The notes beneath the pieces were generated by a model. That model ran no database searches. It worked only from the letters and a program-made list of their open reading frames with translations, and was not told where the DNA came from. A stretch of DNA of 64,000 nucleotides from Candidatus Poribacteria bacterium (GTDB lineage: Bacteria; Poribacteria; WGA-4E; PCPOR2b): positions 186,001 to 250,000 of the forward strand of contig JAPPKS010000012.1 in assembly GCA_028819845.1 (NCBI GenBank), in the 5' to 3' direction. A program made the translations under genes and the position numbers. Within the stretch, counting starts at the first letter, position 1. The number at the start of each line of letters is the position of its first letter. Shown in pieces: positions 1 to 64,000 of the stretch.

Positions 1-2
1 AC

Positions 3-575
3 GAATTATCTAATGAACATATTATAACGTCCGTAGATGAGGCGGTAAGGCTGAATGCAATTGGGGTTTCGGTCTCAGTGTACATTGACAGCGATCATCA
101 AACGCAAACCATCAAAAATCTTGGGACGTTAGCGAACCAAGCCAGTAAATACGGCTTATTAGTATTAGGCATCACCGCTGTGGGAGCAACATTAGAGCAG
201 CGAATTAAAGGCGAAGGCGCTGGAGATGACACGTTTGATGCCGCCAGATATTTTGCCCATGCGGGAAGAATTATCCAAGAAAACGGCGCGGATATTGTCA
301 AAACATATTATTGCGACAATTTTGAGCAAGTTAGGGAGGGGATTCAAGTTCCCATTGTCATTGCAGGCGGAAAGAAGATTCCTGAACAAGAAGCGTTGGA
401 ATTCACCTATAACGCGATCAGTGCAGGTGCCAACGGCGTCGATATGGGGCGGAATATTTTTCAAGCGGAAGCGCCCGCCGAAATGATACAAGCTGTCAAG
501 TCAATCGTCCATGAAGGAAAAACGCCTGATGAAGCAATGGTAATCTATGATGAACTCAAACAGGGGACGCCGTAA
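3..575 (+). CDS. LsrF/DhnA-like class I aldolase, 5'-truncated by window edge
   Basis: The reading frame is open from the first bases of the window, so the true start lies upstream; the first internal start-like codon (GTG at 78) is probably not the initiator. The 190 visible residues are the C-terminal half of a TIM-barrel class I aldolase of the LsrF/DhnA/FbaB group. ADIVKTYY carries the lysine expected to form the Schiff base. PIVIAGGKK is the phosphate-binding segment, and GVDMGRNIFQ closely matches LsrF, the 3-hydroxy-5-phosphonooxypentane-2,4-dione thiolase of AI-2 breakdown. No other lsr genes are visible, so a different sugar-phosphate substrate is equally possible. The stop is 4 bases before the start of the dehydrogenase gene, which suggests co-transcription. 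Confidence 0.85.
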   Translation, partial: ELSNEHIITSVDEAVRLNAIGVSVSVYIDSDHQTQTIKNLGTLANQASKYGLLVLGITAVGATLEQRIKGEGAGDDTFDAARYFAHAGRIIQENGADIVKTYYCDNFEQVREGIQVPIVIAGGKKIPEQEALEFTYNAISAGANGVDMGRNIFQAEAPAEMIQAVKSIVHEGKTPDEAMVIYDELKQGTP

Positions 576-579
576 GAAG

Positions 580-1617
580 ATGAAAGTCGGGATGTATTAT
601 AATAACAACGATGTACGGTTAGAAAATATGGCGGTTCCATCCATCGGCGACAGCGACTTGTTGATGGAGGTGAACGTGAGCGGTATTTGCGGCAGTGACA
701 TAATGGAATGGTACCGCATCCAGAAAGCGCCGTTGGTGTTAGGCCATGAGGTGACCGGTAATGTTGTCGAACTGGGAAAAAACGTTGCAGAATTCCGGGT
801 AGGTGACAGAATTTTTGCCACTCACCACGTTCCGTGCGATGATTGCCATTACTGTTTACGCGGCCATCATACCGCGTGCGAAACATTCCATTCCGAAAAC
901 AACTTTGACCCCGGCGGTTTCGCGCAGTATTTAAGAATTACAGGGAAAAGTGTAACGAAAGGGACATTAAAACTGCCCGATAGTGTCTCTTTTGAACAAG
1001 GAGCCTTTATCGAACCGCTTGGTACGGTGGTCAGGGGGAGCAGGGCTGCAGAGGTACAACCAGGCGATAGTATGCTTATCCTTGGAAGCGGCCTAGTCGG
1101 ACTGCTCCATATAAAATTAGCGCGTGCGGAGGGTGCGGGGCGAATTATCGCAACAGACATGCATGAATCACGTTTACGGTTTGCGGAGGAGATTGGTGCA
1201 GACCATACCATTGACGCTAGTGCGGATGTGCCAAGTTTGGTTCGAGAGGTCAATGAAGGGAATCTTGTTGACAAAGTTATCGTCTGTACGGGCGCATCAT
1301 CAGCCGCAACTCAGGGGCTAAAATCGGTTGATAAGGGAGGAACAGTGTTGTTTTTCGCTGTTCCCAAACCGGGGGTGCCCATTGCAGTTGACATCAACGC
1401 GTTTTGGAGGGATGATATCAGTGTTAAAGTAAGTTACGGTGCGGGGCCGGCAGACAACGAACAAGCACTATCACTTATCAGCGCCGGGAAGGTCACTGTG
1501 ACCGACATGATTACACATCGGTTAAGCCTTGATGCCATCGGAGAGGGTTTTAGACTGGCAAACGAAGGCGCGGATAGCCTCAAGGTCATGATTGAACCAA
1601 ACCGGAGTGGAAGCTAA
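580..1617 (+). CDS. Zinc-dependent medium-chain dehydrogenase (sorbitol/threonine dehydrogenase-like)
   Basis: About 345 residues, the usual length for zinc MDR dehydrogenases. GICGSD supplies the catalytic-zinc cysteine and GHEVTG the catalytic-site His/Glu. CDDCHYCLRGHHTAC contains the four-cysteine structural zinc lobe, and LGSGLVGLLH is the Rossmann turn for NAD(P). The frame is open upstream to 547, but the ATG at 580 begins the family-typical N-terminus (MKVGMYY) just after the aldolase stop and follows a purine-rich AAGAAG, so it is preferred. It likely oxidises a polyol or sugar alcohol whose product could feed the neighbouring aldolase; the substrate cannot be read from sequence. Confidence 0.88.
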   Translation: MKVGMYYNNNDVRLENMAVPSIGDSDLLMEVNVSGICGSDIMEWYRIQKAPLVLGHEVTGNVVELGKNVAEFRVGDRIFATHHVPCDDCHYCLRGHHTACETFHSENNFDPGGFAQYLRITGKSVTKGTLKLPDSVSFEQGAFIEPLGTVVRGSRAAEVQPGDSMLILGSGLVGLLHIKLARAEGAGRIIATDMHESRLRFAEEIGADHTIDASADVPSLVREVNEGNLVDKVIVCTGASSAATQGLKSVDKGGTVLFFAVPKPGVPIAVDINAFWRDDISVKVSYGAGPADNEQALSLISAGKVTVTDMITHRLSLDAIGEGFRLANEGADSLKVMIEPNRSGS

Positions 1618-1728
1618 ATCACGGCGCCGAACTAAAGGTTGCTACAAGGAGGGCATAACCGAATTCAGCAAGTAACTGAAAGTCGATGGAAAAGATGCCG
1701 CATAACCCGCTTTCGAAGGGTACGGATT

Positions 1729-2967
1729 TCAAAATTTTTCCTGCAGTTTCGGATGGTTATCAAGCACTTTGATGAGCGTTCGTACGAGTTTTTCAGGGTC
1801 GTGGCGGATTACCGTTAGGGGAACTCCATTCTCAACAATAACCGTATCTCGAATAAGATCTGATTCCACAACGTGGATATCACCGAGATTGTCCTGACCG
1901 CGGTCGTAGAAGATTTGCACCTTGGAGGGATCTGCCATCTGCTTGGTCTCATCAGAGAGTTGCGAAATATGTTTGGTGAGATTAAGCAGCGAATCCGTAA
2001 CATGTTTCGGATGTTCTTGCAGCGCGGAAAGGGCTTCTTCCGTGTGCATCTTAATGCGTGTAAACTGCTCCATGAGCTCCTTTTGGACATAGTTGTTGAT
2101 TAGTGTTTCAGGAGCAGGTTGATTATTCGCGATAATATAATCTATTGAAAGATTTGCATGATTGATGATTGCTTGCACGTGGTCGCTGACTGAGTAGCCG
2201 TCAGTTTCGCCGGGCTGAGACATCACGTTGCAGATGTAAACTTTCATCGCTTTCGACGATCGGATTGCTTCAGCGATTCCCTTGACAACAAGATTAGGCA
2301 TGATGCTTGTGTATAGGCTGCCGGGGCCGATTATAATGACATCGGCATTTACAATTGCGTCGTCAGCCTCTTGATTGGCAGTGCATTGATATGATTTGTT
2401 CGGTGGGTGATGATTCTTGCCGTTCTCGCGGGGTTCAAGAAATATCCGCCGTATTGGTTCCCGATTCTCACGCTCCGGAATTTTGGATTCTCCGCGGACT
2501 ATCTCGCCATCGGCGAGTTCCGCGCACAATACGGTGTAATTCAAGCTAACGGGGATGATTTTCCCGCGTACCGCGAGCAATTTTGATGCTGCCCGGATTG
2601 CTTTTGGGAAACTGCCGCCATTCAATTCGGTGAGGGCGGTTAAGAGTAGGTTGCCGACCGTATGTCCGCCGAGATGGCCATCATTTGAAAAGCGGTATTC
2701 AAATAGGCTGTCTAGCTCATCTGCCTCGGACAGGGCAACCAAGAGTTTACGAATGTCACCCGGCGGCGGCACATCAAATTCCTGGATTAATCTTCCGCTG
2801 CTGCCACCGTCGTCAGAGACTGAAACTATTGCTGACAGATTGTCAATATCAATAATTCCTGTCCGCCCGGGCGTCCTGTCTGTGTATTGTTTAATCCCAC
2901 TTAAGAGAGACGATAATCCTGTTCCTCCGCCTATACACACGAGCCTTAATGCGCTTCCACCTTCCAT
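1729..2967 (-). CDS. yvcK: YvcK/GlmR-family UDP-GlcNAc-binding gluconeogenesis factor (CofD-like fold)
   Basis: 412 residues with the family N-terminal CIGGGTGLSSLL nucleotide loop, VSVSDDGGSSGR, GDIRKLLVAL and IIIGPGSLYTSIMPN. YvcK (renamed GlmR in Bacillus) binds UDP-GlcNAc and tunes carbon flow between gluconeogenesis and cell-wall precursor synthesis. The ATG is preceded on the minus strand by GGGAGGG at good spacing. The C-terminal region of about 90 residues after residue 320 is longer than in many homologues. It sits about 200 bases downstream of the phosphoglucosamine mutase on the same strand, linking it to amino-sugar nucleotide metabolism. Confidence 0.9.
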   Translation of the reverse strand: MEGGSALRLVCIGGGTGLSSLLSGIKQYTDRTPGRTGIIDIDNLSAIVSVSDDGGSSGRLIQEFDVPPPGDIRKLLVALSEADELDSLFEYRFSNDGHLGGHTVGNLLLTALTELNGGSFPKAIRAASKLLAVRGKIIPVSLNYTVLCAELADGEIVRGESKIPERENREPIRRIFLEPRENGKNHHPPNKSYQCTANQEADDAIVNADVIIIGPGSLYTSIMPNLVVKGIAEAIRSSKAMKVYICNVMSQPGETDGYSVSDHVQAIINHANLSIDYIIANNQPAPETLINNYVQKELMEQFTRIKMHTEEALSALQEHPKHVTDSLLNLTKHISQLSDETKQMADPSKVQIFYDRGQDNLGDIHVVESDLIRDTVIVENGVPLTVIRHDPEKLVRTLIKVLDNHPKLQEKF

Positions 2968-3172
2968 AACGCCCTCCCAAAATGAGTTTCAACGGTTTTT
3001 GCTTTTGAACCGCCGCGAAGCTACGTACCCCAAGCAAAAATTGCGGTTTCAGACCGCAAGCCCGATACGAACTTTTGAAAATCACTATTCAAAAGGGGCG
3101 TATCTGGAAGCGGTAGAATATTCAATATTATCAACGCATCAAAATTCCTTGCGTTTCAGTGATAGGAATTCG

Positions 3173-4591
3173 TCAGATGTTCGTTACCTTGCATTCGGAA
3201 GAACCGGACATGAAAACTTTCAATGAATTAAGTGTTGAATCACAAAGCGCTTCCGCTTGTTCGGACGTGGGCGCCTCGCTGAAAACGCGGATAACAGGCT
3301 CAGTGCCCGACTTGCGTATGATGACCCACCTATCGTTCCAAATACGCTTCAGTCCATCGGTTAAATCGAGCGAAGAACCTTGATTGTCCGGCCAATCCTG
3401 ACGGTCAAGATAATTTTTTCGGGCGAGTTTCATGACCGTATCCGCGGTTCGCTGAGAAGGAACCTCCAATTTCTTTTTGCACAATGTGTAACTTGGCATG
3501 GCAGCCGCTAATTCCGATATCTTTGAATCACTTGAATCTGAAAGCAATTGAACGATTGCGGCAATTGAAGCCATACCATCTGTCGTGTATTGGAGTTCCG
3601 GATAGATTACACCGCCCGTCCCTTCACCGCCGATTATAGCGTTGGTATGTTGCATCTTTTCAACGACATAACCGACGCCTACCGCCGTTCGGTGAATTTT
3701 GACACCATGCCGATCAGCAATATCATCCAACATACGGCTCGTGGACACTGTCGCAACAATGTCCCCTTTGCGTTTGTTCAACATGAATTCGGCTGCAAAT
3801 GCAAAAGTATATTCGCTGCTTAAGGGGATGCCGTCGTCTGTTACAATCACAAGACGGTCCGCATCAACGTCGTGCGCGAATCCAATATCGGCTGCTTTAG
3901 ATTTAACCGCCTGGCACAATTGATTCAATGCGTCGGGCGTTGGTTCTGCAGCGTGAGGGAAATAGCCATCGGGCACACAGTTTAGTTCGATGACCTGACA
4001 ACCTAATTCTCTTAACAAGCACGGGCTGATTACGCTCCCGGCTCCGTTGCAACAATCGATGACAACTTTCACCCTGCGCGAACGCGTTCGAACGCAGCTT
4101 ATCCAATCGCAATTGAGAATGTTGGCAATATGGTCATTAACTGCAGTATTGAAGGCTTCAACACTGCCTTGTTCAGCCCAATTCGCAAGCCTGAAATCCT
4201 CGGATTCATAGATGCGCATGAGTTCCGCTAGTTCGGTACGTTTCAAAAGCCGACCGGATTCAGCCGCGAATTCGAGTCCATTCCAGTCAATAGGGTTGTG
4301 GCTCGCTGTTATGACGAGGCTGCCTTGTGCGTTTAATGACTTGGAGGTCAACAAGGCAGTTGGCGTTGGGCAGATCCCGGCGTCAACGATTTTACAGCCG
4401 GTTGCAATTAGTCCTGCAAGCACCGCATGGCGCGCCATAAACCCAGATGTTCGCGTGTCTCTTCCGATGACGACAGTTTCGCCGCCCACAAAGGTTCCAA
4501 ATGCTGCCGCGAACCGCGTCAGCGTCTCCGGATTTAATGTCTCGCCGATTATGCCTCGCACTCCTGAGACACTAACGATGAAGTCGCGCAT
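3173..4591 (-). CDS. glmM: Phosphoglucosamine mutase (phosphohexomutase family)
   Basis: 472 residues with all four phosphohexomutase landmarks. These are the phosphoserine loop ITASHNP, the metal-binding loop DVDADRLVIVTDDG, the sugar-recognition loop GGEGTGGVIYP and the phosphate-binding RKSGTEPVIRVF near the C-terminus. It starts MRDFIVSVSGVRGIIG, which is normal. The GEGTGG version of the sugar loop is typical of GlmM-type proteins in several phyla. It would convert glucosamine-6-P to glucosamine-1-P for UDP-GlcNAc synthesis; a phosphomannomutase/phosphoglucomutase role cannot be excluded. The same-strand YvcK neighbour supports GlmM. Confidence 0.85.
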   Translation of the reverse strand: MRDFIVSVSGVRGIIGETLNPETLTRFAAAFGTFVGGETVVIGRDTRTSGFMARHAVLAGLIATGCKIVDAGICPTPTALLTSKSLNAQGSLVITASHNPIDWNGLEFAAESGRLLKRTELAELMRIYESEDFRLANWAEQGSVEAFNTAVNDHIANILNCDWISCVRTRSRRVKVVIDCCNGAGSVISPCLLRELGCQVIELNCVPDGYFPHAAEPTPDALNQLCQAVKSKAADIGFAHDVDADRLVIVTDDGIPLSSEYTFAFAAEFMLNKRKGDIVATVSTSRMLDDIADRHGVKIHRTAVGVGYVVEKMQHTNAIIGGEGTGGVIYPELQYTTDGMASIAAIVQLLSDSSDSKISELAAAMPSYTLCKKKLEVPSQRTADTVMKLARKNYLDRQDWPDNQGSSLDLTDGLKRIWNDRWVIIRKSGTEPVIRVFSEAPTSEQAEALCDSTLNSLKVFMSGSSECKVTNI

Positions 4592-4747
4592 TTAAATGCC
4601 TAACGGTTAAAATGTTGATGCATTCCGGCCGGCTGTTGCGATTGATTCTGCCGTTCCTAATGCAACAATTCTTGAAAATGATTCATACGGCTTGTAGGTT
4701 TGCAAGCTTTGATTCTAAAACTACGGGATTACAGTCACAAAAAAACG

Positions 4748-5545
4748 TCACTTGGACATTTTCTGAGATGCTAGGACACAGCACAAGCATCCAATCAGCG
4801 CCTGCCAACCGCAAACTTGATACCATGCAGGATAAACAAACAGGTACGATGGCATGGGTGTCAATTCGTACAATGCAGGTGTTCTAAAAATATCCATTTC
4901 AAGCAGATGGCACACCGCAATCAGCGGATTGATATGCAAGAATGGTGATATCATCGGTTGAAGATTTTCGAGATACGCTTCTAAGGGCGAAAGCAGGAAA
5001 ACACCTCCAATAAGAAAAGCCCACAAAAGATACACGGTTTCAACAGCGAAGAGTGTGTGCCGGAAAAAGTTCCAAACCAGCGCGGCGATTGACGCTCCCG
5101 AAAATATGAATACGATAAACACCACGTGCAGCAATATTACCTTGTAACGCAGAATTTCGCCGGCCGAGATTGTGAAAACTACCAATGTCACGCCAATAAA
5201 ACAGAGACTGTAAATCTGACTTTCAAAAAGCAAACGCGGTAGAATGGATCGAGAACGAATTGGACTCAATAAAAGAATAGTGTCCGACATCCTCAATTTA
5301 TGGTGCCGGTTAAGTGTGCTGCATGCGAGGTACGGGGAGACAATCAGAATCAGAAAGGCTTCGGCTAAAAAGATGAGATTGGCAACCTGCCCCAACTTCG
5401 CACGCATCAGTAGCTGGCAAATTACAAGAAGCAGCGCGCACTGTAAAATTACGGCGATGCAGGTTTTACCAACACGCCTCCATCGTTGGCTCATCGTTAG
5501 GCTGAAAACCGGGTTCTCAAATCGCCACGCTAAATTCATCCGCAA
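4748..5545 (-). CDS. Polytopic membrane protein, ABC-2 permease-like
   Basis: 265 residues with about six strongly hydrophobic segments (roughly residues 30-47, 55-72, 107-127, 134-155, 163-185, 235-255). The early stretch with NRHHKLRMSDTILLLSP and RSRSILPRLLF resembles the cytoplasmic loop of ABC-2 type permeases and ABC transporter subunits of the gliding or CcmB kind. No ATPase is encoded next to it; the only unpaired ATPase of this general type is at 19.3-20.3 kb. The TPR/HEAT protein is 61 bases upstream on the same strand and glmM about 150 bases downstream. The family assignment rests on topology and is tentative. Confidence 0.6.
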   Translation of the reverse strand: MRMNLAWRFENPVFSLTMSQRWRRVGKTCIAVILQCALLLVICQLLMRAKLGQVANLIFLAEAFLILIVSPYLACSTLNRHHKLRMSDTILLLSPIRSRSILPRLLFESQIYSLCFIGVTLVVFTISAGEILRYKVILLHVVFIVFIFSGASIAALVWNFFRHTLFAVETVYLLWAFLIGGVFLLSPLEAYLENLQPMISPFLHINPLIAVCHLLEMDIFRTPALYELTPMPSYLFVYPAWYQVCGWQALIGCLCCVLASQKMSK

Positions 5546-5606
5546 TCCGTTTCAAACCAACTTAGCCTGACACATTTCTTGTCCGCTATCCGTTGGAATC
5601 AAAGCG

Positions 5607-6287
5607 TCAATTTTGCTCGCCCCCGATATGTTCCCGCAACGCGGCCTGAATTTGAAGGATTGTGTCCGCTATTGCATACAGATTTGGGTTAAGTTGCAAA
5701 GCTCGTTGATAAGCATCTATAGCTTGCCTGAGATGCCCAAACCTGAGATAGCAGTGCCCCAACCCAGCAAATGCGCCAAAGTGATAGGGGTTAAGTGAAA
5801 TCGCACGCTCACAATCTTCAATCGACTTGTCCCATTGCTCAAGCATAAAGTAGGCAATCGCCCTCTGATTATGTCCTTCGGCGAAATTTGGGGCGGCTTG
5901 AATTGCCTCCGTCAACTTCTCAATAGCATCGTCATATCGTTTATCCTTAATGCATCTTGCACCTTCTTTAAGTAGTGCATCGACCGATTCATTACCGGAA
6001 CGAAACCAAATCGCCCATAACGCCCGCTCGGCATTCGAGCGCAGCCCAAAATCTTCATGCTGGAGCGACTCAATCAAGGGTTTTACCGCACCCATGCCGC
6101 TGAAAATTCCAAGGGAATAAGCCGCTGCGCGCCGGGTTGGCGCGACGTCGTGCGATAACATGTCAATTAGCGTCTCCTGCGTGTAATTCTTGTCCTCTAG
6201 GGCGAACTTCAAGTCTTCTTTCTGTGTTTGATTTGAATAACGCAATAACAACTTTGCTAGTTCGGAGTGTCCGTTGCTTGCAGACAT
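5607..6287 (-). CDS. HEAT-repeat plus TPR scaffold protein
   Basis: 226 residues with no signal peptide. Residues 35-100 form HEAT/PBS-lyase-like helical repeats (VAPTRRAAAYSLGIFSG and EDFGLRSNAERALWAIW). Residues about 105-215 contain three TPR units with the family pattern, for example YDDAIEKLTEAIQAAPN, WDKSIEDCERAISLNPY and LRQAIDAYQRALQLNPN. Such proteins are protein-interaction scaffolds. Here it is the first gene of a minus-strand run with the ABC-2-like membrane protein. Its partner is unknown. Confidence 0.8.
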   Translation of the reverse strand: MSASNGHSELAKLLLRYSNQTQKEDLKFALEDKNYTQETLIDMLSHDVAPTRRAAAYSLGIFSGMGAVKPLIESLQHEDFGLRSNAERALWAIWFRSGNESVDALLKEGARCIKDKRYDDAIEKLTEAIQAAPNFAEGHNQRAIAYFMLEQWDKSIEDCERAISLNPYHFGAFAGLGHCYLRFGHLRQAIDAYQRALQLNPNLYAIADTILQIQAALREHIGGEQN

Positions 6288-6536
6288 TAATGATTCCTCA
6301 AGAATTCAGGTAGCGAAACTTCAGGTTGAAATTCCCCTCATGCCCGGCGTCGGCCGGTGCAAACGAGAAAAGTCAATGCCAACACGCAGATAACCACCAG
6401 ATTATGGACCATCAGATCGTTATTCATCTTATCACACCGCCGAAACGATAACAAGGTTAAAATAATTGGCGTAGCGTATGGCCCTTCTGGTCAATAGAAC
6501 TAATTCCGGTAGGGAGAACTGAAGCGGCGGTTGTGC

Positions 6537-6566
6537 TTGCCAAGACACAATGAATTTAGATATAAT
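6537..6566 (+). promoter_or_regulatory. Sigma-70-like promoter
   Basis: TTGCCA at 6537-6542 and a perfect TATAAT at 6561-6566 are separated by 18 bases, about 80 bases before the FemAB-like gene. This is the only notable signal I see in the 360-base divergent spacer 6288-6647. Confidence 0.55.
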
Positions 6567-6647
6567 CAGTTGATGGAGAACCGTTTATCACTCTAATTCT
6601 CATGTCTAATCTCTTGCCCAATTCCGTAGGCATTAGCGCATAAAACT

Positions 6648-7682
6648 ATGTATACGCTCGAACCGCTGAAAAAAGAAGATTCAGGTGTATGGGATACTAT
6701 GTTGCTTCATTGCCCGAACAGCACTGCTTTTCATTCAGCTACTTGGCGTGACGGGTTAGCGGATTCGTTCAATCAGTTGACTCCCGCATACTTTCTGATT
6801 CAGGAAAATGGCACGACAGTTGGCGGATTGCCTGCCTTCGTGTTCAAACCTATTCCAGGGATCAAGTTGTTACACTCAATGCCGTGGAATCAATGCGGCG
6901 GGATTCAACTTATCGAAGGAACGTCTGTAAATACAAGCGTCCTGTTGCAATCCGTTGAGCGTCATTTAAGTCGGTTTGCCAACGCACAAAGCCCTTGTGA
7001 AACGCTTTTCACGCTTTCGCCATGGCAGACTGAAGACTACGGACGGCGCTTGAACGAATTAGGATACCGTAAGTACAAAGAAAGCTTTACACACTTACTC
7101 AAAACGCACGCCGATTACGACATCATTTGGGCGGGATACAAGAAGTCGATTAGAAAAGCGGTTAGAAAGGCGGAGAAATCAGGGGTATCGGTCTACGAAT
7201 CGAACAGAGAGATTGATCTTGAAGCATTCTATGAAATTTACTTGGCAACGCAAAAAAGGGTAATGAGTGTCCCGAAACCGTTGTCTCTAATGAGATTTCT
7301 CTTGCAACGCGGCCTGGCAAAATTAGTCATTGCGAAACACGACGGCTTAATTATAGCGGGTGTAATATATCTGTACTTTAACCGCACCGTAACGCCTTGG
7401 TGCGGCGGTTCTGTCCCTGCATTCCTTGAGTATCGCCCGAACAACGCAATCCTTCACCACATCATCAAATCGGCATGTTCGAAAGGATTTGCGTGGGTGG
7501 ATCTTGGGGCGTCGCCCCCGGAAAATCCTGGACTCATTGTCTATAAAGAACAATATCGAGCGAAGCGATTTGATTTCTCCAGTTATTTGAAAGTCCACTC
7601 ACCCGTAAAGCGTGCGGTATGGTTAAAGTCTGAGCCAGCGCTCCGAAAAATTTACGCTTGGATACAGCGCGCGCGACGTTGA
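6648..7682 (+). CDS. FemAB/GNAT-like acyltransferase (CelD/BcsL-related)
   Basis: 344 residues made of two GNAT-like halves, as in the FemX/FemAB and PEP-CTERM-associated FemAB families. The linker has the basic helix YKKSIRKAVRKAEKSGVSV (about residues 165-183), a family hallmark. The second half carries GVIYLYFNRTVTPWCGGS and the late motif WVDLGASPPENPGLIVYKEQY. FemAB enzymes use aminoacyl-tRNA to branch peptidoglycan; the CelD-like branch is tied to exopolysaccharide work, so the acyl donor is open. A TTGCCA/TATAAT promoter precedes it. The following LamG genes are on the same strand after a separate promoter. Confidence 0.8.
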   Translation: MYTLEPLKKEDSGVWDTMLLHCPNSTAFHSATWRDGLADSFNQLTPAYFLIQENGTTVGGLPAFVFKPIPGIKLLHSMPWNQCGGIQLIEGTSVNTSVLLQSVERHLSRFANAQSPCETLFTLSPWQTEDYGRRLNELGYRKYKESFTHLLKTHADYDIIWAGYKKSIRKAVRKAEKSGVSVYESNREIDLEAFYEIYLATQKRVMSVPKPLSLMRFLLQRGLAKLVIAKHDGLIIAGVIYLYFNRTVTPWCGGSVPAFLEYRPNNAILHHIIKSACSKGFAWVDLGASPPENPGLIVYKEQYRAKRFDFSSYLKVHSPVKRAVWLKSEPALRKIYAWIQRARR

Positions 7683-7755
7683 TCGTCGGCCGTTCGATTC
7701 TACGCGTAGTATACGGCTGAGTAATTTAGAATTTACTTTAAATAATTTTATGTGC

Positions 7756-7765
7756 GTGCTAAAAT
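7756..7765 (+). promoter_or_regulatory. Extended -10 promoter element before the LamG array
   Basis: TGCTAAAAT (TGn plus TAAAAT) lies inside GTGCTAAAATAGTTA, about 106 bases before the first LamG gene, in an AT-rich spacer. A nearly identical GTGCTAAAATAGTAA occurs at about 42866 before the HpcH/HpaI gene. No convincing -35 is seen, which fits extended -10 promoters. Confidence 0.4.
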
Positions 7766-7871
7766 AGTTATCGAACTACATAGAATTTCGTATTGGCTTC
7801 TCAAGCCGTGTTCCTAAAACCGAGCGAAATCCCGTATTAATCTGAGCAATTTGAACAAGGAGGAGTACCAA

Positions 7872-8681
7872 ATGGGAGCCGCGCTGATGAGACTAACCTT
7901 CGTATGCTTTTGTTCTAGTGTTCTTGTGCATATGGCGGCGAGCCCAAGTTTTTCCAAAATTGACCCAAAAACCATCGTTGGACTATGGTTATTTGATGAA
8001 GGCCGCGGCAACACAGCCAAAGACGCTTCCGGCAACGGTCATCATGGAGAATTCATCGGACTAAAGCCGACATGGGTTGAAGGTAAGTTCGGCGAGGCGT
8101 TTGAATTTGACGGGCAGGATGATTCTGTTCTATTTAATGCAGACGAGCGACCGGAACACGCTTTCATATTCCATCAGCCGACCGACGCGACGTTTGTGTT
8201 TTGGATAAAGAGACTCACGTTACCCCATGTTGCGATATTCTGGACGAGAGGAGATGTAAACGATAACGGGAGGTTCAATGTCTATGCGGGCGCGGGTGAA
8301 AATTTTGGGTTTACTTACAAGTCGGATGATGGCATTCCGCATGGGATTTTTTCTCGAACGGTCGATCTCCCTTTGAAGGAATGGACCCACTTAGCAATAA
8401 CACGAAAAGGCAATTCCTATATTGCTTACAAAGATGGAATTGTAGCGGACAGAGCTGTTGATCCAGAACCCGACCTGCCCACGGCCAGACGTTGGATTGC
8501 TTCTGGTAGAGACGGATTTCGTTTCAACGGTATCCTCGACGAAATTGGCGCGTTCAAGGCTGTCTTGAGTGCAGAGGATATTAACATGATTATGGACAAT
8601 GGACTCGAGATATCCGCACTCGCAGTGTCATCCGCTAGGAAACTGGCAACGATTTGGGGACAGATAAAACACCTGCAATAA
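7872..8681 (+). CDS. Exported LamG-like (ConA-type jelly-roll) protein, paralogue 1
   Basis: The ATG at 7872 is chosen because AAGGAGGAG lies 6 bases upstream; the frame is open back to a TTG at 7851, but that would place the ribosome site inside the gene. About 269 residues. A signal peptide covers roughly residues 6-27 (LTFVCFCSSVLVHMAAS). It is followed by a LamG-like/concanavalin-A fold beginning GLWLFDEGRGNTAKDASGNG and continuing through EWTHLAITRKG and FNGILDEIGAFK. It ends ISALAVSSARKLATIWGQIK, the array's shared C-terminal motif in its most divergent form. It is the outlier of the six paralogues and is separated from the next by 254 bases. Probably a secreted or surface carbohydrate- or protein-binding module. 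Confidence 0.85.
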   Translation: MGAALMRLTFVCFCSSVLVHMAASPSFSKIDPKTIVGLWLFDEGRGNTAKDASGNGHHGEFIGLKPTWVEGKFGEAFEFDGQDDSVLFNADERPEHAFIFHQPTDATFVFWIKRLTLPHVAIFWTRGDVNDNGRFNVYAGAGENFGFTYKSDDGIPHGIFSRTVDLPLKEWTHLAITRKGNSYIAYKDGIVADRAVDPEPDLPTARRWIASGRDGFRFNGILDEIGAFKAVLSAEDINMIMDNGLEISALAVSSARKLATIWGQIKHLQ

Positions 8682-8935
8682 TCTTGGCTTAAGGTTTACA
8701 AAAACAGCATATTTGAAACTTGGGTAGGATTTGGGAGCCGCGATTGTGTTCTCTCAAGAGGCTACCGTGTCCGATGCCAAACGCGTAAGAACATGGGGGA
8801 TAGATTGAGTTGTTCAAAAGATTGATTAGGGAACTGTCCACTGGGCGGTATTCAGCGGGACTTTCGGTAGAATAAATCAGCGTGTGTTCAAGCTGCGGCA
8901 ACACTATGAATTCATAAAAATTGAAGGGGGCAATA

Positions 8936-9736
8936 ATGCACAATTCATTATATACGAATTTGATAATTACGCTGACTGTTGTGTTTCCCTTTTTGGCAGG
9001 GGCAGTTGTCAACCCGGACGCGATAGTGCTTTCGTTGTCGTTTGACGAAGGAGCGGGTGAAAAGGCCGAGGACATTTCCCCGCTCGGGAACAACGTCTTT
9101 TTCATTGATGGGCCGAAGTGGGACGAGGGAAAATTTGGAAAGTCCGTACGGTTGAAAAAGACCGCACACCTAGAAACCGAGATGCCAAACCTTGATCTTC
9201 ACGACACCGATTTGTCGATGGCAATTTGGGCAAAATTCACCGCAGAACCCGGTTGGGTTGCACTCATGAGTCACGACGAAGGCGCGCAAATTGGCGCAAA
9301 AAAATGGGCATGGTGGTTTTCAGCCGGCGCGTTCGTGTTTTATATTGATCACGCAGACGCGAAAGAAACGCGCGAGTGGATTCGTTCCGATTTCTTTGGG
9401 ACACCAGAACTTGATAGGTGGTACCACCTTGCGATCGTCAAGCAGAATGACCTACATACCCATTATCTCGACGGTGAACCATTTGGCGAAGAAGAAAAAA
9501 AAGCCCCTGTGCCCGAAGCAATTATAGGTCCGCTATCCATCGGTGCGACAGGCATCAGGTATTTTTTCCAAGGGTTTCTAGACGAAGCCATAATTGTACG
9601 CCAAGCGCTAAGCCAGAATGACATCCGGAATCACCGCGATGGCGGCAATGTTGGGATTTTAGCGGTTGAGCCCGGCGGAAAACTAGCGACCAGATGGGGC
9701 AGCCTGAAGATGAAACGCGAATTGTCCAGTTATTAA
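8936..9736 (+). CDS. Exported LamG-like protein, paralogue 2
   Basis: Start at ATG 8936 with GAAGGGGG upstream; an upstream TTG at 8921 would overlap that site. About 266 residues: signal peptide (TNLIITLTVVFPFLAGAVV), then the jelly-roll domain with LSFDEGAGEKAEDISP, KWDEGKFGKSVRLKK, WYHLAIVKQND and a closing FQGFLDEAIIVRQAL. The tail is ILAVEPGGKLATRWGSLK. It is nearly co-linear with paralogue 3 (LETEMPNL, GWVALMSHD, EWIRSDFFG), so the two are a recent duplicate pair. No catalytic motif of laminarinases is visible, which points to binding rather than hydrolysis. Confidence 0.87.
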   Translation: MHNSLYTNLIITLTVVFPFLAGAVVNPDAIVLSLSFDEGAGEKAEDISPLGNNVFFIDGPKWDEGKFGKSVRLKKTAHLETEMPNLDLHDTDLSMAIWAKFTAEPGWVALMSHDEGAQIGAKKWAWWFSAGAFVFYIDHADAKETREWIRSDFFGTPELDRWYHLAIVKQNDLHTHYLDGEPFGEEEKKAPVPEAIIGPLSIGATGIRYFFQGFLDEAIIVRQALSQNDIRNHRDGGNVGILAVEPGGKLATRWGSLKMKRELSSY

Positions 9737-9826
9737 TGAAACAATCCCTCATTGATACATCAGATTTCCGGCAAAATCGAAAATCAATTTCACTATGAAT
9801 GCTTATCGGCAGTTAAGGGGGTAACA

Positions 9827-10624
9827 ATGCGTTTTTCGATATCCATGTTCTTACTGATGGCTTTTGCGTGGATCTTTTCATTCGGATCAGAGGCGGAAAT
9901 AAATCCGGAAGCTATAGTGCTTGCATTGCCGTTTGACGAAGGGGCAGGTAATGAAGCTAAGGACGCCTCCCCAAGCGGAAACAACCTCCTCCTCGTAGAA
10001 GAAGCAAAATGGGACGAAGGGAATATTGGCAAATGCGTGCGCTTGAAAAAGACCGCTCACTTAGAGACCGAGATGCCAAATCTTGAGCTGCACAATACCG
10101 ATTTGACGCTGGCGATGTGGGTTAACTTCTCCGCAGAACCCGGTTGGGTTGCCCTTATGAGTCACGATATAGGCGCTGGACTAAATCACGAGAAATGGGC
10201 TTGGTGGCTTCAGTCCGGTACTTTCGTTTTCCACATCAATGATGGGCTAGAGAAGCGCGAATGGGTGCGTTCCGACTTTTTTGGGGCACCGGAACTCAAC
10301 AGGTGGTATCACCTTGCTTTTATTAAACAGAAGGACCTACACACGCATTATGTTGACGGTGAACCGTTTGGAGGGGATGAAAAGAATGCACCTGTTCCCG
10401 AAGTAATCGAAGGGCCGTTCTCAATCGGTGCGACGGGTGACAGGTACTATTTCCAAGGACTGATGGATGAAGCGTTGGTTGTCAAACAGGCATTGACCCC
10501 GAACGACATCCAAAGGCATCTTGCCGGCGGCGTTGCCCGCATTCTAGCAGTTGAGCCGGGAGGAAAACTCGCAACCCAATGGAGCCGCCTGAAGACGGGA
10601 GCTAATTTTCCTTACAGCCAATGA
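9827..10624 (+). CDS. Exported LamG-like protein, paralogue 3
   Basis: Start at ATG 9827 after TTAAGGGGGTAAC; the frame is open to 9752 but upstream residues lack signal-peptide character. About 265 residues: signal peptide MRFSISMFLLMAFAWIFSFG, then the LamG-like domain with LPFDEGAGNEAKDASPSGNN, HLAFIKQKDLHTHYVDGE and FQGLMDEALVVKQAL. The tail is ILAVEPGGKLATQWSRLK. It is the closest paralogue of the preceding gene and starts 90 bases after it, consistent with an operon of genes 2-6. Confidence 0.87.
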   Translation: MRFSISMFLLMAFAWIFSFGSEAEINPEAIVLALPFDEGAGNEAKDASPSGNNLLLVEEAKWDEGNIGKCVRLKKTAHLETEMPNLELHNTDLTLAMWVNFSAEPGWVALMSHDIGAGLNHEKWAWWLQSGTFVFHINDGLEKREWVRSDFFGAPELNRWYHLAFIKQKDLHTHYVDGEPFGGDEKNAPVPEVIEGPFSIGATGDRYYFQGLMDEALVVKQALTPNDIQRHLAGGVARILAVEPGGKLATQWSRLKTGANFPYSQ

Positions 10625-10706
10625 TGCATTAGCCCAAAAATCTAATCTGCTTCAAACGACTCGACCAATAGATTTCCAACACATCCACGACAGTGGAGCG
10701 GTAATA

Positions 10707-11495
10707 ATGCGCGTGTCAAGATTCATATGTGCGGCAATTGTGTTATCGTGGCCGGCATCCATACATGTTAATGCGGGAATCAATGCGGACGATATTGTGC
10801 TGGCGCTGCAGTTTGATGAAGGCGAGGGAGAAAACGCCGTAGACTTGTCTTCAAACGGAAACTCCGCAACGCTGGTGCAAGACGCTAAATGGGGCGCAGG
10901 GAAGCTCGGTGCATGCTTGCGCTTGAAAAATACGGCTCACGCAGCGGTTGCGAACCACCCAAGCCTCGATTTACACGAGACAGATTTCTCACTAGCGATT
11001 TGGATGAATTTTTCTTCCGAACCCGGCTGGTACAACCTTATGGCTCACAGTGAGGGGCCTGGAGGCGGCGACAAGAAATGGTTCTGGATGTTCTCTGGCG
11101 GAAAGTTCAAATTCCACATCTTTAACCCGGGAGGTGAGCTTGCGTGGATTGATTCCGAATTCTTTGGCTTTCCTGAACTTGATCGCTGGTATCACCTCGC
11201 CTTGGTCAAGCGGCAGGAGCAGTACACGTTTTTTCTGGATGGCGAACCGTTTGGGGAATCAGTAAAAGACTTGCCCGTACCCGCGGAAATTAACCACGAT
11301 CTCACAATTGGATGGTCTCAAGAAGATCGCTACTTTCAGGGGCTCCTAGATGAGGTGTTGATTGTGAAACAGGCGATGACTTCAAACGATGTCCAAAGGC
11401 ATCTATTTGGCGGTGTCCGGGGCATATTGGCCGTTGAACCCGGTGAGATGATTACGACCAGGTGGGGCGATTTAAAGTCAGGAATCGGCTTGTAA
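10707..11495 (+). CDS. Exported LamG-like protein, paralogue 4
   Basis: 262 residues; ATG preceded by GTGGAGCGG. Signal peptide to about residue 23 (ends HVNAG), then LQFDEGEGENAVDLSSNGNS, VANHPSLDLHETDFSLAIW, FFGFPELDRWYHLALVK and FQGLLDEVLIVKQAM. The tail is ILAVEPGEMITTRWGDLK. It shares the NHPSL block with paralogues 5 and 6 but keeps LLDEVLIVKQ as in 2 and 3, making it intermediate in both order and sequence. Confidence 0.87.
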   Translation: MRVSRFICAAIVLSWPASIHVNAGINADDIVLALQFDEGEGENAVDLSSNGNSATLVQDAKWGAGKLGACLRLKNTAHAAVANHPSLDLHETDFSLAIWMNFSSEPGWYNLMAHSEGPGGGDKKWFWMFSGGKFKFHIFNPGGELAWIDSEFFGFPELDRWYHLALVKRQEQYTFFLDGEPFGESVKDLPVPAEINHDLTIGWSQEDRYFQGLLDEVLIVKQAMTSNDVQRHLFGGVRGILAVEPGEMITTRWGDLKSGIGL

Positions 11496-11561
11496 GATGT
11501 CAGATAATTTTGCCATTCGAACAAACTGTTCAAGTTCCTGGAAGAGAGCGATCATTTACAA

Positions 11562-12356
11562 ATGGGAACAGTGGTGCACAATAAGAATTTCTCTATTTTT
11601 GTGATTGCTGTGTTGTGCGGGTACTCGTTCGCGGCGGCGATGGCAATTGACCAAGACGCTATTATATTAGCATTGCCGTTTGACGAAGGCGTAGGCAGAG
11701 AAGCTAACGACATTTCCACGCACGGGAATCACGGCGTCCTAACAGACACCGCCAGGTGGGCACAAGGCAGAATTGGAATGTGTGTGCGCTTACAGAACGC
11801 ATACGTGGAGGTTGCAAATCACCCGAGTCTCAGCTTGCATAACACCGACTTTACGATGGCGGTGTGGATAAAATTTACCGAGGAGGCGGGCTGGTACGAC
11901 CTTATGGCTCACAGTGAAGGCGGCGGAGGTGATGACAAACAGTGGATTTGGCTGCTATCCGGCGGAAAATTCAAATTTCACCTTCATAACAGAGGGGTTG
12001 ATATTACGTGGATTGACTCCGATTTCTTTGGGTTTCCTGAGCTTGACCGTTGGTACCACGCCGCGCTTGTCAAACAGGGAAACCGATACACACATTATCT
12101 AGATGGCGAATCGCTCGGAGAAACGGTAAATGATACTCCAATCTCAGATGAAATCAATAACCCGCTCACCATCGGCACGGGGCCAGGCGAATTCTTCATT
12201 CAAGGATTCGTAGATGAGGCATTCATCACACGGCAGCCGTTGACACAGAAAGACATCCGAAACCATTTTTCAGGTGGAATCGAGGGCGTTTTATCGGTGG
12301 CACCGAGCGGTAAGTTCTCTACCAGATGGGGTAGTTTAAAAACCGAATATAATTGA
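11562..12356 (+). CDS. Exported LamG-like protein, paralogue 5
   Basis: 264 residues. The N-terminus carries a hydrophobic export signal (FSIFVIAVLCGYSFAAAMA), so ATG 11562 or an in-frame codon slightly downstream is acceptable. The domain shows LPFDEGVGREANDISTHGNH, VEVANHPSLSLHNTDF and FGFPELDRWYHAALVKQGN, and ends FVDEAFITRQPLTQKDIRN. The tail is VLSVAPSGKFSTRWGSLK. It is the sister of paralogue 6 (shared AYVEV, HPSLSLHNTDF, NRYTHYLDGE, ITRQPLTQ). Confidence 0.87.
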   Translation: MGTVVHNKNFSIFVIAVLCGYSFAAAMAIDQDAIILALPFDEGVGREANDISTHGNHGVLTDTARWAQGRIGMCVRLQNAYVEVANHPSLSLHNTDFTMAVWIKFTEEAGWYDLMAHSEGGGGDDKQWIWLLSGGKFKFHLHNRGVDITWIDSDFFGFPELDRWYHAALVKQGNRYTHYLDGESLGETVNDTPISDEINNPLTIGTGPGEFFIQGFVDEAFITRQPLTQKDIRNHFSGGIEGVLSVAPSGKFSTRWGSLKTEYN

Positions 12357-12444
12357 TGGACCGATGATTCATATTCAATTTACCGCCAGCGTTAGGGAGA
12401 GGCAATGCCAATTCATAATCAATTAACGCCTATTGAGGACAATA

Positions 12445-13251
12445 ATGCGTAATTGGATATACACATCGTTTTTGATTTCGTTGTTGTGGACGATTCCAAT
12501 TGGAGTCGAGGCGGGAATTGACCGAGATGCGGTAATACTGGCGATGCCGTTTGAAGAGGGAAGAGGTAGAGACGCCAAGGACATCTCCTCACGGGGAAAC
12601 CACGGTGTCCTATCGGAAACCGCCAAGTGGGCGCAGGGGAAATTCGGAACGTGCGTGCGCCTAAAGAACGCCTACGTGGAAGTGGAAAATCACCCAAGCC
12701 TCAGTCTTCACAACACCGACTTTTCGTTTGCGGTATGGATTAACTTTTCCGAAGAAAAAAATTGGTATGACCTAATGGCGCACAACGAGGCTCCAGCCAT
12801 AGACGTAAAGAAATGGATTTGGATGTTTGCCGCTGCCAGGTTTAAATTCCACATAAATGACAGAGCGATTGAGATTGCGTGGGTCGAATCAGAATTCTTT
12901 GGATTTCCCGAACTCGACCGGTGGTATCAACTTGCACTTGTCAAACAAGGTAACCGATACACGCACTATTTAGATGGTGAAATCTTCGGCGAAGTCACAG
13001 ACGACACGCCCATCCCCGACGAAATCAACCACCCGCTCACCATTGGATCGGGGCCAGGGGACCGGTTTACTCAGGGATTCATGGATGAAATTTTTATCAC
13101 GCGGCAGCCATTGACACAGAACGATATCCAAAACCATTTTGCTGGGGGTATTCAGGGGGTTTTGCCAGTAGAGTTAGGGAGCAAAATCGCAACTCGTTGG
13201 GGAATAATCAAGGATGCCGGAAATACATCCGTATATTCGAACCTACCATAA
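12445..13251 (+). CDS. Exported LamG-like protein, paralogue 6
   Basis: ATG 12445 follows TTGAGGAC; an in-frame TTG at 12433 is judged part of the ribosome site. About 268 residues with a signal peptide ending near VEAG, then MPFEEGRGRDAKDISSRGNH, FGFPELDRWYQLALVKQGN and GFMDEIFITRQPLTQND. The conserved tail VLPVELGSKIATRWGIIK is here extended by about 12 extra residues. It is the last member of the array; 254 bases without a gene separate it from the PhyH pair. Confidence 0.87.
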   Translation: MRNWIYTSFLISLLWTIPIGVEAGIDRDAVILAMPFEEGRGRDAKDISSRGNHGVLSETAKWAQGKFGTCVRLKNAYVEVENHPSLSLHNTDFSFAVWINFSEEKNWYDLMAHNEAPAIDVKKWIWMFAAARFKFHINDRAIEIAWVESEFFGFPELDRWYQLALVKQGNRYTHYLDGEIFGEVTDDTPIPDEINHPLTIGSGPGDRFTQGFMDEIFITRQPLTQNDIQNHFAGGIQGVLPVELGSKIATRWGIIKDAGNTSVYSNLP

Positions 13252-13505
13252 ACATAGGTGCAACACGGAATTAATTAACATGTGCGTAGTTTCGTATTTG
13301 AAATTAGAGGCTAAGCCAATTTATCTCGAATTCCATAATTTTGTTCAACGGTCATGATCGAGGAGTATTCAGGCAGTATTCATTAAACTGCTACATAGTA
13401 AATTGGTCGTGGAAGATAGTTCACAAACGCATTGCTATCGTACATATATTGGGTCAGCTTGAGACATGAGTTTAAGCCCCAGTTTCAATAATGGGAGAAA
13501 TACAG

Positions 13506-14357
13506 ATGAGTGAATTGTTTACGGCGGAAGAGGTCGACCAGTTTCATCGGGACAGTTTTATCATGGTCGAGGACTTTCTGGATGCCGAAGAGACTCAACT
13601 CCTTTATGAGGCAGCCAAAGGAGACTATGTCATGATGCAACATGCCCACGATGTGAAGGACATAGAGGGAAAAAACTCCAAACTGGCGCTTTGGGATCAT
13701 CCCGGCGACGACATTTACGGGCTAATTGCGAGAAGCCATAAGATGGTGAACAGGATTGAGCAGTTGCTCAGTGCGGATGTGTATCACTACCATTCTACCA
13801 TGATGCTCAAAGAGCCTCGCGTCGGCGGTGCTTGGGAATGGCATCAGGACTACGGATATTGGTATTACTACGGTTGTCTCTTTCCGGATATCGCCGCTTG
13901 TATGGTCGCAATTGATGAGCAGACCAAAGAAAACGGATGTCTTCAGGTGATAAAGGGATCGCACCGTTTAGGACGTTTGGATCATATAGAACAAACCTCT
14001 GCGGGCAGTACACAGACCAGTGTTGATCCAGAACGAATCGAAGCTATTTTGGCGCGCATGGAATTGGTCTATTGTGAAATGCCGCCGGGCGCCGGGATTT
14101 TCTTTCACGGCAATATTCTACACCGCTCCGAAGCAAATCTAAGCGACAAACCTCGCTGGGCTTTGAGATGCGTCTATAACACCGTTCACAACGACCCGTA
14201 CAGAGATATCAAACACGCCCGCTATACACCGCTGCAAAAAGTGCCGGATTCGGCAATTAAAGCCGCCGCCGCCAAATCCAGCGACTCCGCCAAAGAATAT
14301 TACTCTGGAGAATCGCTGCGGACGCCTCGGCCTGACGACGCTGCATCGTCGTCCTGA
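13506..14357 (+). CDS. Phytanoyl-CoA dioxygenase (PhyH) family Fe(II)/2-oxoglutarate oxygenase
   Basis: The start at 13506 is preferred because GGGAGA lies 7 bases upstream; ATG 13491 is in frame but has no clear site. About 283 residues with the cupin-type jelly-roll. The iron triad is H113-x-D115 (in EWHQDYGYW) and H206 (in ILHRSEAN). R217 (KPRWALR) is placed to bind 2-oxoglutarate. The C-terminus is low in complexity (AAAKSSDSAKEYY, then DDAASSS). PhyH-family oxygenases hydroxylate diverse small molecules and are strongly expanded in sponge-symbiont genomes. It heads a same-strand group with a second PhyH gene. Confidence 0.88.
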   Translation: MSELFTAEEVDQFHRDSFIMVEDFLDAEETQLLYEAAKGDYVMMQHAHDVKDIEGKNSKLALWDHPGDDIYGLIARSHKMVNRIEQLLSADVYHYHSTMMLKEPRVGGAWEWHQDYGYWYYYGCLFPDIAACMVAIDEQTKENGCLQVIKGSHRLGRLDHIEQTSAGSTQTSVDPERIEAILARMELVYCEMPPGAGIFFHGNILHRSEANLSDKPRWALRCVYNTVHNDPYRDIKHARYTPLQKVPDSAIKAAAAKSSDSAKEYYSGESLRTPRPDDAASSS

Positions 14358-14447
14358 CGCATTGATTTGGAGTGCCCTACAAATACAAAATTCCTGCCCA
14401 TTTCGGTATCATCAAACTGAACGCAAGCACCAATTCCACGATAATAG

Positions 14448-15281
14448 ATGCTGGGATTAGAAATGCTCAATCAAGACCAAATTGATGAGTTTCGCACGAA
14501 GGGTTTTCTTCTCAGTAGATGTGTTGTAAGTCGTAGTCAGGCCAATGTGCTAAATGATGAAATTGATCGGGTGCTTGCCGCGCAAAATACAGATAAGCCG
14601 CAGCCCGTCCGGCTTGCGAATCTCGCCTCCAATCCTGACAGTGTAACTTGGCAAATTACGAACATCTGGGAAGCTAGCCAGCCTTTCCGAGAGTTGATCT
14701 TCAACTCCACGATAGTCGAAGAGGTTGTTCAACTGACCCGGGCGCAGCAATTGCGGGTCTGGCACGACCAGGTGCAGTTTAAACTAGCGGAACGAGGCGG
14801 TATCACCGACTGGCATCAAGATTCTCCCTGTTGGCCAATCCTGACCCCGAAGACATGCCAGGTGACTGCATGGGTTGCGCTAGACGATGCAGATGCATCC
14901 AATGGCTGTATGAGTATGGTCGCAGGTGCATACCATTGGGGAGACCAGATTGAATTTTTGCGCCGTATACAAGATTTTGACGGGATGCCGACAGCTTTCC
15001 AGGATCGTAACTTGCAGGTGGAGTTGTGTCCGGTACCGGCGGGGCATGTCCACTATCATCACGGTTTAACATGGCACGGTTCTCACGCGAATACCAGTGC
15101 CCGGCCGCGCCGGGCAATCGCAATCCACTACATGACCGGCGAGACTCGTTACGACTCCAGCGGTAACCACACGATGAAACCCTTTGTAAACGTTAATGAT
15201 GGCGAAGTATTGGCAGGAGAGCACTTCCCGTTAGTTTGGGATGACGGTAAACTGATGCGTCCCAATACGAACCCGCCTTGA
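14448..15281 (+). CDS. Phytanoyl-CoA dioxygenase family oxygenase, second copy
   Basis: 277 residues; an in-frame ATG at 14463 is an alternative start. The iron triad is H123-x-D125 (DWHQDSPCWP) and H210 (LTWHGSHAN); ARPRRAIAIHY supplies the probable 2-oxoglutarate arginine. It is only loosely similar to the PhyH gene 90 bases upstream, mainly around the metal site, so this is an old pair rather than a recent duplication. The substrate is unknown. Confidence 0.87.
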   Translation: MLGLEMLNQDQIDEFRTKGFLLSRCVVSRSQANVLNDEIDRVLAAQNTDKPQPVRLANLASNPDSVTWQITNIWEASQPFRELIFNSTIVEEVVQLTRAQQLRVWHDQVQFKLAERGGITDWHQDSPCWPILTPKTCQVTAWVALDDADASNGCMSMVAGAYHWGDQIEFLRRIQDFDGMPTAFQDRNLQVELCPVPAGHVHYHHGLTWHGSHANTSARPRRAIAIHYMTGETRYDSSGNHTMKPFVNVNDGEVLAGEHFPLVWDDGKLMRPNTNPP

Positions 15282-15569
15282 TGCGAATACACACCGAACG
15301 TATACCCAGACGAAGCCATTTCAGATAAATGAACATGCCGAAGGACAAAATCAGAAATCTCCCCCTATCCACGTTACGATTAGGTGAACGGCGGGCTAGC
15401 CTTACCTACCGGTTTTTCGAAATGTGAAGCATTTTGGAATAGTTTCGATTTATCTTTTACACGGCGTTATACAAATTCCTAATGTGAATGTGAAGACCGC
15501 CAGATATTGAGTAACAATACTATTAAGACAAAAAGTCCCCCAATTCCCAAATCAGATTGAGGCCTTCAG

Positions 15570-17210
15570 ATGAATCAAAGAAACATCGCGATCAAACCGG
15601 CGATGGAACTCGCTGGCCAGAATCTAATCAACATGCTCCACCCCGATTTTGATTATCTACCCTCCTTTTTGATTGCCGTTGACCACGATTACAAAGCCGA
15701 CCGTCAGTTCTTTTTCATGACGCATAACATTGGGCGTTGGGTTGACGCGATGTATCGGCTTGAGGCAGCCACAGGCTTCGCGGCACCCGAAATGATTCAG
15801 GAGGCCATGTTTTGCCACATAAAGGCGTTCTGTGACAACCCGGACGACCTCTTTTTACGTCCGCTGGACAAGTTGCCCTACGGCGAGGGAGACCTTTTTT
15901 GCTTCCATTCTCTCCGGGAGCATCTAGCCGCGTTTTGCATGCTCGGGAAGGTCAAAAAGAATCAATGGGCCCTCGAACGTGCCCACCGAATGCTCGTGAA
16001 ACTGGAAAGTCTTCTCCTTCCTCGTGACGAGTGGGTCGCCGAGCAACGGGTCTGGGACATTGAGAAGACGAAACGATACATGCATCTCGGCCTAAAGAAG
16101 ATACACCCGGGGTGGAACCTCAACTTACAGGGTTCCGAAGGCAGACTCATTGAGCCACTGATTTGGTATTATGAGCTGACCGGCGACGTGCTGGCACTGA
16201 ATCTCGCTGATCGCTTTGCCCGCTTCCACCTTGACTATTCCACGTCACCGGATGGCGCTTTTTACGGAGGATCGCTGGCGGGCCACAATCACTCGTACAT
16301 GGGGACAATTCGGGGGCTTCTCGCATATGGACGATTCAGCGGCCAGCACGAATACGTTGATGCTGTCGCCAAGACTTATCAAGCGGCGTTCCCAACCATA
16401 ATCACTCCGTCTGGATACTGCACCCACGATCTCGACAAAGAAATGGGCGGCGACATCTCGTCAGCAGGAGACGTCGCACAGATTGCGCTTTGGCTCGGGA
16501 TGTATCACGGGTACACAGACTACCTTGACGACGTCCAACGCATTGTGGTTTCCCGTCTACTTCCGTGCCAAATTACGGCAAGCCCGCCTTTACAGCCAAA
16601 AGATCCGGAACGAAAGCCGCGTCAAGCGTACCTCCCGGACGGCCGCTTAGCTTTTTTCGACTACCCGGAAAACATGGAGCACATCATTATCGGGGCGCTC
16701 GGCGGAATATATGGCCATCCGTACGGAGCCAAGTGGTCAGTCGTGGACGTCACTGCATCGGCATTGCACAGTCTCGTCGACGTCTACAACCACGTCGCAC
16801 ACGAGACGGGAAACGAGATTCGCGTCTATTTCCACTTCGACTACGACACCGACTTCGTGAAAATCAGCAGTGAGCACAGCGAGGACGGTGAGATTGCCAC
16901 GCTCACCATTGAGCCCAAGGTCCGGAAGAACCTTGGGGTGCGCATCCCCGGATGGGTGCCAGGTGATTCTCTTCGTGTCACGGTCAACGGTAATACCACC
17001 ACGGCGAAGGTAAGTCAATATTTGGTCGTAAACGCCAACGACCTGCCCGGCCGTGTGCAGTTGAAGTATGTACGACCCATGCGCAAGAGCGTGGAGCGCG
17101 TTGACGGAATTGACTATGAACTCACCTGGCGGGGCGATGAAGTCGTCGGTATTTGCCCAAATACTGGCTTTTACCCGTTCTATACGTCGACCTCCGGGTG
17201 CGATGGATAG
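15570..17210 (+). CDS. GH127/DUF1680-like six-hairpin (alpha/alpha toroid) glycosidase-like protein
   Basis: 546 residues without a signal peptide. The N-terminal two thirds are helix-rich with repeated aromatic and acidic blocks (RQFFFMTHNIGRWVDAMYRL, LIEPLIWYYELTGD, GTIRGLLAYGRFSGQHEYVD) like an alpha/alpha barrel. The last 130 residues form a beta domain with LGVRIPGWVPGDSLRVTVNG, a segment typical of GH127 beta-L-arabinofuranosidase relatives. The cysteine cluster that binds zinc in characterised GH127 enzymes is not obvious, so it may belong to an uncharacterised side branch. The preceding 288 bases hold no gene. Confidence 0.6.
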   Translation: MNQRNIAIKPAMELAGQNLINMLHPDFDYLPSFLIAVDHDYKADRQFFFMTHNIGRWVDAMYRLEAATGFAAPEMIQEAMFCHIKAFCDNPDDLFLRPLDKLPYGEGDLFCFHSLREHLAAFCMLGKVKKNQWALERAHRMLVKLESLLLPRDEWVAEQRVWDIEKTKRYMHLGLKKIHPGWNLNLQGSEGRLIEPLIWYYELTGDVLALNLADRFARFHLDYSTSPDGAFYGGSLAGHNHSYMGTIRGLLAYGRFSGQHEYVDAVAKTYQAAFPTIITPSGYCTHDLDKEMGGDISSAGDVAQIALWLGMYHGYTDYLDDVQRIVVSRLLPCQITASPPLQPKDPERKPRQAYLPDGRLAFFDYPENMEHIIIGALGGIYGHPYGAKWSVVDVTASALHSLVDVYNHVAHETGNEIRVYFHFDYDTDFVKISSEHSEDGEIATLTIEPKVRKNLGVRIPGWVPGDSLRVTVNGNTTTAKVSQYLVVNANDLPGRVQLKYVRPMRKSVERVDGIDYELTWRGDEVVGICPNTGFYPFYTSTSGCDG

Positions 17211-17503
17211 TGTGTTGTGCCGCATTGATGCCCATTGATTGTGAACATGGACAGCGCCGTTGAGGCTATTACTTCACCACCGGCCATCTGCCAGTGCGTC
17301 AAGCTCGGTTTGATTGGCGAATCATCTTCGGCGCGGGTGGCGCGTTTTTAATCACTCTGACGCAAAAACGAGAAAAACCAATCCCGGAATTCGGTGAATA
17401 GGCAAAGTTAACCTATCCCAAGAACTGCGTCGCGCGGTGTATCGTATCCAAGAATCGTCAATTCAGGGCAGCCGACCAATAGCACATCAGGAGAGAAATC
17501 ATA

Positions 17504-17629
17504 ATGGGTGAAGCTAATATCGGACTCTTCGGATTGGCTGTGACGGCGAAAACCCTACCCTGAATAACGGATAAGGGCCTTCGCTTAGCTACATTCAATC
17601 GCGCACTTGCAGAGGTTGTTGGGTTTTAA
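17504..17629 (+). pseudogene. Relic of 6-phosphogluconate dehydrogenase N-terminus (gnd)
   Basis: After a good ribosome site (CAGGAGAG) the ATG at 17504 reads MGEANIGLFGLAVTAKTLP and stops. The first 13 residues match the NADP-binding start of Gnd (pattern ANIGLxGLAVMGQNLxLN). By changing frame the match continues: at 17570 DKGLRLATFNRALAEVV corresponds to the DHGFxVxxFNRTxxKV segment, and the DNA between still resembles the expected codons. About 40 codons can be followed and the rest of the gene is absent. This is the only content I can name in the 530-base gap 17211-17740. Confidence 0.6.
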
Positions 17630-17740
17630 CGAAGGACGAGTAAGGAGGTCGGACGTTTCGGGCAAAACTACAAAAAGAAAGGAGGAAATCGCAAGTTGCT
17701 ACTAATTTGAAATTAGAGCGTGCGTTGCGATGAGTCAAAT

Positions 17741-18244
17741 ATGATTTTAGAACGTTGGGTTGTATCCTTATCAAAATATAAGAAACTTACCGTAAAAATT
17801 GCCGACCGGCTGATTGATCGTATCAATCTTGAACCGATAGAAGATGACGACGGAAATGTCGGTGTAAAAGCGGTATGGGTTGGCGAATCCGGTAAGAACA
17901 GTATTGAAGTTAACACTCAGTCTTTGAAGGGGCACATTCAAACTGACGGCGATCGTGCTCCGACCATTGAGTATTGGCAAAAAGGGGAAACACGCGGTTT
18001 CGGGTTAGGGCATCCAAAAAGCGTTTCCTGTGAACTTGATGAAAAGACGCTGCGTAAAATTTTAACCCCTAAAGCTGCAGGAATCGCCATTGCTGCGGGT
18101 GCAGCAATTGGATTGGCGGGCTGGTTTGCTACTGCAATCGCTAGCCGGGTGACGCTCGCTAAGCAGGAATCGGAAACATCTTCGCCGTCGTTAACCGATT
18201 CTCAGACAGCCGGTACGGACGGTGAAATTGTCGACGATGCCTAA
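17741..18244 (+). CDS. Unknown protein with one C-terminal membrane helix
   Basis: About 167 residues from ATG 17741; an in-frame GTG at 17720 is possible, and neither start has a strong ribosome site. Residues 1-110 are soluble and charged, with alternating beta-like segments (VGVKAVWVGESGKNSIEV). A glycine/alanine-rich hydrophobic helix follows at about 118-138 (AAGIAIAAGAAIGLAGW). The tail is polar, Ser/Thr-rich and acidic, ending GEIVDDA. I recognise no family. It stands alone between the gnd relic and a convergent cytochrome gene. Confidence 0.6.
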   Translation: MILERWVVSLSKYKKLTVKIADRLIDRINLEPIEDDDGNVGVKAVWVGESGKNSIEVNTQSLKGHIQTDGDRAPTIEYWQKGETRGFGLGHPKSVSCELDEKTLRKILTPKAAGIAIAAGAAIGLAGWFATAIASRVTLAKQESETSSPSLTDSQTAGTDGEIVDDA

Positions 18245-18322
18245 ATCACATCTCATCGGCTCAAAGTCGAGATAGCATTTCGAGATGCGCCGAAGACGGG
18301 TTGGCTCGCCGCGCCTAATTTC

Positions 18323-19243
18323 CTACCAATTGGGATCGTATTCCCAATCTACTTGCTGTCTTCCGTACCGCCTGTCGTTGTAAACAGTCTGATGGCAATC
18401 GAGGCACCTGTCATAGAGACTCACGCCGTGAAGCTCATGCGCAAGCTCAATTTCCGGTGTGTTGTGAACGTGGCAGGTTCGGCAGGTGTATGTTCTGTAG
18501 TTTAAATCGGTGTAGATGTTCAGTTCGGAAGCCTCTTTCCGCACGAAGTATTTCCGCCCGTTTTTTGTGTCGGTCATCAGCCACTCACTACCCTTCGTTT
18601 TCATCGAAATCCCCGTATCCTCGGATATAGGAATGCCGCGAATGTCAAACTCCCATTGTACATCTTCCGGAAGCCTATCCGCTTTGTCAAACTCTTTCTG
18701 CAATCCCGCATCAAAACTGAACAACCGTGAATCGTCGGCGTGGCAGCGTACACAAGGGACGTCGTGAACCCGCGCCAAAGGAAAGAATTCGTCGTGAGCG
18801 AGCTTTTCACGCCCGTGCACGACGATTCCAAGCATTAAGATTGGGGCAAGTGCCAGATGCACGCGAAGTAGAATTCGTCTTGCCCGCCGCGACGTTAGAC
18901 TCACCGCGATTCCTGTCCCAAGGTTGAGCAAAGCTAGAATGAACGTCAGCCAAGAGTGCCAAGCGAGCGGGTCAAACGCGGAGTGAATAACGACAAGGCA
19001 CAGTCCAAAAGACGCCAGCCTTTGATGAAACTTGAGCCAGGTTTGCCGGTTACCCCAACGAATTAGTCGTGTCCTTAGAATGTAACCGCTTGCAATCAGG
19101 ATAGCTATCGCACCAATGATACTCAGTGTATGCCGCACTTCGCCGAAGCCCGATTGCCATAACCCAAATGGTGACATTATCGATACGAACGCGACGATAA
19201 CTGCTACGGCGACTCCGTAGCCAATCTGTATAAACGGGTTCAT
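18323..19243 (-). CDS. Membrane cytochrome: b-haem ferric-reductase-like helices fused to a three-haem c domain
   Basis: 306 residues. Five hydrophobic helices occupy residues 8-145. Two of them each hold histidines separated by 13 residues (H73/H87 in FHQRLASFGLCLVVIH and H129/H143 in VHLALAPILMLGIVVH), the spacing that binds two stacked b haems in ferric reductase/NOX-like proteins. A soluble domain follows with three CXXCH motifs at 164-168 (CVRCH), 254-258 (CRTCH) and 280-284 (CLDCH), predicted to carry c haems on the outer side of the membrane. This implies a transmembrane electron conduit. The ABC ATPase gene is 78 bases upstream on the same strand. Partner quinone or terminal acceptor genes are not in the window. 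Confidence 0.8.
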   Translation of the reverse strand: MNPFIQIGYGVAVAVIVAFVSIMSPFGLWQSGFGEVRHTLSIIGAIAILIASGYILRTRLIRWGNRQTWLKFHQRLASFGLCLVVIHSAFDPLAWHSWLTFILALLNLGTGIAVSLTSRRARRILLRVHLALAPILMLGIVVHGREKLAHDEFFPLARVHDVPCVRCHADDSRLFSFDAGLQKEFDKADRLPEDVQWEFDIRGIPISEDTGISMKTKGSEWLMTDTKNGRKYFVRKEASELNIYTDLNYRTYTCRTCHVHNTPEIELAHELHGVSLYDRCLDCHQTVYNDRRYGRQQVDWEYDPNW

Positions 19244-19321
19244 AATGTGGGATTGCCCATTTTAGCGAACGAAGAGTCAATGATGAATGGATTATCGAAA
19301 ATTCATGCATTGTGTCCCGCT

Positions 19322-20269
19322 TCAAATTCCGTCAACGATTTCACCGGCGCTTGCGGGAAGCGTTACATCCATGAATAGGTCATCCAACCAGCGTTCGGTC
19401 TTTTGAAAACGCGAAATCGCGGCGCCTGCATGAATCAAATCTTTGAGCAGATTGGAAACTTCAATCTCTGTCATCTGTGAATCAATCAGAATCCGCGAAC
19501 CCGTCACCTCAAACGACATTAAATTAGACCTATTATGCAAGAGGGCTTCTGCTTTATCAATACCCTCCATTACATCTATTTCGAGCCGATGGCTTCGTGT
19601 AATCTGACCGGCGATTTCAGCAACATCTCCATATAGTGCAAAATTACCTTTATACAGAATTGCCAACCGGTTGCAGGTTGCGGCTACATCTGCGGGCCGA
19701 TTCGTACTTAAGACCACTGTTTTTCCCATTGCCCCAAGCTCAACAATCAACGCCTGCATCTCTATCTGTCCGCGCACATCTAACGCCGAGAGCGTCTCAT
19801 CTAGAATCCAGATTTGCGGATCGTGCAAAAATGTCTTTGCGAGGCAAAGCCTGCGTTTTTGTCCCAGAGAGAGTTGTGCGGTTTTCTGCTTGCGGAGTTC
19901 ACCCAAATCCATCAGATCCAGGACATCTTTCATGCACCCAGCACGCGACGCACGGTCTAATTTGTATGCGGAAGCGAAAAAATCAAGATACTCCCAAACA
20001 GAGAGATCGGGATAGCCGTCAAAGGTTTGAGGTACATACCCCATGAGCGGACGGACTCTATTCAGATTGGCAAATGCATCATAACCAGCGATTTCGACAA
20101 CGCCAGAGGTAGGCTTGACAAGAGTCGCAAGAATCCTCAGAAGAAGCGATTTGCCGGCACCATTTACGCCTAGCAGGGCAAACCGATCTCCTTCGGTGAG
20201 ATTCAAATTGATGTCCGAAAAGATCTGCCTTTGCTGGATAGATTTGCATAACTGTTGAACACGAATCAT
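19322..20269 (-). CDS. ABC transporter ATP-binding protein
   Basis: 315 residues. Walker A is GVNGAGKS (34-41), the signature is LSLGQKRR and Walker B runs into IWILDETLSALD; the canonical LSGGQ is therefore LSLGQ. After the ATPase core there is a further C-terminal region of about 100 residues (HRLEIDVMEGIDKAEALLHN), as in ABC-2 exporter and Gld/Nos-type ATPases. No permease gene adjoins it; the membrane protein at 4.7-5.5 kb is a candidate partner only by type. It is followed by the b/c cytochrome gene, and an accessory or cytochrome-biogenesis role is possible but unproven. Confidence 0.85.
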   Translation of the reverse strand: MIRVQQLCKSIQQRQIFSDINLNLTEGDRFALLGVNGAGKSLLLRILATLVKPTSGVVEIAGYDAFANLNRVRPLMGYVPQTFDGYPDLSVWEYLDFFASAYKLDRASRAGCMKDVLDLMDLGELRKQKTAQLSLGQKRRLCLAKTFLHDPQIWILDETLSALDVRGQIEMQALIVELGAMGKTVVLSTNRPADVAATCNRLAILYKGNFALYGDVAEIAGQITRSHRLEIDVMEGIDKAEALLHNRSNLMSFEVTGSRILIDSQMTEIEVSNLLKDLIHAGAAISRFQKTERWLDDLFMDVTLPASAGEIVDGI

Positions 20270-20362
20270 GATTTGTCCATCCTAGAGACTCCGGCAAAGG
20301 GAATAAACACAATTCGAAGTGAATTCTTCATCTACTACCGTGTGTTGATTCCGTTGCACGCT

Positions 20363-21463
20363 TTAGATTCCACGGTTGGTGTTTAGGAGTTTTGTATGGA
20401 TGGGCTTCCAGTCACTGCGTCGATTACTGATGAGAATTAATCTATCTGTCGGTTGGATTTCAAATTCGGGTGGCGGGTTGATCCAGTGCTGGCTGCTTCG
20501 GATTATCCCAACTAATATGACCTGCGCGCCCAATTCCATGAGAAGAGACTGTAGTTCGAAAAAGCGCAATCCACCAATCTCGACAGGTTCAGTATACAAC
20601 TCACTTCCTTCAGCTTGAGTCAGCAGTTCCGCAATGGCGTGAGAAAGCCCATGATCTCGTACCTCTTGCGCCAATACTTTGGCTGCGATGTTACCTGTAG
20701 GTATGACCGCATCACAGTTGAACGCTCGGAAGAGTGCTAGATGTCCAATGCTGGCGCACTCAACAATGGTTCTGACCTTGGGGTTGAGGGTTTCAATTAG
20801 GGAAACAATTGAGGAAGTGATGGCGTCTGCAGCATGTTCATCGGTCCCCGGCGTAAGAATTACCGACGCATATGCCCTTGCAATATTAGCTCTATTTAGC
20901 GATTCGTCTTGCAACGGAGATCCACGGACAAAATAGACATTCGGATTGTTGAAAGGGATTTCCTCGATGTTATCCGTCAGGATAACAACGGATCTATCGG
21001 ATGTCACCGAATCCGACGCGAGCTGGTCTATAATCGCGGCGACCCTCAATTCAGAGGGGAAATTTACGATGACGATATGATCTTCAACAAGATCCCGGCA
21101 ATCAATGTGTCCGAAACGGCGGTTGTTCTGTCCTTCCACGGCAAGGTCTACAATCTGGGTAATGACATAGGGGAATGATGCTAACCCAACCAGATATATC
21201 AGTATAATTGTAGCGATTCTCCCGCCTACAGTTGCAGCAGAATAATCCCCGTACCCAACTGTTGTTATTGTCGTAAAAGTCGCCCAGACGGAATCCCAAA
21301 GCGACAGCTTACTACTCTCTGCACGTTCAAAAGAATAGAAAGTTATTGAGTGTAGAATAATACAAAGCAAAACTATGCCGAGTACCGCTGTGATACGTCG
21401 AATATGACGATTATGATACGCACGACGCATGCGGCGGTAGAACCGAAGACTTATGGTTAGCAT
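20363..21463 (-). CDS. Potassium channel with RCK (TrkA-N/TrkA-C) domains
   Basis: 366 residues. Transmembrane helix 1 is at about 24-44, the pore loop has the selectivity filter TVGYGD (residues 68-73), and helix 2 is at about 83-105. A cytoplasmic Rossmann-like RCK domain follows (VEDHIVIVNFPSELRVAAII), then a C-terminal TrkA-C-like domain with GAQVILVGIIRSS. It resembles bacterial two-helix channels gated by ligand binding to RCK domains. The nucleotide loop is less glycine-rich than usual, so the ligand is uncertain. The ABC ATPase is 93 bases downstream on the same strand. Confidence 0.88.
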   Translation of the reverse strand: MLTISLRFYRRMRRAYHNRHIRRITAVLGIVLLCIILHSITFYSFERAESSKLSLWDSVWATFTTITTVGYGDYSAATVGGRIATIILIYLVGLASFPYVITQIVDLAVEGQNNRRFGHIDCRDLVEDHIVIVNFPSELRVAAIIDQLASDSVTSDRSVVILTDNIEEIPFNNPNVYFVRGSPLQDESLNRANIARAYASVILTPGTDEHAADAITSSIVSLIETLNPKVRTIVECASIGHLALFRAFNCDAVIPTGNIAAKVLAQEVRDHGLSHAIAELLTQAEGSELYTEPVEIGGLRFFELQSLLMELGAQVILVGIIRSSQHWINPPPEFEIQPTDRLILISNRRSDWKPIHTKLLNTNRGI

Positions 21464-21688
21464 TGTCTCTCCTTTACACAGGAATGCAAATACAACATGA
21501 GGTTATTCTACCACAGAAGGAATCCCTATCATAACAAAAAATCGTGCCCGATGAATTTCCGAATGGCACGTGCGCGGCAGTCGAACATCATGAGCAACAC
21601 GGGGTACAATTTCCCTTTATATTTGAGATTATCTATAGTAAAATATGCGCTGTGAAAATAGAGTCATAGCTGGAATAGAGGACATGTC

Positions 21689-23383
21689 ATGCCAAAAATG
21701 ACCGGTTCCAAATTTATCGCCGAGACATTAAAGGGGTACGGCGTTAGGACGATTTTCTTCGTACCCGCGATTTTGAGAGGCGTCCTTGTAGAAGCGGAGA
21801 AGTTAGGTATAAAACGAGTGCTCTGCCATTCCGAGAAAGCCGCGGCATACATGGCAGACGGTTACGCTCGAGCGTCGTATGGACCGGGGGTTGCCATGGC
21901 GCAGTCCGTAGGCGCAGCTAATCTTGCCGCCGGGTTGCAGGATGCCTATCTGGCGCTGTCACCGGTACTTGCGGTTACGGGTCGGCTACCGCCGTACTAC
22001 CGGTACCGCCACGCATACCAGGAAATCGATCATTGGCCGCTATATGAACCAGTAACCAAGTATAACGCCTTCGTTGATGCGGTTGACGAGTTGCCTGTTT
22101 TGCTGCGCCAGGCTTTTCGAGAAGCGATTTCCGGCGCACCAGGTCCGGTTCACTTGGAATTGTTGGGATTTCAGGGCGAAATGGTTGCCGAAGCTGAAGC
22201 CGACTTAGAAGTGATAATTGAGGAAACATACACGCAATGTCCACCGTTTCGCACTGAACCTGAAGCGGAATTGGTCAAACAAGCGTCTGCGCTTCTCGCG
22301 CAAGCGGAACGGCCTGTCATAGTTGCAGGCGGCGGTGTTGCTGTGTCCAATGCGAGTTCAGAGATTGTCGAATTGGCAGAGATGCTTTCTATACCCGTGG
22401 CAACGTCTCTGAACGGCAAGGGGAGTATCCCGGAAAATCATCCTTTATCTGTAGGCGTCGTCGGTACCTACTCCCGTTGGTGCGCCAATCAGCTAGTCTC
22501 CGAAGCAGACCTAGTGCTTTTTGTGGGAAGCCATACGGGCGGCCAAGTTTCCCACTTCTGGCAGGTGCCAAGACGCGGTATTAAAGTCATTCAAATTGAC
22601 ATAAATCCCTCAGCAATTGGGCAAAATTATCCGGCGCAAGTGGCTATGTTCGGCGATGCCAAGGTGACCTTACGGCGCCTCATCGAGGCCATAGCGCCAA
22701 CCCTCGCGCCCACCAGCCGGAGCAATCCTTGGACTGCTCGAGTAAGCCATTTGGTAGCACAGTGGCGAAAAGAACTTGAACCGCTTTTCAACTCCGAATC
22801 ATCTCCCATCCGACCTGAGCGGCTGTGCAATGAAATTTGTGAATTCCTTCCTTCCGATGCCGTTCTAGTATCTGACACGGGACACGCCGGCATCTGGTCG
22901 GGAACGATGATTGACCTTAAAACTCCCGGCCAGCGTTATCTACGATGCGCGGGTTCTCTAGGGTGGGGTTTTCCGGCCGCCTTGGGCGCGAAATGCGCTG
23001 TCCCCGAGAAGCCTGTGATTTGCTTTACTGGTGATGGGGGTTTCTGGTACCATCTCAGCGAGTTAGAGACTGCGGTTCGCTGCGGAATTAATACTGTGAC
23101 CGTGATTAACAATAACCATTCGCTGAATCAGGACAAAGCGGGCGTGGACCGCGCATACGGCAATGCGGCCGCAGGCAACCGCGAGGAACTTTGGGTGTTT
23201 GACGACGCGGATTTCTCGAAAATTGCGCAGTCCATGGGCGGTTTCGGGATTCGGGTGGAGCGTCCCGCAGATATTCAGACCGCCTTGGAGCAGGCATTGG
23301 CTTCAGGCAAACCATCGGTGGTGGATATATCAAGCGATATCAACGCCTTCGCACCATTACCCCACGTTCCAGAGATTGATTAG
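21689..23383 (+). CDS. Thiamine-diphosphate-dependent enzyme, acetolactate synthase large-subunit-like
   Basis: 564 residues in the three-domain order of the POX/AHAS family. The N-terminal pyrimidine domain has the catalytic glutamate E49 in CHSEKAAAYMADGYA, the central domain is TPP_enzyme_M, and the C-terminal diphosphate domain has GDGGFWYHLSELETAV ending in NN. The N-terminal loop FVPAILRG departs from the common FGxPG, and conserved AHAS FAD and valine-regulation features are not evident. A glyoxylate carboligase, sulfopyruvate decarboxylase-like or other decarboxylase role is as likely as branched-chain synthesis. It lies 37 bases before cca. Confidence 0.82.
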   Translation: MPKMTGSKFIAETLKGYGVRTIFFVPAILRGVLVEAEKLGIKRVLCHSEKAAAYMADGYARASYGPGVAMAQSVGAANLAAGLQDAYLALSPVLAVTGRLPPYYRYRHAYQEIDHWPLYEPVTKYNAFVDAVDELPVLLRQAFREAISGAPGPVHLELLGFQGEMVAEAEADLEVIIEETYTQCPPFRTEPEAELVKQASALLAQAERPVIVAGGGVAVSNASSEIVELAEMLSIPVATSLNGKGSIPENHPLSVGVVGTYSRWCANQLVSEADLVLFVGSHTGGQVSHFWQVPRRGIKVIQIDINPSAIGQNYPAQVAMFGDAKVTLRRLIEAIAPTLAPTSRSNPWTARVSHLVAQWRKELEPLFNSESSPIRPERLCNEICEFLPSDAVLVSDTGHAGIWSGTMIDLKTPGQRYLRCAGSLGWGFPAALGAKCAVPEKPVICFTGDGGFWYHLSELETAVRCGINTVTVINNNHSLNQDKAGVDRAYGNAAAGNREELWVFDDADFSKIAQSMGGFGIRVERPADIQTALEQALASGKPSVVDISSDINAFAPLPHVPEID

Positions 23384-23420
23384 CCCGTCGGAAGGATAGA
23401 TATACCTCGTATATCTGAAA

Positions 23421-24686
23421 ATGTACAAGACTGAAATCCTATCGCGAATACCATCCAAAATTCTAGCCGTGTTGCAGGAGATTGGGCAACTTGCCGATGA
23501 AACCGGCCTGTCTGCTTATGCTGTCGGCGGCATGGTCCGTGATTTACTGCTTATTCGTGAAAATTCGGATTTTGATGTCGTCGTGGAAGGAGATGCTATC
23601 GGCTTGGCTCAATGTCTATTCAAAAGATGGGAGGGCAAAATCCACGTGCACAGCGACTTCGGCACAGGAACATTGACCCGCAGCGATGGGCTCAAAATTG
23701 ATTTTGTGAGCGCACGACGCGAAACTTATCCACGCCCGGGTGCGTTACCCTTCATTAGATTCGGCACAATTTTGGACGACCTCCGCCGCCGCGATTTTTC
23801 GATAAATGCGCTTGCTATGTCACTCAATCCTGCCACCATCGGGGAACTTGTAGACTGCACAAGCGGGTTGAGAGACTTGCAGAGCGGAGAAATTCGCACG
23901 CTGCACGATAGAAGTTTCATAGACGATCCAACCCGCCTATTTCGGGCGATTCGATACGAAGGACGTTATGGTTTTCAAATCGTGGACAGCGATCAGAAAC
24001 ACATGTTCGATGCGATTGGCAAAGGAGTTTTGGATTTAATCAGCGGCCAACGTATTCGAAACGAAATCAACCGCATTTTGCCGGAAACATCGGCGCCAAA
24101 AATTATTCGCCGCATGGAAGAATTTGACATCTTTCAAAATATTCACACAGGGTGGCAACCGCCAGAAAACTTTGATGCGCTCTGCGACGCTGCCCGCCAA
24201 GCCGCTGATTGGGCAGATAAGCATCTCGTGAAGGACTCAGTTGAAAAGGCGTCGCTGTTTTGGATGGCGTTGCTGCGTGACGGCTCTGTCATTGAATCTG
24301 TTAAAGACCGATTATCGTTGGATAATCAGTTAAGTAAAATACTTGTTGCGAAGGCGCGGTTGGGAAATGTGTTAGCTAAGTTATCGGTGCATTCCGAGCG
24401 GAGCCAAGTTTATAAATTATTGAAATCATACCCTATAGAAGCCTTGGCGTTTTCTATCGCAGAACCTGAACAGCCTCAATGGTGTGCCGCAAAAATTAAG
24501 GAATATTTGACAGATTTGAGGCTTGCCCAACCTTTGATTAACGGAGCGGATCTTATCCAATTGAATTTGACACCGGGACCAAAATTTGCAGAGATGCTGT
24601 GGAATACGTTTGCGGCGCAGTTAGATGGAAAAATACAAAGTAAACAGGAGGCTTTCCAAATTTTAGGAAGATTCAATGAGAATTGA
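23421..24686 (+). CDS. cca: CCA tRNA nucleotidyltransferase / polyA polymerase family
   Basis: 421 residues. The class II nucleotidyltransferase head has AYAVGGMVRDLLL with the catalytic pair in SDFDVVVEGDA. RRRDFSINALA and DDPTRLFRAIRYEGRYGF are the head/neck motifs for nucleotide selection. The C-terminal helical body is of normal length and there is no HD or CBS extension. The product adds or repairs the 3' CCA of tRNAs. The gene overlaps the next (site-2 protease) by 11 bases and begins a housekeeping run through scpB. Confidence 0.9.
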   Translation: MYKTEILSRIPSKILAVLQEIGQLADETGLSAYAVGGMVRDLLLIRENSDFDVVVEGDAIGLAQCLFKRWEGKIHVHSDFGTGTLTRSDGLKIDFVSARRETYPRPGALPFIRFGTILDDLRRRDFSINALAMSLNPATIGELVDCTSGLRDLQSGEIRTLHDRSFIDDPTRLFRAIRYEGRYGFQIVDSDQKHMFDAIGKGVLDLISGQRIRNEINRILPETSAPKIIRRMEEFDIFQNIHTGWQPPENFDALCDAARQAADWADKHLVKDSVEKASLFWMALLRDGSVIESVKDRLSLDNQLSKILVAKARLGNVLAKLSVHSERSQVYKLLKSYPIEALAFSIAEPEQPQWCAAKIKEYLTDLRLAQPLINGADLIQLNLTPGPKFAEMLWNTFAAQLDGKIQSKQEAFQILGRFNEN

Positions 24687-25353
24687 TCCGGCTGAAGCAA
24701 TCTTACGAGTAGTGCAGTTTATTATTTTACTCACTTTTCACGAATGGGGCCATGCGAAATCCGCGAACATGCTAGGCGATCCCACCGCTGAGGATGAGGG
24801 TCGAATGACATTCAATCCTGCGGCCCATATTGACATTATTGGAACCGTGATGCTGCCGTTGATTGGCACGCTCTTTGGTGGATTGTTTTTTGGTTGGGCG
24901 AAACCCGTGCCCGTTAATCCTTACAATCTGAGAAATCCCAAACGCGACTTGATGATAATTGCAGCCGCGGGACCGATTATGAACATTCTCTGCACAATCG
25001 TGATTTTAGGATGCCTATCAATTCTGTCCTTAGCGATTGGCTTCCCTGATAACAGTTCGGCAATACAATCTCTAATCTATGAACAGTTGGAGATTTCAGC
25101 AGTTATTAGCGTATTTTTGGCTGTATTCAATATGCTCCCAATTTTCCCGCTTGATGGATACAGCGTATTATACGGTCTATTGCCATGGAAGCAAGCCCGA
25201 TCGTTCGAAAGGTCGCGCCCTTATGGCATGATGATATTAATGGGAATCATCTTTATCCCCAGCCTATTGAGAATACCAAACCCGGTCTTTGAACTTATGA
25301 GGTTTGTTACTGCAAACATCTTTTACCTAGTTCAAATTCTTGTCAGATTGTAA
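24676..25353 (+). CDS. Site-2 protease family (M50) integral membrane metallopeptidase
   Basis: 225 residues. HEWGH at 22-26 lies in the first membrane helix, and the third zinc ligand D160 is in FNMLPIFPLDGY. Several more hydrophobic helices and the GPIMNI segment complete a compact SpoIVFB/Rip-like fold without PDZ or CBS domains. It overlaps the end of cca by 11 bases. The combination of this protease class with trpS, scpA and scpB is a recurrent neighbourhood in bacteria. The substrate is unknown. Confidence 0.9.
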   Translation: MRIDPAEAILRVVQFIILLTFHEWGHAKSANMLGDPTAEDEGRMTFNPAAHIDIIGTVMLPLIGTLFGGLFFGWAKPVPVNPYNLRNPKRDLMIIAAAGPIMNILCTIVILGCLSILSLAIGFPDNSSAIQSLIYEQLEISAVISVFLAVFNMLPIFPLDGYSVLYGLLPWKQARSFERSRPYGMMILMGIIFIPSLLRIPNPVFELMRFVTANIFYLVQILVRL

Positions 25354-25376
25354 TGAGTCCGAAGGAAGCAACAATC

Positions 25377-26357
25377 ATGCAAAAAACAAGATTAGTGAGT
25401 GGTGTCCGTCCAACCGGACTTCTACATCTTGGGCATCTGGAAGGGATGTTGAAGAACACTGCAAGCCTGCAAGACAAATACGAATGTTTTCCCTTCATCG
25501 CCGATTGGCATTCGCTCACCGATGTGACTGACACATCAAACCTTCCCCACTATAAACTGCAGGCAGCAATAGATTGGTTGAGTGCCGGAATCGACCCGGA
25601 TAAAAGCACGCTTTTCATTCAGTCACACGTGGCGGAACATGCGGAATTATCGACGCTACTCACCATGGTTACACCGGTGTCCTGGCTAGAGCGTTGTCCA
25701 ACGTATAAAGACAAGATTCAAGACATCAATCAGCGCGAGGGACCTTCAGCCGGATTGCTAGAATATCCGGTATTGATGACATCGGATGTCATCGTTTACA
25801 AAGCCGCCGTGGTGCCTGTTGGAGCGGATAATGTAGCTCACCTCGAAATCTCACGTGAAATCGTTCGCAGATTTAATCACGTCTACGGCGATGTATTCCC
25901 CGAGCCGCAGCCGCTGTTGACGAAAACCGCGGAGTTGCCTGGGCTTGACGGCCGCAAGATGAGCAAGAGCTACGGTAATACGATTCAGCTATCCGATTCA
26001 CCTGAGACCACAACGAAAAATCTTATGCAAATGGTAACAGATCCTGGCCGTGTACGCCGCAATGACCCCGGCAATCCAGAGGTATGCCCCGTATTTGCGT
26101 ATCATAAAGTTTACAATCCTGATGAGGTTCCACAAATTGACCGGGATTGCCGTTCCGCTGCGATAGGGTGTGTCGATTGTAAACGCAATCTTAGCGAATA
26201 TTTGATTGCTGAACTGACTCCATTCTATGAAAAACGGGCTCAATGGGCGTCAAAACCGGAAGAGGTTCGAGAAGTTCTCGGTGATGGAGCAAATCGGGCC
26301 CGCGGCGTTGCTCAAGAAACTATGGCAGAAGTCAGAGAGGCCATGAATCTAGTCTGA
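25377..26357 (+). CDS. trpS: Tryptophanyl-tRNA synthetase
   Basis: About 326 residues from ATG 25377, chosen because GAAGGAAG lies upstream of it; the in-frame ATG at 25353 overlaps the preceding stop and would bury that site. Class I signatures are HLGH (17-20, in TGLLHLGHL) and KMSKS (in DGRKMSKSYGN). Length and the N-terminal RPTG motif fit the bacterial TrpS type. It charges tRNA-Trp in the cytoplasm. Confidence 0.95.
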   Translation: MQKTRLVSGVRPTGLLHLGHLEGMLKNTASLQDKYECFPFIADWHSLTDVTDTSNLPHYKLQAAIDWLSAGIDPDKSTLFIQSHVAEHAELSTLLTMVTPVSWLERCPTYKDKIQDINQREGPSAGLLEYPVLMTSDVIVYKAAVVPVGADNVAHLEISREIVRRFNHVYGDVFPEPQPLLTKTAELPGLDGRKMSKSYGNTIQLSDSPETTTKNLMQMVTDPGRVRRNDPGNPEVCPVFAYHKVYNPDEVPQIDRDCRSAAIGCVDCKRNLSEYLIAELTPFYEKRAQWASKPEEVREVLGDGANRARGVAQETMAEVREAMNLV

Positions 26358-26395
26358 CCGCCTTTAACAGAAATTGTTAACGATAATGAGACCGC

Positions 26396-27154
26396 ATGCA
26401 AAACAGTGTTGAGATTAATGACTCTCAGGTAAAGTCCGTATATGCCATCAAACTTGATTTCTTTGAAGGCCCTTTAGACCTTCTGCTCCATCTCATTCAG
26501 AAAAATGAGATGGAGATTACGGATATCCCAATCGCCGAAATCACCGAGCAGTACCTAGAGTATCTCAACTTTATGGAACTGCTGGATCTTGATGTCGCGT
26601 CAGATTTTTTGGTGATGGCTGCGACTTTGCTTTATCTGAAATCTCAAAGCATTCTTCCAGTCCTTGAAGTAGATGATCAAAAACCGTTTAAGGATAGGGA
26701 AGATCTTGTCAGGCAACTGTTAGCGTACAAACAGTTCAAGGAAGCGGCTCAGGCATTAGATTATCATGCAGCGAAGCGTGAAAAAATCTACGGTAGGAGT
26801 GTCCATCCGGATACCGATTCCTCCGATTTGAGTGACGTCCAGATAAAGGCGACGCTGTTCGATCTGCTGTCTGCCTTCAAGCAGGTGATTGAAAGATCGG
26901 AGTTTGCAGCGGACGATGATCATTACGAAGAAATTCAAGAAGAGCCGATTACTGTTGAGGAAAAGATGGAAATTGTGCAGCGTAAACTCAGCGATGAACC
27001 GATTAACTTCAATGAGTTGTTCTCAGAATTCGCAAGTAAGATTGAACAGATTGTGACGTTTTTAGCGATTCTGGAATTGATTCGCCTTCAGCGAATCTCC
27101 GCGGTACAATCAGGTCACCTTGAAGACATCTATATTGTGAGACTTGACGCGTAA
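26396..27154 (+). CDS. scpA: Segregation and condensation protein A (kleisin)
   Basis: 252 residues with the diagnostic start LDFFEGPLDLLLHLIQKNEM and the helix ITDIPIAEITEQYLEYL. The middle is acidic and linker-like, and the C-terminal winged-helix segment includes FLAILELIRLQRISAVQ. ScpA bridges the heads of SMC and binds ScpB in the bacterial condensin. scpB follows after 50 bases. SMC itself is not in the window. Confidence 0.94.
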   Translation: MQNSVEINDSQVKSVYAIKLDFFEGPLDLLLHLIQKNEMEITDIPIAEITEQYLEYLNFMELLDLDVASDFLVMAATLLYLKSQSILPVLEVDDQKPFKDREDLVRQLLAYKQFKEAAQALDYHAAKREKIYGRSVHPDTDSSDLSDVQIKATLFDLLSAFKQVIERSEFAADDDHYEEIQEEPITVEEKMEIVQRKLSDEPINFNELFSEFASKIEQIVTFLAILELIRLQRISAVQSGHLEDIYIVRLDA

Positions 27155-27204
27155 TGAACAAAGTCAAAGTTCGTCACCGACACCAACCAAACGAATAGAA
27201 AACC

Positions 27205-27792
27205 GTGGCTGAAGAACACTCCCTTGACATTCAGGATTCCGAGTTTAGCCCAGACGAGATAAAATCCATTCTCGAAGCGGTGCTGTTCGCCGTCAGCGAA
27301 CCAATTTCCTTGAAACAGTTTAGCCTGATGCTGAATGGGGTTTCCACGAGACAGATTCACCAAGTGCTCAAGCAGTTGCGAGATGAGTATCGAAACACAA
27401 ACCGTAGTTTTGAACTCATCGAAATTGCCAACGGGTTTCAAATCTGTACACACCCCAAATATCACGGTTGGATTGAAAAATTTTACACCCGCCAAGTGCG
27501 CGTCAAACTCTCACCCGCTGCACTTGAAACCCTCACCATTGTCGCCTATAAACAGCCTATTACCAGAAGCGAGATGGAAGAAATCCGCGGCGTTAATAGC
27601 GATAGCGTTCTCAATTCTTTAATCGAAAAGGGACTAGTGCGCATCGCGGGAAGGAACCCCGGTCCGGGCCGTTCGCTTTTGTTTGCAACGACGGACGAAT
27701 TTCTGCAACTTTTCGGATTTAAAGATCTTGCTGAATTGCCTTCTATGGAAGAGATTGAACAGATTTTAAACCAAACGCAAAGGGAATCATAA
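27205..27792 (+). CDS. scpB: Segregation and condensation protein B
   Basis: 195 residues from a GTG start. Two winged-helix domains are visible: IKSILEAVLFAVSEPIS opens the first, and LSPAALETLTIVAYKQPITR followed by IRGVNSDSVLNSLIEKGLV is the family-defining second. The terminal region FLQLFGFKDLAELPS is also typical. It acts as a dimer on ScpA in the SMC complex and is the last gene of the cca-scpB run. Confidence 0.94.
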   Translation: MAEEHSLDIQDSEFSPDEIKSILEAVLFAVSEPISLKQFSLMLNGVSTRQIHQVLKQLRDEYRNTNRSFELIEIANGFQICTHPKYHGWIEKFYTRQVRVKLSPAALETLTIVAYKQPITRSEMEEIRGVNSDSVLNSLIEKGLVRIAGRNPGPGRSLLFATTDEFLQLFGFKDLAELPSMEEIEQILNQTQRES

Positions 27793-28186
27793 TTCATGAC
27801 GTGTTCTATTAACCGTAAATTTCCTGAGCACCCATGAACATCGGAAATTTTTCACTAGCGTTTGTGCTAAACTGTTGCATCATATCAAGCCTGTCCGAGT
27901 CTTTCTACGCGCTGCTACGCCGCTTGTCTTCGTAATCCTCTATTCTATTGAGAAATTCCTGTCGAGGTAAACTGACATCACACAAAGGGCGCATGTCGGC
28001 TGCACGCATTCCCTGCGCACAGGCGAACCGTAAAATGGGTCAGAATTAAGATGCCGCAAGAATCATTTGAATGGATTGGTGTTACGCTTGGAGACAAATT
28101 CGTAAGAGATTCAACCGCGCTTTCTTATGTTGACCGCCGCGTAAATTTGATGATTATCGTTTGACCAACAGTATGCAGAAATTCTA
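27793..28186 (+). other. Intergenic region with two short unassigned coding-like stretches
   Basis: No named gene. From TTG 27875 a frame of 31 codons reads as a basic/hydrophobic segment (KPVRVFLRAATPLVFVIL) to a stop at 27970. From ATG 28051 another 37-codon frame begins MPQESFEWIGVTLGDKF and ends at 28163. Neither has a good ribosome site. They may be gene remnants, since they read more like protein than random sequence, but I cannot assign them. Confidence 0.25.
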
Positions 28187-28216
28187 TTGACGACGAAACT
28201 GGTTGAGGGGTACAAT
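28187..28216 (+). promoter_or_regulatory. Sigma-70-like promoter of the first threonine synthase
   Basis: TTGACG (28187-28192), 18-base spacer, TACAAT (28211-28216). Transcription would begin about 60 bases before the ATG at 28282, which has GAAGGAG as ribosome site. Confidence 0.6.
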
Positions 28217-28281
28217 TGTTGTTTAAGGTCCGTGTGAGGTTTTCGCTGTTGAACAATGCCCGATTCTGAAGGAGTGCGGCG

Positions 28282-29616
28282 ATGGAGTATCATGCATGGT
28301 TTCAATGCAGTGAGGGCTGTGACGAAAAGTATCCGCTCAATGAAGTCATATACCGATGCCGGCAATGCAATGGTTTATTAGAGGTAAAACACGACATAGA
28401 CCTACTTAGGCGTCGAAGCGGCGCAGCGTGGAAGGAAGTGTTTAATGAGCGGTATATGCGTACGCAATACCCTTATGGCAGCGGCGTCTGGGGAAAAAAG
28501 GAGTTGGTGTGTCCGAATATTGACAATGAAAATGTAGTATCCATGTATGAAGGCGGCACCAATCTGTTTTGGGCTGAACGGTTTGGCAATGAGATTGGCC
28601 TTTCCAATCTCTGGATAAAGCAGTGCGGAAATAGTCATACCGGTTCTTTTAAAGACTTAGGTATGACCGTGTTAGTTTCCATGGTGAAGCAGGTGGTAAA
28701 ACGCGGCGGCGACATCCGCGTTGTCATGTGCGCTTCTACCGGCGACACTTCCGCTTCACTCGCCGCATATGCCGCAGCGGCAGGCATTCCGGCTGTAATC
28801 CTTTTACCGCGGGACAAAGTATCCCACGCGCAGCTCATTCAGCCGATAGCCAATGGCGCAATCACGCTTGCGTTAGAAACGGATTTTGATGGCTGTATGT
28901 CCGTAGTCCAGCAGCTTGCTGAAAGGAAAGATTTCTATCTAGCTAATTCCATCAATTCGCTCCGAATTGAAGGACAAAAGACAATCTCGATTGAGTTAGT
29001 TCAACAGTTTGACTGGGAAGCACCAGATTGGGTCATTATACCGGGCGGGAATTTGGGTAATGTAACAGCGCTCGGCTTGGGATTTTTAATCATGCGAGAT
29101 TTAGGGATTATTGATCGGCTGCCCCGTATTGCTTGCGCTCAATCTGCCAAAGCGAATCCGCTGTACGAAAGTTTCCAAAACGACTTCAAGACGTTTGACC
29201 CGGTCACGGCGCGGGCAACAATTGCAACGGCAATTCGAATTGGCCATCCAGTTTCGGTAAAAAAGGCGATAAATGTATTAAAAAAATTCGACGGAATTGT
29301 AGAGCAAGCCACGGAGGATGAGTTAGCGAATGCCGCGGCGAGTGCAGATCGGACAGGGTTGTTCAACTGCCCGCATACAGGGGTTGCACTCGCAGTGCTA
29401 CTGAAAATGGTCGAAAGCAGACTAATACAACGCGATGATAGAGTAATCGTTATCTCGACAGCTAACGGTCTCAAATTTCCGGAATTTAAGATTGACTACC
29501 ACCAAAATAAATTGAAAGAAGTTCAACCTCAACATGTTAACTCGCCGATTACAGTCGAACCAAATTATGACACAGTGATGAAAACGATTACGCATCACCT
29601 GAAAACCTTGAACTGA
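28282..29616 (+). CDS. thrC: Threonine synthase (paralogue 1), PLP-dependent
   Basis: 444 residues. The N-terminal zinc-ribbon-like piece has CSEGC then CRQC. A fold-type II PLP domain follows with the Schiff-base lysine K124 in SHTGSFKDLGM, the phosphate/substrate loop ASTGDTSASLAAYAAAAG and the glycine loop PGGNLGNVTALG. This is the threonine synthase rather than serine dehydratase subgroup. It converts O-phosphohomoserine to threonine. Its own promoter precedes it, and the convergent YjhG-like gene ends 37 bases beyond its stop. Confidence 0.88.
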   Translation: MEYHAWFQCSEGCDEKYPLNEVIYRCRQCNGLLEVKHDIDLLRRRSGAAWKEVFNERYMRTQYPYGSGVWGKKELVCPNIDNENVVSMYEGGTNLFWAERFGNEIGLSNLWIKQCGNSHTGSFKDLGMTVLVSMVKQVVKRGGDIRVVMCASTGDTSASLAAYAAAAGIPAVILLPRDKVSHAQLIQPIANGAITLALETDFDGCMSVVQQLAERKDFYLANSINSLRIEGQKTISIELVQQFDWEAPDWVIIPGGNLGNVTALGLGFLIMRDLGIIDRLPRIACAQSAKANPLYESFQNDFKTFDPVTARATIATAIRIGHPVSVKKAINVLKKFDGIVEQATEDELANAAASADRTGLFNCPHTGVALAVLLKMVESRLIQRDDRVIVISTANGLKFPEFKIDYHQNKLKEVQPQHVNSPITVEPNYDTVMKTITHHLKTLN

Positions 29617-29653
29617 CGGGGCGATCATCCAGATGTGCATTTTTTCGTAACGA

Positions 29654-31648
29654 CTAATTTTTCAACACGTCTTTTCCCGCTTCCAGCGTTTCGATAATAG
29701 CCTCTACGTCATAGACGCATCCTCCCCACGTTCCTCCGCCGATGCTTTGAAGCGCCGCCCAAAGGCGGGTATCTGCCGGCAGCATGTCGTCCGGGGCGAG
29801 GTCTGGACGAGGTAATCTCTCCAATAATACGCGCTCTCCTTTTTCTTGTCCAAAGACGCCGCCGCCGTGACCAACCAAATTTACACTTCCTTCCAGTCGA
29901 TTCCGATCGACGACAATCTGAATAAGATCGCCGTCGATTACCTTGCCGATTGGCCCGCCAGCCAACGCTTCAGGGCCAATGTGCCCAATACACGCGCCGG
30001 TTGACACGCCGGAAAATCGGGCATCGGTAATCAGGGCGATATGTTTACCGAAGGACAGGTGCTTAAGTGCGGCAGTTACCTGATACACCTCCTCCATGCC
30101 AGTGCCCATTGGGCCTCGGCAGCAAAGCACCATTACCTCGCCCGGCTTGATTTGGTGTTTATCTCCACGCTTTATGGCGTGAATTGCATCTCGTTCTCGA
30201 ACAAAGACTCGCGCCCGGCCAGTTATGCGGTAGACGCCGTCGGAGTCAACTACGCTCGAATCAATTGCGGTACTCTTGATGACTGAACCTTCAGGCGCAA
30301 GGTTTCCGCGCGGAAATGCCAGCGTACTCGTCAGTCCACGCTCCTGCGCGGTTTCCGGACTCATGATTACGTCGTCTGGCGAGACACCGTCACTTTCCAT
30401 CAGGACTTCCTTCAGGCGTTGACGCCGCTCCGACTTCTCCCACCAATCAAGGTTCCGCCCAAGGGTTTCACCCGTTGCGGTGACAACATCTTCCTTCAGC
30501 ATGCCCAATCCTCTTAGACGAAGCATGACTTCAGGAACACCGCCGGCGAGAAAGACACGAATTGTTGGATGCCCTTTAGGTCCATTTGGCAGTACGTCCA
30601 CGAGCCGGGGTGTATTACGGTTGATACTCGTCCAATCTTCGATGGTAGGGCGTTTCAAACCGGCCGCGTGCGCAATCGCGGGGATGTGCAGGAGCAAGTT
30701 GGTAGAACCGCCGAAAGCGGCATGAACGACCATCGCGTTTTGAATTGATTCGCCGGTGAGGATGGATTGCATTGTGATGCCATTCGTTTCGAGGTTGACA
30801 AGGGCGCGCGCTGATCGTTTTGCCATATCCAGCCAAATCGCTTGCCCGGAAGGCGCGAGGGCTGAGTGAGTAAGGGCCATTCCCAAAGCCTCTCCGACGA
30901 CCTGGGAGGTCGCAGCCGTACCTAGGAATTGACAACCGCCGCCCGGGGTCGCACACGCTCTGCAACCGAGGTCAGCGGCTTCTTGTAATGAAATTTCTCC
31001 GTGTGCGTAACGGGCACCAATCGTTTGAATTTTGCCCGCGTCCTCGCCATCATCAGGCGGCAGCGTTACGCCGCCGGGCACTAAAATACATGCCAAATTG
31101 GACATCGCTGCGAGCGCAATCATTGTCGCAGGCAAACCCTTATCGCAGGTTGCCACGCCCATCACTCCATCGCGTGTCGGCAGCGATCTGATGAGTCGGC
31201 GGAAGACCTGTGCCGCGTCGTTGCGGTATGCTAGGCTATCCATCATTCCGACTGTGCCCTGTGTTCGCCCGTCGCACGGATCTGAGCAATAACCGGCAAA
31301 TGGAATTCCGCCGAGAGATTTAAGTTCATTTGCCGCAGCTTGCATGAGCAGTCCTACTTCCCAATGCCCCGTATGATATCCTAGCGCAATCGGCGTCCCA
31401 TCTGGTGCACGAATTCCACCCTGTGTACTCAAAATAAGAAACTGTTTTCGGTTTAAGTTAGCGGGCGACCAGCCCATACCTACGTTCTGGCTTAGCGCAA
31501 AAACATCTCCACTTCCCCAATTGAGCAGCATGTCCTCCGTTAGCGGTAAACTGCCTTGGGGGCCGGGTGAACTCGTCTGTAATTCGTAGATAGCAGCGTC
31601 GTTAGAGGCAACTATCTTGTCAAATTCAATGTTTCCATCCGAAACCAT
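29654..31648 (-). CDS. YjhG/YagF-type sugar-acid dehydratase (IlvD/Edd family)
   Basis: 664 residues, the length of the YjhG/YagF subgroup and longer than IlvD. The subgroup N-terminus is present ([20 protein letters not shown], then [20 protein letters not shown]). Three cysteine regions are expected to hold the Fe-S cluster: [21 protein letters not shown] and [25 protein letters not shown] and [20 protein letters not shown] complete the active site. Characterised relatives dehydrate D-xylonate and similar aldonates, so pentose or uronic-acid breakdown is likely. It is transcribed towards the first threonine synthase. Confidence 0.85.
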
Positions 31649-31856
31649 GCCATTTCTCCCCTTTTCCTGTTTTTATCTTCAGTTTCATGACGCATTGCAT
31701 AGGGCAAGATTTCCCCTACATTCTTCACACGCCTTAATGTTAGCAATTTAGAGTTTGCCGAGGTCAGATTAATTATTGCCGGACCATCAAAGTCTTTGAT
31801 TCGGGGTTAAGACTATCAGAAGTTTCGCCGCCATGTCAATTCAATAGTCCTTTTGC

Positions 31857-31885
31857 TTGACAATGTTGGATGGTAGTGATAGTAT
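31857..31885 (+). promoter_or_regulatory. Strong sigma-70-like promoter of the threonine synthase 2 leader
   Basis: Perfect TTGACA (31857-31862), 17-base spacer, TAGTAT (31880-31885). It lies almost 290 bases before the ATG at 32178, leaving an unusually long untranslated leader. In the 529-base spacer 31649-32177 I see this promoter and the attenuator-like element described next. Confidence 0.65.
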
Positions 31886-32060
31886 TAAAAAGTTTAGATC
31901 ACGGCGGAGATTGAGTGAGGGATTGACCGTGGGCACGAAACGTATTTATTTGACGTGATTAAAACAAAAAATAATTGATCTTACCAAATTATATAGCGCA
32001 CCACCCAATCTATCGTCGAGTATTGCTGCCGTATTGTTCCTTCCAATGCGTTGGAGTGAA

Positions 32061-32153
32061 AATAGGCAAATTCTGAATTGAAATGACAGTGCTTTTTGAT
32101 CGTATGTTCCTTTAAATGCCTATTGTCGCATAAGTGATGGTAGGCTTTTTTTT
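32061..32153 (+). terminator. Attenuator-like leader: intrinsic terminator with competing antiterminator
   Basis: GCCTA (32118-32122) pairs with TAGGC (32141-32145) around an inner TCGC/GTGA stem and an ATAA loop, followed at once by eight T residues (32146-32153): a classic intrinsic terminator 12 bases before the ribosome site AAGAGGAGAG. The upstream segment AATAGGCA (32061-32068) is perfectly complementary over 8 bases to TGCCTATT (32117-32124), which includes the left arm of the terminator. The two pairings exclude each other. I find no T-box core and no threonine-rich leader peptide, so the sensor is unknown. Confidence 0.55.
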
Positions 32154-32177
32154 CACGAACACCAAGAGGAGAGAAAA

Positions 32178-33413
32178 ATGGAAGAAAAGGTATTGGGATT
32201 GAAGTGCCGCGAATGCGATAGGAAATATCCTAAAGAGCCCATTCACGTTTGCGAATTTTGTTTTGGGCCGCTGGAAGTGGATTACAACTATGAAACAATC
32301 CAGAAATCCATTTCACGGAAATCCATTGAACGAGGTCCTACAAACCTCTGGCGATATATCGATTTGTTGCCTATTGACGGCGAACCTACCGATGGGTTGA
32401 ATACCGGATTCACACCGCTGATTCGCGCGAAAAATTTGGAAGCAGCCCTCGGTGTCAGAGAATTGTACGTGAAAGATGACTCCGTGTGCCATCCGACGTT
32501 GTCGTTCAAGGACCGGGTGGTTTCTGTGACGCTGAGCAAAGCGAAAGAGTTCGGGTTTGATACCGTGGCATGCGCCTCGACCGGAAATCTCGCAAACTCT
32601 GTCGCAGCGAACGCCGCAGTCGCCAATTTTGACTGTTTCATTTTTATCCCGGCCGACCTCGAAATGGCGAAAATCGTTGCATCGCTGGTTTACGTACCGA
32701 CGGTGGTCGGCATTATGGGAACGTATGACGATGTCAACCGGCTGTGCAGCGAGATTGCGGGTGTATATCCGTGGGCATTTGCGAACATCAACACCCGCCC
32801 ATTCTACTCTGAGGGGTCGAAAACTTTCTGTTATGAAATCATTGAGCAACTCGGTTGGGAAACACCTGATCACATAATTGTACCGGCGGCAGGCGGATCA
32901 CTTGTCACCAAAGTGGGAAAAGCGCTTAAGGAATTCCACATATTGGGATTGATTGATGAGCCAAAAACAAAGATTCATGTTGCTCAAGCTGAAGGCTGCG
33001 GGCCAATTGTCACAACGTTGAAGGAAAACAGTGATTTCGTCAAACCGGTCCGCCAGCCAAATAGCATTGCAAAATCACTCGCAATTGGAAATCCCGCGGA
33101 CGGAATATATGCCGCCGCAACGGTACGCAATTCAGGCGGGCGAGGAGAACATACAACTGATGAGGAGATTGTCGACGCAATTAAACTCCTCGCAGCGACT
33201 GAAGGCATCTTTACGGAGACGGCGGGCGGCGTCACGCTCGCAGCAACACAGAAACTTATCGAGAGTGGACAAATAGGGCGGGACGAGTCCATCATTGTCG
33301 GTATTACAGGGAATGGGCTGAAAACTATCGAAGCACTCGACGGTAAAGTTTCGGAACCGCATGTCATCCAACCTCAACTCAATGCGTTTCGGAAATTGAT
33401 GAAAACACTATAA
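32178..33413 (+). CDS. Threonine synthase-like PLP enzyme (paralogue 2)
   Basis: 411 residues. A complete N-terminal zinc ribbon (CREC then CEFC) precedes a fold-type II PLP domain. K111 in PTLSFKDRV is the expected Schiff-base lysine, with CASTGNLANSVAANAA as substrate loop and VPAAGGSLVTKVGKALKEF as phosphate loop. It is only distantly related to the synthase at 28.3 kb. The ATG has the site AAGAGGAGAG and lies directly after an attenuator-like terminator. recD2 starts 19 bases downstream. It could make threonine or act on a related phosphorylated amino acid. Confidence 0.85.
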   Translation: MEEKVLGLKCRECDRKYPKEPIHVCEFCFGPLEVDYNYETIQKSISRKSIERGPTNLWRYIDLLPIDGEPTDGLNTGFTPLIRAKNLEAALGVRELYVKDDSVCHPTLSFKDRVVSVTLSKAKEFGFDTVACASTGNLANSVAANAAVANFDCFIFIPADLEMAKIVASLVYVPTVVGIMGTYDDVNRLCSEIAGVYPWAFANINTRPFYSEGSKTFCYEIIEQLGWETPDHIIVPAAGGSLVTKVGKALKEFHILGLIDEPKTKIHVAQAEGCGPIVTTLKENSDFVKPVRQPNSIAKSLAIGNPADGIYAAATVRNSGGRGEHTTDEEIVDAIKLLAATEGIFTETAGGVTLAATQKLIESGQIGRDESIIVGITGNGLKTIEALDGKVSEPHVIQPQLNAFRKLMKTL

Positions 33414-33432
33414 TCCTCAGCCAAACATAGAC

Positions 33433-35691
33433 ATGGAAACGCTTAACGGCATTCTAGAACGAATCGTCTTTGAAAATACTGAAACGGGATACGCGATTGC
33501 AAGACTTTCCTCGCGCGAATATCCCGGTGAACTAATTACTGTCGTTGGGCATGTTGCGTCAATCAACGCCGGTGAAAGCCTTCTTCTAAAGGGGTGGTGG
33601 GGCAACAATCCGAAATACGGCAGGCAGTTTCAGATTGACTCGTATGAAACCGTACTGCCTGCGACAATTGTGGGATTGAGAAAGTATCTAGGTTCCGGGT
33701 TAATCAAAGGAATTGGGCCCGTGATGGCGGCACGGATTGTGACCCATTTTGGCATGGACGCCATGGATGTCATTGAGAAATCGCCCGAGAAGTTAAAGTC
33801 GGTTCCCGGTATCGGCAAAAGACGCGTTGATATGATTGCGCGCGCATGGGATGCGCAGCGAGAAATTAAGAACGTGATGCTGTTTTTGCAGTCTCATAAC
33901 GTGAGTACCGCCCATGCCGCCAAAATTTACAAGACTTACGAGAATGATTCCATTCCCATTGTCCGTGAAAATCCTTACCGGCTTGCCGATGACATCTACG
34001 GTATCGGATTCAAAACTGCAGATACAATCGCCCAAAAGCTCGGCGTAGACTCGGAATCTGCCAATCGGGTCAAGGCTGGAATCAAATATGTGCTGAGCGA
34101 AAAAGCCGACGATGGCCACGTGTTCTTGTATAACGACGAATTAATCGCAGCGTGCCAAGACATGCTCAATCTATCAACCGATGCCATTGAGGGTGCAATC
34201 ACAGAACTCACCGAGAATAAGGAACTCATTTCGGAATATGTAACGTCGTTCGATTCTAAAGAAAACCGGAAAATTATCTATCTTGCGCCATTTTATTATG
34301 CGGAAATCGGCGTCGCCAATCGATTGATCAAGTTAATCAACAAGGATGCGCCCCTGCCGGATCTTGGCTTTGTTGATTCTTCCCTAAATCAGATTGAAAA
34401 TAGTATGGGCATGCGATTTGATGAAAATCAGCGGGTTGCCATCAAAACAGCGCTAACGAGTCGAGTTACTATTTTGACGGGGGGACCAGGCACGGGAAAA
34501 ACGACGACGACTATAGGGATGCTTCGTCTGTTTGAAGCTCTTGGGATGGAAGTTGTGTTTGGCGCCCCCACTGGACGTGCAGCCAAACGCCTGAGTGAAA
34601 CAACTGGACGTGATGCAAAAACAATCCATCGCCTGCTGGAGTTCTCGCCGCAAGGAAGTGGATTCAAACGCGATTGGAACAATCCTCTAGAGACGGATGT
34701 TGTGATTATTGATGAGATGTCAATGGTCGATTTAGTGTTGATGAATAGTCTCATGAGAGCAGTACCTGCGGACACAATTTTGATTATGATTGGAGATGTG
34801 GATCAATTGCCATCAGTCGGCGCGGGCAATGTGTTGAAAGATTTGATTGCCTCCGGACGGATTTCTACCGTGAGGTTGACCAAGATTTTCCGCCAGGCGC
34901 AACAGAGCATGATTGTCACGAATGCGCATCGTGTGAATCGAGGTGAATTCCCGAAAATTGCGGGACCGCCGGACCGAGATTTTTTCTTCATTGAGGAAGA
35001 AGATCCAGAGACCGCAGTTGAAGTCATCTGCGACCTTGTACACCGGCGATTGCCCGAACACTACGACTATCACCCAATGGACGACATTCAGGTGTTGTGC
35101 CCAATGCGCCGCGGCGTAATTGGATCAGAGAACTTCAATAAACGGTTGCAAGAGAAGCTCAACGGAAATCCTGACGGGGTCATTCGAGGCGGCCGATCTT
35201 TTCGGAGCGGGGACAAGGTGATGCAGGTTCGCAATAATTACGATTACGGGGTTTTCAATGGGGACATTGGAAGAATTACGCACGTAGATAACGTTGAGCG
35301 GCTGGTAACTATCACATTTCCCGATAAGGCCGTCTCCTATGACATGGCAGATCTGAACGAATTAGTGCTTGCATATGGCATCACCGTCCACAAATCTCAA
35401 GGCAGCGAGTATCCGGTTGTTATCATCCCGCTTATGACACAGCATTACATGATGCTGCAGCGAAACCTGCTTTACACCGCAATCACCCGGGCTAAAGAAC
35501 ACGTTTTGGTTGTCGGGACGAAGAGAGCACTCGGGATTGCGATACGAAATAACAGAGTTTCCGAACGAAATTCGTATCTCTCAGAACGACTTCAAGCAAC
35601 GCTCCGACAGAAATCGGAAATCCCCGAGAGTTACCTAGAAATCAACGGCGGATTCGCTCCGAATATCCATGTGCCGGGCCATTCGCTGTAA
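33433..35691 (+). CDS. recD2: RecD2-type ATP-dependent 5'-3' DNA helicase
   Basis: 752 residues, normal for stand-alone RecD2. The N-terminal domain contains two helix-hairpin-helix units (KGIGPVMAARIV and VPGIGKRRVDMIARAW). Walker A ILTGGPGTGKTTTT sits near residue 350. VVIIDEMSMVDLVLM is Walker B, MIGDVDQLPSVGAGNV motif III and YGITVHKSQGSEYPVV motif V, with the SH3 insertion before it. It lacks RecB/RecC partners here, as usual for RecD2. Role: DNA repair and replication-stress tolerance. Confidence 0.93.
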   Translation: METLNGILERIVFENTETGYAIARLSSREYPGELITVVGHVASINAGESLLLKGWWGNNPKYGRQFQIDSYETVLPATIVGLRKYLGSGLIKGIGPVMAARIVTHFGMDAMDVIEKSPEKLKSVPGIGKRRVDMIARAWDAQREIKNVMLFLQSHNVSTAHAAKIYKTYENDSIPIVRENPYRLADDIYGIGFKTADTIAQKLGVDSESANRVKAGIKYVLSEKADDGHVFLYNDELIAACQDMLNLSTDAIEGAITELTENKELISEYVTSFDSKENRKIIYLAPFYYAEIGVANRLIKLINKDAPLPDLGFVDSSLNQIENSMGMRFDENQRVAIKTALTSRVTILTGGPGTGKTTTTIGMLRLFEALGMEVVFGAPTGRAAKRLSETTGRDAKTIHRLLEFSPQGSGFKRDWNNPLETDVVIIDEMSMVDLVLMNSLMRAVPADTILIMIGDVDQLPSVGAGNVLKDLIASGRISTVRLTKIFRQAQQSMIVTNAHRVNRGEFPKIAGPPDRDFFFIEEEDPETAVEVICDLVHRRLPEHYDYHPMDDIQVLCPMRRGVIGSENFNKRLQEKLNGNPDGVIRGGRSFRSGDKVMQVRNNYDYGVFNGDIGRITHVDNVERLVTITFPDKAVSYDMADLNELVLAYGITVHKSQGSEYPVVIIPLMTQHYMMLQRNLLYTAITRAKEHVLVVGTKRALGIAIRNNRVSERNSYLSERLQATLRQKSEIPESYLEINGGFAPNIHVPGHSL

Positions 35692-35838
35692 TCTGTTGAG
35701 GATTTCCCCGTTGCCACCAATTTTTCAGGTAATCGTTGCCATGAAGCCCGAATTTGGCATATAACGCCTTTGTTGAGAGCCAAGTTTCTCGGAGGGTTTG
35801 CCGCACTTGAGATTCAAAATTAAAACTTGGAGATTTTC

Positions 35839-37227
35839 ATGAGCAATAACAACCCATATTTACAAATTGACCGCCAAATGGTCGGTGACATCTATACATC
35901 GCGCGAAGTGATGGACAATCTCACGGTACTGTGCGACGATTTCGGCTCGCGTTTCGCAGGGACACCAGAGGAACGGAAGGCTGCCGAGTTCATTGCGGAG
36001 ACATTTGGACGCTATGGACTTAACGATGTGCGGTTAGAATCCTACCCTTATGCGGGCTGGTCTCGCGGGGGAGGTACACTTGAAGTTGTCGAGCCGATTC
36101 AGAAGCCGCTGCATTACATCTCATTACCGTACTGCCCTGCAAGCGACGTAACGGGAAAACTGGTGTCAGTCGGTTACGGTAGTCCGGAAGAGTATGACCG
36201 ATTAGGCGAGAACATGACAGGCAATATCGTTTTGGCGGGTAGTGCTTCGAAACCCGGTTTGGGCAGATGGGTGCATCGAAAGGAAAAATATGAGCGCGCC
36301 GTACTCGGGGGCGCAAGTGCCTTCATCTTCGTCAGCGAGCACCCGGGGGTCGGCCCGGAAACAGGCAGCTTGCAAGACGACTGTGCTGCGCCAATCCCGG
36401 GTATTTCAGTTTGTAAGGAAGACGGCGAATTTCTCCAGCGGCTGATGGCTCGAAACAGCGGTGTACAACTGCGAATCTCCACAACCGACATCAACGAGCC
36501 GCGAACATCTTGGAACATCATTGCAGACCTACCCGGAACGGAAATTCCGGACGAGATGGTAGTTCTTGGTTGCCACTACGACGGACACGACATCTCACAG
36601 GGCGCTGTGGATCCGGCATCTGGCATGGTGCTTGTAATGGAAGCTGCGCGCGTGCTGGCACAGTATGCCGCAAGTCGGATTAAGCGAACGGTGCGGTTTA
36701 TCGCCTTCGGTACGGAAGAAATTGGACTCACTGGCTCCTTCCGATACGTGGACGCTCATGTTAGCGAACTAGACAACGTACGGTTTGTTTTCAACCTTGA
36801 TGCGGCTGGCGGCTCAAGCCGGAAAGGGGTTGTGTTGCATCGGTGGCTGGAGTTGGAACCGTTCTTTCACCAAGCCGCAAAAGAGATGGCGGCTGAAATG
36901 CCTGTTGGCCAAAATGTGCATCCATACTCCGACCACTTTCCCTTTTTCCTAAAAGGTGTGCCGACCGCTCATATGGGCGATCCGGAATCCGCACCGTCAG
37001 GCAGAGGATTCGGACACACTGCGTACGACACCCTTGACAAGGTCGAACTTGTAAACCTTCGCACGGGGAGTTCAATTGCTGCCCGATTGGCGTTACGGAT
37101 AGCTGACACCCAGGAATTTCCTGCTCAACGCCGCAGTATCAACGCAGTGGAGGAGTTGCTCGACACCGATACCGGTATGGAAGGCTACCGTGTCGCGGCG
37201 GCGTTAAAGAAGCGCTTGCAGCCATAA
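35839..37227 (+). CDS. M28-family zinc aminopeptidase with PA-like insert
   Basis: About 462 residues from ATG 35839, preceded by TTGGAGA; an in-frame TTG at 35827 is part of that site. Residues of the co-catalytic di-zinc site are visible: His in [10 protein letters not shown], Asp in AVDPASGM, Glu-Glu in [14 protein letters not shown], Asp in FNLDAAGG and His in PYSDHFPFF. The region about residues 110-200 looks like a protease-associated domain ([13 protein letters not shown]). No signal peptide is seen, so it may act in the cytoplasm on imported peptides. A dehydrogenase gene follows on the same strand. Confidence 0.88.
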
Positions 37228-37294
37228 TCGATTAAAACTCGCAAATCCTACTCCAAAGGGACATGCAACTGTTAATCAGAAAGACCACAAAATT

Positions 37295-38308
37295 ATGACG
37301 AAAACAGAACCCGTCCAAACAGCGTTCATCGGGTGCGGCGATATGGGGCGCCACCACATTCGAGCCATGTTGCGGCAGCTGGACACAACCCGCATCACCG
37401 TGGTCTGTGAACCATCACAGGCGGCTTACGAATTGACGAAAGACCTATTCAAACGCGCGAATCTGGCGCCGCCGCCAAATCAACCGGACCTTGATCGGCT
37501 TCTAGCGGACTATGGGAATCGCCTTGATGCGGCCTTTATTGTTACACCGCACGCGTATCACCATAATCAGGCCGAGGCTTGCATGGAGTCCGGGCTTGAT
37601 GTGTTGGTCGAGAAACCGATGGTAGTATCCGCCGCGGAAGCGAAGAGCCTAATTGACACCCGAGATCGTACAGGGAAGCTGCTAGTCGTGGCTTTTCCTG
37701 GCAGCCTTTCACCGCAAATCCGCACCGCTGTCACGATGCTTCGATCGGGACAGCTAGGTCAAATATTGACCATCAGCGCGATTGCTTGGCAAAATTGGCG
37801 TACCGCTTTTGCCAAAACATGGCGGCAACAGCCTGACGTTTCAGGCGGCGGCTTTCTTTTCGATACGGGAGCGCACATGTTGAATACCGTCGTTGATTTG
37901 GCCGGTGAGGATTTCGTGGAAGTTGCTGCTTGGTTTGACAACCGTGATTTAGCCGTAGACGTACTGGGAACGGTGATGGGGAGGTTAGCGTCCGGTGTAC
38001 TAGTCACGCTGCACGGCTGCGGAGAGACCATTCCCTCATGTGCATCCGATGTGCGTGTATTTTGCCCAAACGGTATTCTGCGCACCGGCATCTGGGGCGA
38101 GCGTTTAGAGGTTCAATATCCCGGTCAGGAACAACCCAGTGCGGTGGAAGTGCCCCCTTCTCAAGGGCCATGGGAGCAATTTTTGGCTGTCCGTAATGGT
38201 CAGATGCCTAATCCCTGCCCGCCCGAGGTAGGTTTGCGCATGGCCCACCTTTGGGATGCCATTAGGGCGTCCGCATCGCAAAATGGGATGTTTGTAAGGT
38301 GCGGCTGA
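37295..38308 (+). CDS. Gfo/Idh/MocA-family NAD(P)-dependent oxidoreductase
   Basis: 337 residues. The N-terminal Rossmann motif is [15 protein letters not shown] and the active-site region is [15 protein letters not shown]. The C-terminal beta-sheet domain includes [21 protein letters not shown], a typical substrate-side segment. Such enzymes oxidise sugars, inositols and their derivatives. It follows the M28 peptidase by 67 bases and may be cotranscribed. Confidence 0.88.
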
Positions 38309-38459
38309 ACCGGAAGGCATTTGAACTAACACCTGAATAAAAGGAAGCTACATTCCTTATACGTTAGTAACTCACTGCTTTCGATGGATAAGTTGTCTCA
38401 AATTCCCTGAATTCCCGCTTCAACTACTATCCAACGCTAAAAGATGAAGGGGTGAAAGT

Positions 38460-38801
38460 ATGAAAGAGAAATTACCAGAATTCCTAGAAAGGGTGATTGC
38501 AGAATATCCCGACGTGTGGAAATCCTACCAAAATCTGGGCGAATCCTGCCACAACGCTGGGCCCCTTGATGAGAAAACAGCGCGATTAGTCAAACTTGCC
38601 TTGGCGATTGGCGCGAAATCAGAAGGCGCCGTACATTCACATACACGCCGCGCGTTAAAGTCCGGAATAACTCGCGAGGAACTGCAACAGGTGGCTCTGC
38701 TTGCGATAACATCCGCCGGCTGGTCTCCGAGCATGGCTGCGCTTTCGTGGATTCAAGATGTCATAGACAGCAGCGAAGTGGAAATGGAAACTGTTCAGTA
38801 A
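38460..38801 (+). CDS. Carboxymuconolactone decarboxylase (CMD/AhpD-fold) family protein
   Basis: 113 residues, the standard single-domain CMD length, with GAKSEGAVHSHTRRALKSG and ITREELQQVALLAITSAG. The helix that in AhpD carries CxxC has no cysteines here, so peroxidase-reductase chemistry is unlikely and a gamma-CMD-like or unknown function is favoured. The ATG has GAAGGGG upstream. It is the last plus-strand gene before the convergent egt-like operon. Confidence 0.85.
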   Translation: MKEKLPEFLERVIAEYPDVWKSYQNLGESCHNAGPLDEKTARLVKLALAIGAKSEGAVHSHTRRALKSGITREELQQVALLAITSAGWSPSMAALSWIQDVIDSSEVEMETVQ

Positions 38802-38866
38802 ACCGGAACGGAATACCTTTTTGGTGAGCAGTGTGTAGCGAGTTTAATGGGCAGGTGTGTATGTTG

Positions 38867-40381
38867 CTAAGATTCTAACTTTATCCTTAGCCCTTTTGAT
38901 ACAACGCCGCGTTCCGCCAATTCAAACAACCCTTGAACGAGAAGCGCTAATACAGCCGCGGGGACGGCGCCCTCAAGTATGAGTCCGATATCGTCTTTGC
39001 GGATTCCGGTTAGAATTGGTTGTCCGAATCCTCCCGCGCCAATTAACGCGCCGAGGGTTGCGAAACCCACGTTTATGACAGCAGAAGTCTTGATGCCTGC
39101 GAGGATTGCCCGCGATGCCATCGGTAGTTCAACAAGCCAAAGACGGCTAAGCGGCGGCAGCCCGAGGGCTGATGCAGATTCTCGGACTGGGGAGGGGATG
39201 TCATGGAGCCCGGCATATGTGTTCCGAATAATTGGGAGCAGACTATACAAAAAGAGCGCAGCAATCGCCGGCGGGGCTTTAATGCCTAAGAGCGGAATCA
39301 TAAAGACGAGCAGTGCAAGTGCCGGAATGGTCTGGATAATGCCGGCGATTCCTAAAATAGCTTGTCCAACCCGTCCATGACGTGCTGCTAATATGCCCAG
39401 AGGAATAGATATAAGAATTGCCGGCGTAAGTGAAATACATACAAGGAAGAGGTGGGCTAGTGTATTTTTGAGCAAGCGTTCAAGCATTGTTTCATCGTAT
39501 ACTTGAGTTTCAAGCGAAAGGAAGGCCGCCAGGAAGTCAGCTGCAACACGATTTTCAGGAACTTTGTCTAATTTCGCACGGGCATTCATTTTGACCATTT
39601 GCGCTTCGGGGATAAAGTCCTCCAGCTTTAGCAGCGCAGACACGACTTTCGGTGCCCTTACTTCCAAATCGTCCCGATACAGCAGCACCGCATAGTATTT
39701 GGGGAAAAGGTTTTCATCGTCCTCCAAAACCCTCAAGTTATAATACTGAATTTCTGCGTCCGTCGAATATAGGTCTGTCGCGTGGATTGAGCCGCTCTCC
39801 AGTCCGCGGTATGCGAGATCGTGGTCGAGGCCACGCACGTCCTGATGAGGCAAGCTATAACGATGGCGTAGGGCGGGCCAACCGTCGGAACGGTCCATGA
39901 ATTCACTTGTGAATCCAAACTGAAAGTCAGGATGACGCCGTAAATCTGAAATTTTAGTGACATTGTGCTCTGCTGCCACCCTCTCTTTCATACCAATTGC
40001 GTACGTGTTGTTAAAACCGAGGGGGCGGCTCATGCGGATCCCTTTCGCTTCAAGTGCATCTCGAATCTCTTCTTCACTGCTTAACTCCGTGCCTGAAAGA
40101 ATTTCGTGGCTAATAGTCCCGGTATATTCAGGATAAACGTCAATGTCCCCCCGCAGCAACGCCTTCCACAACACCTGTGTCCCGCCCAATTCTTTTTCAT
40201 GCACGGCTTTAGCCCCGGCACTCTGCGTCAACAACGCAAAGAGTTCACCGAGAATAACCGATTCGGTGAATTTCTTTGAACCGACCTTTACCTCTGTCAT
40301 CTGCCTGGTATTTTGGCATGCATTCAACATCAGTACAGTCCAAACAGCCGCTAGGAGTGGAATCAATTGCCGCAATCTCAT
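38867..40381 (-). CDS. Fused substrate-binding/permease subunit of an EgtU/OpuC-type importer
   Basis: 504 residues. A lipoprotein-like signal ends in LNACQ. An OsmF/EgtU-type binding domain (about 30-295) follows, with VGSKKFTESVILGELFALL and GDIDVYPEYTGT. A membrane domain then has several helices and the permease loop ESASALGLPPLSRLWLVELP. In known EgtU and OpuBC-like fusions the membrane part comes first; here the binding part comes first. The start overlaps the end of the ATPase gene by 4 bases. Members import quaternary amines such as glycine betaine, choline or ergothioneine. Confidence 0.85.
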   Translation of the reverse strand: MRLRQLIPLLAAVWTVLMLNACQNTRQMTEVKVGSKKFTESVILGELFALLTQSAGAKAVHEKELGGTQVLWKALLRGDIDVYPEYTGTISHEILSGTELSSEEEIRDALEAKGIRMSRPLGFNNTYAIGMKERVAAEHNVTKISDLRRHPDFQFGFTSEFMDRSDGWPALRHRYSLPHQDVRGLDHDLAYRGLESGSIHATDLYSTDAEIQYYNLRVLEDDENLFPKYYAVLLYRDDLEVRAPKVVSALLKLEDFIPEAQMVKMNARAKLDKVPENRVAADFLAAFLSLETQVYDETMLERLLKNTLAHLFLVCISLTPAILISIPLGILAARHGRVGQAILGIAGIIQTIPALALLVFMIPLLGIKAPPAIAALFLYSLLPIIRNTYAGLHDIPSPVRESASALGLPPLSRLWLVELPMASRAILAGIKTSAVINVGFATLGALIGAGGFGQPILTGIRKDDIGLILEGAVPAAVLALLVQGLFELAERGVVSKGLRIKLES

Positions 40382-41130
40382 CGGGGTGCTCCCTCAAAAA
40401 TTTCCAGCGGGTGACGCTGCGCGTTGATAAAACGTACTACGAATTCGTTTTCGGGCGAGGAATACAGTTGCTCCAACGTTCCCCGTTGGACGATTCGCCC
40501 CTCACGCATGAGGATAATATCTCGACTGAAGAACCCGGCTTCACCTATATCGTGCGTTACCATCACTACGGTTTTGCCAAGTGTTTGGAAAATTTCGGCG
40601 AGATCGGTCTGAAGCGATGCACGAACCATTGGATCTAGCGCACCAAGCGGCTCATCCAGCAACAAGACTTCAGGGTCTAACATTAACGCGCGCATTAAGC
40701 TTACACGTTGCTGCTGTCCACCGGAAAGTTCGACGGGGTATCGGCTCAAACCGTCTTCGGGAAAATGGGTCAGCGAGCAAAGTTCCTCTAATCGGTACTG
40801 AATTTCTTCCGCAGACTGATTTATATGCTTTGCCATGAGCGCAACATTCTGTGCAGCGGTCAGGTGTGGAAACAGGCCGCCATCTTGGATGACGTAACCC
40901 ATACGGCGGCGCAGTTCAAGAATGTTAGCGGGCGAAACTAGCTCACCGTTAAGCTGGACGTATCCAGTTGTGGGTTCCAGCAAGCCGACAATCAACCTCA
41001 GAATCGTAGATTTTCCGCAGCCGCTCGGTCCGATGAGTACGGTTGTCTGCCCCTCTTTGATGTTGAGATCGGTCGGGTGGAGCGCAACCACAGCTCCAAA
41101 ATGCTTACTGATGTTTTTCAACTGAATCAT
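40378..41130 (-). CDS. ABC importer ATPase, OpuCA/EgtV-like
   Basis: 250 residues: Walker A GPSGCGKS, signature LSGGQQQR, Walker B EVLLLDEPLGALDP and switch VTHDIGEAG. CBS domains that sense osmolarity in OpuCA are absent, as in EgtV and related short ATPases. It overlaps the EgtD-like gene upstream and the permease gene downstream by 4 bases each, so the three are translated as one unit. Confidence 0.9.
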   Translation of the reverse strand: MIQLKNISKHFGAVVALHPTDLNIKEGQTTVLIGPSGCGKSTILRLIVGLLEPTTGYVQLNGELVSPANILELRRRMGYVIQDGGLFPHLTAAQNVALMAKHINQSAEEIQYRLEELCSLTHFPEDGLSRYPVELSGGQQQRVSLMRALMLDPEVLLLDEPLGALDPMVRASLQTDLAEIFQTLGKTVVMVTHDIGEAGFFSRDIILMREGRIVQRGTLEQLYSSPENEFVVRFINAQRHPLEIFEGAPR

Positions 41131-42137
41131 GATGAATCCCTAAATAAACTTGTTTTCTGAAGTAAGGCGATAGCGAACCAAGCATTTTTATCCAGCCACT
41201 GCGCATGCATTTCCAGCCCGGCAGCGCGGCAAATGCCTACAAAACTTTCGATTGTATATTTGTGGCTATTCTCCGTATGGATGAACTCATCGGACTCAAA
41301 ATGGAACACCCGTTCGGACGCAGCGATATACGCAGTCTGATGCCGCCGACTGATAAGACGCATCTCAATGCGGCTGTGTGTTCCAACAAACGGCGCGGCA
41401 TGCTCAAAGTCATCAATGACAAAGGTACCTCCTAACTCGCGGTTAATTCGCACCAACACGTTCTTGTTGAATGCGGCGGTTACGCCAGCGGAATCGTTGT
41501 AGGCGGCCTCAATGACGCCGAGATATTTCAACAGATCAAAACCGACTAACAGCCTATCTTCTTGATTCATCTGATTAGCGATTCGCCCCAAGAATGCAAC
41601 CGCTTCCTCCGTTCCAAAATTCCCAATATTGCTCCCGAGAAACAGGATGAGTCGAGGGCCTTCATGGTGAGGCAAGATTGGGATGGCGTCGTTGTATTCT
41701 GCTGCAATGGCAGTTATCGACAATCGTCCGTACTCATTCAGAAGGGAAAAGGAAGCTGCACGGAGGAAATCCGAGGAAATGTCAACAGAAGTATAGTGAA
41801 GATTCTTCTGACAATTGAGGGCAGCGTTGATGAAGAGGCGCGTTTTGATGGAACTCCCGCTGCCAAATTCCACTAGCGCCAAGTTTTGCCCCACCGTATC
41901 AATCATCTCGGAGACATTGTCTTCCAAAATTTTCTGTTCGGTTCGTGTGAGGTAGTATTCCGGAAGCTTGCATATCTGCTCGAAAAGGTGGGAACCAGCC
42001 GCGTCGTAAAATAGGCGGCAAGGTAGGATTTTTTGCGGCTGCGAAAGTCCTTCAACAACCGCGTTGGTGAAATTCCTTTTCTCCTGATCTCTTGGCAGTT
42101 CAATAAAGTTGACTCCAGAGATCATATATTTTCTCAT
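41127..42137 (-). CDS. egtD: EgtD-like L-histidine N-alpha-methyltransferase
   Basis: 336 residues. Family segments appear in order: RLFYDAAGSHLFEQICKLPE, YYLTRTEQKIL, the SAM loop LVEFGSGSSIKT, LFLGSNIGNF, AAYNDSAGVTAAFN, LVRINRELGG and IHTENSHKYT near the C-terminus. The Glu and Ser of TENS correspond to residues that hold the histidine substrate in mycobacterial EgtD, and the Asn of GSNIGNF and the Tyr of AAYND also fit. EgtD trimethylates histidine to hercynine, the first step to ergothioneine. No EgtB-like sulfoxide synthase is nearby. It is the first gene of the importer operon. Confidence 0.88.
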   Translation of the reverse strand: MRKYMISGVNFIELPRDQEKRNFTNAVVEGLSQPQKILPCRLFYDAAGSHLFEQICKLPEYYLTRTEQKILEDNVSEMIDTVGQNLALVEFGSGSSIKTRLFINAALNCQKNLHYTSVDISSDFLRAASFSLLNEYGRLSITAIAAEYNDAIPILPHHEGPRLILFLGSNIGNFGTEEAVAFLGRIANQMNQEDRLLVGFDLLKYLGVIEAAYNDSAGVTAAFNKNVLVRINRELGGTFVIDDFEHAAPFVGTHSRIEMRLISRRHQTAYIAASERVFHFESDEFIHTENSHKYTIESFVGICRAAGLEMHAQWLDKNAWFAIALLQKTSLFRDSS

Positions 42138-42315
42138 ATTCCATTCTCCGAAATCAGCGATAGCTGGTGCAACTCTACACTCCCGGCGACCTCATGATAG
42201 TTGGGTGAAGGTATTTACCTACGAGAAGCGGCTGAAAATATGCAACGCACGACCTGTTAAGTCAAGCGCAGAACCGTTTTTACGAAATACAATCTCTATG
42301 GCGCAATCCGATCAC

Positions 42316-42768
42316 TTACAAATCGAAAATTACCTGTGCAATCCAACTACCATCCGACATTTGCTCAACACTCAACTGATGGTAAGTAACACTCTTTATC
42401 TCCGTGTACACGACATGTTTATTGAAATTTACCGTCTCGCCGCGAGCGACTGCGGACAACGCCGGCGGCTGCTCTGAAATTGACCGAATATCGACTCGCC
42501 TGAAAAACATCTCCTCAACTTCATGCCTAAAATTCAACTCATCCAACCACGCCACCATCAAATCTTCGAGCGATCCCGCCGTTAACTCAATTTTGATTTG
42601 TGCCGACTCATCAATAGTGTTAGCGTCAGCAATACTCTCAAGAAGTCCGTGCGCTGCATGGGTGAAAAGTTGTTTCAGTGTCCTGCCGTACGCGCGAATG
42701 CCGAGATCGCCGGTATGATCTAAATAGGTATAGGTTTCAGTCAAATTTTCCTCTGTGGCCGCACACAA
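42316..42768 (-). CDS. Archease family protein
   Basis: 150 residues with the full archease pattern: YLDHTGDLGIRAYGRTLKQL, DLMVAWLDELNFRHEVEEM, EIKSVTYHQLSVEQ and a final QVIFDL. The Asp pair of the LDHTGD region and the terminal Asp are the known metal-binding positions. Archease activates the RNA ligase RtcB, which is not encoded in the window. Same strand as the egtD operon, 178 bases upstream of it. Confidence 0.9.
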   Translation of the reverse strand: MCAATEENLTETYTYLDHTGDLGIRAYGRTLKQLFTHAAHGLLESIADANTIDESAQIKIELTAGSLEDLMVAWLDELNFRHEVEEMFFRRVDIRSISEQPPALSAVARGETVNFNKHVVYTEIKSVTYHQLSVEQMSDGSWIAQVIFDL

Positions 42769-42863
42769 CTAGGCTCTCAGTTTACCAGAAAATTTCTCAT
42801 ACATCAATGAAAAATTCAACCGCTGCGCCGCCGCAATTTTGTGGCTTTCAATTCATGCGATGA

Positions 42864-42874
42864 TGTGCTAAAAT
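42864..42874 (+). promoter_or_regulatory. Extended -10 promoter element before the HpcH/HpaI gene
   Basis: TGCTAAAAT (TGn plus TAAAAT, 42869-42874) within GTGCTAAAATAGTAA, nearly identical to the element before the LamG array at about 7757. It lies about 187 bases before the ATG at 43061. Confidence 0.4.
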
Positions 42875-43060
42875 AGTAACGTCTTGTTGTTCACACCCTG
42901 GCGTTCGACCCAATCGGCTGCGCGGCAAGACCATTATTCGCTGCAAATCGAAAGTTAATCTTAGCTTCTCATTTGAAAAAATTCGGTTGGATGTGTGGTT
43001 TTAACGAAATCGCGGACCTATAATCCGTTGTAAACTCGTAACAAGGAAGCGTGCGAAGAG

Positions 43061-43927
43061 ATGAAAAGATTAAACCGAGCGATTGAACTGCTTGAACAGG
43101 GACAACCAATATATTACACCGGCGTTGGAGAACCAACCTATTACGGAGGCATTAAAGCCTCCCAAACATGGGCAGACTATATCATCTTTGAAATGGAACA
43201 CGAGATGTACAACATCCGAGCGTTGGATGAATTCATGCGCGGCCTTACGGCGGGCGGACCGACCCGGAGTGGACATCGCACGCCAGCGGTACTTGTCACG
43301 CTCCCGACTGACGGTACAGATGAAAGCGTAATTCGTGCGAATGCTTGGATGATTAAGCAGGTTCTCGCAAGAGGCATCCATGGAATATTGCTTTGCCATG
43401 TAGAAACACCGGGCGCGGCGAAAGCACTCGTTGAATCGGTTCGCTACCCTTTCCACACAATAGGTGTCGGTGACGGTGTGAATACGGGGCGCCGCGGAAA
43501 TGGCGGGCAGGGGAATGCGGCATCAATTTGGGGGATATCGGTCGAAGAATATTTTGAGAAAGCGGATGTCTGGCCTCTAAATCCGGATGGCGAAATAATG
43601 CTCGGCTTGAAGATTGAAAATCGCCGGGCGCTCACTAACGCAGAAGCTACCGTAGCCGTGTCCGGGATCGCCTTCGCCGAGTGGGGCCCAGGGGATATGG
43701 CGTTTTCGTTTGGTTACAGAGATCGCCCTTCGCCCTATCCGGAGGAATTGCAGCACGCTCGGACGCGTGTCCTATCAGCTTGTAAATCTGCGAATATCGC
43801 CTTCTTGGATGGCGTGACGCCAGAGAATGTGATTGATAAAATTGACGAAGGCGTTCGCGTTTGCGCAGGAGGTGAGGAATCGGCGGAAGTTGGCCGAAAG
43901 CACACCAACCGCGAAATGCCTTGGTAG
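43061..43927 (+). CDS. HpcH/HpaI-family aldolase
   Basis: 288 residues of the class II metal-dependent pyruvate aldolase barrel. ADYIIFEMEHEMYNIRALDE is the start of the substrate-facing strand, GILLCHVETPGAAKALVESV includes the metal-ligand glutamate, and the late FAEWGPGDMAFSFGYRD supplies the acidic metal ligand region. Relatives cleave 4-hydroxy-2-oxoacids or 2-keto-3-deoxy sugar acids. That would fit the sugar-acid dehydratase and dehydrogenases elsewhere in the window, but the substrate is not deducible. Confidence 0.85.
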   Translation: MKRLNRAIELLEQGQPIYYTGVGEPTYYGGIKASQTWADYIIFEMEHEMYNIRALDEFMRGLTAGGPTRSGHRTPAVLVTLPTDGTDESVIRANAWMIKQVLARGIHGILLCHVETPGAAKALVESVRYPFHTIGVGDGVNTGRRGNGGQGNAASIWGISVEEYFEKADVWPLNPDGEIMLGLKIENRRALTNAEATVAVSGIAFAEWGPGDMAFSFGYRDRPSPYPEELQHARTRVLSACKSANIAFLDGVTPENVIDKIDEGVRVCAGGEESAEVGRKHTNREMPW

Positions 43928-44082
43928 AATTGAAACGTGTACGATGAGGAAGTGAACCTTTCCGACGATTTCATTCGAATACAGTTATTTGGCAGTTGAT
44001 TTACGCAACTGGTGCACTGTGTTGCGCCGCGGATAAATGTTCTAATCGGATTACGCCCCGCTCAATCGATTGACTTTGGATA

Positions 44083-47000
44083 ATGCGTACGCTAATTACG
44101 TTTTTTCTTACCGGTATTTTAAGTCTGTCTGGCATCCGCTATCCAAACCCCTTTCATGCGCAGTCAGAAGTGATAGTTGATAACTCCAACCGTGAGCATG
44201 GTGAGGTATCTGCCTCACAATTTCCTGTTAATTTACATTCTGCCTCCGAGCAGGTCATCAGTTATGACGATGTCTACGGTATTGGGATAACACTGCCCTT
44301 TGATGGAGATGTAGCAATTAGCGCATTAGAAGGCAACCGAATAATAATCAAACTCGATAAGCAAGCGATTGGGATTAATGAAGAGATTGTCCAAAGGTTT
44401 CTTGACGCCGTCAAGCTGGGAATTTCTAGGGTAGAGGACACCGTGCAAATAACACCTCAACTCCCGGACGGTTTTGAAACCGAAGCGAACTTGACGCGCA
44501 TAAACTGTCGTGTCGAAGTTCCGCCCGACATCTCGGTTAGAATCCATACGTCAAACGGCAACGTTCACGTTGGCGGGCTTCGGGGCGTTTTGAACATCGC
44601 GGCGAATGTCGGCGATATTCAGTTCAGCGAGACAATGGGACAATACCAAGTGGCTTTAACCGAAGGACGCATTTTCGGCCGTATTTTTTTGACGAAGGGG
44701 AAAAACTCCTTTGAAACACAGTCAGGCTCCATTGATCTCACCATCTTGGATTCAGTCGCAGCGCCAATGGATTTCACGGCAGTTAACGGCGGAATTCGAC
44801 TACGCTTACCGCAAAATTTCCCGGCTGACGTGGAAATCAACAATGAAAAACGTGATCGACGTACAATTTTCATTGAGGTGCCCGCAGAGATTGACCATTC
44901 CCTTACGGGCGATGTCCTGCATGGTGCGATCAACGGCGGCGGTCCGTTAATACGGTTGCACGCCAGCGATCAGGTTGCGGTTTTGGCGGGTGAATCTTCG
45001 CTTCCGGATCGGACGGAGGCAGGTGAAGACAATTTACTTAGCGATGGACTACTCCATGACGAAAACGACACCGCCACGATTCCCACTGCGGCAGTATCCA
45101 AAACCGAGGTCCCCCCAAGAATTGACGGCAATCTGTTTGAGAAAACGTGGTCGAACACTCTTTCACTGCACGACTTTTACGAAGCAGATGGAATACACCC
45201 AGCGCGGGAACCGACGCAAGTGTTTCTGATGTGGGACGATCGATTTCTTTACATAGGTGTGAGAGCCTACGACGCACAAATGGGGGAGGTGCATGTTTCC
45301 CAAAGGACTAAGGACTCGGCTGTAGGGACGGACGACTCCATTGAAATACTTGTCGATCCAAATCCACAGACACCCCTTTACTATCACCTCATTATTAATC
45401 CGATTGGGACGGTCCTCGACCAGATTGTACGATCAAACTATTCTCCAGACGCGCAAATCCCATCGGTGGACGCTGGCGAGAAACCCATGGGATTAACATC
45501 GTCGAACGGAATTGTCGATTTGCATTGGAATGCAAATGCGAATATCAAGACCGAAATCGCGTCGACCTTCTGGACCGCGGAAATTGCATTACCCCTTTCC
45601 TCACTTGAATCCGCCGCGGCGGACGACTGGCGATTAAATGTTCTACGCAAAATTCATCGCCATGATGAGTGTAGTTATTGGTCGCCGACCTACGATGTAA
45701 ACACGCCTTGGTGGCCGCATTGGCGGGAACGGATGGGGATTTTGCGTTTGGTCTCGTCTCAGTCTTCCGCATACACGGAGAACTACGAACTTGAAGAAAA
45801 ATTTGAGATTTCCGGAATTGAGGTACATGGAAATGCCGAGATTTCGACACCAGAAATTCTTCAACTCCTGCCCTATAAACGTGGTGATGTTGTCACCGCC
45901 AGCGAACTATCTTGGCTGAAAGCGGAACTTGAAATTCACGACTGGTTTCTTCAAGCGCATCTGGAAACCACAGATGCACCCTCGGAAGGCGAGGAACCGC
46001 CGACAGATTCGTCAATTAATCTCCAGCCAATCGTTTTCCAAGTGGTAATTTCAATTCGTGTGACGGAGATGCCGACACGGTATGTTCAATTAGTCAGCCT
46101 GCACAACAATAGGTTTCTTCATTCAAACGCAATTCGGGCGTTATTCGGGTTAAAAGACGGGCGCACTTCAATCCAAGAATTAGAGACGAAATGTAATCTA
46201 ATCGCAACATACTATCGTAATAGCGGTTATAACCTCGCGTGGACCGATTACCGGTTTGTTGGCGGCAATTTGCAAATTGACATTGATGAGGGACATCTGG
46301 ACGAAATTCGCTTCGTAGGAAATCGACGCATCCAAACCGACGTGCTGCTTGATGAATTTGAACTCAAACAGGGCGAAATTTATAATGAGAAACGCTGCCA
46401 ATCGCTTATTGATGAACTGGATTTAAAGCTCAATAATAACAAATCCTATGTTTCGGCGGTTAAACACTGGCAGTTGAAACAGGATGAAGACAAAAACGTG
46501 CTGGAGATAGAAGTTGAAGAACGGTCCATCGTCAATTGGGATCTGCTGCCGGTTGCCGACTTCAATCGCGTGCATGGAGTAATTCTAGGCGGGGGTGGTG
46601 AAGTACAGACGAAGGACTATGGGGGCGGACGAGTCTTCGGAAGCCTTAGTTATGGACTATCGAGCGAAACCTTGAATTTTCACTTGGGTGCGGAAAAACG
46701 CTGGTTTGACCGTCACACTGTCCGTGCCGGCGGAAGGATTCACAATCTTACGGGAACAATCCACGGTATGGCGCTTTCCCAAAGCGAAGAGCTACTCGCA
46801 TCACTTGTGGTTGGCGATGCTTACATGGATTATTACTTGCGGCGGGGTTATCAGGCTTGGTTAAAAGGCCAATTGACCCCTTTCGCAAGCATAATGCTCA
46901 GATTTGACGACGAAAGACACGAGATTCTTTTTACTTCGACGAATTGGAGTCTGTTCAATGGGAAAACACCCAAAAAAAGCAATCTGCGGATAAATGAAGG

Positions 47001-47622
47001 GCATCTCCGAAGTTTTTCGGCGTCTTTTGACTTCGATTCCCGCGATCATAAGTCGCATCTCAGCCGCAATTTCCAAGATTATCCTACTCCCAACTCCCGA
47101 ACTACCCGGGGATGGCAGGGAAATTTAGCTTTTGAATACGCCGGAAAACACCTTCAAACAGACTTCGATTTCACCCTTTACCGCTTCAATCTAACTCGCT
47201 ACAATAAATTCTCAAAAAATCACTTTTTTGACTTCCGATTGGCAGGCGGCTTCTCGGATGCCCCGTTGCCGCGTCAGCGCCAATTCTATCTAGGCGGTCT
47301 TGGAACACTGCGCGGGTACGGCTTCAGGGAATTCAGCGGCGACAATATGCTGCTTTCGAATTTGGAATACCGCTACCGCCTGTCACAGAGTAATCTCCTT
47401 GCTATTGCGGCGATGGCGTTCCTCGACACCGGATACACCTGGCATTACCGCGAACGCATGATACTGAATCGTTTCAACACGTCGATCGGCATTGGCCTGT
47501 CTCTAGGCTGGTTGAATTTGCCCGATACCGTTCAGATGGACACGGTTCGGATTGAGATTGCACGCGCTATTCGTAAATCGCGGAACGTCAACTTCATTTT
47601 GCGCCTTTCACGGATGTACTAA
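44083..47622 (+). CDS. Multidomain outer-membrane protein: DUF4097-like + CBM9-like + POTRA + Omp85 barrel
   Basis: 1179 residues. A signal peptide covers about 1-28. Residues about 50-300 form repeating beta strands like DUF4097/adhesin domains (VRIHTSNGNVHVGGLRG). Residues about 333-556 resemble carbohydrate-binding module family 9 (PPRIDGNLFEKTWSN, MWDDRFLYIGVRAYD, ending HWRERMGILRL). Residues about 575-815 contain POTRA-like repeats (IEVHGNAEISTPEILQLLPY, IRFVGNRRIQTDVLLDEFEL). Residues about 820-1179 are a beta barrel of the BamA/TamA type with the loop-6 motif GGLGTLRGYGFREF. The Omp85 end implies outer-membrane insertion or translocation; fusion of sugar-binding-like modules in front is unusual. 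It follows the aldolase gene by about 155 bases. Confidence 0.82.
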   Translation: MRTLITFFLTGILSLSGIRYPNPFHAQSEVIVDNSNREHGEVSASQFPVNLHSASEQVISYDDVYGIGITLPFDGDVAISALEGNRIIIKLDKQAIGINEEIVQRFLDAVKLGISRVEDTVQITPQLPDGFETEANLTRINCRVEVPPDISVRIHTSNGNVHVGGLRGVLNIAANVGDIQFSETMGQYQVALTEGRIFGRIFLTKGKNSFETQSGSIDLTILDSVAAPMDFTAVNGGIRLRLPQNFPADVEINNEKRDRRTIFIEVPAEIDHSLTGDVLHGAINGGGPLIRLHASDQVAVLAGESSLPDRTEAGEDNLLSDGLLHDENDTATIPTAAVSKTEVPPRIDGNLFEKTWSNTLSLHDFYEADGIHPAREPTQVFLMWDDRFLYIGVRAYDAQMGEVHVSQRTKDSAVGTDDSIEILVDPNPQTPLYYHLIINPIGTVLDQIVRSNYSPDAQIPSVDAGEKPMGLTSSNGIVDLHWNANANIKTEIASTFWTAEIALPLSSLESAAADDWRLNVLRKIHRHDECSYWSPTYDVNTPWWPHWRERMGILRLVSSQSSAYTENYELEEKFEISGIEVHGNAEISTPEILQLLPYKRGDVVTASELSWLKAELEIHDWFLQAHLETTDAPSEGEEPPTDSSINLQPIVFQVVISIRVTEMPTRYVQLVSLHNNRFLHSNAIRALFGLKDGRTSIQELETKCNLIATYYRNSGYNLAWTDYRFVGGNLQIDIDEGHLDEIRFVGNRRIQTDVLLDEFELKQGEIYNEKRCQSLIDELDLKLNNNKSYVSAVKHWQLKQDEDKNVLEIEVEERSIVNWDLLPVADFNRVHGVILGGGGEVQTKDYGGGRVFGSLSYGLSSETLNFHLGAEKRWFDRHTVRAGGRIHNLTGTIHGMALSQSEELLASLVVGDAYMDYYLRRGYQAWLKGQLTPFASIMLRFDDERHEILFTSTNWSLFNGKTPKKSNLRINEGHLRSFSASFDFDSRDHKSHLSRNFQDYPTPNSRTTRGWQGNLAFEYAGKHLQTDFDFTLYRFNLTRYNKFSKNHFFDFRLAGGFSDAPLPRQRQFYLGGLGTLRGYGFREFSGDNMLLSNLEYRYRLSQSNLLAIAAMAFLDTGYTWHYRERMILNRFNTSIGIGLSLGWLNLPDTVQMDTVRIEIARAIRKSRNVNFILRLSRMY

Positions 47623-47811
47623 AGCTGGGCTATAGCAAACTGATTCCGCGATGATTGCTTCGCAGGTTATCTGTTGATTGCATTCACGCGCCCTGAGTAT
47701 TCGTTCGAAATCCATTAATGACTCATAATGAAACGATTTGCACAATACTTAGCCCAATTCTCCCCACAAACAACCCTTCCCTTAACAAAGTGACACTTCT
47801 CTTTTATCAAA

Positions 47812-47932
47812 TTGACACATTTGTGTCTTTTTAAGACACATTTGTTTACAGTCCCAGAACCTCGCATGCGGCAAGGATTTTCACGGTTGTAGTGTACCAT
47901 TATTGCGATCTTGGGTAAACAAATGTGTCTTA
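47812..47932 (+). promoter_or_regulatory. Cluster of three related palindromes, candidate upstream activator sites
   Basis: GACACATTTGTGTC at 47814-47827 is a dyad (GACACA-TT-TGTGTC). TAAGACACATTTGTTTAC at 47832-47849 and GTAAACAAATGTGTCTTA at 47915-47932 are perfect 18-base inverted copies of each other, and each contains one GACACA half-site plus a weaker one. They sit about 135-255 bases upstream of the -12 element of the sigma-54-like promoter at 48054, a usual distance for enhancer-binding activators. An alternative reading as decayed mobile-element ends is possible. Nothing else is recognised in 47623-48050. Confidence 0.5.
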
Positions 47933-48053
47933 TTCACCCCTACCACTCGAACACTTCTTCCCCCAAATGAAAACTTTTCGACATGTCAGTATTCCTTACT
48001 ACATGAGGATTTCCAAGACATAGCATGGCTAAATTTGGAAGTAAAGTATTGAC

Positions 48054-48070
48054 TTGGCACAGGATTTGCT
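48054..48070 (+). promoter_or_regulatory. Sigma-54 (RpoN) promoter, -24/-12 type
   Basis: TTGGCACAGGATTTGCT: GG at 48056-48057 and GC at 48068-48069 with exactly 10 bases between. It matches the consensus TGGCACG-N4-TTGC(A/T) at all positions but one. Transcription would start near 48081, about 80 bases before ATG 48162. The next sigma-54-activator gene lies 2.8 kb downstream in the same direction. Confidence 0.6.
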
Positions 48071-48126
48071 AGTTTAGGATTGTCGAAGAACTCAAAGGCG
48101 CCTATTTGAGGGATGACGGTTTTCCT

Positions 48127-48147
48127 GGCGACGGTTTTGCCGTCGCC
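48127..48147 (+). other. GC-rich hairpin in the leader of the sigma-54-driven transcript
   Basis: GGCGACGG, a five-base loop TTTTG, then CCGTCGCC: a perfect 8-bp stem 15 bases before the ATG at 48162. No T-run follows, so it is not a terminator; it may affect translation or stability. Confidence 0.45.
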
Positions 48148-48161
48148 CCTCTAATGCCTTA

Positions 48162-48488
48162 ATGTCTCGGCGCCTGAATTCCCTTCGCTATGATAGTCAA
48201 AATAATGAGCCAACAAAACAGAATCTGAACAAGGCAGCATTGGGCATTGCTGCTCATGCGCCGCACCTAACAATTTACACTCTGGGAAGAGGAGGGGCTA
48301 CATTGACAACCCATAATGAAAGCCATACAAGATTTATAACAGAGAATACTGACGAATTCAATGCGCTTGTCGATGCCATCTCAGACTTGCGAAAAGCTAT
48401 TGCTGCGTACCACCATGATTTCAAAAAGAGAAAAGTAGAACTATTGGTTGAGATTGTGCGTCTTCGGGACCTTAATGCCGGACCATAG
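48162..48488 (+). CDS. Small unknown protein
   Basis: 108 residues, mixed charge. A Ser/Asn/Lys-rich N-terminus is followed by a beta-like segment (HLTIYTLGRGGATLTTH) and a long C-terminal helix likely to form a coiled coil (EFNALVDAISDLRKAIAAYHHDFKKRKVELLVEIV). No signal peptide or membrane helix, and no family recognised. The ATG has no strong ribosome site. Support comes from its place 80 bases after the sigma-54 promoter and from the coherent helix. Confidence 0.5.
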   Translation: MSRRLNSLRYDSQNNEPTKQNLNKAALGIAAHAPHLTIYTLGRGGATLTTHNESHTRFITENTDEFNALVDAISDLRKAIAAYHHDFKKRKVELLVEIVRLRDLNAGP

Positions 48489-48662
48489 TGGAGAAGTCTG
48501 CTCGCGGATGCGTTCATCAATACCCCGGCTGCAACGCATTCTGATAAATCCAATACGCCGTACTCACGCCTTGTCTTCACAAATGTGAAAACTGAAAAGA
48601 CATATTTACGAGAGTTGAAGCTTTACGCCAATCACACATTGTAAGGGCCAAATGAACTAGCT

Positions 48663-48890
48663 ATGAAAGTATTTCGCGCACTCTTTTGGTGGCATGCCGC
48701 AATAATTTACCTTGTTGTCCTAATATTGACTGGATGCAGCCAGCACAAACCCACAGAATTTCGCCCCGCGGCGGATCACCATGAGGAGGCGATTGACCTC
48801 TTGAGCGATGAAGAATGGGAGTCTTTGATGAGTTTGCCTCCCTTACCATATGCCCCGCCGCCAGACCTTACGGATTGTGATACCAAATGA
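48663..48890 (+). CDS. Small lipoprotein
   Basis: 75 residues. The basic start MKVFRALFWWH, a hydrophobic core and the lipobox ILTGCS predict lipidation at the Cys near residue 25. The mature part is about 50 residues, acidic then proline-rich (SLPPLPYAPPPDL). No known family. It lies between the small unknown protein and the histidine kinase on the same strand, so an envelope sensor or accessory role for the kinase is conceivable. Confidence 0.65.
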   Translation: MKVFRALFWWHAAIIYLVVLILTGCSQHKPTEFRPAADHHEEAIDLLSDEEWESLMSLPPLPYAPPPDLTDCDTK

Positions 48891-49060
48891 ACAAGCGTCG
48901 ACCTAGCGGTATCCTTTCGGATGGCATCTAATTATTCCCGTTTGAGTAGCTCCAATGTTACTTATTGCGTTAAGTGCTGAGTTAAATCAACGAAAACACT
49001 TGCGGCGATGGAATCTACCGATACTAAACTGCCAGTCAAAATTTTTGCGGCGAACGAAAA

Positions 49061-49104
49061 TTGACAATTTGTGAAAAAATTGTGTTACACTGTAGCAAAT
49101 TGTC
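49061..49104 (+). promoter_or_regulatory. Promoter with flanking inverted repeat before the histidine kinase
   Basis: TTGACA at 49061-49066 is followed by TACACT at 49086-49091 (19-base spacer; GTTACA would give 17). GACAATTTG (49063-49071) and its exact reverse complement CAAATTGTC (49096-49104) bracket the -10 region, an arrangement typical of an operator. In the 329-base gap 48891-49219 this is the only signal seen. Confidence 0.5.
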
Positions 49105-49219
49105 GAGAAATTGAACAATCGGGTTCGCCCAACATAGTAAGCTAAAGCTATCGGCAACAACAAATCACGTGTGTGATATTCTCGACAGAATTCTAACCAC
49201 TTGCTTCTACAGGGGAGAA

Positions 49220-50857
49220 ATGAAGGACGAGAATAAGTCGCAGGCGGAACTAATTGACGAATTACAAGAGATGCGCGAGCGTGTCATACAACTAGAACGT
49301 GAACGAGTTCAATACAAACAGATGGCACAAGCCGATCCCTACTATAACACGCCGGAGATGTTTGCATCCGTAGACACACAATCGGAGAGGGTACTGCACT
49401 GCAACGAGTCGCTTATCATGGCGTTGGGTTACACCGAATCGGAAATTGTCGGTTCGTCAATATTCAAGATGTATCATGAAGACTGCTTAGAATACGCAAA
49501 GCGGGTGTTCGCGAATCTCATAAAAACCGGCGAAATCCGCGATACCGAACTGGTTTTGCGGAAAAAAGACGGCGACATAATTGATGTAAGCTTGAGCGCT
49601 TCTACGGTCTGTGATGAAAATGGGGACCCGCTTTACAGCCGTTGTTTCTGGGCGGACATAACGGAACACAAAGAGACAGAAAGAAAACTTCGCAGGAGTG
49701 ACCTAAGCTTCCGTCAACTTGCGGAGAGTATTCGCGAGGTGTTCTGGCTGATGTCGCTGGATGGTGACGAGATATTCTACCTGAGTCCCGGGTATGAAGA
49801 CATATGGGGCAGGCCTAGTGAAGACCTCATCGCTCATCCGATGTCGTGGGTAGAGCACATTCACCCGGAGGACCGAGAGCGCGTAGTAAGCAAATTTCAA
49901 CGACGGACACAGGGGCAGTTTACAGAACCCGGCACTGAATTTCGGATTAACCGACCTGATGGATCCGTCCGCTGGATTCTTGGGCGGTCGTTTCCTGTCG
50001 AAGATGAGAACGGTAAGGTTTACCGCATGGCGGGTTTTGCACTGGACATTACGGAACGCAAACACGCCGAAGAATTGTCCGCGATGCAGCAGCAGCAGCT
50101 AATTCAAGCGGATAGAATGACCTCAATAGGGATTTTAACCGCCGGCGTAGCACACGAGATTAACAATCCGAACAATTTTATCATACTCAACGGGGAAATA
50201 CTTGAGAAGGCGTGGAACGACGTTTTACCAATTTTAGAGACGTATTGCGAGGAACACGGGGATTTCACTTGTGCGGGCATGCCGTATGCTCAAGCACGCG
50301 GGAGCATCAAAAATCTTACGGCGGGGATAATTATTGGGGCGACTCGAATTCAGAAAATAGTGAACGCCCTTGGCGATTTTGTGCAACAAGATGAGGAGAA
50401 TTTGAGTCAACTGGTGGACTGCAATGCTGTTGTTGGCTCTGCTATCGTCATTGCGGAAAACCTGATAAAGATATCGACGAACAATTTCTCGACAGACTTG
50501 CAGCCAAATCTACCGAAAATTTCGGGTAGCCGACAACAACTTGAACAGGTCTTAATTAACTTAATCTCCAATTCTTGCCAAGCGCTTTCTAATCCTAACA
50601 AGAGCGTAGTAGTTTCAACTCGGAACAGTGCCGATCAAGTAATGATTGAAGTTCGTGACGAAGGAGAAGGGATTCCGTCTGAAGATTTGCAACAGGTCAT
50701 GGGAGCCTTTTTCACCACAAAGCGTGAAACCGGCGGCACAGGTCTAGGGCTATCCGTCTCTTATAATATTATCCAGAATCACGGCGGGGATATTACCTTC
50801 AACTCCGAAATCGGAAAGGGGACGGTAGCAACCGTAACGCTGCCAGCGGTCAATTGA
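49220..50857 (+). CDS. PAS-domain sensor histidine kinase (cytoplasmic)
   Basis: About 545 residues from ATG 49220, preceded by AGGGGAG; an in-frame upstream start at 49169 lacks a site. A coiled coil at residues 8-35 is followed by two PAS/PAC domains (about 45-150 and 160-290; PAC ends SRCFWADITEHKETERKL and MAGFALDITERKHAEEL). The phosphoacceptor His309 is in TAGVAHEINNPNNF. The ATPase domain has NLISNSCQAL, DEGEGIP and TGTGLGLSVSYNIIQNHGG-like boxes. No membrane helix, so it senses an internal signal. It lies 33 bases before its likely partner regulator. Confidence 0.9.
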   Translation: MKDENKSQAELIDELQEMRERVIQLERERVQYKQMAQADPYYNTPEMFASVDTQSERVLHCNESLIMALGYTESEIVGSSIFKMYHEDCLEYAKRVFANLIKTGEIRDTELVLRKKDGDIIDVSLSASTVCDENGDPLYSRCFWADITEHKETERKLRRSDLSFRQLAESIREVFWLMSLDGDEIFYLSPGYEDIWGRPSEDLIAHPMSWVEHIHPEDRERVVSKFQRRTQGQFTEPGTEFRINRPDGSVRWILGRSFPVEDENGKVYRMAGFALDITERKHAEELSAMQQQQLIQADRMTSIGILTAGVAHEINNPNNFIILNGEILEKAWNDVLPILETYCEEHGDFTCAGMPYAQARGSIKNLTAGIIIGATRIQKIVNALGDFVQQDEENLSQLVDCNAVVGSAIVIAENLIKISTNNFSTDLQPNLPKISGSRQQLEQVLINLISNSCQALSNPNKSVVVSTRNSADQVMIEVRDEGEGIPSEDLQQVMGAFFTTKRETGGTGLGLSVSYNIIQNHGGDITFNSEIGKGTVATVTLPAVN

Positions 50858-50890
50858 TACTCGCCGCGTCTTCGATATGGAGGAAAATCC

Positions 50891-52324
50891 ATGGATACAA
50901 CGTACTACCCTAACCGTCCGATACTGCTCGTAGACGATGAAGAGCAATTTTTGTTCAGCGCAAGTTTTGCGTTGATGTCAGAGGGAATAAATCATGTCCG
51001 CAAGTGTCACGATAGCCGTGAAGTCATGTCGATACTGTCGAAAGAGGATTTCTCGGTTGTGGTACTGGATATGTTGATGCCAGGTCTTTCGGGTCGAGAC
51101 CTTCTACCGCTGATATTGGGTGAATTCCCTGAACTCCCCGTAACGGTTGTCACCGCTGAAAACAAAGTCGAAATTGCGGTAGAGTGCATGAGAACTGGCG
51201 CGTACGACTTCCTCTTAAAACCGGTGAGCAGGACCCGACTCGTTGCAACAGTCCTGCGCGGCATTGAAATTAGCGAACTGCGGCGCGAAAATCTGCGACT
51301 CAAAGACCGCCTGCTTTCGCACACGTTAGAACAGCCTGAAGCGTTCTCCGGCATTATTACGCAAGACCGATCGATGTATTCCATATTCCAGTACGTCGAG
51401 GCAATCGCCCGAACCAACCTACCAGTATTAATTACAGGGGAAACCGGTGTTGGAAAAGAACTGATTGCAGCAGCAATCCACAAGGTGAGCGGGCGGGAAG
51501 GGGCATTTGTTCCAGTCAATGTGGCGGAGCTTAATGATCATCTATTTGCGGACACGCTCTTTGGTCACCGGAAAGGGGCATATACCGGCGCAGATTCATC
51601 CCGTAAGGGGTTGATTGAGCGAGCGTCAAATGGCACGCTATTCCTTGACGAAATCGGCGACCTACGCATGGAGTCTCAAGTCAAGCTGCTTCGCCTCCTT
51701 CAAGAAGGGAAATACTACCAGCTTGGCGCAGATATTCCGAAGGCTAGTAACGCTAGAACAGTAGTCTCGACCAATCGAGACATTCAATTTCTGAGAAATA
51801 CAGAATCTTTTCGCAAAGACCTCTATTTCCGTCTGCAGACCCATCATATTCACCTTCCGCCGCTTCGTGAACGCGCAGGTGATATACCACTATTGGCTTC
51901 CCATTTCATTGATGAAGTTGCCGAGTCACTGGGTAAATCTATTCCAGCTGCGCCGCCTGAACTATTTTCCTTACTCGTAAAACACCGTTTCCCGGGAAAC
52001 ATCAGGGAACTTCAAGGTATGGTTTTGGATGCCGTCAGCCGACACAAAGGCGGAAGCCTTTCTATTCAGTCGTTCCAAGAAAAAATTAACTACAAATCTT
52101 CAGATTCTAGCGGCAACGGGGAATCAGCCGAAAATGTATTTGCAGACGGGTTGTCTACGCTGCCTCAATTGCCATCCTTGAAAGCTACCGAACAGCTTAT
52201 GATTGATGAAGCCCTGAAGCGCGCCAATGGAAATCAGACCGTTGCCGCAAAAATATTGGGTATGTCAAGACAAGCGCTGCACAACCGTCTAGCCCGCGCT
52301 CGGTCTTCAGCCAACGACGTGTGA
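50891..52324 (+). CDS. NtrC-type sigma-54-dependent response regulator
   Basis: 477 residues. The receiver domain (about 10-125) has the phosphorylation site D60 in VVVLDMLMPG and the conserved Lys in FLLKPVS. The AAA+ domain has Walker A GETGVGKE near 185, the sigma-54 contact loop GAYTGA (usual GAFTGA, Phe to Tyr) and Walker B TLFLDEIGDL. The C-terminal Fis-type HTH is QTVAAKILGMSRQALHNRL. All parts needed to activate RpoN promoters are present. The candidate target is the -24/-12 promoter at 48054. Confidence 0.92.
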   Translation: MDTTYYPNRPILLVDDEEQFLFSASFALMSEGINHVRKCHDSREVMSILSKEDFSVVVLDMLMPGLSGRDLLPLILGEFPELPVTVVTAENKVEIAVECMRTGAYDFLLKPVSRTRLVATVLRGIEISELRRENLRLKDRLLSHTLEQPEAFSGIITQDRSMYSIFQYVEAIARTNLPVLITGETGVGKELIAAAIHKVSGREGAFVPVNVAELNDHLFADTLFGHRKGAYTGADSSRKGLIERASNGTLFLDEIGDLRMESQVKLLRLLQEGKYYQLGADIPKASNARTVVSTNRDIQFLRNTESFRKDLYFRLQTHHIHLPPLRERAGDIPLLASHFIDEVAESLGKSIPAAPPELFSLLVKHRFPGNIRELQGMVLDAVSRHKGGSLSIQSFQEKINYKSSDSSGNGESAENVFADGLSTLPQLPSLKATEQLMIDEALKRANGNQTVAAKILGMSRQALHNRLARARSSANDV

Positions 52325-52713
52325 AACCTCGTTTGATTGCACCGAACGCTAATTCCAAACCTGTAACAACCCGCCTTTCTACACCTTCCCTCATACCGGT
52401 GCGGGATGCATCGGAATCCTCATCATTTGATCCTAGCCATGGCATCCAGTAACTTCATATCCTAATGGGAAATGCCATTTTGCTGCGCCGCTATGAATCA
52501 GCACGAGAGATTCCATTGCCGGATGCACCTACGGAATGTGACGCTTAAAACTCGCAACAGTATAACACAATTCACGTCCGGCCAACCGTGCACGAACAGC
52601 AAAATAAACCTCCCGATTGACGCCAATGCGTAAAACCTGACTTCGGGACCGGTCTTCTTTTTGCTTGATCTTCGTATGTGCATGCCATATAATTTGAACC
52701 ACGCTCCTTTTTT

Positions 52714-52745
52714 GAAACCGAGTTTTTTCTTCAAAACTCGGTTTC
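52714..52745 (+). terminator. Perfect 13-bp hairpin, likely terminator or palindromic repeat
   Basis: GAAACCGAGTTTT and AAAACTCGGTTTC flank a six-base loop. T-rich sequence lies on both sides (CCTTTTTT before, TTCATTTTT after), so it could end transcription in either direction, or belong to a dispersed palindrome family. It is the only structure I note in the 483-base gap 52325-52807. Confidence 0.5.
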
Positions 52746-52807
52746 TTCAATTCATTTTTGCTACACACGACGAATAGATTGGCTGCGGCATAAATTAGGA
52801 GGTAAAT

Positions 52808-53602
52808 GTGGGATTACTATCAGACAAAGTTGCTGTTGTGACGGGCGCCGGACGGGGCGTTGGCAGAGCGGTTGCTTTCGAGCTGGCCGAAGCCGGTGCG
52901 GCGGTTGCGCTGGCTGCCCGTACGGTCAGTGAGATCGAGAGTGCCGCAGAAACAATCCGAGCGGGCGGGCACCGTTCAATTACGGTCCCCACCGACGTAA
53001 CGCGCCAATCAGAGGTCGATACGCTATTCGCCCGTACCCGCGAAGAACTGGGAGAAGTCGATATTCTCGTGAACAACGCTGCGATAATTGGTCCCACGGG
53101 CAAACTTTGGGAAACGAATCTGTCGGATTGGCACGACATTTTTGACATCAACCTATTCAGCATGGTGCGTTGCGCATCAGCAGCCCTTCCCTCCATGGTT
53201 GAACGCGGCTGCGGCAAGATTATCAACGTCGGATCGACAGCAGGATGGACGGATTCGTGGGTACCCGGAAATGCGGAACAGGCGGCGTATGCGGCGACTA
53301 AAGCGGCAATCATGCGTTTCAGCGCGTGTCTAGCGCAACAAGTCAAAGGTGACGGCGTGAACGTAAATTGCGTCGGCGTGAGCGCTCACACTCGCATGAG
53401 CGACGAGGCCCGCCTGGCGTTAGCGCGGGTGCGCGGCACTCCCCCGCCGCCAACGATGGATGACCTCCCAATCAGTCAGCAGGTGCTGCCAGAGACTAAC
53501 GCACCGTTATTTGTGTTTTTGGCTTCGTCTATGTCGGACTACATCACCGGCCAGTATCTTGAGGCAAATCAGATGCCCCGCCGCAGGTCTGAGCATCGTT
53601 AA
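52808..53602 (+). CDS. Short-chain dehydrogenase/reductase (SDR)
   Basis: 264 residues from a GTG start with TTAGGAGGTAAAT directly upstream. TGAGRGVG (12-19) is the cofactor loop, NNAAI the central motif, NVGSTAGW carries the catalytic serine and AAYAATKAAI the catalytic Tyr and Lys. Classical SDR architecture with an unusual C-terminus rich in Pro and Arg (RGTPPPPTMDDLP, MPRRRSEHR). The substrate is unknown. The 583-base region after it is filled with repeats rather than genes. Confidence 0.9.
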   Translation: MGLLSDKVAVVTGAGRGVGRAVAFELAEAGAAVALAARTVSEIESAAETIRAGGHRSITVPTDVTRQSEVDTLFARTREELGEVDILVNNAAIIGPTGKLWETNLSDWHDIFDINLFSMVRCASAALPSMVERGCGKIINVGSTAGWTDSWVPGNAEQAAYAATKAAIMRFSACLAQQVKGDGVNVNCVGVSAHTRMSDEARLALARVRGTPPPPTMDDLPISQQVLPETNAPLFVFLASSMSDYITGQYLEANQMPRRRSEHR

Positions 53603-53609
53603 AAAAAGC

Positions 53610-53630
53610 CGGTAGGGCGGGTTCCTACCG
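53610..53630 (-). terminator. Hairpin after the SDR gene
   Basis: CGGTAGG and CCTACCG around a seven-base loop, with seven A residues immediately before it; read on the minus strand this is a stem followed by TTTTTTT. On the plus strand the downstream run is short (GCGCGTTTT). Confidence 0.4.
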
Positions 53631-53788
53631 CGCGCGTTTTCATCCAAACGTTTATAGCCATTTACGATTAAATTTACACACACTCAGATACTCCCCCGAT
53701 AAGGCTACTATTACCCACAAGTCCGCAAAGTCGGATAGGGTAGGGGTTTCCTCCACTCATTCTTTACGTAACCATGCTGTGAAGCACT

Positions 53789-53841
53789 TGTGGGAAGGGC
53801 TTCCTAGCCCTGATTATCGGGACAGGGATGTCCCTCCCACA
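53789..53841 (+). repeat. Palindromic repeat with TGTGGGA ends
   Basis: TGTGGGAAGGG at the left and CCCTCCCACA at the right pair with one bulge. Inside, CCCTG and CAGGG also pair. This makes a long nested hairpin of the REP/MITE kind in a gene-free stretch. Confidence 0.5.
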
Positions 53842-53894
53842 GCGGAGATGCCTTGTCGATTCATTACAATTATCATTCCCATCCTTACCAAGGA

Positions 53895-54057
53895 GGATCA
53901 ACTGACCGAATAGGGAAGGCGATAGTTTTTGTAAAGGTTAAACCGGCAGTCTTACAGACCCCTCTAACTCCCCCTTGGCAAGGGGGAGAATTTTTCTGTT
54001 TTTTTCCCTTTCTTACTAAGGCGGATCAACTGAGCGAATAGCGAAGGCGATAGTTTT
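53895..54057 (+). repeat. Two copies of the GGATCAAC 35-bp dispersed repeat
   Basis: 53895-53930 reads GGATCAACTGACCGAATAGG and ends GAAGGCGATAGTTTT; 54023-54057 reads GGATCAACTGAGCGAATAGC and ends GAAGGCGATAGTTTT. Both are preceded by a CCTT-ACNAAGG segment. Six further copies lie between 56.9 and 58.3 kb. Confidence 0.65.
53968..53998 (+). terminator. Strong 9-bp C/G hairpin followed by T-rich tract
   Basis: CTCCCCCTT, loop GGC, AAGGGGGAG, then AATTTTTCTGTTTTTTT. It sits between the two repeat copies. It is a good intrinsic terminator in form, although palindromes of this kind are also mobile repeats. Confidence 0.45.
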
Positions 54058-54185
54058 GGGAGGTTAACACCCGTTTTTGATTGGATTAATATGTGTAATT
54101 TTTGGTTGCAGTGACTATTAATACTAATGGAATCGACTAAAATCCAACCACAAGGCACAGCGCTCACTGCGTCTATAGAGGGGAC

Positions 54186-55379
54186 ATGAAACAGTCAACG
54201 ATTCGCGTCGGGTTAGTTGGATCGGGTTTCGTCGCTAAATTCCACAGCTTAGCTTACAACAATCTAGCCTTAGTGTACAATTCTACGCTGCCGGCGGTCG
54301 AACGGATTAGACTCTTTGATGTAACGACTGAACTCGCTGCGGAAGGCGCTGCACAGTTTGGTTGGCAGGAAGCGACTGACGATTGGCGAAACATCACACG
54401 CGCCGACGACATCGATCTTGTCGATATTGTTGCGCCGAACTACGCGCACGCAGAGATTGCAGTTGATGCGGCGAGGCACGGCAAACATATTTTCTGTGAA
54501 AAACCGCTTGCGCACGATGTTGCCTCGGCACGGCAAATGGTCGAAGCTGTATTTCAGACTGGATGTACTCACCAAGTGGGATTTGTTTACCGTATGTGGC
54601 CCGCTGTCGCTTTTGCCAAAGAACTCATTGACACCGGTAAAATCGGTCGAATAATCCATTTCCATTCACGGTTCTTACACGATTACGGACTAGATCCTTC
54701 ACTGCCGATGAGTTGGCGATTCGAATCGCAGAAAGCCGGCGCCGGCAGCATCGGCGACATCGGGTCTCACGCGATTGATATTGGTAGATACCTTGTTGGC
54801 GACATTGTCCGTGTTTTCGCTCAGTCACGTACATTTGTAAAGAAAAGATTAATAGCCCCGCCCGGATTAAGCAACGCCTTTCGCCGCGGTGACAGCGAAA
54901 TCGAACAATTATCTGAGTATGGCACCGTGGATGTCGATGATGCAACTGACATGTTGGTCGAATTTGAAGACGGCACGATGGGAAATTTTGAGACAAATTG
55001 GGCGGCAGCGGGTCACGAGAACGAACTCAGTTTTGAGGTGAGCGGGGAGCGCGGCGCCATAAAGTTCAGTTGGCGTCACGCGAATGAATTGTTAGTGCAT
55101 TCGGCGGATGATCCGGAGAATCTGAACGGTTTTCGCACCGTCATTATTGGACCGATGCATCCGAACGCGGAGTCTTTCGGGCCAGTGCCGGGGCTTGGCA
55201 TGGGTTATACCGATGCATTTTATATTGCAATGCGTCAGATGGTTGAATCAATCTCCCGTGGAAAGGCGGCTAGCCCGAATTTTATAGACGGCTTGAAAGC
55301 CTGCGAGGTAGTGGATGCGGCAGTGCGTTCATCTGACTCGGGAAAATGGGAGGAAGTTAATCACAATCCACCGCTGTAA
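54186..55379 (+). CDS. Gfo/Idh/MocA-family oxidoreductase
   Basis: 397 residues. The Rossmann loop is GLVGSGFVAKFHSLAY, the catalytic region is IFCEKPLAHDVASAR and the C-terminal domain has SIGDIGSHAIDIGRYLVGD. GAGGGG precedes the ATG. It is longer than the family member at 37.3 kb and belongs to a different subgroup. The sugar-isomerase-like gene follows on the same strand after 190 bases, a pairing common in inositol or uncommon-sugar pathways. Confidence 0.9.
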   Translation: MKQSTIRVGLVGSGFVAKFHSLAYNNLALVYNSTLPAVERIRLFDVTTELAAEGAAQFGWQEATDDWRNITRADDIDLVDIVAPNYAHAEIAVDAARHGKHIFCEKPLAHDVASARQMVEAVFQTGCTHQVGFVYRMWPAVAFAKELIDTGKIGRIIHFHSRFLHDYGLDPSLPMSWRFESQKAGAGSIGDIGSHAIDIGRYLVGDIVRVFAQSRTFVKKRLIAPPGLSNAFRRGDSEIEQLSEYGTVDVDDATDMLVEFEDGTMGNFETNWAAAGHENELSFEVSGERGAIKFSWRHANELLVHSADDPENLNGFRTVIIGPMHPNAESFGPVPGLGMGYTDAFYIAMRQMVESISRGKAASPNFIDGLKACEVVDAAVRSSDSGKWEEVNHNPPL

Positions 55380-55569
55380 CGCATTACCCCGCACGTGCTT
55401 TTCCCTATCCCTGTTAACGCGAGTATTCGCGGCGTCACCTACTAGTTGCCCAGAGTGTAGTAAGGTGGGTTTGCTCGAGAGTTAGATTGAATTGGAAATT
55501 TGGGAGACATAGCAGTATCGCTATCAGCCAACATTACATATCACGGTATTCAGAAAGGATAAGCTCCAA

Positions 55570-56436
55570 ATGAAGCGTAAGTGGAAAACAGCGTTTCTCA
55601 CAATCTTGGACTATAGCACCATGCCGTCAACTGATGTGATTGAGTCCTTGCGTCGACTGGGGTATGAGGGTATCGAGTGGACGATGGATCACTTCGATCC
55701 CGATTTGCCGATTGCACAATTGCGCGAACTCGTCAGCCGCACGCATGATGCTGGCATGGAAGTATCCCAGATTATGGCGCACACCGACCTAATTTCGCTC
55801 AACGACGCCGTACGCAAGCAAAAAATTGACCGAATTGTGCGCGGCATAAGAGCCGCCGGCGAGTGCGGGGTAAGTGCGGTCAGCGTGTTGACGGGACCGT
55901 CAATTTGGGAGCCCGACCACGTCCGAATCGGTGAGGATATGAGCGAGACCGCCGCCTGGGATCAGGCGATTGAAGCGGTTGAGACCTTCGTTGAAGCCGC
56001 GGAGGATTCCAACGTTGTCATCACGTCTGAAGCAGTCTACGGTATGCTTGCCCACGATTTCTATACGCACAGATGGCTAGTGGATCAAGTAGACCATCCC
56101 GCGCACAAGGTCAATTTCGATCCGTCGCACCACGTCCTCTACGGTATAGAAGATATGCGTTGGCTAATCCACCAATGGGGAGATAGAATTGCTCATGTGC
56201 ATATCAAGGACGCCATCGGTATCCCGCAACTCAACAAATTTGTCTTTCCGCTGCTTGGCGAAGGCAGGGTGAACTGGAAAGATTTCTTCATCGGTCTTGA
56301 GGAGATTGACTACCGCGGATTCTGCAGCCTCGAATTCGAGTCGTTTCGATTCTACCGCCAAGTCCTCAAAAACAACCCGGAAGCCGCCGCCCAAATTTTG
56401 CTCGAACAGTTAAACGTACTACTCGAAGATGATTGA
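55570..56436 (+). CDS. Sugar phosphate isomerase/epimerase-like TIM barrel (AP-endonuclease 2 fold)
   Basis: 288 residues. Metal-site features of the xylose-isomerase-like barrel are present: Glu in YEGIEWTMDH, Glu in VVITSEAVYG, Asp/His in KVNFDPSHHVLYG, His in AHVHIKDAIG and a final Glu in GFCSLEFESF. The ATG follows AGAAAGGATAAG. Its last four codons (EDD plus stop) begin a 76-bp direct repeat that recurs at 56846. It probably acts with the upstream dehydrogenase on a keto- or deoxy-sugar. Confidence 0.88.
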   Translation: MKRKWKTAFLTILDYSTMPSTDVIESLRRLGYEGIEWTMDHFDPDLPIAQLRELVSRTHDAGMEVSQIMAHTDLISLNDAVRKQKIDRIVRGIRAAGECGVSAVSVLTGPSIWEPDHVRIGEDMSETAAWDQAIEAVETFVEAAEDSNVVITSEAVYGMLAHDFYTHRWLVDQVDHPAHKVNFDPSHHVLYGIEDMRWLIHQWGDRIAHVHIKDAIGIPQLNKFVFPLLGEGRVNWKDFFIGLEEIDYRGFCSLEFESFRFYRQVLKNNPEAAAQILLEQLNVLLEDD

Positions 56437-56922
56437 GTGCGCCCGCCGTGATGCAATAGCCCACAATCTTGGATTTTGGTTTTTGTAGGTTGGGTAGAGC
56501 AGGTATGATGAAATGCGTGTATCATGAACATGAGTGCAGTTGTTTGAATTAGTCCAAGATTTGTTTACGGTAAGCGAAACCCAACGCTTTTGAAATCTCC
56601 GAGCAGCGAACCGGTTAATTCCTGTCGCGCAACATTTGAAACAATAAAAATCAACCGAAGATTGAAGAGCAGCTTGGAATCCGGTACGGACTAATCCATG
56701 CGACGCTTCTTTGATGTCGAGAGGTTTAAAAAGCGTTGGGTTTCGCTCAATCGAACGAATTTCCAACGCGATTAACGTACGCACCGATTTGTCAAAATGC
56801 ACATGTTTCAGTTTCTCCGCTCTACCCAACCTACGGAGAATTCTAGAAGATGATTGAGTGCGCCCGCTGTGATGCAATAACCCACAGACTTGAATTACGG
56901 TTTTTGTAGGTCGGGTAGAGCG
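56425..56922 (+). repeat. MITE-like element with 16-bp perfect terminal inverted repeats, flanked by a 76-bp direct repeat
   Basis: GTAGGTTGGGTAGAGC at 56485-56500 and GCTCTACCCAACCTAC at 56819-56834 are exact reverse complements bounding about 350 bp. An inner inverted pair (CGAAACCCAACGCTTTT and AAAAAGCGTTGGGTTTCG) gives a nested palindrome. The segment 56425-56500 recurs with few changes at 56846-56922, including the codons at the end of the isomerase gene. Translated frames across it are repeat-derived and not called as genes. Confidence 0.7.
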
Positions 56923-57080
56923 ATCAACCGACCGAACAGCGAGGGCGATAGTCTTCTCTAGTTTTCTGGCTGCCCCCATAGTTCTAACCTTTAAAGGAAT
57001 ATCGCCGCATAATAGCCATGTGCGCCGATCTTTGATTCCGTCTCAAATTCTTTATGGCGTAGCGAACCCAACGCTTTTCT
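56901..57080 (+). repeat. GTAGGT...CCCAACGC repeat unit containing a GGATCAAC copy
   Basis: It starts TTTTTGTAGGTCGGGTAGAGC and carries a 35-bp repeat copy at 56922-56956. It then contains a block (TCTAACCTTTAAAG, then CCGTCTCAAATTC) that is repeated at about 57630-57690. It ends GCGAACCCAACGCTTTT. Together with the preceding element it fills 56437-57118. Confidence 0.6.
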
Positions 57081-57118
57081 CGATTTTGCGTGTGAAACCG
57101 TATTGAGGACTCTCAAAA

Positions 57119-57358
57119 ATGAACCTAAGCAACCATTACGTCAAGATTGTTGAATGGTCCGATGAAGACCAATGTTATGTTGGCGGTTGCCCAGGACTCT
57201 TTTACGGTGGATGCCACGGCGATAATGAACAAGACGTGTTCGCTGAACTGTGTCGCATCGTTGAAGAGACGATTGAACTATATCAGCGAGACGCCAGACC
57301 TCTACCATCAGCGACGTCCGGCAAAGATTACGCTAACAAGATGTTGGAATTTGCCTAA
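57119..57358 (+). CDS. HicB-like antitoxin, solitary
   Basis: 79 residues. The short beta-sheet start (HYVKIVEWSDEDQCYVGGCP), the GLFYGGCHGDNEQDVFAEL turn and the helix IVEETIELYQRDARPLP follow the HicB partial RNase-H-like fold. The usual C-terminal DNA-binding segment is short or absent, and no HicA toxin gene lies beside it. GAGGACTCTC precedes the ATG. It is an island between repeat blocks. Confidence 0.65.
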   Translation: MNLSNHYVKIVEWSDEDQCYVGGCPGLFYGGCHGDNEQDVFAELCRIVEETIELYQRDARPLPSATSGKDYANKMLEFA

Positions 57359-57397
57359 CAAATCGTAACGATTTAGCGAGAGATGTTCTTTTAGGTC

Positions 57398-57725
57398 TTG
57401 TAGGTTGGGTAAAGCAATCAACTGAGCGGATAGATCAAATGAGCGAATAGCGAATGCGATAGTCTTCTTTTGTAAAATCCTCCTTATTGACCCGCATCAC
57501 CCATCGTAGGCGGGGATCAACTGAGTGGATAGCGAAGGCGATAGTTTTCCGCCTGCCCCGCATTTGTAATCAAATCTTTGTAGGTTGGCTTAAGCGATCA
57601 ACCGACCGAAAAGGGAGGGCGATTGTTCTAACCTTTAAAGACAAAACGCCGCATAAAAGCCATGAGCGCCGCACCTTGATTCCGTCTCAAATTCCTCATG
57701 GCGTAGCGACCCCAACGCTTTTCCT
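57398..57725 (+). repeat. Compound repeat block with three GGATCAAC-type copies
   Basis: GTAGGTTGGGTAAAGC at the left is followed by AATCAACTGAGCGGATAG with a second partial copy (57415-57480), GGATCAACTGAGTGGATAG (57514-57548), a second GTAGGTTGG start at about 57579 and GATCAACCGACCGAAAAGG (57596-57628). It ends GACCCCAACGCTTTT. A 141-codon open frame across it is only repeat sequence. Confidence 0.6.
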
Positions 57726-57848
57726 GCCGACAATTCATTTTGTAAAGGGAGCGGCACTGATAAGTGTCTCACCCTTTTTTTTTTCAGGGTACAATCAGGA
57801 TGGAAACGCAATGGAAAATTGCCGTTTTCCGGGAAAGCCGAGGTTGGT

Positions 57849-57929
57849 GGTTACCTTTTATCGAATTGCACCGGCCCGCTTGTGGTGCGGGTTCATAGAA
57901 ATCGCGAGGTAACCAAAAGGTAACCAAGA
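57849..57929 (+). repeat. Inverted GGTTACCTTTT pair with tandem 11-bp units
   Basis: GGTTACCTTTT (57849-57859) is the exact complement of AAAAGGTAACC (57915-57925). The right side also contains GGTAACCAAAA and GGTAACCAAGA in tandem (57908-57929). An inner GC-rich hairpin (CCCGCTTGTGGTGCGGG) lies between the arms. Function unknown; such tandem sites can bind recombinases or replication proteins. Confidence 0.4.
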
Positions 57930-58160
57930 AAAAAAAGATCTGTAAGTCTTTTGATCGGACTAATATGCTAATATATTCGCATTATTTATAGGAGCGATTT
58001 AAGACTTTCACAGGCAGCGGATCGAAGGGAATGTCAAGGCAATCGTGACGTTAATAGGGCGGTGCATTTCCCTGAAGCGTTCGGAACTGGTGGATTTTCA
58101 ATCTCAGGGAATGTGGGTTGGGTTTTGCCGCCGAGCATGGAGGGATTTACCGACCGAATA

Positions 58161-58262
58161 GGATCAATCGAGCGATCAGCGAGTGCGATTGTCTTCTTCT
58201 GTAAAATCCTCCTCCTTGCCAAGGTGGGATCAACCGACCGAACAGGGAGGGCGATTGTCTTC
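58161..58262 (+). repeat. Two further copies of the 35-bp dispersed repeat
   Basis: 58161-58199 (GGATCAATCGAGCGATCAGC, ending GCGATTGTCTTCT) and 58227-58262 (GGATCAACCGACCGAACAGG, ending GCGATTGTCTTCT). The second follows TGCCAAGGTGG, and GTAAAATCCTCC links the two. Confidence 0.6.
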
Positions 58263-58265
58263 TCG

Positions 58266-58544
58266 GGTTTTTGTAGGTTGGGTTAAGCGGTTACCCCCAA
58301 AACGCGCACCAAACACGACAAACCGCTCCGAACATACAGCGACGCTCTTGGCAGGAATCGTAAAGCGTAACCCAACGCTTTTCCTTGGTAGAATCCATAT
58401 CGGATAAAGTAAACACATCCAATGACCAAAAAACGTCGGCTTTCGTTCCATCAATCACATTTTCTTACGCAATCAACCAGCGTAACGCGCGCGGCACATT
58501 GACACTATTGGTGTCGGCACTGCATTACTCAACCCACAAAGACC
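58266..58544 (+). repeat. MITE-like element (about 279 bp)
   Basis: The left end GGTTTTTGTAGGTTGGGTTA and the right end TACTCAACCCACAAAGACC are imperfect inverted repeats. The right 110 bp (ATCACATTTTCTTACGCAAT region) is homologous to the right parts of the elements ending at about 60245 and 62280. Its right edge directly abuts the truncated gene copy that begins at 58545. Confidence 0.6.
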
Positions 58545-58634
58545 GCAGAGGAAGCAGTCATGATGCTCGGATATGAACCCAAACAGCCATCAGAACATCC
58601 AGTAATTGTAGAATTGTTAGAGCGGCGAGGTTGA
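58545..58634 (+). pseudogene. Truncated third copy of the exported paralogue family
   Basis: Thirty codons in frame read AEEAVMMLGYEPKQPSEHP and end at TGA 58634. They match the C-terminal motif SAEEAxxMLGYDxNxLxEHP of the two complete genes downstream. Everything 5' of this motif is replaced by the MITE, and the residues after EHP have diverged. The next gene starts 15 bases later. Confidence 0.6.
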
Positions 58635-58648
58635 AGGAGGAAACCATC

Positions 58649-59248
58649 ATGAAATTCCGACTATTTCCACATTCCATCTTCTTAATCTTGATGGTCACAT
58701 GTGCCGGTACTGAGATTGCCTCTGCGCCCGAGACAAACGCGGAAACAACTGTGCCCGAATATGAGGTAGATGCCAAGCAGCTATTCGGACTCGGAATAAA
58801 GGATAGCGCACGCAAAGTGTTCGCAATATCTGAATTCTGGATATGTCACGACAAAAAGGGACGGCACAATATGTATTTACCGGGCGACTCTGAATTCGGA
58901 AGAACAAAACCGTACTTCAGGGAAAAACATATCACACCCATCGAAACGTATGAGCGCAAGGACAGGGCGTATCTGTCTCTGTATTTCACAGAGGATGATA
59001 CGAACCCAAAGGAAGTTGAAGTGGGCAGGGTAGAATTAACTCATATAGCAGTTGTGTCTGCAGAGGAAGCAGTCAAGATGCTTGGGTACGACCTAAACAA
59101 GCTGATAGAACACCCGTTTAAACATAGGAACGCCGACACGAGTAACTGGTTTGTGCAAATAGATCCCTACTTCCACCTCATTGAAATACAATGGTTCGTT
59201 TCGGCGGCACTCGGTAACGTCACCCAGATTCGAGCCAGTGTATGGTAA
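58649..59248 (+). CDS. Exported protein of unknown family, paralogue A
   Basis: About 199 residues from ATG 58649 with GAAGGAGG upstream; the in-frame TTG at 58631 is rejected. Signal peptide MKFRLFPHSIFLILMVTCAG, possibly lipidated near the Cys at about residue 18. The mature protein is charged and has the conserved blocks GRTKPYF, PIETYERKDRAYLSL, VELTHIAVVSAEEAVKMLGY, EHPFKHRNA and PYFHLIEIQWF. It ends VTQIRASVW. No family recognised. It is followed at 29 bases by paralogue B. Confidence 0.75.
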   Translation: MKFRLFPHSIFLILMVTCAGTEIASAPETNAETTVPEYEVDAKQLFGLGIKDSARKVFAISEFWICHDKKGRHNMYLPGDSEFGRTKPYFREKHITPIETYERKDRAYLSLYFTEDDTNPKEVEVGRVELTHIAVVSAEEAVKMLGYDLNKLIEHPFKHRNADTSNWFVQIDPYFHLIEIQWFVSAALGNVTQIRASVW

Positions 59249-59276
59249 CGGTCAATTTTTTCAAATGGAGAGTGTG

Positions 59277-59888
59277 ATGCGATTTTTACGGTATGCGTTG
59301 CTGGCGGTAAGCTTGCTTCTGATTGCAGCGGGGGACGGCAGCAAGGGTGTGGAAGAGTCTAAGACCGATAACAGCGCAAATGAACCTGAATATGTGATAC
59401 ATGCTAAAGAACTCTTAGGCGCTCCATTGGAAAAAAGCCAAGCTATAGTTAGAGCTACAACCGACTTTGGGCGCTACCGCAGACTAAACATCTCTTATGG
59501 ATACCCTAACCATGAGTACGGAAGGACTATGCCGTATTTTGCGGAAGCACGGTTTACTCCAATTGAAACTTTTACGCTGAACCGCAAGGCATATCTTTCT
59601 TTGAGTGTTACAAACCTAGACAGGAACATAACTGGACGTGAAGTGGGAAAGATCGAATTGACCCATTTAGGCGTTGTGTCTGCCGAGGAAGCGCTCATGA
59701 TGCTCGGGTATGACCCCAATCAGCTAGTAGAACACCCCATAAAGCATCGGAACGCGGAGCGGAGCGACTGGTTTGGTGTAATAGGTCCTTATTTTCACAT
59801 AATTGAAATACAGTGGTTCGATGCAAAACAACTCAATAGACCAGGAAAATTTGGCAGCGTAACACAGATTCGAGTCTCTGTGTGGTGA
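59277..59888 (+). CDS. Exported protein of unknown family, paralogue B
   Basis: About 203 residues from ATG 59277, where a new signal peptide (MRFLRYALLAVSLLLIAAG) begins after ATGGAGAG; the frame is open further upstream but those codons overlap paralogue A. It shares with A the order GRTMPYF, PIETFTLNRKAYLSL, IELTHLGVVSAEEALMMLGY, EHPIKHRNAERSDWF, PYFHIIEIQWF and VTQIRVSVW. This is a tandem duplicate with moderate divergence, so the conserved blocks mark the functional core. Confidence 0.75.
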   Translation: MRFLRYALLAVSLLLIAAGDGSKGVEESKTDNSANEPEYVIHAKELLGAPLEKSQAIVRATTDFGRYRRLNISYGYPNHEYGRTMPYFAEARFTPIETFTLNRKAYLSLSVTNLDRNITGREVGKIELTHLGVVSAEEALMMLGYDPNQLVEHPIKHRNAERSDWFGVIGPYFHIIEIQWFDAKQLNRPGKFGSVTQIRVSVW

Positions 59889-59911
59889 TGCGCTTTTTTA
59901 TCTCAGGCATA

Positions 59912-60245
59912 GCTTTTGTAGGTTGGGCAGGGCGGATATGGTAAAATCCGTGTATTGTGAGCATGAGTTTGTCTAGTTCTTGTAGGTTGGGTTAAGCGGA
60001 TTCGTGAATAACGCTCCATAAGAGCCATGAGCGCCGAACCTAAATGCCGTCTCAAGATTACCATGACATAGCGAACCCAACGCTGTCTCTTTGCTCGGCA
60101 CCAGTTCCGACCATCCAACGCATCCCTATCACCAAAAAGCGCTGGGTTACGCTACGCCAATCACAATTACTACGCAATCAACCTGCGTAACGCACGCGTG
60201 ACATTGAAGTTTTTGTCGTCGGTCCGCTAAACCCAACCTCCTTCA
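59912..60245 (+). repeat. Nested MITE-like element
   Basis: Two left ends are seen (TTTTGTAGGTTGGGCAGGG at 59913 and TTGTAGGTTGGGTTAAGCGG at about 59981). There is one CGAACCCAACGCTGTCTCT block and one right end (GTCCGCTAAACCCAACCTCC). The inner ATAAGAGCCATGAGCGCCG is shared with the units at 57.0 and 57.7 kb. It occupies most of the gap 59889-60333. Confidence 0.6.
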
Positions 60246-60333
60246 ACTTGCCTGCCTTTGAGGATTAGCCACAAACTACCTATTGAGTTATACTGTCCTA
60301 CTTTGGTATGATATAGGGATTAGGAGATTCGCT

Positions 60334-61961
60334 ATGAACATGCTGTATTACGGAGATAACCTTGAAATCCTACGAGAGCATATCCCCGATGAAAGCGTAG
60401 ATTTAATATACATTGACCCGCCGTTCAACTCGAATCAGGCCTATAATGTGATTTTCAGCGAGACTGACGGTACGGCATCGCAAGCGCAAATTCAAGCCTT
60501 TGAAGACACCTGGCGGTGGGGCGAAACCACCGAGCAGGCATACCATGAGTTGGTCGGGACAGCGCCACACCTTCTAGTTGAGACAATTAAGAGTTTTCGC
60601 GGTTTCCTTACCGAAACAAACCTCATGGCATATCTCGTAATGATGGCGCTGCGATTAGTGGAGCTGCACCGCGTCCTGAAGCCGACTGGGAGTTTTTACC
60701 TTCATTGTGACCCGACAGCATCGCATTATCTGAAAATCATTTTAGACCAAGTTTTTGGAGTTCAGAATTTCAGGAACGAAATTTATTGGAAGAGAAAGAC
60801 AGGGCGTGCGGGACCGACCAACCGTTTTGGAACATCCTGTGATATACTCCTTTGGTATTCTAAAACTAATGACTACACGTTTACATCTCAATATCGCAAG
60901 AGTAATACTGAATAAATAGAAAAGATGTTTCGTTACACCGATGCCAATGGGCGGCGCTACAGAGTTGACAACCTTGCAAGCCCCAATCCAAGGCCGAATT
61001 TAACCTATGAGTATAAAGGCTACAAACCGCCAGAGAAAGGATGGGCAATTTCTCGTGAAAAAATGGAACACTGGGATAGCGAGGACAGGCTTCATTTTCC
61101 AAAATCTCCCGATGGTCGAATCCAACGAAAGCGATACTTAGACGAGTTGATCGGAGAAGAAGTTCCCTCGCTTTGGGACGACATTCTTGCCATTGGGTCA
61201 CGAGCTAAAGAACGTCTCGGCTATCCAACCCAAAAACCTGAAGCATTGCTTGACCGAATTATTGATGCGAGTAGCAATGAAGGCGATGTTGTGTTAGACG
61301 CCTTCTGCGGTTGTGGAACAGCTATCGCTGTTGCACAACAGCTCAACCGCCGATGGATTGGTATTGACATTACACACCTTGTGCCATCGCTTTATTGAAA
61401 TACCGCCTCGCAGATGCCTTCGGCGATGACGCGGAATATGAAATCGTCGGTGAGCCAAAGGATACACAGAGCGCGAAGGCTTTAGCAGTTCAGGATCGGT
61501 ATCAATTCCAATGGTGGGCGTTGAGCCTGATTCGGGCAAGACCTTATCAGGAGAAAAAGAAGGGAGCAGACGAAGGCGTAGACGGGGTAATCTTTTATCA
61601 GGACGTTGACCCTGTAAACACGAAAAAGGCGCTAACTCGGAAGATTGTCGTCCAGGTCAAAAGCGGGAAGGTTTCAGTCAAGGACATACGGGAACTGAAA
61701 TCGGTTGTCGAAACCCAAGACGCTGTAATCGGTGTCTTTATTACTTTGAGCACGCCAACCCAACCGATGCTAAAAGAAGCAACGGCGGCTGGGCGATTTC
61801 AATGGCTTCACGTCAAGGACACAACGTATCCTAGGATTCAAATTCGCACGATTCAACAACTGCTAGATGGGAAGGGTATTGAGTATCCCCGTACGCCGAC
61901 CGACGTGACATTTCGCAAGGCGAAGCGGGCAATCCCGAAAGTCGATCAGCTGGAACTCTAG
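60334..61961 (+). pseudogene. Broken DNA methyltransferase fused to a restriction-endonuclease-like domain
   Basis: Three pieces together form one long protein. From ATG 60334 (AGGAG upstream) comes a beta-class methyltransferase head with LIYIDPPFNSN (motif IV). At 60913 an in-frame TAA interrupts KSNTE and IEKMFRYTD, where relatives have a Tyr codon, so a single substitution explains it. The frame continues to DAFCGCGTAIAV (SAM motif I). At 61381-61383 two extra bases shift the frame inside THLAIAL, and the remainder (KYRLADAFGDD, then the nuclease-like core GADEGVDGVIFY and KIVVQVKSGKV) runs in another frame to 61961. The whole otherwise aligns well, so decay is recent or reflects assembly errors. 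Confidence 0.75.
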
Positions 61962-62006
61962 CGGGCAATCATGAATTTCCGGTTCAACACACCGTCTTCG
62001 ATGAAG

Positions 62007-62280
62007 GCAGTCCTTGTAGGTTGGGTAGAGCGGATTTAATGAGAAATGTGAGCATGAGTTCTGTTTTATGACTAAACCCAAGGTTTGATTACGGGGCGCG
62101 TAACCAAACGCTGTTTCTTTGCTCTGAATCAATTCGGAAAAAATAAACTCGGACTTATAACCAAAAGGATTGCGTTACGCTCCATCGATCACATTTTCTA
62201 ACGTAATCAAACCACGTAACGTTAGCAGCACACTAAGAATTTTGTTGTCTGCACCGCTTAACCCAACCTACAAAAACTGC
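62007..62280 (+). repeat. MITE-like element with about 27-bp inverted ends
   Basis: The left end GCAGTCCTTGTAGGTTGGGT continues AGAGCGG; the complement of the right end reads GCAGTTTTTGTAGGTTGGGT then TAAGCGG. It is 274 bp long and contains no ORF. It is the clearest complete member of the family. Confidence 0.7.
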
Positions 62281-62316
62281 AATTTGGGATGTCCGAATGC
62301 TAATTGAACAAACCCT

Positions 62317-62345
62317 TTGCGCTATGGCTTTGTCTTTGCTATACT
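62317..62345 (+). promoter_or_regulatory. Promoter of the small two-gene unit
   Basis: TTGCGC (62317-62322), 17-base spacer ending TGC, TATACT (62340-62345), i.e. an extended -10. It begins about 35 bases after the right end of the MITE and 110 bases before ATG 62456. Confidence 0.45.
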
Positions 62346-62455
62346 ATCATATTACATGGTGGGTTGCACTACGGAAGCGGCACGACACTCATCCGTCGAT
62401 TTAACCAAATCAAACATCGTCCATTTTCCCGATCACTTATTACGGAGGCGAAACA

Positions 62456-62728
62456 ATGGAACATCAAATCACGATTGCACTTATAGGTGTTATCATCGGT
62501 GGCATCGGCGCCTTAATTATGGTATTCACATTAGGTCAAAAATTAGTTGCTAAAGACGATTTAAGACATGCGGTTAAAGAACTAAGAGACGAGATGCGAA
62601 ACGGATTCAAGTTACTTGATGAAAAAATTGAAACGCTTGACTCAAGACTGTATAATCACATCAACGACTACAATAGCCACAACGTAGCACCGAGAGTGCC
62701 CTTGCAACCGTACGGCGACGAGGTATAA
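62456..62728 (+). CDS. Small membrane-anchored coiled-coil protein
   Basis: 90 residues; the ATG has ACGGAGGCG upstream. One N-terminal membrane helix (IALIGVIIGGIGALIMVF, about 6-23) is followed by a charged helix that should form a coiled coil (DDLRHAVKELRDEMRN and LLDEKIETLDSRLYNHI). The tail is short and proline-containing. The architecture resembles small phage- or plasmid-type accessory proteins, but no family is assigned. Confidence 0.65.
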   Translation: MEHQITIALIGVIIGGIGALIMVFTLGQKLVAKDDLRHAVKELRDEMRNGFKLLDEKIETLDSRLYNHINDYNSHNVAPRVPLQPYGDEV

Positions 62729-62739
62729 GGAGATTTGCA

Positions 62740-63024
62740 ATGTTTATAGAGTTTTCAAAGGCATTAGCGAACATTGACAATATCGATTATTTTGAAGTAA
62801 TGACACCTCGGCACGCAAATAACACCACGGGTAAATTTTTATTGATTGGCGTAAAAATTCTAAAGGGTTGCAAGTTCATACCCGATACAATTGTTGAGGA
62901 TACCCTTCACAAATACACATTGTGTGAGGCGGAGTCTAATGCTGAAATTGATGCTATTTGGCAACAACTAACGGCATCAATCAAGAGCCAGTGCATAAGT
63001 AAATATGTTATGCCGCCCTCCTAA
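62740..63024 (+). CDS. Small unknown cytoplasmic protein
   Basis: 94 residues; TAAGGAGATTTGCA precedes the ATG and the gap to the previous gene is 11 bases, so the two are likely one operon. Mixed alpha/beta character with FLLIGVKILKGCKFIP in the centre. No signal peptide, membrane helix or known motif. Confidence 0.6.
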   Translation: MFIEFSKALANIDNIDYFEVMTPRHANNTTGKFLLIGVKILKGCKFIPDTIVEDTLHKYTLCEAESNAEIDAIWQQLTASIKSQCISKYVMPPS

Positions 63025-63093
63025 CGGTAAAAAAACAAGATCTCCAATCGGAACACTCATCTTCGCTAAGCCAATCAATTCAGTGCATTTTAC

Positions 63094-63293
63094 TTACCCC
63101 CAATGTTTAGACAGTTATGCTAGTCCATTAAGGTGCAATTGCTAGGCAATCTAGTGATGCTTCAACACCTTGGATTATTGAAAATACACTTCGTGAGATG
63201 TTCTGGTATTGCTGAGCCTTATTTTGACTCATAACATGGCCGTTTTGCCAGCAACATATCCACCTTAAGCCACTGTCTAGTTATTGGGTGTAA
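63094..63293 (+). repeat. Relic of an insertion-sequence-like or MITE element
   Basis: TTACCCCCAATGTTTAGACA (63094 on) and the complement of the sequence ending 63293 (TTACACCCAATAACTAGACA) are imperfect inverted repeats of 22 bases. The match resumes further in at TTAAGGTG. Spacing is 200 bp and no transposase frame lies between. The CCCAATN-TAGACAGT pattern resembles IS3-type ends. Apart from this I see nothing in 63025-63410. Confidence 0.45.
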
Positions 63294-63412
63294 TTTCAGG
63301 CATTAAGGATTGACCGACCAGGTTAGAATTTGATATGCTATGCTTGTCGGCGGCTCGTGACACGCTGCGCCTGGACATCACGGCTTAGGTGAAGCGGTTA
63401 CCGAATTTTGAT

Positions 63413-63442
63413 TTGATTTTTGTCGCAAGAGTTTAGTATAAT
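63413..63442 (+). promoter_or_regulatory. Promoter of an untranslated unit
   Basis: TTGATT (63413-63418), 18-base spacer, perfect TATAAT (63437-63442). Confidence 0.55.
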
Positions 63443-63448
63443 TAATAA

Positions 63449-63791
63449 TAGTTCTGGTCAGATAAAAAATCTCATTTCGAACTTAAAAGGATCCCGGACG
63501 ATGGCGATTTGTGAATGCTAAAAAACTAGGTTGTTCTGGATATCAACACTGGCGCAAGGTGAGTATGCGCTTTTGACGATAAGCTGTCCGCTAAATTGAT
63601 GTGGAAACACGCCTACGCGCAAATGTTGATTACACCAGGACATCCCGGTTGCATAACCGAGTCCCCTTTTCGTGGCCGGAGAAAGGAAAGCATATCCGAA
63701 AGCAATAAAGCGAAGTAAGCACAATCCATGACCAGATGGTTTTCTTATATTGGACACGGACCACGATTCAAAAAGGGATCGTGGTTTTTTT
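63449..63791 (+). ncRNA. Candidate structured RNA or riboregulatory leader
   Basis: From the expected start after TATAAT to the terminator at 63791 there are about 340 bases with no convincing ORF; only a 6-codon frame (MAICEC) follows a weak AAAAGGA. Several small hairpins can be drawn (GCGCAAGGTGAGTATGCGC; CGGTTGCATAACCG). It does not contain the signature sequences I know for tmRNA, RNase P, SRP or GEMM riboswitch RNAs. It may be a stand-alone RNA, or the leader of the gene at 63907. Confidence 0.35.
63760..63791 (+). terminator. Intrinsic terminator
   Basis: ACCACGAT (63760-63767), ten-base loop, ATCGTGGT (63778-63785), T-run to 63791. It lies 115 bases before the next ATG and closes the untranslated unit. 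Confidence 0.75.
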
Positions 63792-63906
63792 GTTGTCAAT
63801 AATTGCAATGCGCACCCGATAAATGGATCTCTCGCAGCTAAATATTAATTTTGAAATTCAATCCTTACGAAAGCCATACGCCTCCTGAAAAACGGGGGAG
63901 TTTATC

Positions 63907-64000
63907 ATGAAACTAATCGAACCGATCCCAAATCCAGTCAGACTGAAGATACAGGCGTTACTTGCGCCCGGCGAAGATGAGCTAATCTGCGTATCTGCTG
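63907..64000 (+). CDS. Start of a gene cut by the window edge
   Basis: ATG 63907 with AACGGGGGAG six bases upstream; 31 residues are visible, beginning MKLIEPIPNPVRLKIQALL and continuing APGEDELICVSA. The opening weakly recalls N-terminal extensions of some ABC exporters, but the visible part is too short for a call. Confidence 0.5.
   Translation, partial: MKLIEPIPNPVRLKIQALLAPGEDELICVSA

Follow-up and report, generated by a model that had tools for sequence, protein, structure and literature searches.

A conserved, predicted attenuator before a ThrC-like gene of Candidatus Poribacteria, with methionine as the likeliest signal in relatives

Introduction

What does the leader in front of a gene annotated as threonine synthase sense, and by what means? 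The question is raised by a locus of Candidatus Poribacteria in the window, by which we mean the whole 64,000-nt stretch of DNA that was analysed; the genome holding it (4.6 Mb) is labelled G000 among the genomes compared. An earlier note on this sequence described a transcription attenuator with mutually exclusive folds, suggested comparing transcript ends with and without threonine and, having recognised no known riboswitch core, considered that the sensor might be new. Our analysis indicates that the attenuator is real as anatomy and is conserved. To judge from the sequences of relatives, a leader ORF that is translated probably serves as its sensor, and the likeliest signal in those relatives is methionine.

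The trp, his, thr and ilv leader-peptide attenuators have the same layout, namely a promoter, a short ORF, a cluster of control codons, an antiterminator strand at the end of the ORF and a terminator before the gene; what differs here is that the repeated codon is that of methionine, that the gene is ThrC-like and that the phylum is Poribacteria. Methionine genes are likewise controlled at transcription by the S-box riboswitch and the Met T-box, whereas the present leader has no Rfam match. The candidate cysteine leader peptides of Actinobacteria, as described in the accessible text of PMC1262725, resemble our case in that a leader ORF ahead of sulfur amino acid genes carries codons for a sulfur amino acid, but the codons are Cys rather than Met and no terminator hairpins are conserved; for the methionine operons of the species studied, the same text finds no conserved RNA structure upstream. 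In the literature searched we found no Met-codon attenuator of a ThrC-like gene, and neither the Met leader nor the ThrC clade described below appears in the accessible text of PMC5764234, PMC7311316, PMC1262725, PMC2965389 and PMC1779556 or in the other papers covered, subscription papers being outside the scope of the search.

Results

Leader anatomy in the window

The features of the leader and of the gene are collected in Table 1. The promoter had been called perfect; its position, its −35 box (TTGACA, 31857-31862, a perfect match) and its 17-nt spacer stand, but the −10 box (TAGTAT, 31880-31885) matches the consensus at 4 of 6 positions, which makes 10 of 12 overall. The leader is about 286 nt long, close to the almost 290 bases first estimated, and it ends as described in a terminator stem and eight T residues, about 12 bases before the ribosome site. 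The upstream 8-mer AATAGGCA (32061-32068) is indeed the exact complement of TGCCTATT (32117-32124), which overlaps the left arm of the terminator. The match widens to AGTGAAAATAGGCAA, the best upstream partner that the left arm has. Since 13 of 300 shuffles pair as well, the window by itself goes only weakly beyond chance and relatives are needed. The fold of the whole leader is not unusual (shuffle z-score −1.5). No Rfam covariance model, whether of a riboswitch, a T-box or any other RNA, reached its gathering score in the window or in 20 related loci, which agrees with what had been noted from the letters.

Table 1. Coordinates of the leader, the gene that it precedes and a second ThrC-type gene in the window
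Feature	Position	Strand	Remarks
Sigma-70-type promoter TTGACA-17-TAGTAT	31857-31885	+	from sequence; relatives have promoter-like boxes at the corresponding place (by eye)
TTG-started ORF LTVGTKRIYLT, then stop	31923-31958	+	same frame as the next open frame and one UGA upstream of it; 3 Thr codons of 11
Open frame, 3' half SIAAVLFLPMRWSENRQILN, then stop	31959-32081	+	matches end of relatives' leader ORF; no standard start before the conserved part
Antiterminator 5' strand AGTGAAAATAGGCAA	32055-32069	+	inside leader ORF end; kept in family f1
Switch strand TGCCTATTGTCGC	32117-32129	+	terminator left arm, also antiterminator 3' strand
Intrinsic terminator stem-loop	32118-32145	+	stem of 12 pairs, G-U counted; 4-nt loop
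T8 tract, predicted transcript end	32146-32153	+	directly after terminator stem-loop
Shine-Dalgarno AGAGGAG of the gene	32165-32171	+	about 12 nt past T8
PLP enzyme annotated thrC (TIGR00260)	32178-33413	+	ThrC-like clade, N-terminal zinc ribbon, own active-site signature
Second ThrC-type gene	28282-29616		2.5 kb upstream; NSHTGSFKDLG, EGQKT

Conservation of the terminator and the antiterminator

Upstream regions were gathered for 74 Poribacteria orthologues, nine from the window's own family (f1, 9 genomes), two from its sister family (f2, 2 genomes), 55 from f3, three from f4, four from a distant family (f5, 4 genomes) and one from f8. A BLAST search of the leader against 97 genomes gave as its top foreign matches segments lying before the orthologous gene in the f1 members G008, G007 and G002, with 72-74% identity over the last ~97 nt and, in G002, 69% over ~130 nt. 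The terminator, GCCTATTRTCRC...TAGGC followed by at least six T, stands 28-124 nt before the orthologue in 9/9 f1 and 2/2 f2 genomes, and no terminator of this kind was found upstream of the orthologue in the 55 f3 and 3 f4 genomes. Searched against IMG/VR, the same DNA pattern gave 0 matches. In the nine f1 genomes it has one further copy, in G003 (L191, ~2465-2507, minus strand), which is near-identical but which we set aside, as it follows a LamG-type gene and has the look of an ordinary terminator; it suggests a copied or mobile terminator. By eye, the leaders of genus g2 (L036, L038, L039), with 110-124 nt between terminator and gene, have a further inverted repeat in this gap; where the gap is ~30 nt the repeat is absent.

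The antiterminator strand is kept along with the terminator. AATAGGCA or a G-U-compatible form of it precedes the terminator in most f1 and f2 leaders, with mismatches in G006 and G009, and in 8/9 f1 leaders the left arm finds its best partner in this segment, always equally far away, a pairing that 0-13 of 300 shuffles equal; the exception is G003 (122/300). It is because the pairing is conserved in the f1 leaders that it stands above chance. In an alignment of 11 leaders, 99.2% of the cells are paired in the terminator and 94.2% in the antiterminator, compared with 27-62% in slid versions. Compensatory changes, which the earlier note had hoped to see as covarying pairs on both alternative stems, do not bear it out: the alignment holds none in the terminator and one pair in one sequence in the antiterminator, not above shuffles, and the left arm is nearly invariant, its variants being almost only G-U. 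Thus the case for an attenuator with mutually exclusive folds, as that note had proposed it, is one of architecture, which is kept in 11/11 genomes of two families, compensatory base changes being nearly absent.

The distant family f5 has a similar layout in leaders whose sequence is unrelated to f1. Three of its four genomes (G076, G079, G080) have a terminator. The ORF end GGCGGTGGGC of G079, which has no similarity to f1, is complementary to the terminator arm GCCCACTGCC, and 1/300 shuffles is as good; G076 and G080 have a left-arm partner at the same position, the ORF end, but it is no better than in shuffles (152/300 and 111/300). In the fourth genome, G072 (L193), a Met-rich ORF is present and the terminator is absent. 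We noticed by eye a 9-nt complementarity there between TTGGATGGC, at the Met codons, and GCCATCCAA, beside the ribosome site of the gene, an arrangement that may be a translational variant.

The leader ORF and its Met codons

In 12 of 15 leaders (8/9 f1, 4/4 f5) a short ORF with 4-5 in-frame Met codons is found, so that the possibility of a new riboswitch-like sensor gives way to a Met-rich leader ORF; the cluster is absent from the window copy, G009 and G012, and the f2 candidate ORFs have only 2 ATG. The f1 ORF has 36-46 codons and runs through ...TMYMPGMGIAAxVSMR... in 8/9 leaders. Its stop codon lies mostly just behind the antiterminator strand, within the strand in G004 and just before it in G003. 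The f5 ORFs, with starts chosen by eye, are MNCRHSVPQIDRMAMPSGMRAMRMPHDGHGGGRCR (G079), MTSAHFRRHWMAMPSGMRMNDPRMPRHRN (G072), MTQTRTASATMRSATMVMRRGMRAWRMPLSVECGSSVC (G076) and MSLQFRPLVSMRMSLAWSMRRMRRLLRGGSG (G080).

Several features indicate that the frame is kept. When eight f1 leaders are aligned as nucleotides, blind to frame, 7/7 gap runs are multiples of 3, and frame 0 holds 0 stops compared with 5 and 20 in the other frames. Eleven leader ORFs hold 62 ATGs, 61 of them in frame (11 being starts) and 1 out of frame. All 12 Met-type ORFs have 4-5 Met after the start, with P from 0.016 to 0.0003 each on a background of 2.2%, the f1 members being related and thus not independent. On the other hand, selection at the amino acid level is not apparent beyond frame and Met, since the synonymous fraction is not raised (0.29 in the leader ORF versus 0.32 and 0.31 in the other frames) and a codon substitution test gives the leader frame no advantage. 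Moreover, the Met codons of the f1 cluster sit in CATG words, which are self-pairing and hairpin-forming, and the opposite strand is also Met-rich, so that a cause in RNA structure is possible in f1; in G072 and G080 of f5, some in-frame ATGs lie outside CATG words. For Thr, the amino acid of the earlier note's proposed comparison, the relatives' leader ORFs show no enrichment (0-5 codons, no cluster).

Other Met-rich matches were dropped. Those of G052 and G058 in f3 lie, by eye, out of frame inside the upstream gene, and a third f3 match, in G021, has a near-identical peptide; three among 63 loci outside Poribacteria (L089, L113, L114) were taken as chance. A search ahead of the hom, metK, MetY and MetH/HMT-type genes of 32 loci yielded no Met-type leader, the sole match, L301, being dropped for its place at the far end of the locus.

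What of the window's own leader? Its ORF ends in ...SIAAVLFLPMRWSENRQILN and a stop, clearly the counterpart of ...GIAAVAVSMRARRSENRQI and a stop in relatives, and it retains ORF end, antiterminator and terminator. It has no Met cluster (one Met codon, at the sole ATG, 32046), no standard start and no equilibrium switch. Either this ORF is decayed, or it uses an unusual start codon, or there is an assembly error; with the Met cluster and the standard start missing, the switch in the window may be decayed or may answer another signal.

Folding with a ribosome on the leader

We folded the leaders thermodynamically with the ribosome front at set positions, a calculation that takes no account of pausing, of base pairs forming around the ribosome or of actual rates. 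In the unoccupied leader the terminator forms with P at least 0.98 in 14/14 cases. With the ribosome front in mid-leader its predicted P falls below 0.5 in 10/14 leaders, and with the ribosome at -70 it is at least 0.99 again in 14/14. The leaders that show no equilibrium switch are those of G000 (the window), G002, G009 and G012. Out of 40 shuffles of the upstream part, the number matching the minimum is 0 in G005, G006, G008 and G079, 2 in G001, G004, G012 and G076, 3 in G002 and G007, 4 in G003, 20 in G080, 26 in G000 and 32 in G009. Walking the ribosome codon by codon along 11 leaders, we find that permissive codons, those at which P is below 0.5, overlap with the Met region of G001, G003, G004, G005, G006, G008 and G076 and partly with that of G079; G007 and G080 have hardly any permissive codons there, and G002 has them nowhere. 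In the window, so long as the right arm is not yet made, the left arm is predicted to pair with upstream sequence: for a ribosome that has yet to reach the antiterminator strand, P is 0.90-0.97 at most positions and 0.55 at one, so that only a kinetic switch would be conceivable there.

The gene and its neighbours

The gene scores 265 bits against NCBIfam TIGR00260, above the cut-off of 167. Among 106 distinct sequences of its clade the motifs are HPT-SFKDRVV, GNLA, EGSK, GSL and ETAGGVT, at positions mostly 93-100% conserved, whereas 28 other ThrC have NPTGSFKDRGM, GNTS, EGQK, AGN and EPASAAS at the same positions. The clade does not carry the ThrC signature NPTGSFKDRG, EGQK, NAGN, and HPT-SFKDRVV, EGSK and GSL are 98-100% conserved in its 106 sequences. 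A CxxC...CxxC ribbon is present in 106/106 clade members and in 0/28 other ThrC; in the window's protein, the N-terminal zinc ribbon (residues 9-33) gives a match to Pfam NinF of 35.3 bits, with a cut-off of 27.5. FastTree support for the clade is uninformative after midpoint rooting and is left out of the argument.

Outside Poribacteria, by pattern-based assignment, a ThiS/MoaD-type carrier lies directly downstream in 51/61 orthologue loci of sufficient length. Of the 51 loci that reach 2 kb upstream, 19 show an E1 pattern and 12 a JAB pattern; of the 51 that reach 2.3 kb downstream, 21 have a second ThrC. The genes of L122 run in the order ThiF-family E1, JAB, clade gene, ThiS-family carrier, canonical ThrC and 'proposed homoserine kinase'. 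In the window's genome the carrier is not adjacent to the gene; other contigs hold a JAB protein and a ThiS-family carrier that comes with a PALP fragment and a PAPS reductase. A sulfur cluster of Poribacteria (L242, L243, L257) holds cysM-type, PAPS-reductase-type, MoaD-type carrier, JAB and NIL-type proteins, the names given mostly by eye, with L251 and L272 scanned. Some relatives have another ThrC beside hom, and the product of the second ThrC-type gene in the window resembles the plant-type threonine synthase.

Cysteine and methionine are made by protein-thiocarboxylate routes in the CysO-CysM-Mec+ and HcyS-MetY-HcyD/F systems. The loci seen here are like these in linking a ThiS/MoaD-type carrier, an E1 and a JAB protein to a PLP enzyme, but the PLP enzyme is of the ThrC kind rather than CysM or MetY. 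Given the clade's own active-site signature and its carrier linkage, the gene is probably not a housekeeping threonine synthase, and its enzyme may make homocysteine in a carrier-dependent manner. PF01053, sought in 7 genomes, gives only weak matches in G000, G008, G072 and G079, HcyBio/DUF39 is found in 0/12 genomes and PF02574 (MetH/HMT) in 12/12; some of the genomes are incomplete MAGs. At least one further homocysteine pathway is still to be discovered according to the accessible text of PMC5764234, which names other organisms.

Discussion

How could such a leader work? Computation gives the conservation of the leader, its kept frame, its in-frame Met clusters, the position of its stop codon and its predicted folds; translation, stalling at Met, termination and the reaction of the enzyme are our inferences. 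The best reading, which we hold with moderate confidence, is a ribosome-mediated transcription attenuator. The leader ORF would be translated while the leader RNA is being made. Where no ribosome is on the leader the terminator would form and the gene would be off, and the same would hold where a ribosome at the stop codon of the leader ORF covers the antiterminator strand. When charged tRNA-Met is short, the ribosome would stall in mid-ORF at the clustered Met codons and leave the antiterminator strand free to pair with the left arm of the terminator, so that the polymerase would read into the gene. The gene product would probably be a ThrC-like enzyme of sulfur-carrier-dependent homocysteine, and hence methionine, synthesis; if it is a carrier-dependent homocysteine synthase, control by methionine would have a purpose.

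Several other explanations have to be weighed against this. That there is no regulation at all, the terminator being leaky or decayed at least in the window's genome, we hold to be unlikely: G000 indeed lacks equilibrium switch, start codon and Met cluster, but while the right arm is still unmade its left arm is predicted to be paired upstream for most ribosome positions, and no part of the leader is better conserved (74% identity to G008) than that with the terminator, the antiterminator strand and the ORF end. Distinctly unlikely, to our mind, is a structured RNA, whether riboswitch or protein-binding leader, in which the CATGC-GCATG-CATGC hairpins of f1 would be an aptamer and the Met codons a by-product of palindromes. 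On alignments read by eye, the Met region of f1 is conserved as nucleotides and able to form two competing hairpins, and the Met-rich opposite strand fits such a cause as well. However, the frame survives all indels, some in-frame ATGs of G072 and G080 lie outside CATG words, the window's leader is without the Met region yet has terminator and antiterminator strand, and Rfam offers no match in the window or the 20 loci.

We give little credence to an arrest peptide, where the nascent Met-rich peptide would stall its ribosome on binding Met, SAM or a sulfur compound and not through codon starvation. A motif like MxMPxGM is similar between f1 and f5, and the stalling zone of the per-codon walk fits this idea too, but the residues between the Mets vary and nothing positive speaks for arrest. 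Very improbable is attenuation of the classical kind, by threonine (or Ile), of a genuine threonine synthase, the reading to which the earlier note leaned; neither the leaders of relatives nor the gene itself support threonine as the signal. The thrC call by TIGR00260 and the three Thr codons of the window's short TTG ORF do speak for it; yet this ORF stops ~97 nt short of the antiterminator strand, a distance too great for masking it, and is not seen in relatives, whose leader ORFs have no Thr cluster, the signature and neighbourhood of the gene are unlike those of ThrC, and the window has another ThrC gene.

More generally, we propose, tentatively and as a possibility that we would not yet count on, that in Poribacteria a Met-codon attenuator is set over a ThrC-derived, sulfur-carrier-dependent homocysteine synthase, an enzyme common to Nitrospirota, Omnitrophota, Rokubacteria and others. 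If this is true, the enzyme would supply the homocysteine step in G000, G008, G072 and G079, which are without a clear MetB/MetY/MetZ-family enzyme or DUF39, and it would be one of the missing homocysteine routes. For leader-peptide control, a Met-codon attenuator would extend the known range into a phylum that is uncultured and associated with sponges. Of greater weight is that the regulation, taken with the neighbourhood, points to a new function for a gene listed in databases as threonine synthase, and a possible missing route to homocysteine would become directly testable with the purified enzyme and its carrier.

Follow-up and report, generated by a model that had tools for sequence, protein, structure and literature searches.

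A toastrack, CBM9 and POTRA head on an Omp85 barrel in Candidatus Poribacteria: a possible scaffold or sensor of the envelope

Poribacteria are uncultured and often sponge-dwelling bacteria. In the window (the whole 64-kb stretch of DNA that was analysed), we found a gene whose product carries a toastrack domain, a CBM9 domain and three POTRAs as a head on an Omp85 barrel, an anatomy of which we are highly confident. As far as anatomy goes, there is good support for an Omp85 barrel with a periplasmic head that reads glycan or the envelope. The protein family may act as an outer-membrane scaffold or sensor of the periplasmic envelope, a reading that we regard as quite possible, if still somewhat short of probable.

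Reading frame and domain content

The gene spans positions 44083–47622 of the forward (+) strand, on which all features given below also lie, and forms a single open frame of 1179 codons that starts with ATG and is translated into 1179 aa. The ORF, Pfam and near full-length orthologues give the layout as signal peptide, toastrack, CBM9, three POTRAs and Omp85 barrel. A sequence-only reading of the same DNA had proposed DUF4097-like, CBM9-like, POTRA and barrel modules in this order within one frame, and it was confirmed by Pfam, profile-to-PDB and AlphaFold/fold searches, which concur on both domain content and order. The full-length AlphaFold model (alignment of 49 sequences; mean pLDDT 79.8) comprises a beta-helix (residues 49–302), a beta-sandwich (334–558), three POTRAs (573–813) and a barrel (817–1179), with a pTM of 0.51 that makes the placement of these domains uncertain. 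Because the fold search with this model covered mainly the POTRAs and the barrel, the N-terminal half was folded (mean pLDDT 84.5) and searched separately. Conservation is similar in the C-terminal part of the toastrack (0.43), the CBM9 domain (0.41) and the barrel (0.41), and lower in the POTRAs (mean identity 0.32–0.34). Rfam families were absent from the whole 64-kb window.

A Sec-type signal peptide (residues ~1–26; 44083..44160) is read from the translation and from a helix at residues 2–15 of the AlphaFold model, and would be cleaved between PFHA and QSE; no Cys stands at its end, and thus there is no sign of a lipoprotein. The next domain (residues ~49–302; 44227..44988) is a toastrack or DUF4097-like right-handed beta-helix. 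In the window protein itself, DUF4097 (PF13349) lies below the cut-off at residues 153–252 (E 0.0013; 18.6 versus 22.9 bits), whereas it passes in the orthologues L065 (38.6 bits) and L051 (27.6 bits). The deep orthologue L065 has all four domains in the identical order (DUF4097 1e-9, CBM9_1 1.6e-10, POTRA 8e-18, Omp85 1.4e-17), and the Pfam matches among divergent orthologues (CBM9_1 1.6e-10, DUF4097 1e-9, POTRA 7e-20, Omp85 5e-18) are far stronger than those of the window protein. These strong scores in deep orthologues remove the doubt over the domain assignment. Furthermore, LiaG and LiaX models were matched by the orthologues in profile searches, and the fold search with the N-terminal-half model gave Z 13–14 to the DUF4097-type putative adhesins 3PET, 3LJY and 4OPW.

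The CBM9 domain, which the sequence-only reading had placed at about residues 333–556, was found at residues ~334–558 (45082..45756) by Pfam, by a profile and by fold. CBM9_1 (PF06452) matches residues 347–435 above its cut-off (E 6.3e-6; 26.6 versus 23.4 bits), and the profile of this part matches CBM9-2 of TmXyn10A (1I82) with an E value of 1.3e-9. Fold matches reach Z 19–21 over 174–196 residues and include 1I82 (Z 19.7 over 174 residues, model range 334–558), 7NWN and 4JPQ (Z 21.8). In TmCBM9-2, the sugar is held by a clamp of Trp71 and Trp175 (PMC8280721). The column aligned with Trp71, residue 415, is covered by 48 sequences, of which 47 have Trp; the sole exception is the window protein, in which codon 415 (45325..45327) is GGG and encodes Gly, as the column count, the HMM alignment to 1I82 and the DNA all indicate. 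Glu421, aligned with the Glu six residues after Trp71, is kept across the family, and Trp533, a candidate counterpart of Trp175, is invariant among the CBM9-bearing sequences. The Trp at 415 makes sugar binding by the CBM9 of the family plausible; the window protein has lost this Trp, which would likely stack against a sugar, and binding by this protein, with Gly415, is doubtful.

The first two POTRAs (residues ~573–662, 45799..46068; residues ~663–735, 46069..46287) are delimited by AlphaFold secondary structure, Pfam POTRA and profile matches to BamA POTRAs, and the third (residues ~736–813; 46288..46521) by Pfam POTRA at 740–814 and the AlphaFold model. Over these three stretches POTRA (PF07244) scores 57.1 bits (E 3e-15; cut-off 21.3). 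The Omp85-type barrel (residues 817–1179; 46531..47619) ends in a C-terminal aromatic residue (SRMY) and matches Omp85 (PF01103; E 1.6e-12, 48 versus 24 bits); its fold scores Z ~20–23 against the SAM50, BamA and TamA barrels. The ShlB barrel model also passes (E 3e-7; 30.6 versus 22.7 bits), and the ShlB-type POTRA_2 model stays under its cut-off in Pfam (16 versus 24 bits). At the place of the Omp85 loop-6 signature lies an LRGY motif (residues 1076–1079; 47308..47319), which we take to be the counterpart of VRGF/Y and which belongs to a GGxxTLRGY stretch conserved family-wide.

A divergent barrel, its spread and its relatives

Neither BamA nor TamA is a suitable name for the window protein: the equivalog model TIGR03303 gave 62.7 bits against a cut-off of 297 for BamA, NF047950 gave 36.7 bits against 625 for TamA, the trees speak against both, and separate BamA-type proteins exist in the same genome. 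This genome encodes four further Omp85 proteins, of 916 aa with six POTRA stretches, 792 aa with five and 636 aa with three, together with a WD40-like one. The only TamB match of the genome adjoins the gene for the 916-aa protein, by which a TamB link to the window gene was rejected. No TpsA partner was recognised in the general annotation of neighbouring genes, and Pfam detected no patatin lipase domain, as in PlpD (type Vd), in the window protein. DUF5686 (PF18939) remained below its cut-off (21.9 versus 39.2 bits), yet the barrel tree groups the window protein with such proteins: it stands with the Poribacteria DUF4252-Omp85 proteins and Bacteroidota barrels, apart from the BamA-type proteins of its own genome (100/99). 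These Bacteroidota relatives have no POTRA, and their N-terminus is short or carries bactofilin-like repeats, which suggests that the barrel is stably paired with a domain of the periplasm, in many cases a beta-helix, and not with a POTRA. Judged from its sequence, the window barrel is a member of a divergent, non-canonical Omp85 clade. As the barrel trees have midpoint roots and some long branches, the order of gains and losses is not fully settled.

The search for the same architecture in other genomes found it throughout most Candidatus Poribacteria. Among 85 genomes, 77 had a match at 1e-30 and 73 had a full- or near-full-length homologue, the latter count leaving out eight genomes with no match, three with short forms and one with only a barrel paralogue; one poribacterial family (six genomes) gave no match at all. 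Since the fusion turns up again in many independently assembled genomes, single-contig chromosomes among them, an assembly join of two genes was rejected and the single-gene fusion of the earlier reading holds. Outside the phylum, a two-pattern scan of genome contigs, a limited search, found no such architecture; in an equally limited survey of 395 genomes of one other phylum the barrel alone was matched and the full architecture was absent. In four non-Poribacteria genomes CBM9 or barrel is present, but apart, and a genome-contig scan with a single sequence as query returned no relatives.

Natural variants were found as well. Three genomes of one poribacterial family (f4) encode a 649–687 aa form in which the toastrack is joined to the barrel and CBM9 and POTRAs are missing. 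In the barrel tree these short forms nest inside the long forms of their order (99/95, 98/92), indicating that the middle block of CBM9 and POTRAs was lost. Another protein (genome G062) is 1011 aa long and has a degenerate CBM9. On this comparison, toastrack and barrel look like the core, with CBM9 and POTRAs as an accessory block, though a widely kept one; glycan reading would not be the one indispensable activity, as f4 keeps toastrack and barrel without it.

In the gene neighbourhood, no operon partner is conserved across families, and the neighbours are housekeeping genes that vary by family, such as adenylate kinase, GcvT, TRAP components and transporters, which leaves the gene on its own. 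Genes for polysaccharide synthesis, export or uptake, or SusC/D-like genes, are not conserved beside it, and no sigma or anti-sigma gene adjoins the window gene. A PAS kinase and a sigma-54 regulator lie downstream in the window, a placement not conserved in relatives.

A second family joins the same types of domain. DUF4252-CBM9-Omp85 proteins of 822–861 aa occur in nine sampled Poribacteria genomes (L152, L165–L169, L171, L173, L174), and upstream of them lie genes whose size and position match those of an ECF sigma factor gene followed by its partner type, a zf-HC2 anti-sigma factor gene; a DUF4252 gene frequently accompanies them. This reading of the operon covers loci that are complete enough, with Pfam identification in L165 and, in part, in L152; as far as these genes can be read, the operon is an envelope-signalling context. 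In the CBM9 tree, the CBM9 of the DUF4252 type is closest to that of the adjacent CBM9-DUF5916 gene and separate from the CBM9 of the window family (100/99), which implies that CBM9 joined Omp85 barrels at least two times. This repeated pairing is the best argument for its usefulness. CBM9-DUF5916 barrel proteins (L153, L154) are also encoded in the genome of the window.

Scaffold or sensor, and the alternatives

If the family is a scaffold or sensor, the protein would, after Sec export, be held by its barrel (817–1179) in the outer membrane, with the three POTRAs, the CBM9 and the toastrack hanging into the periplasm. The periplasmic side of the head, and with it the earlier proposal that a module reading polymers in the periplasm is attached to an outer-membrane barrel, is supported by POTRA topology and by PlpD, whose N-terminal (patatin) domain was found to lie in the periplasm (PMC11116518). 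CBM9 may dock on a periplasmic glycan, such as the lipopolysaccharide core, intermediates of capsule or another exopolysaccharide, or incoming oligosaccharides; the toastrack would offer broad beta-sheet faces to partner proteins; and the barrel would anchor and position the assembly, possibly switching state with the glycan or the envelope condition, so that ligand, docking and signalling are all conditional parts of this model. It is favoured by the POTRA-less kin of the barrel, the f4 forms that keep toastrack and barrel, the ECF/anti-sigma operons of the sister family, the two joinings of CBM9 to Omp85, the similar conservation of toastrack C-terminal part, CBM9 and barrel, the precedent that PlpD sets and the envelope-stress links of the toastrack, a domain that is part of Lia/Psp systems and a proposed assembler of signalling complexes (PMC11237479). 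In other proteins, however, the toastrack is predicted to be cytoplasmic (PMC11237479), and its role may therefore not transfer to the periplasm. Also against a scaffold or sensor are the POTRAs retained in most members, which fit substrate handling, the lack of an adjoining sigma/anti-sigma gene, and the Trp at 415 that the window protein does not have. A bolder version, which we consider unlikely, is a new class of outer-membrane receptor in which the Omp85 barrel is a glycan-reading, envelope-stress-linked sensor rather than a protein assembler, built at least two times in Poribacteria by placing CBM9 ahead of a divergent barrel along with either toastrack or DUF4252 as a stress-associated domain.

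The main rival, to which we give a lower but still appreciable chance, is a TamA/BamA-like machine peculiar to this lineage, which would insert or export certain proteins of the outer membrane or the cell surface, its POTRAs holding the substrate and its CBM9 and toastrack holding glycosylated or glycan-bound clients or tethering the machine to periplasmic glycan. The protein has three POTRAs, as TamA has, its model aligns to TamA and BamA across POTRAs and barrel, and its profiles match BamA at 1e-29 (POTRA) and TamA at 6e-10 (barrel); assembling or translocating proteins is moreover what Omp85 members usually do and the cautious assumption for any new subfamily, according to the 2014 survey (PMC4104836). 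However, BamA-type proteins are encoded separately in the genome, one of them adjoining TamB, the closest Bacteroidota barrels lack POTRAs, f4 members have lost them, and no conserved client gene adjoins.

The scaffold or sensor reading also has to be weighed against a type Vd-like autotransporter, which seems improbable to us and whose barrel would pass a toastrack-CBM9 passenger to the surface for binding external or host glycans. The order passenger, POTRA, barrel does match PlpD-type proteins, and adhesin-like and carbohydrate-binding passengers would suit surface use in a phylum known largely from sponges (PMC3909097); but the PlpD passenger itself stays periplasmic (PMC11116518), a cargo made up of three POTRAs and two beta domains, all of them folded, would be a poor one, no cleavage site is evident, and f4 forms have no POTRA.

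The glycan-linked export or uptake device of the sequence-only reading, in which CBM9 would feed or read polysaccharide crossing the barrel, fared poorly and is now very unlikely. CBM9 is also fused to DUF5916, another type of outer-membrane barrel, in the same genome, which would suit it. Yet the loop-6 motif LRGY is kept, no polysaccharide genes are conserved nearby, f4 dropped CBM9 and the window protein has Gly415; to our knowledge, Omp85 barrels are not sugar channels but protein assembly, translocation or scaffold proteins. Similarly remote is a CBM9-like fold that reads haem or a different ligand, like the ethylbenzene dehydrogenase gamma subunit or DOMON cytochromes: the fold group is shared (Z 14.0 to 2IVF_C, ~8 to cellobiose dehydrogenase cytochrome domains) and the window protein has no Trp at 415, but sugar-binding CBM9s match better (Z 19–21) and the family keeps Trp415 and Glu421. 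Separately, export of Poribacteria Por-tail proteins by the family was weakened as a candidate role, SprA-like translocon genes being present in the phylum.

Comparison with known systems

Omp85 proteins are viewed as protein insertases or translocases, PlpD having recently departed from that picture. An Omp85 family that spans a phylum and carries domains of the glycan-binding and envelope-stress types, together with the natural variant in f4 and the second CBM9 family in ECF operons, would offer a concrete system in which to ask to what other uses the Omp85 scaffold can be put. It would also bear on the way in which Poribacteria, uncultured as they are, keep watch on their envelope or build it.

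With the Omp85/TpsB superfamily (BamA, TamA, FhaC, PlpD), for which the 2014 survey counts ten subfamilies and mentions neither Poribacteria nor carbohydrate domains in its text (PMC4104836), the window protein shares the order POTRA then Omp85 barrel, the LRGY motif and the C-terminal aromatic residue; it differs in the toastrack and CBM9 ahead of the POTRAs and in a barrel outside the BamA group. PlpD likewise has an additional N-terminal domain, then POTRA, then barrel, but with one POTRA and a patatin domain in place of three POTRAs and non-enzymatic beta domains. LiaG and LiaX have the toastrack in common, but are Gram-positive envelope-stress proteins that have neither POTRA nor barrel. 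Outside the phylum, the closest barrels that the searches turned up are the Bacteroidota bactofilin-like/DUF5686-related Omp85 barrels (E down to 2e-59), some of which carry other N-terminal beta-helix repeats, with no POTRA, CBM9 or toastrack detected. In CBM9-DUF5916 proteins, CBM9 precedes a predicted outer-membrane barrel, as here, but the barrel is DUF5916 rather than Omp85. The DUF4252-CBM9-Omp85 proteins of Poribacteria also combine a small periplasmic-type domain, CBM9 and a related Omp85 barrel, and differ in having DUF4252 in place of the toastrack, a CBM9 of separate origin and an ECF sigma/anti-sigma operon. Literature searches on Omp85 with carbohydrate-binding, with Poribacteria or with bactofilin returned nothing, and the toastrack-CBM9-POTRA-Omp85 protein is apparently an undescribed combination of known parts.

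SprA-like proteins and Por secretion tails

Judged by profile similarity, Poribacteria encode a T9SS translocon of the SprA-like kind, although the structural genes of Por secretion were reported as absent in 2014 (PMC3909097). The window's own genome carries an SprA-like protein of 2188 aa (contig C12, locus L190:2439-9005) and another of 2201 aa lies at L191:2541-9146; they match TIGR04189 with e-values of 5e-47 and 5e-51, respectively, both scoring under the 200-bit cut-off of this model. PF14349 was matched in 79 of the 85 Poribacteria genomes surveyed. Furthermore, the Por secretion tail (PF18962) has 35 matches in the window's own genome (e.g., on contigs C11, C20, and C31), many of them within frames of 500-1300 aa, which would be compatible with a functioning type IX-like route.

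Surroundings of the Omp85 gene in the window

The approximately 1.5 kb 3' of the Omp85 gene (window 47623-49168) contained no frame longer than 108 aa and gave no match in an Rfam search. Downstream, on the forward strand, lie a PAS histidine kinase gene and then a sigma-54 response regulator gene (49169-52324), a pair whose position beside the Omp85 gene is not kept in relatives. On the reverse strand (38867-42137), an EgtD-like histidine-specific methyltransferase gene (PF10017) has as neighbours a gene in which OpuAC is fused to a permease and one for an ABC ATPase; the cluster may take up or make a trimethylated histidine or betaine compound.

Neighbours of related Omp85 genes

The short toastrack-Omp85 gene of family f4 lies tail to tail with a gene whose 2220 aa product combines cadherin/Big_9 repeats and an FlgD_ig/CHU_C-type tail (L061:99-6761), and a 2129 aa protein occupies the equivalent position at L062. 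In several Poribacteria, PA14-domain proteins were found amid or next to tandem DUF4252-Omp85 genes (L151, L172, L178, and L180). Outside Poribacteria, in a genome from the phylum of G087, a 943 aa CBM9-DUF5916 barrel gene (L207:5375-8206) adjoins a bactofilin-type Omp85 barrel gene, an arrangement that recalls poribacterial locus L165.
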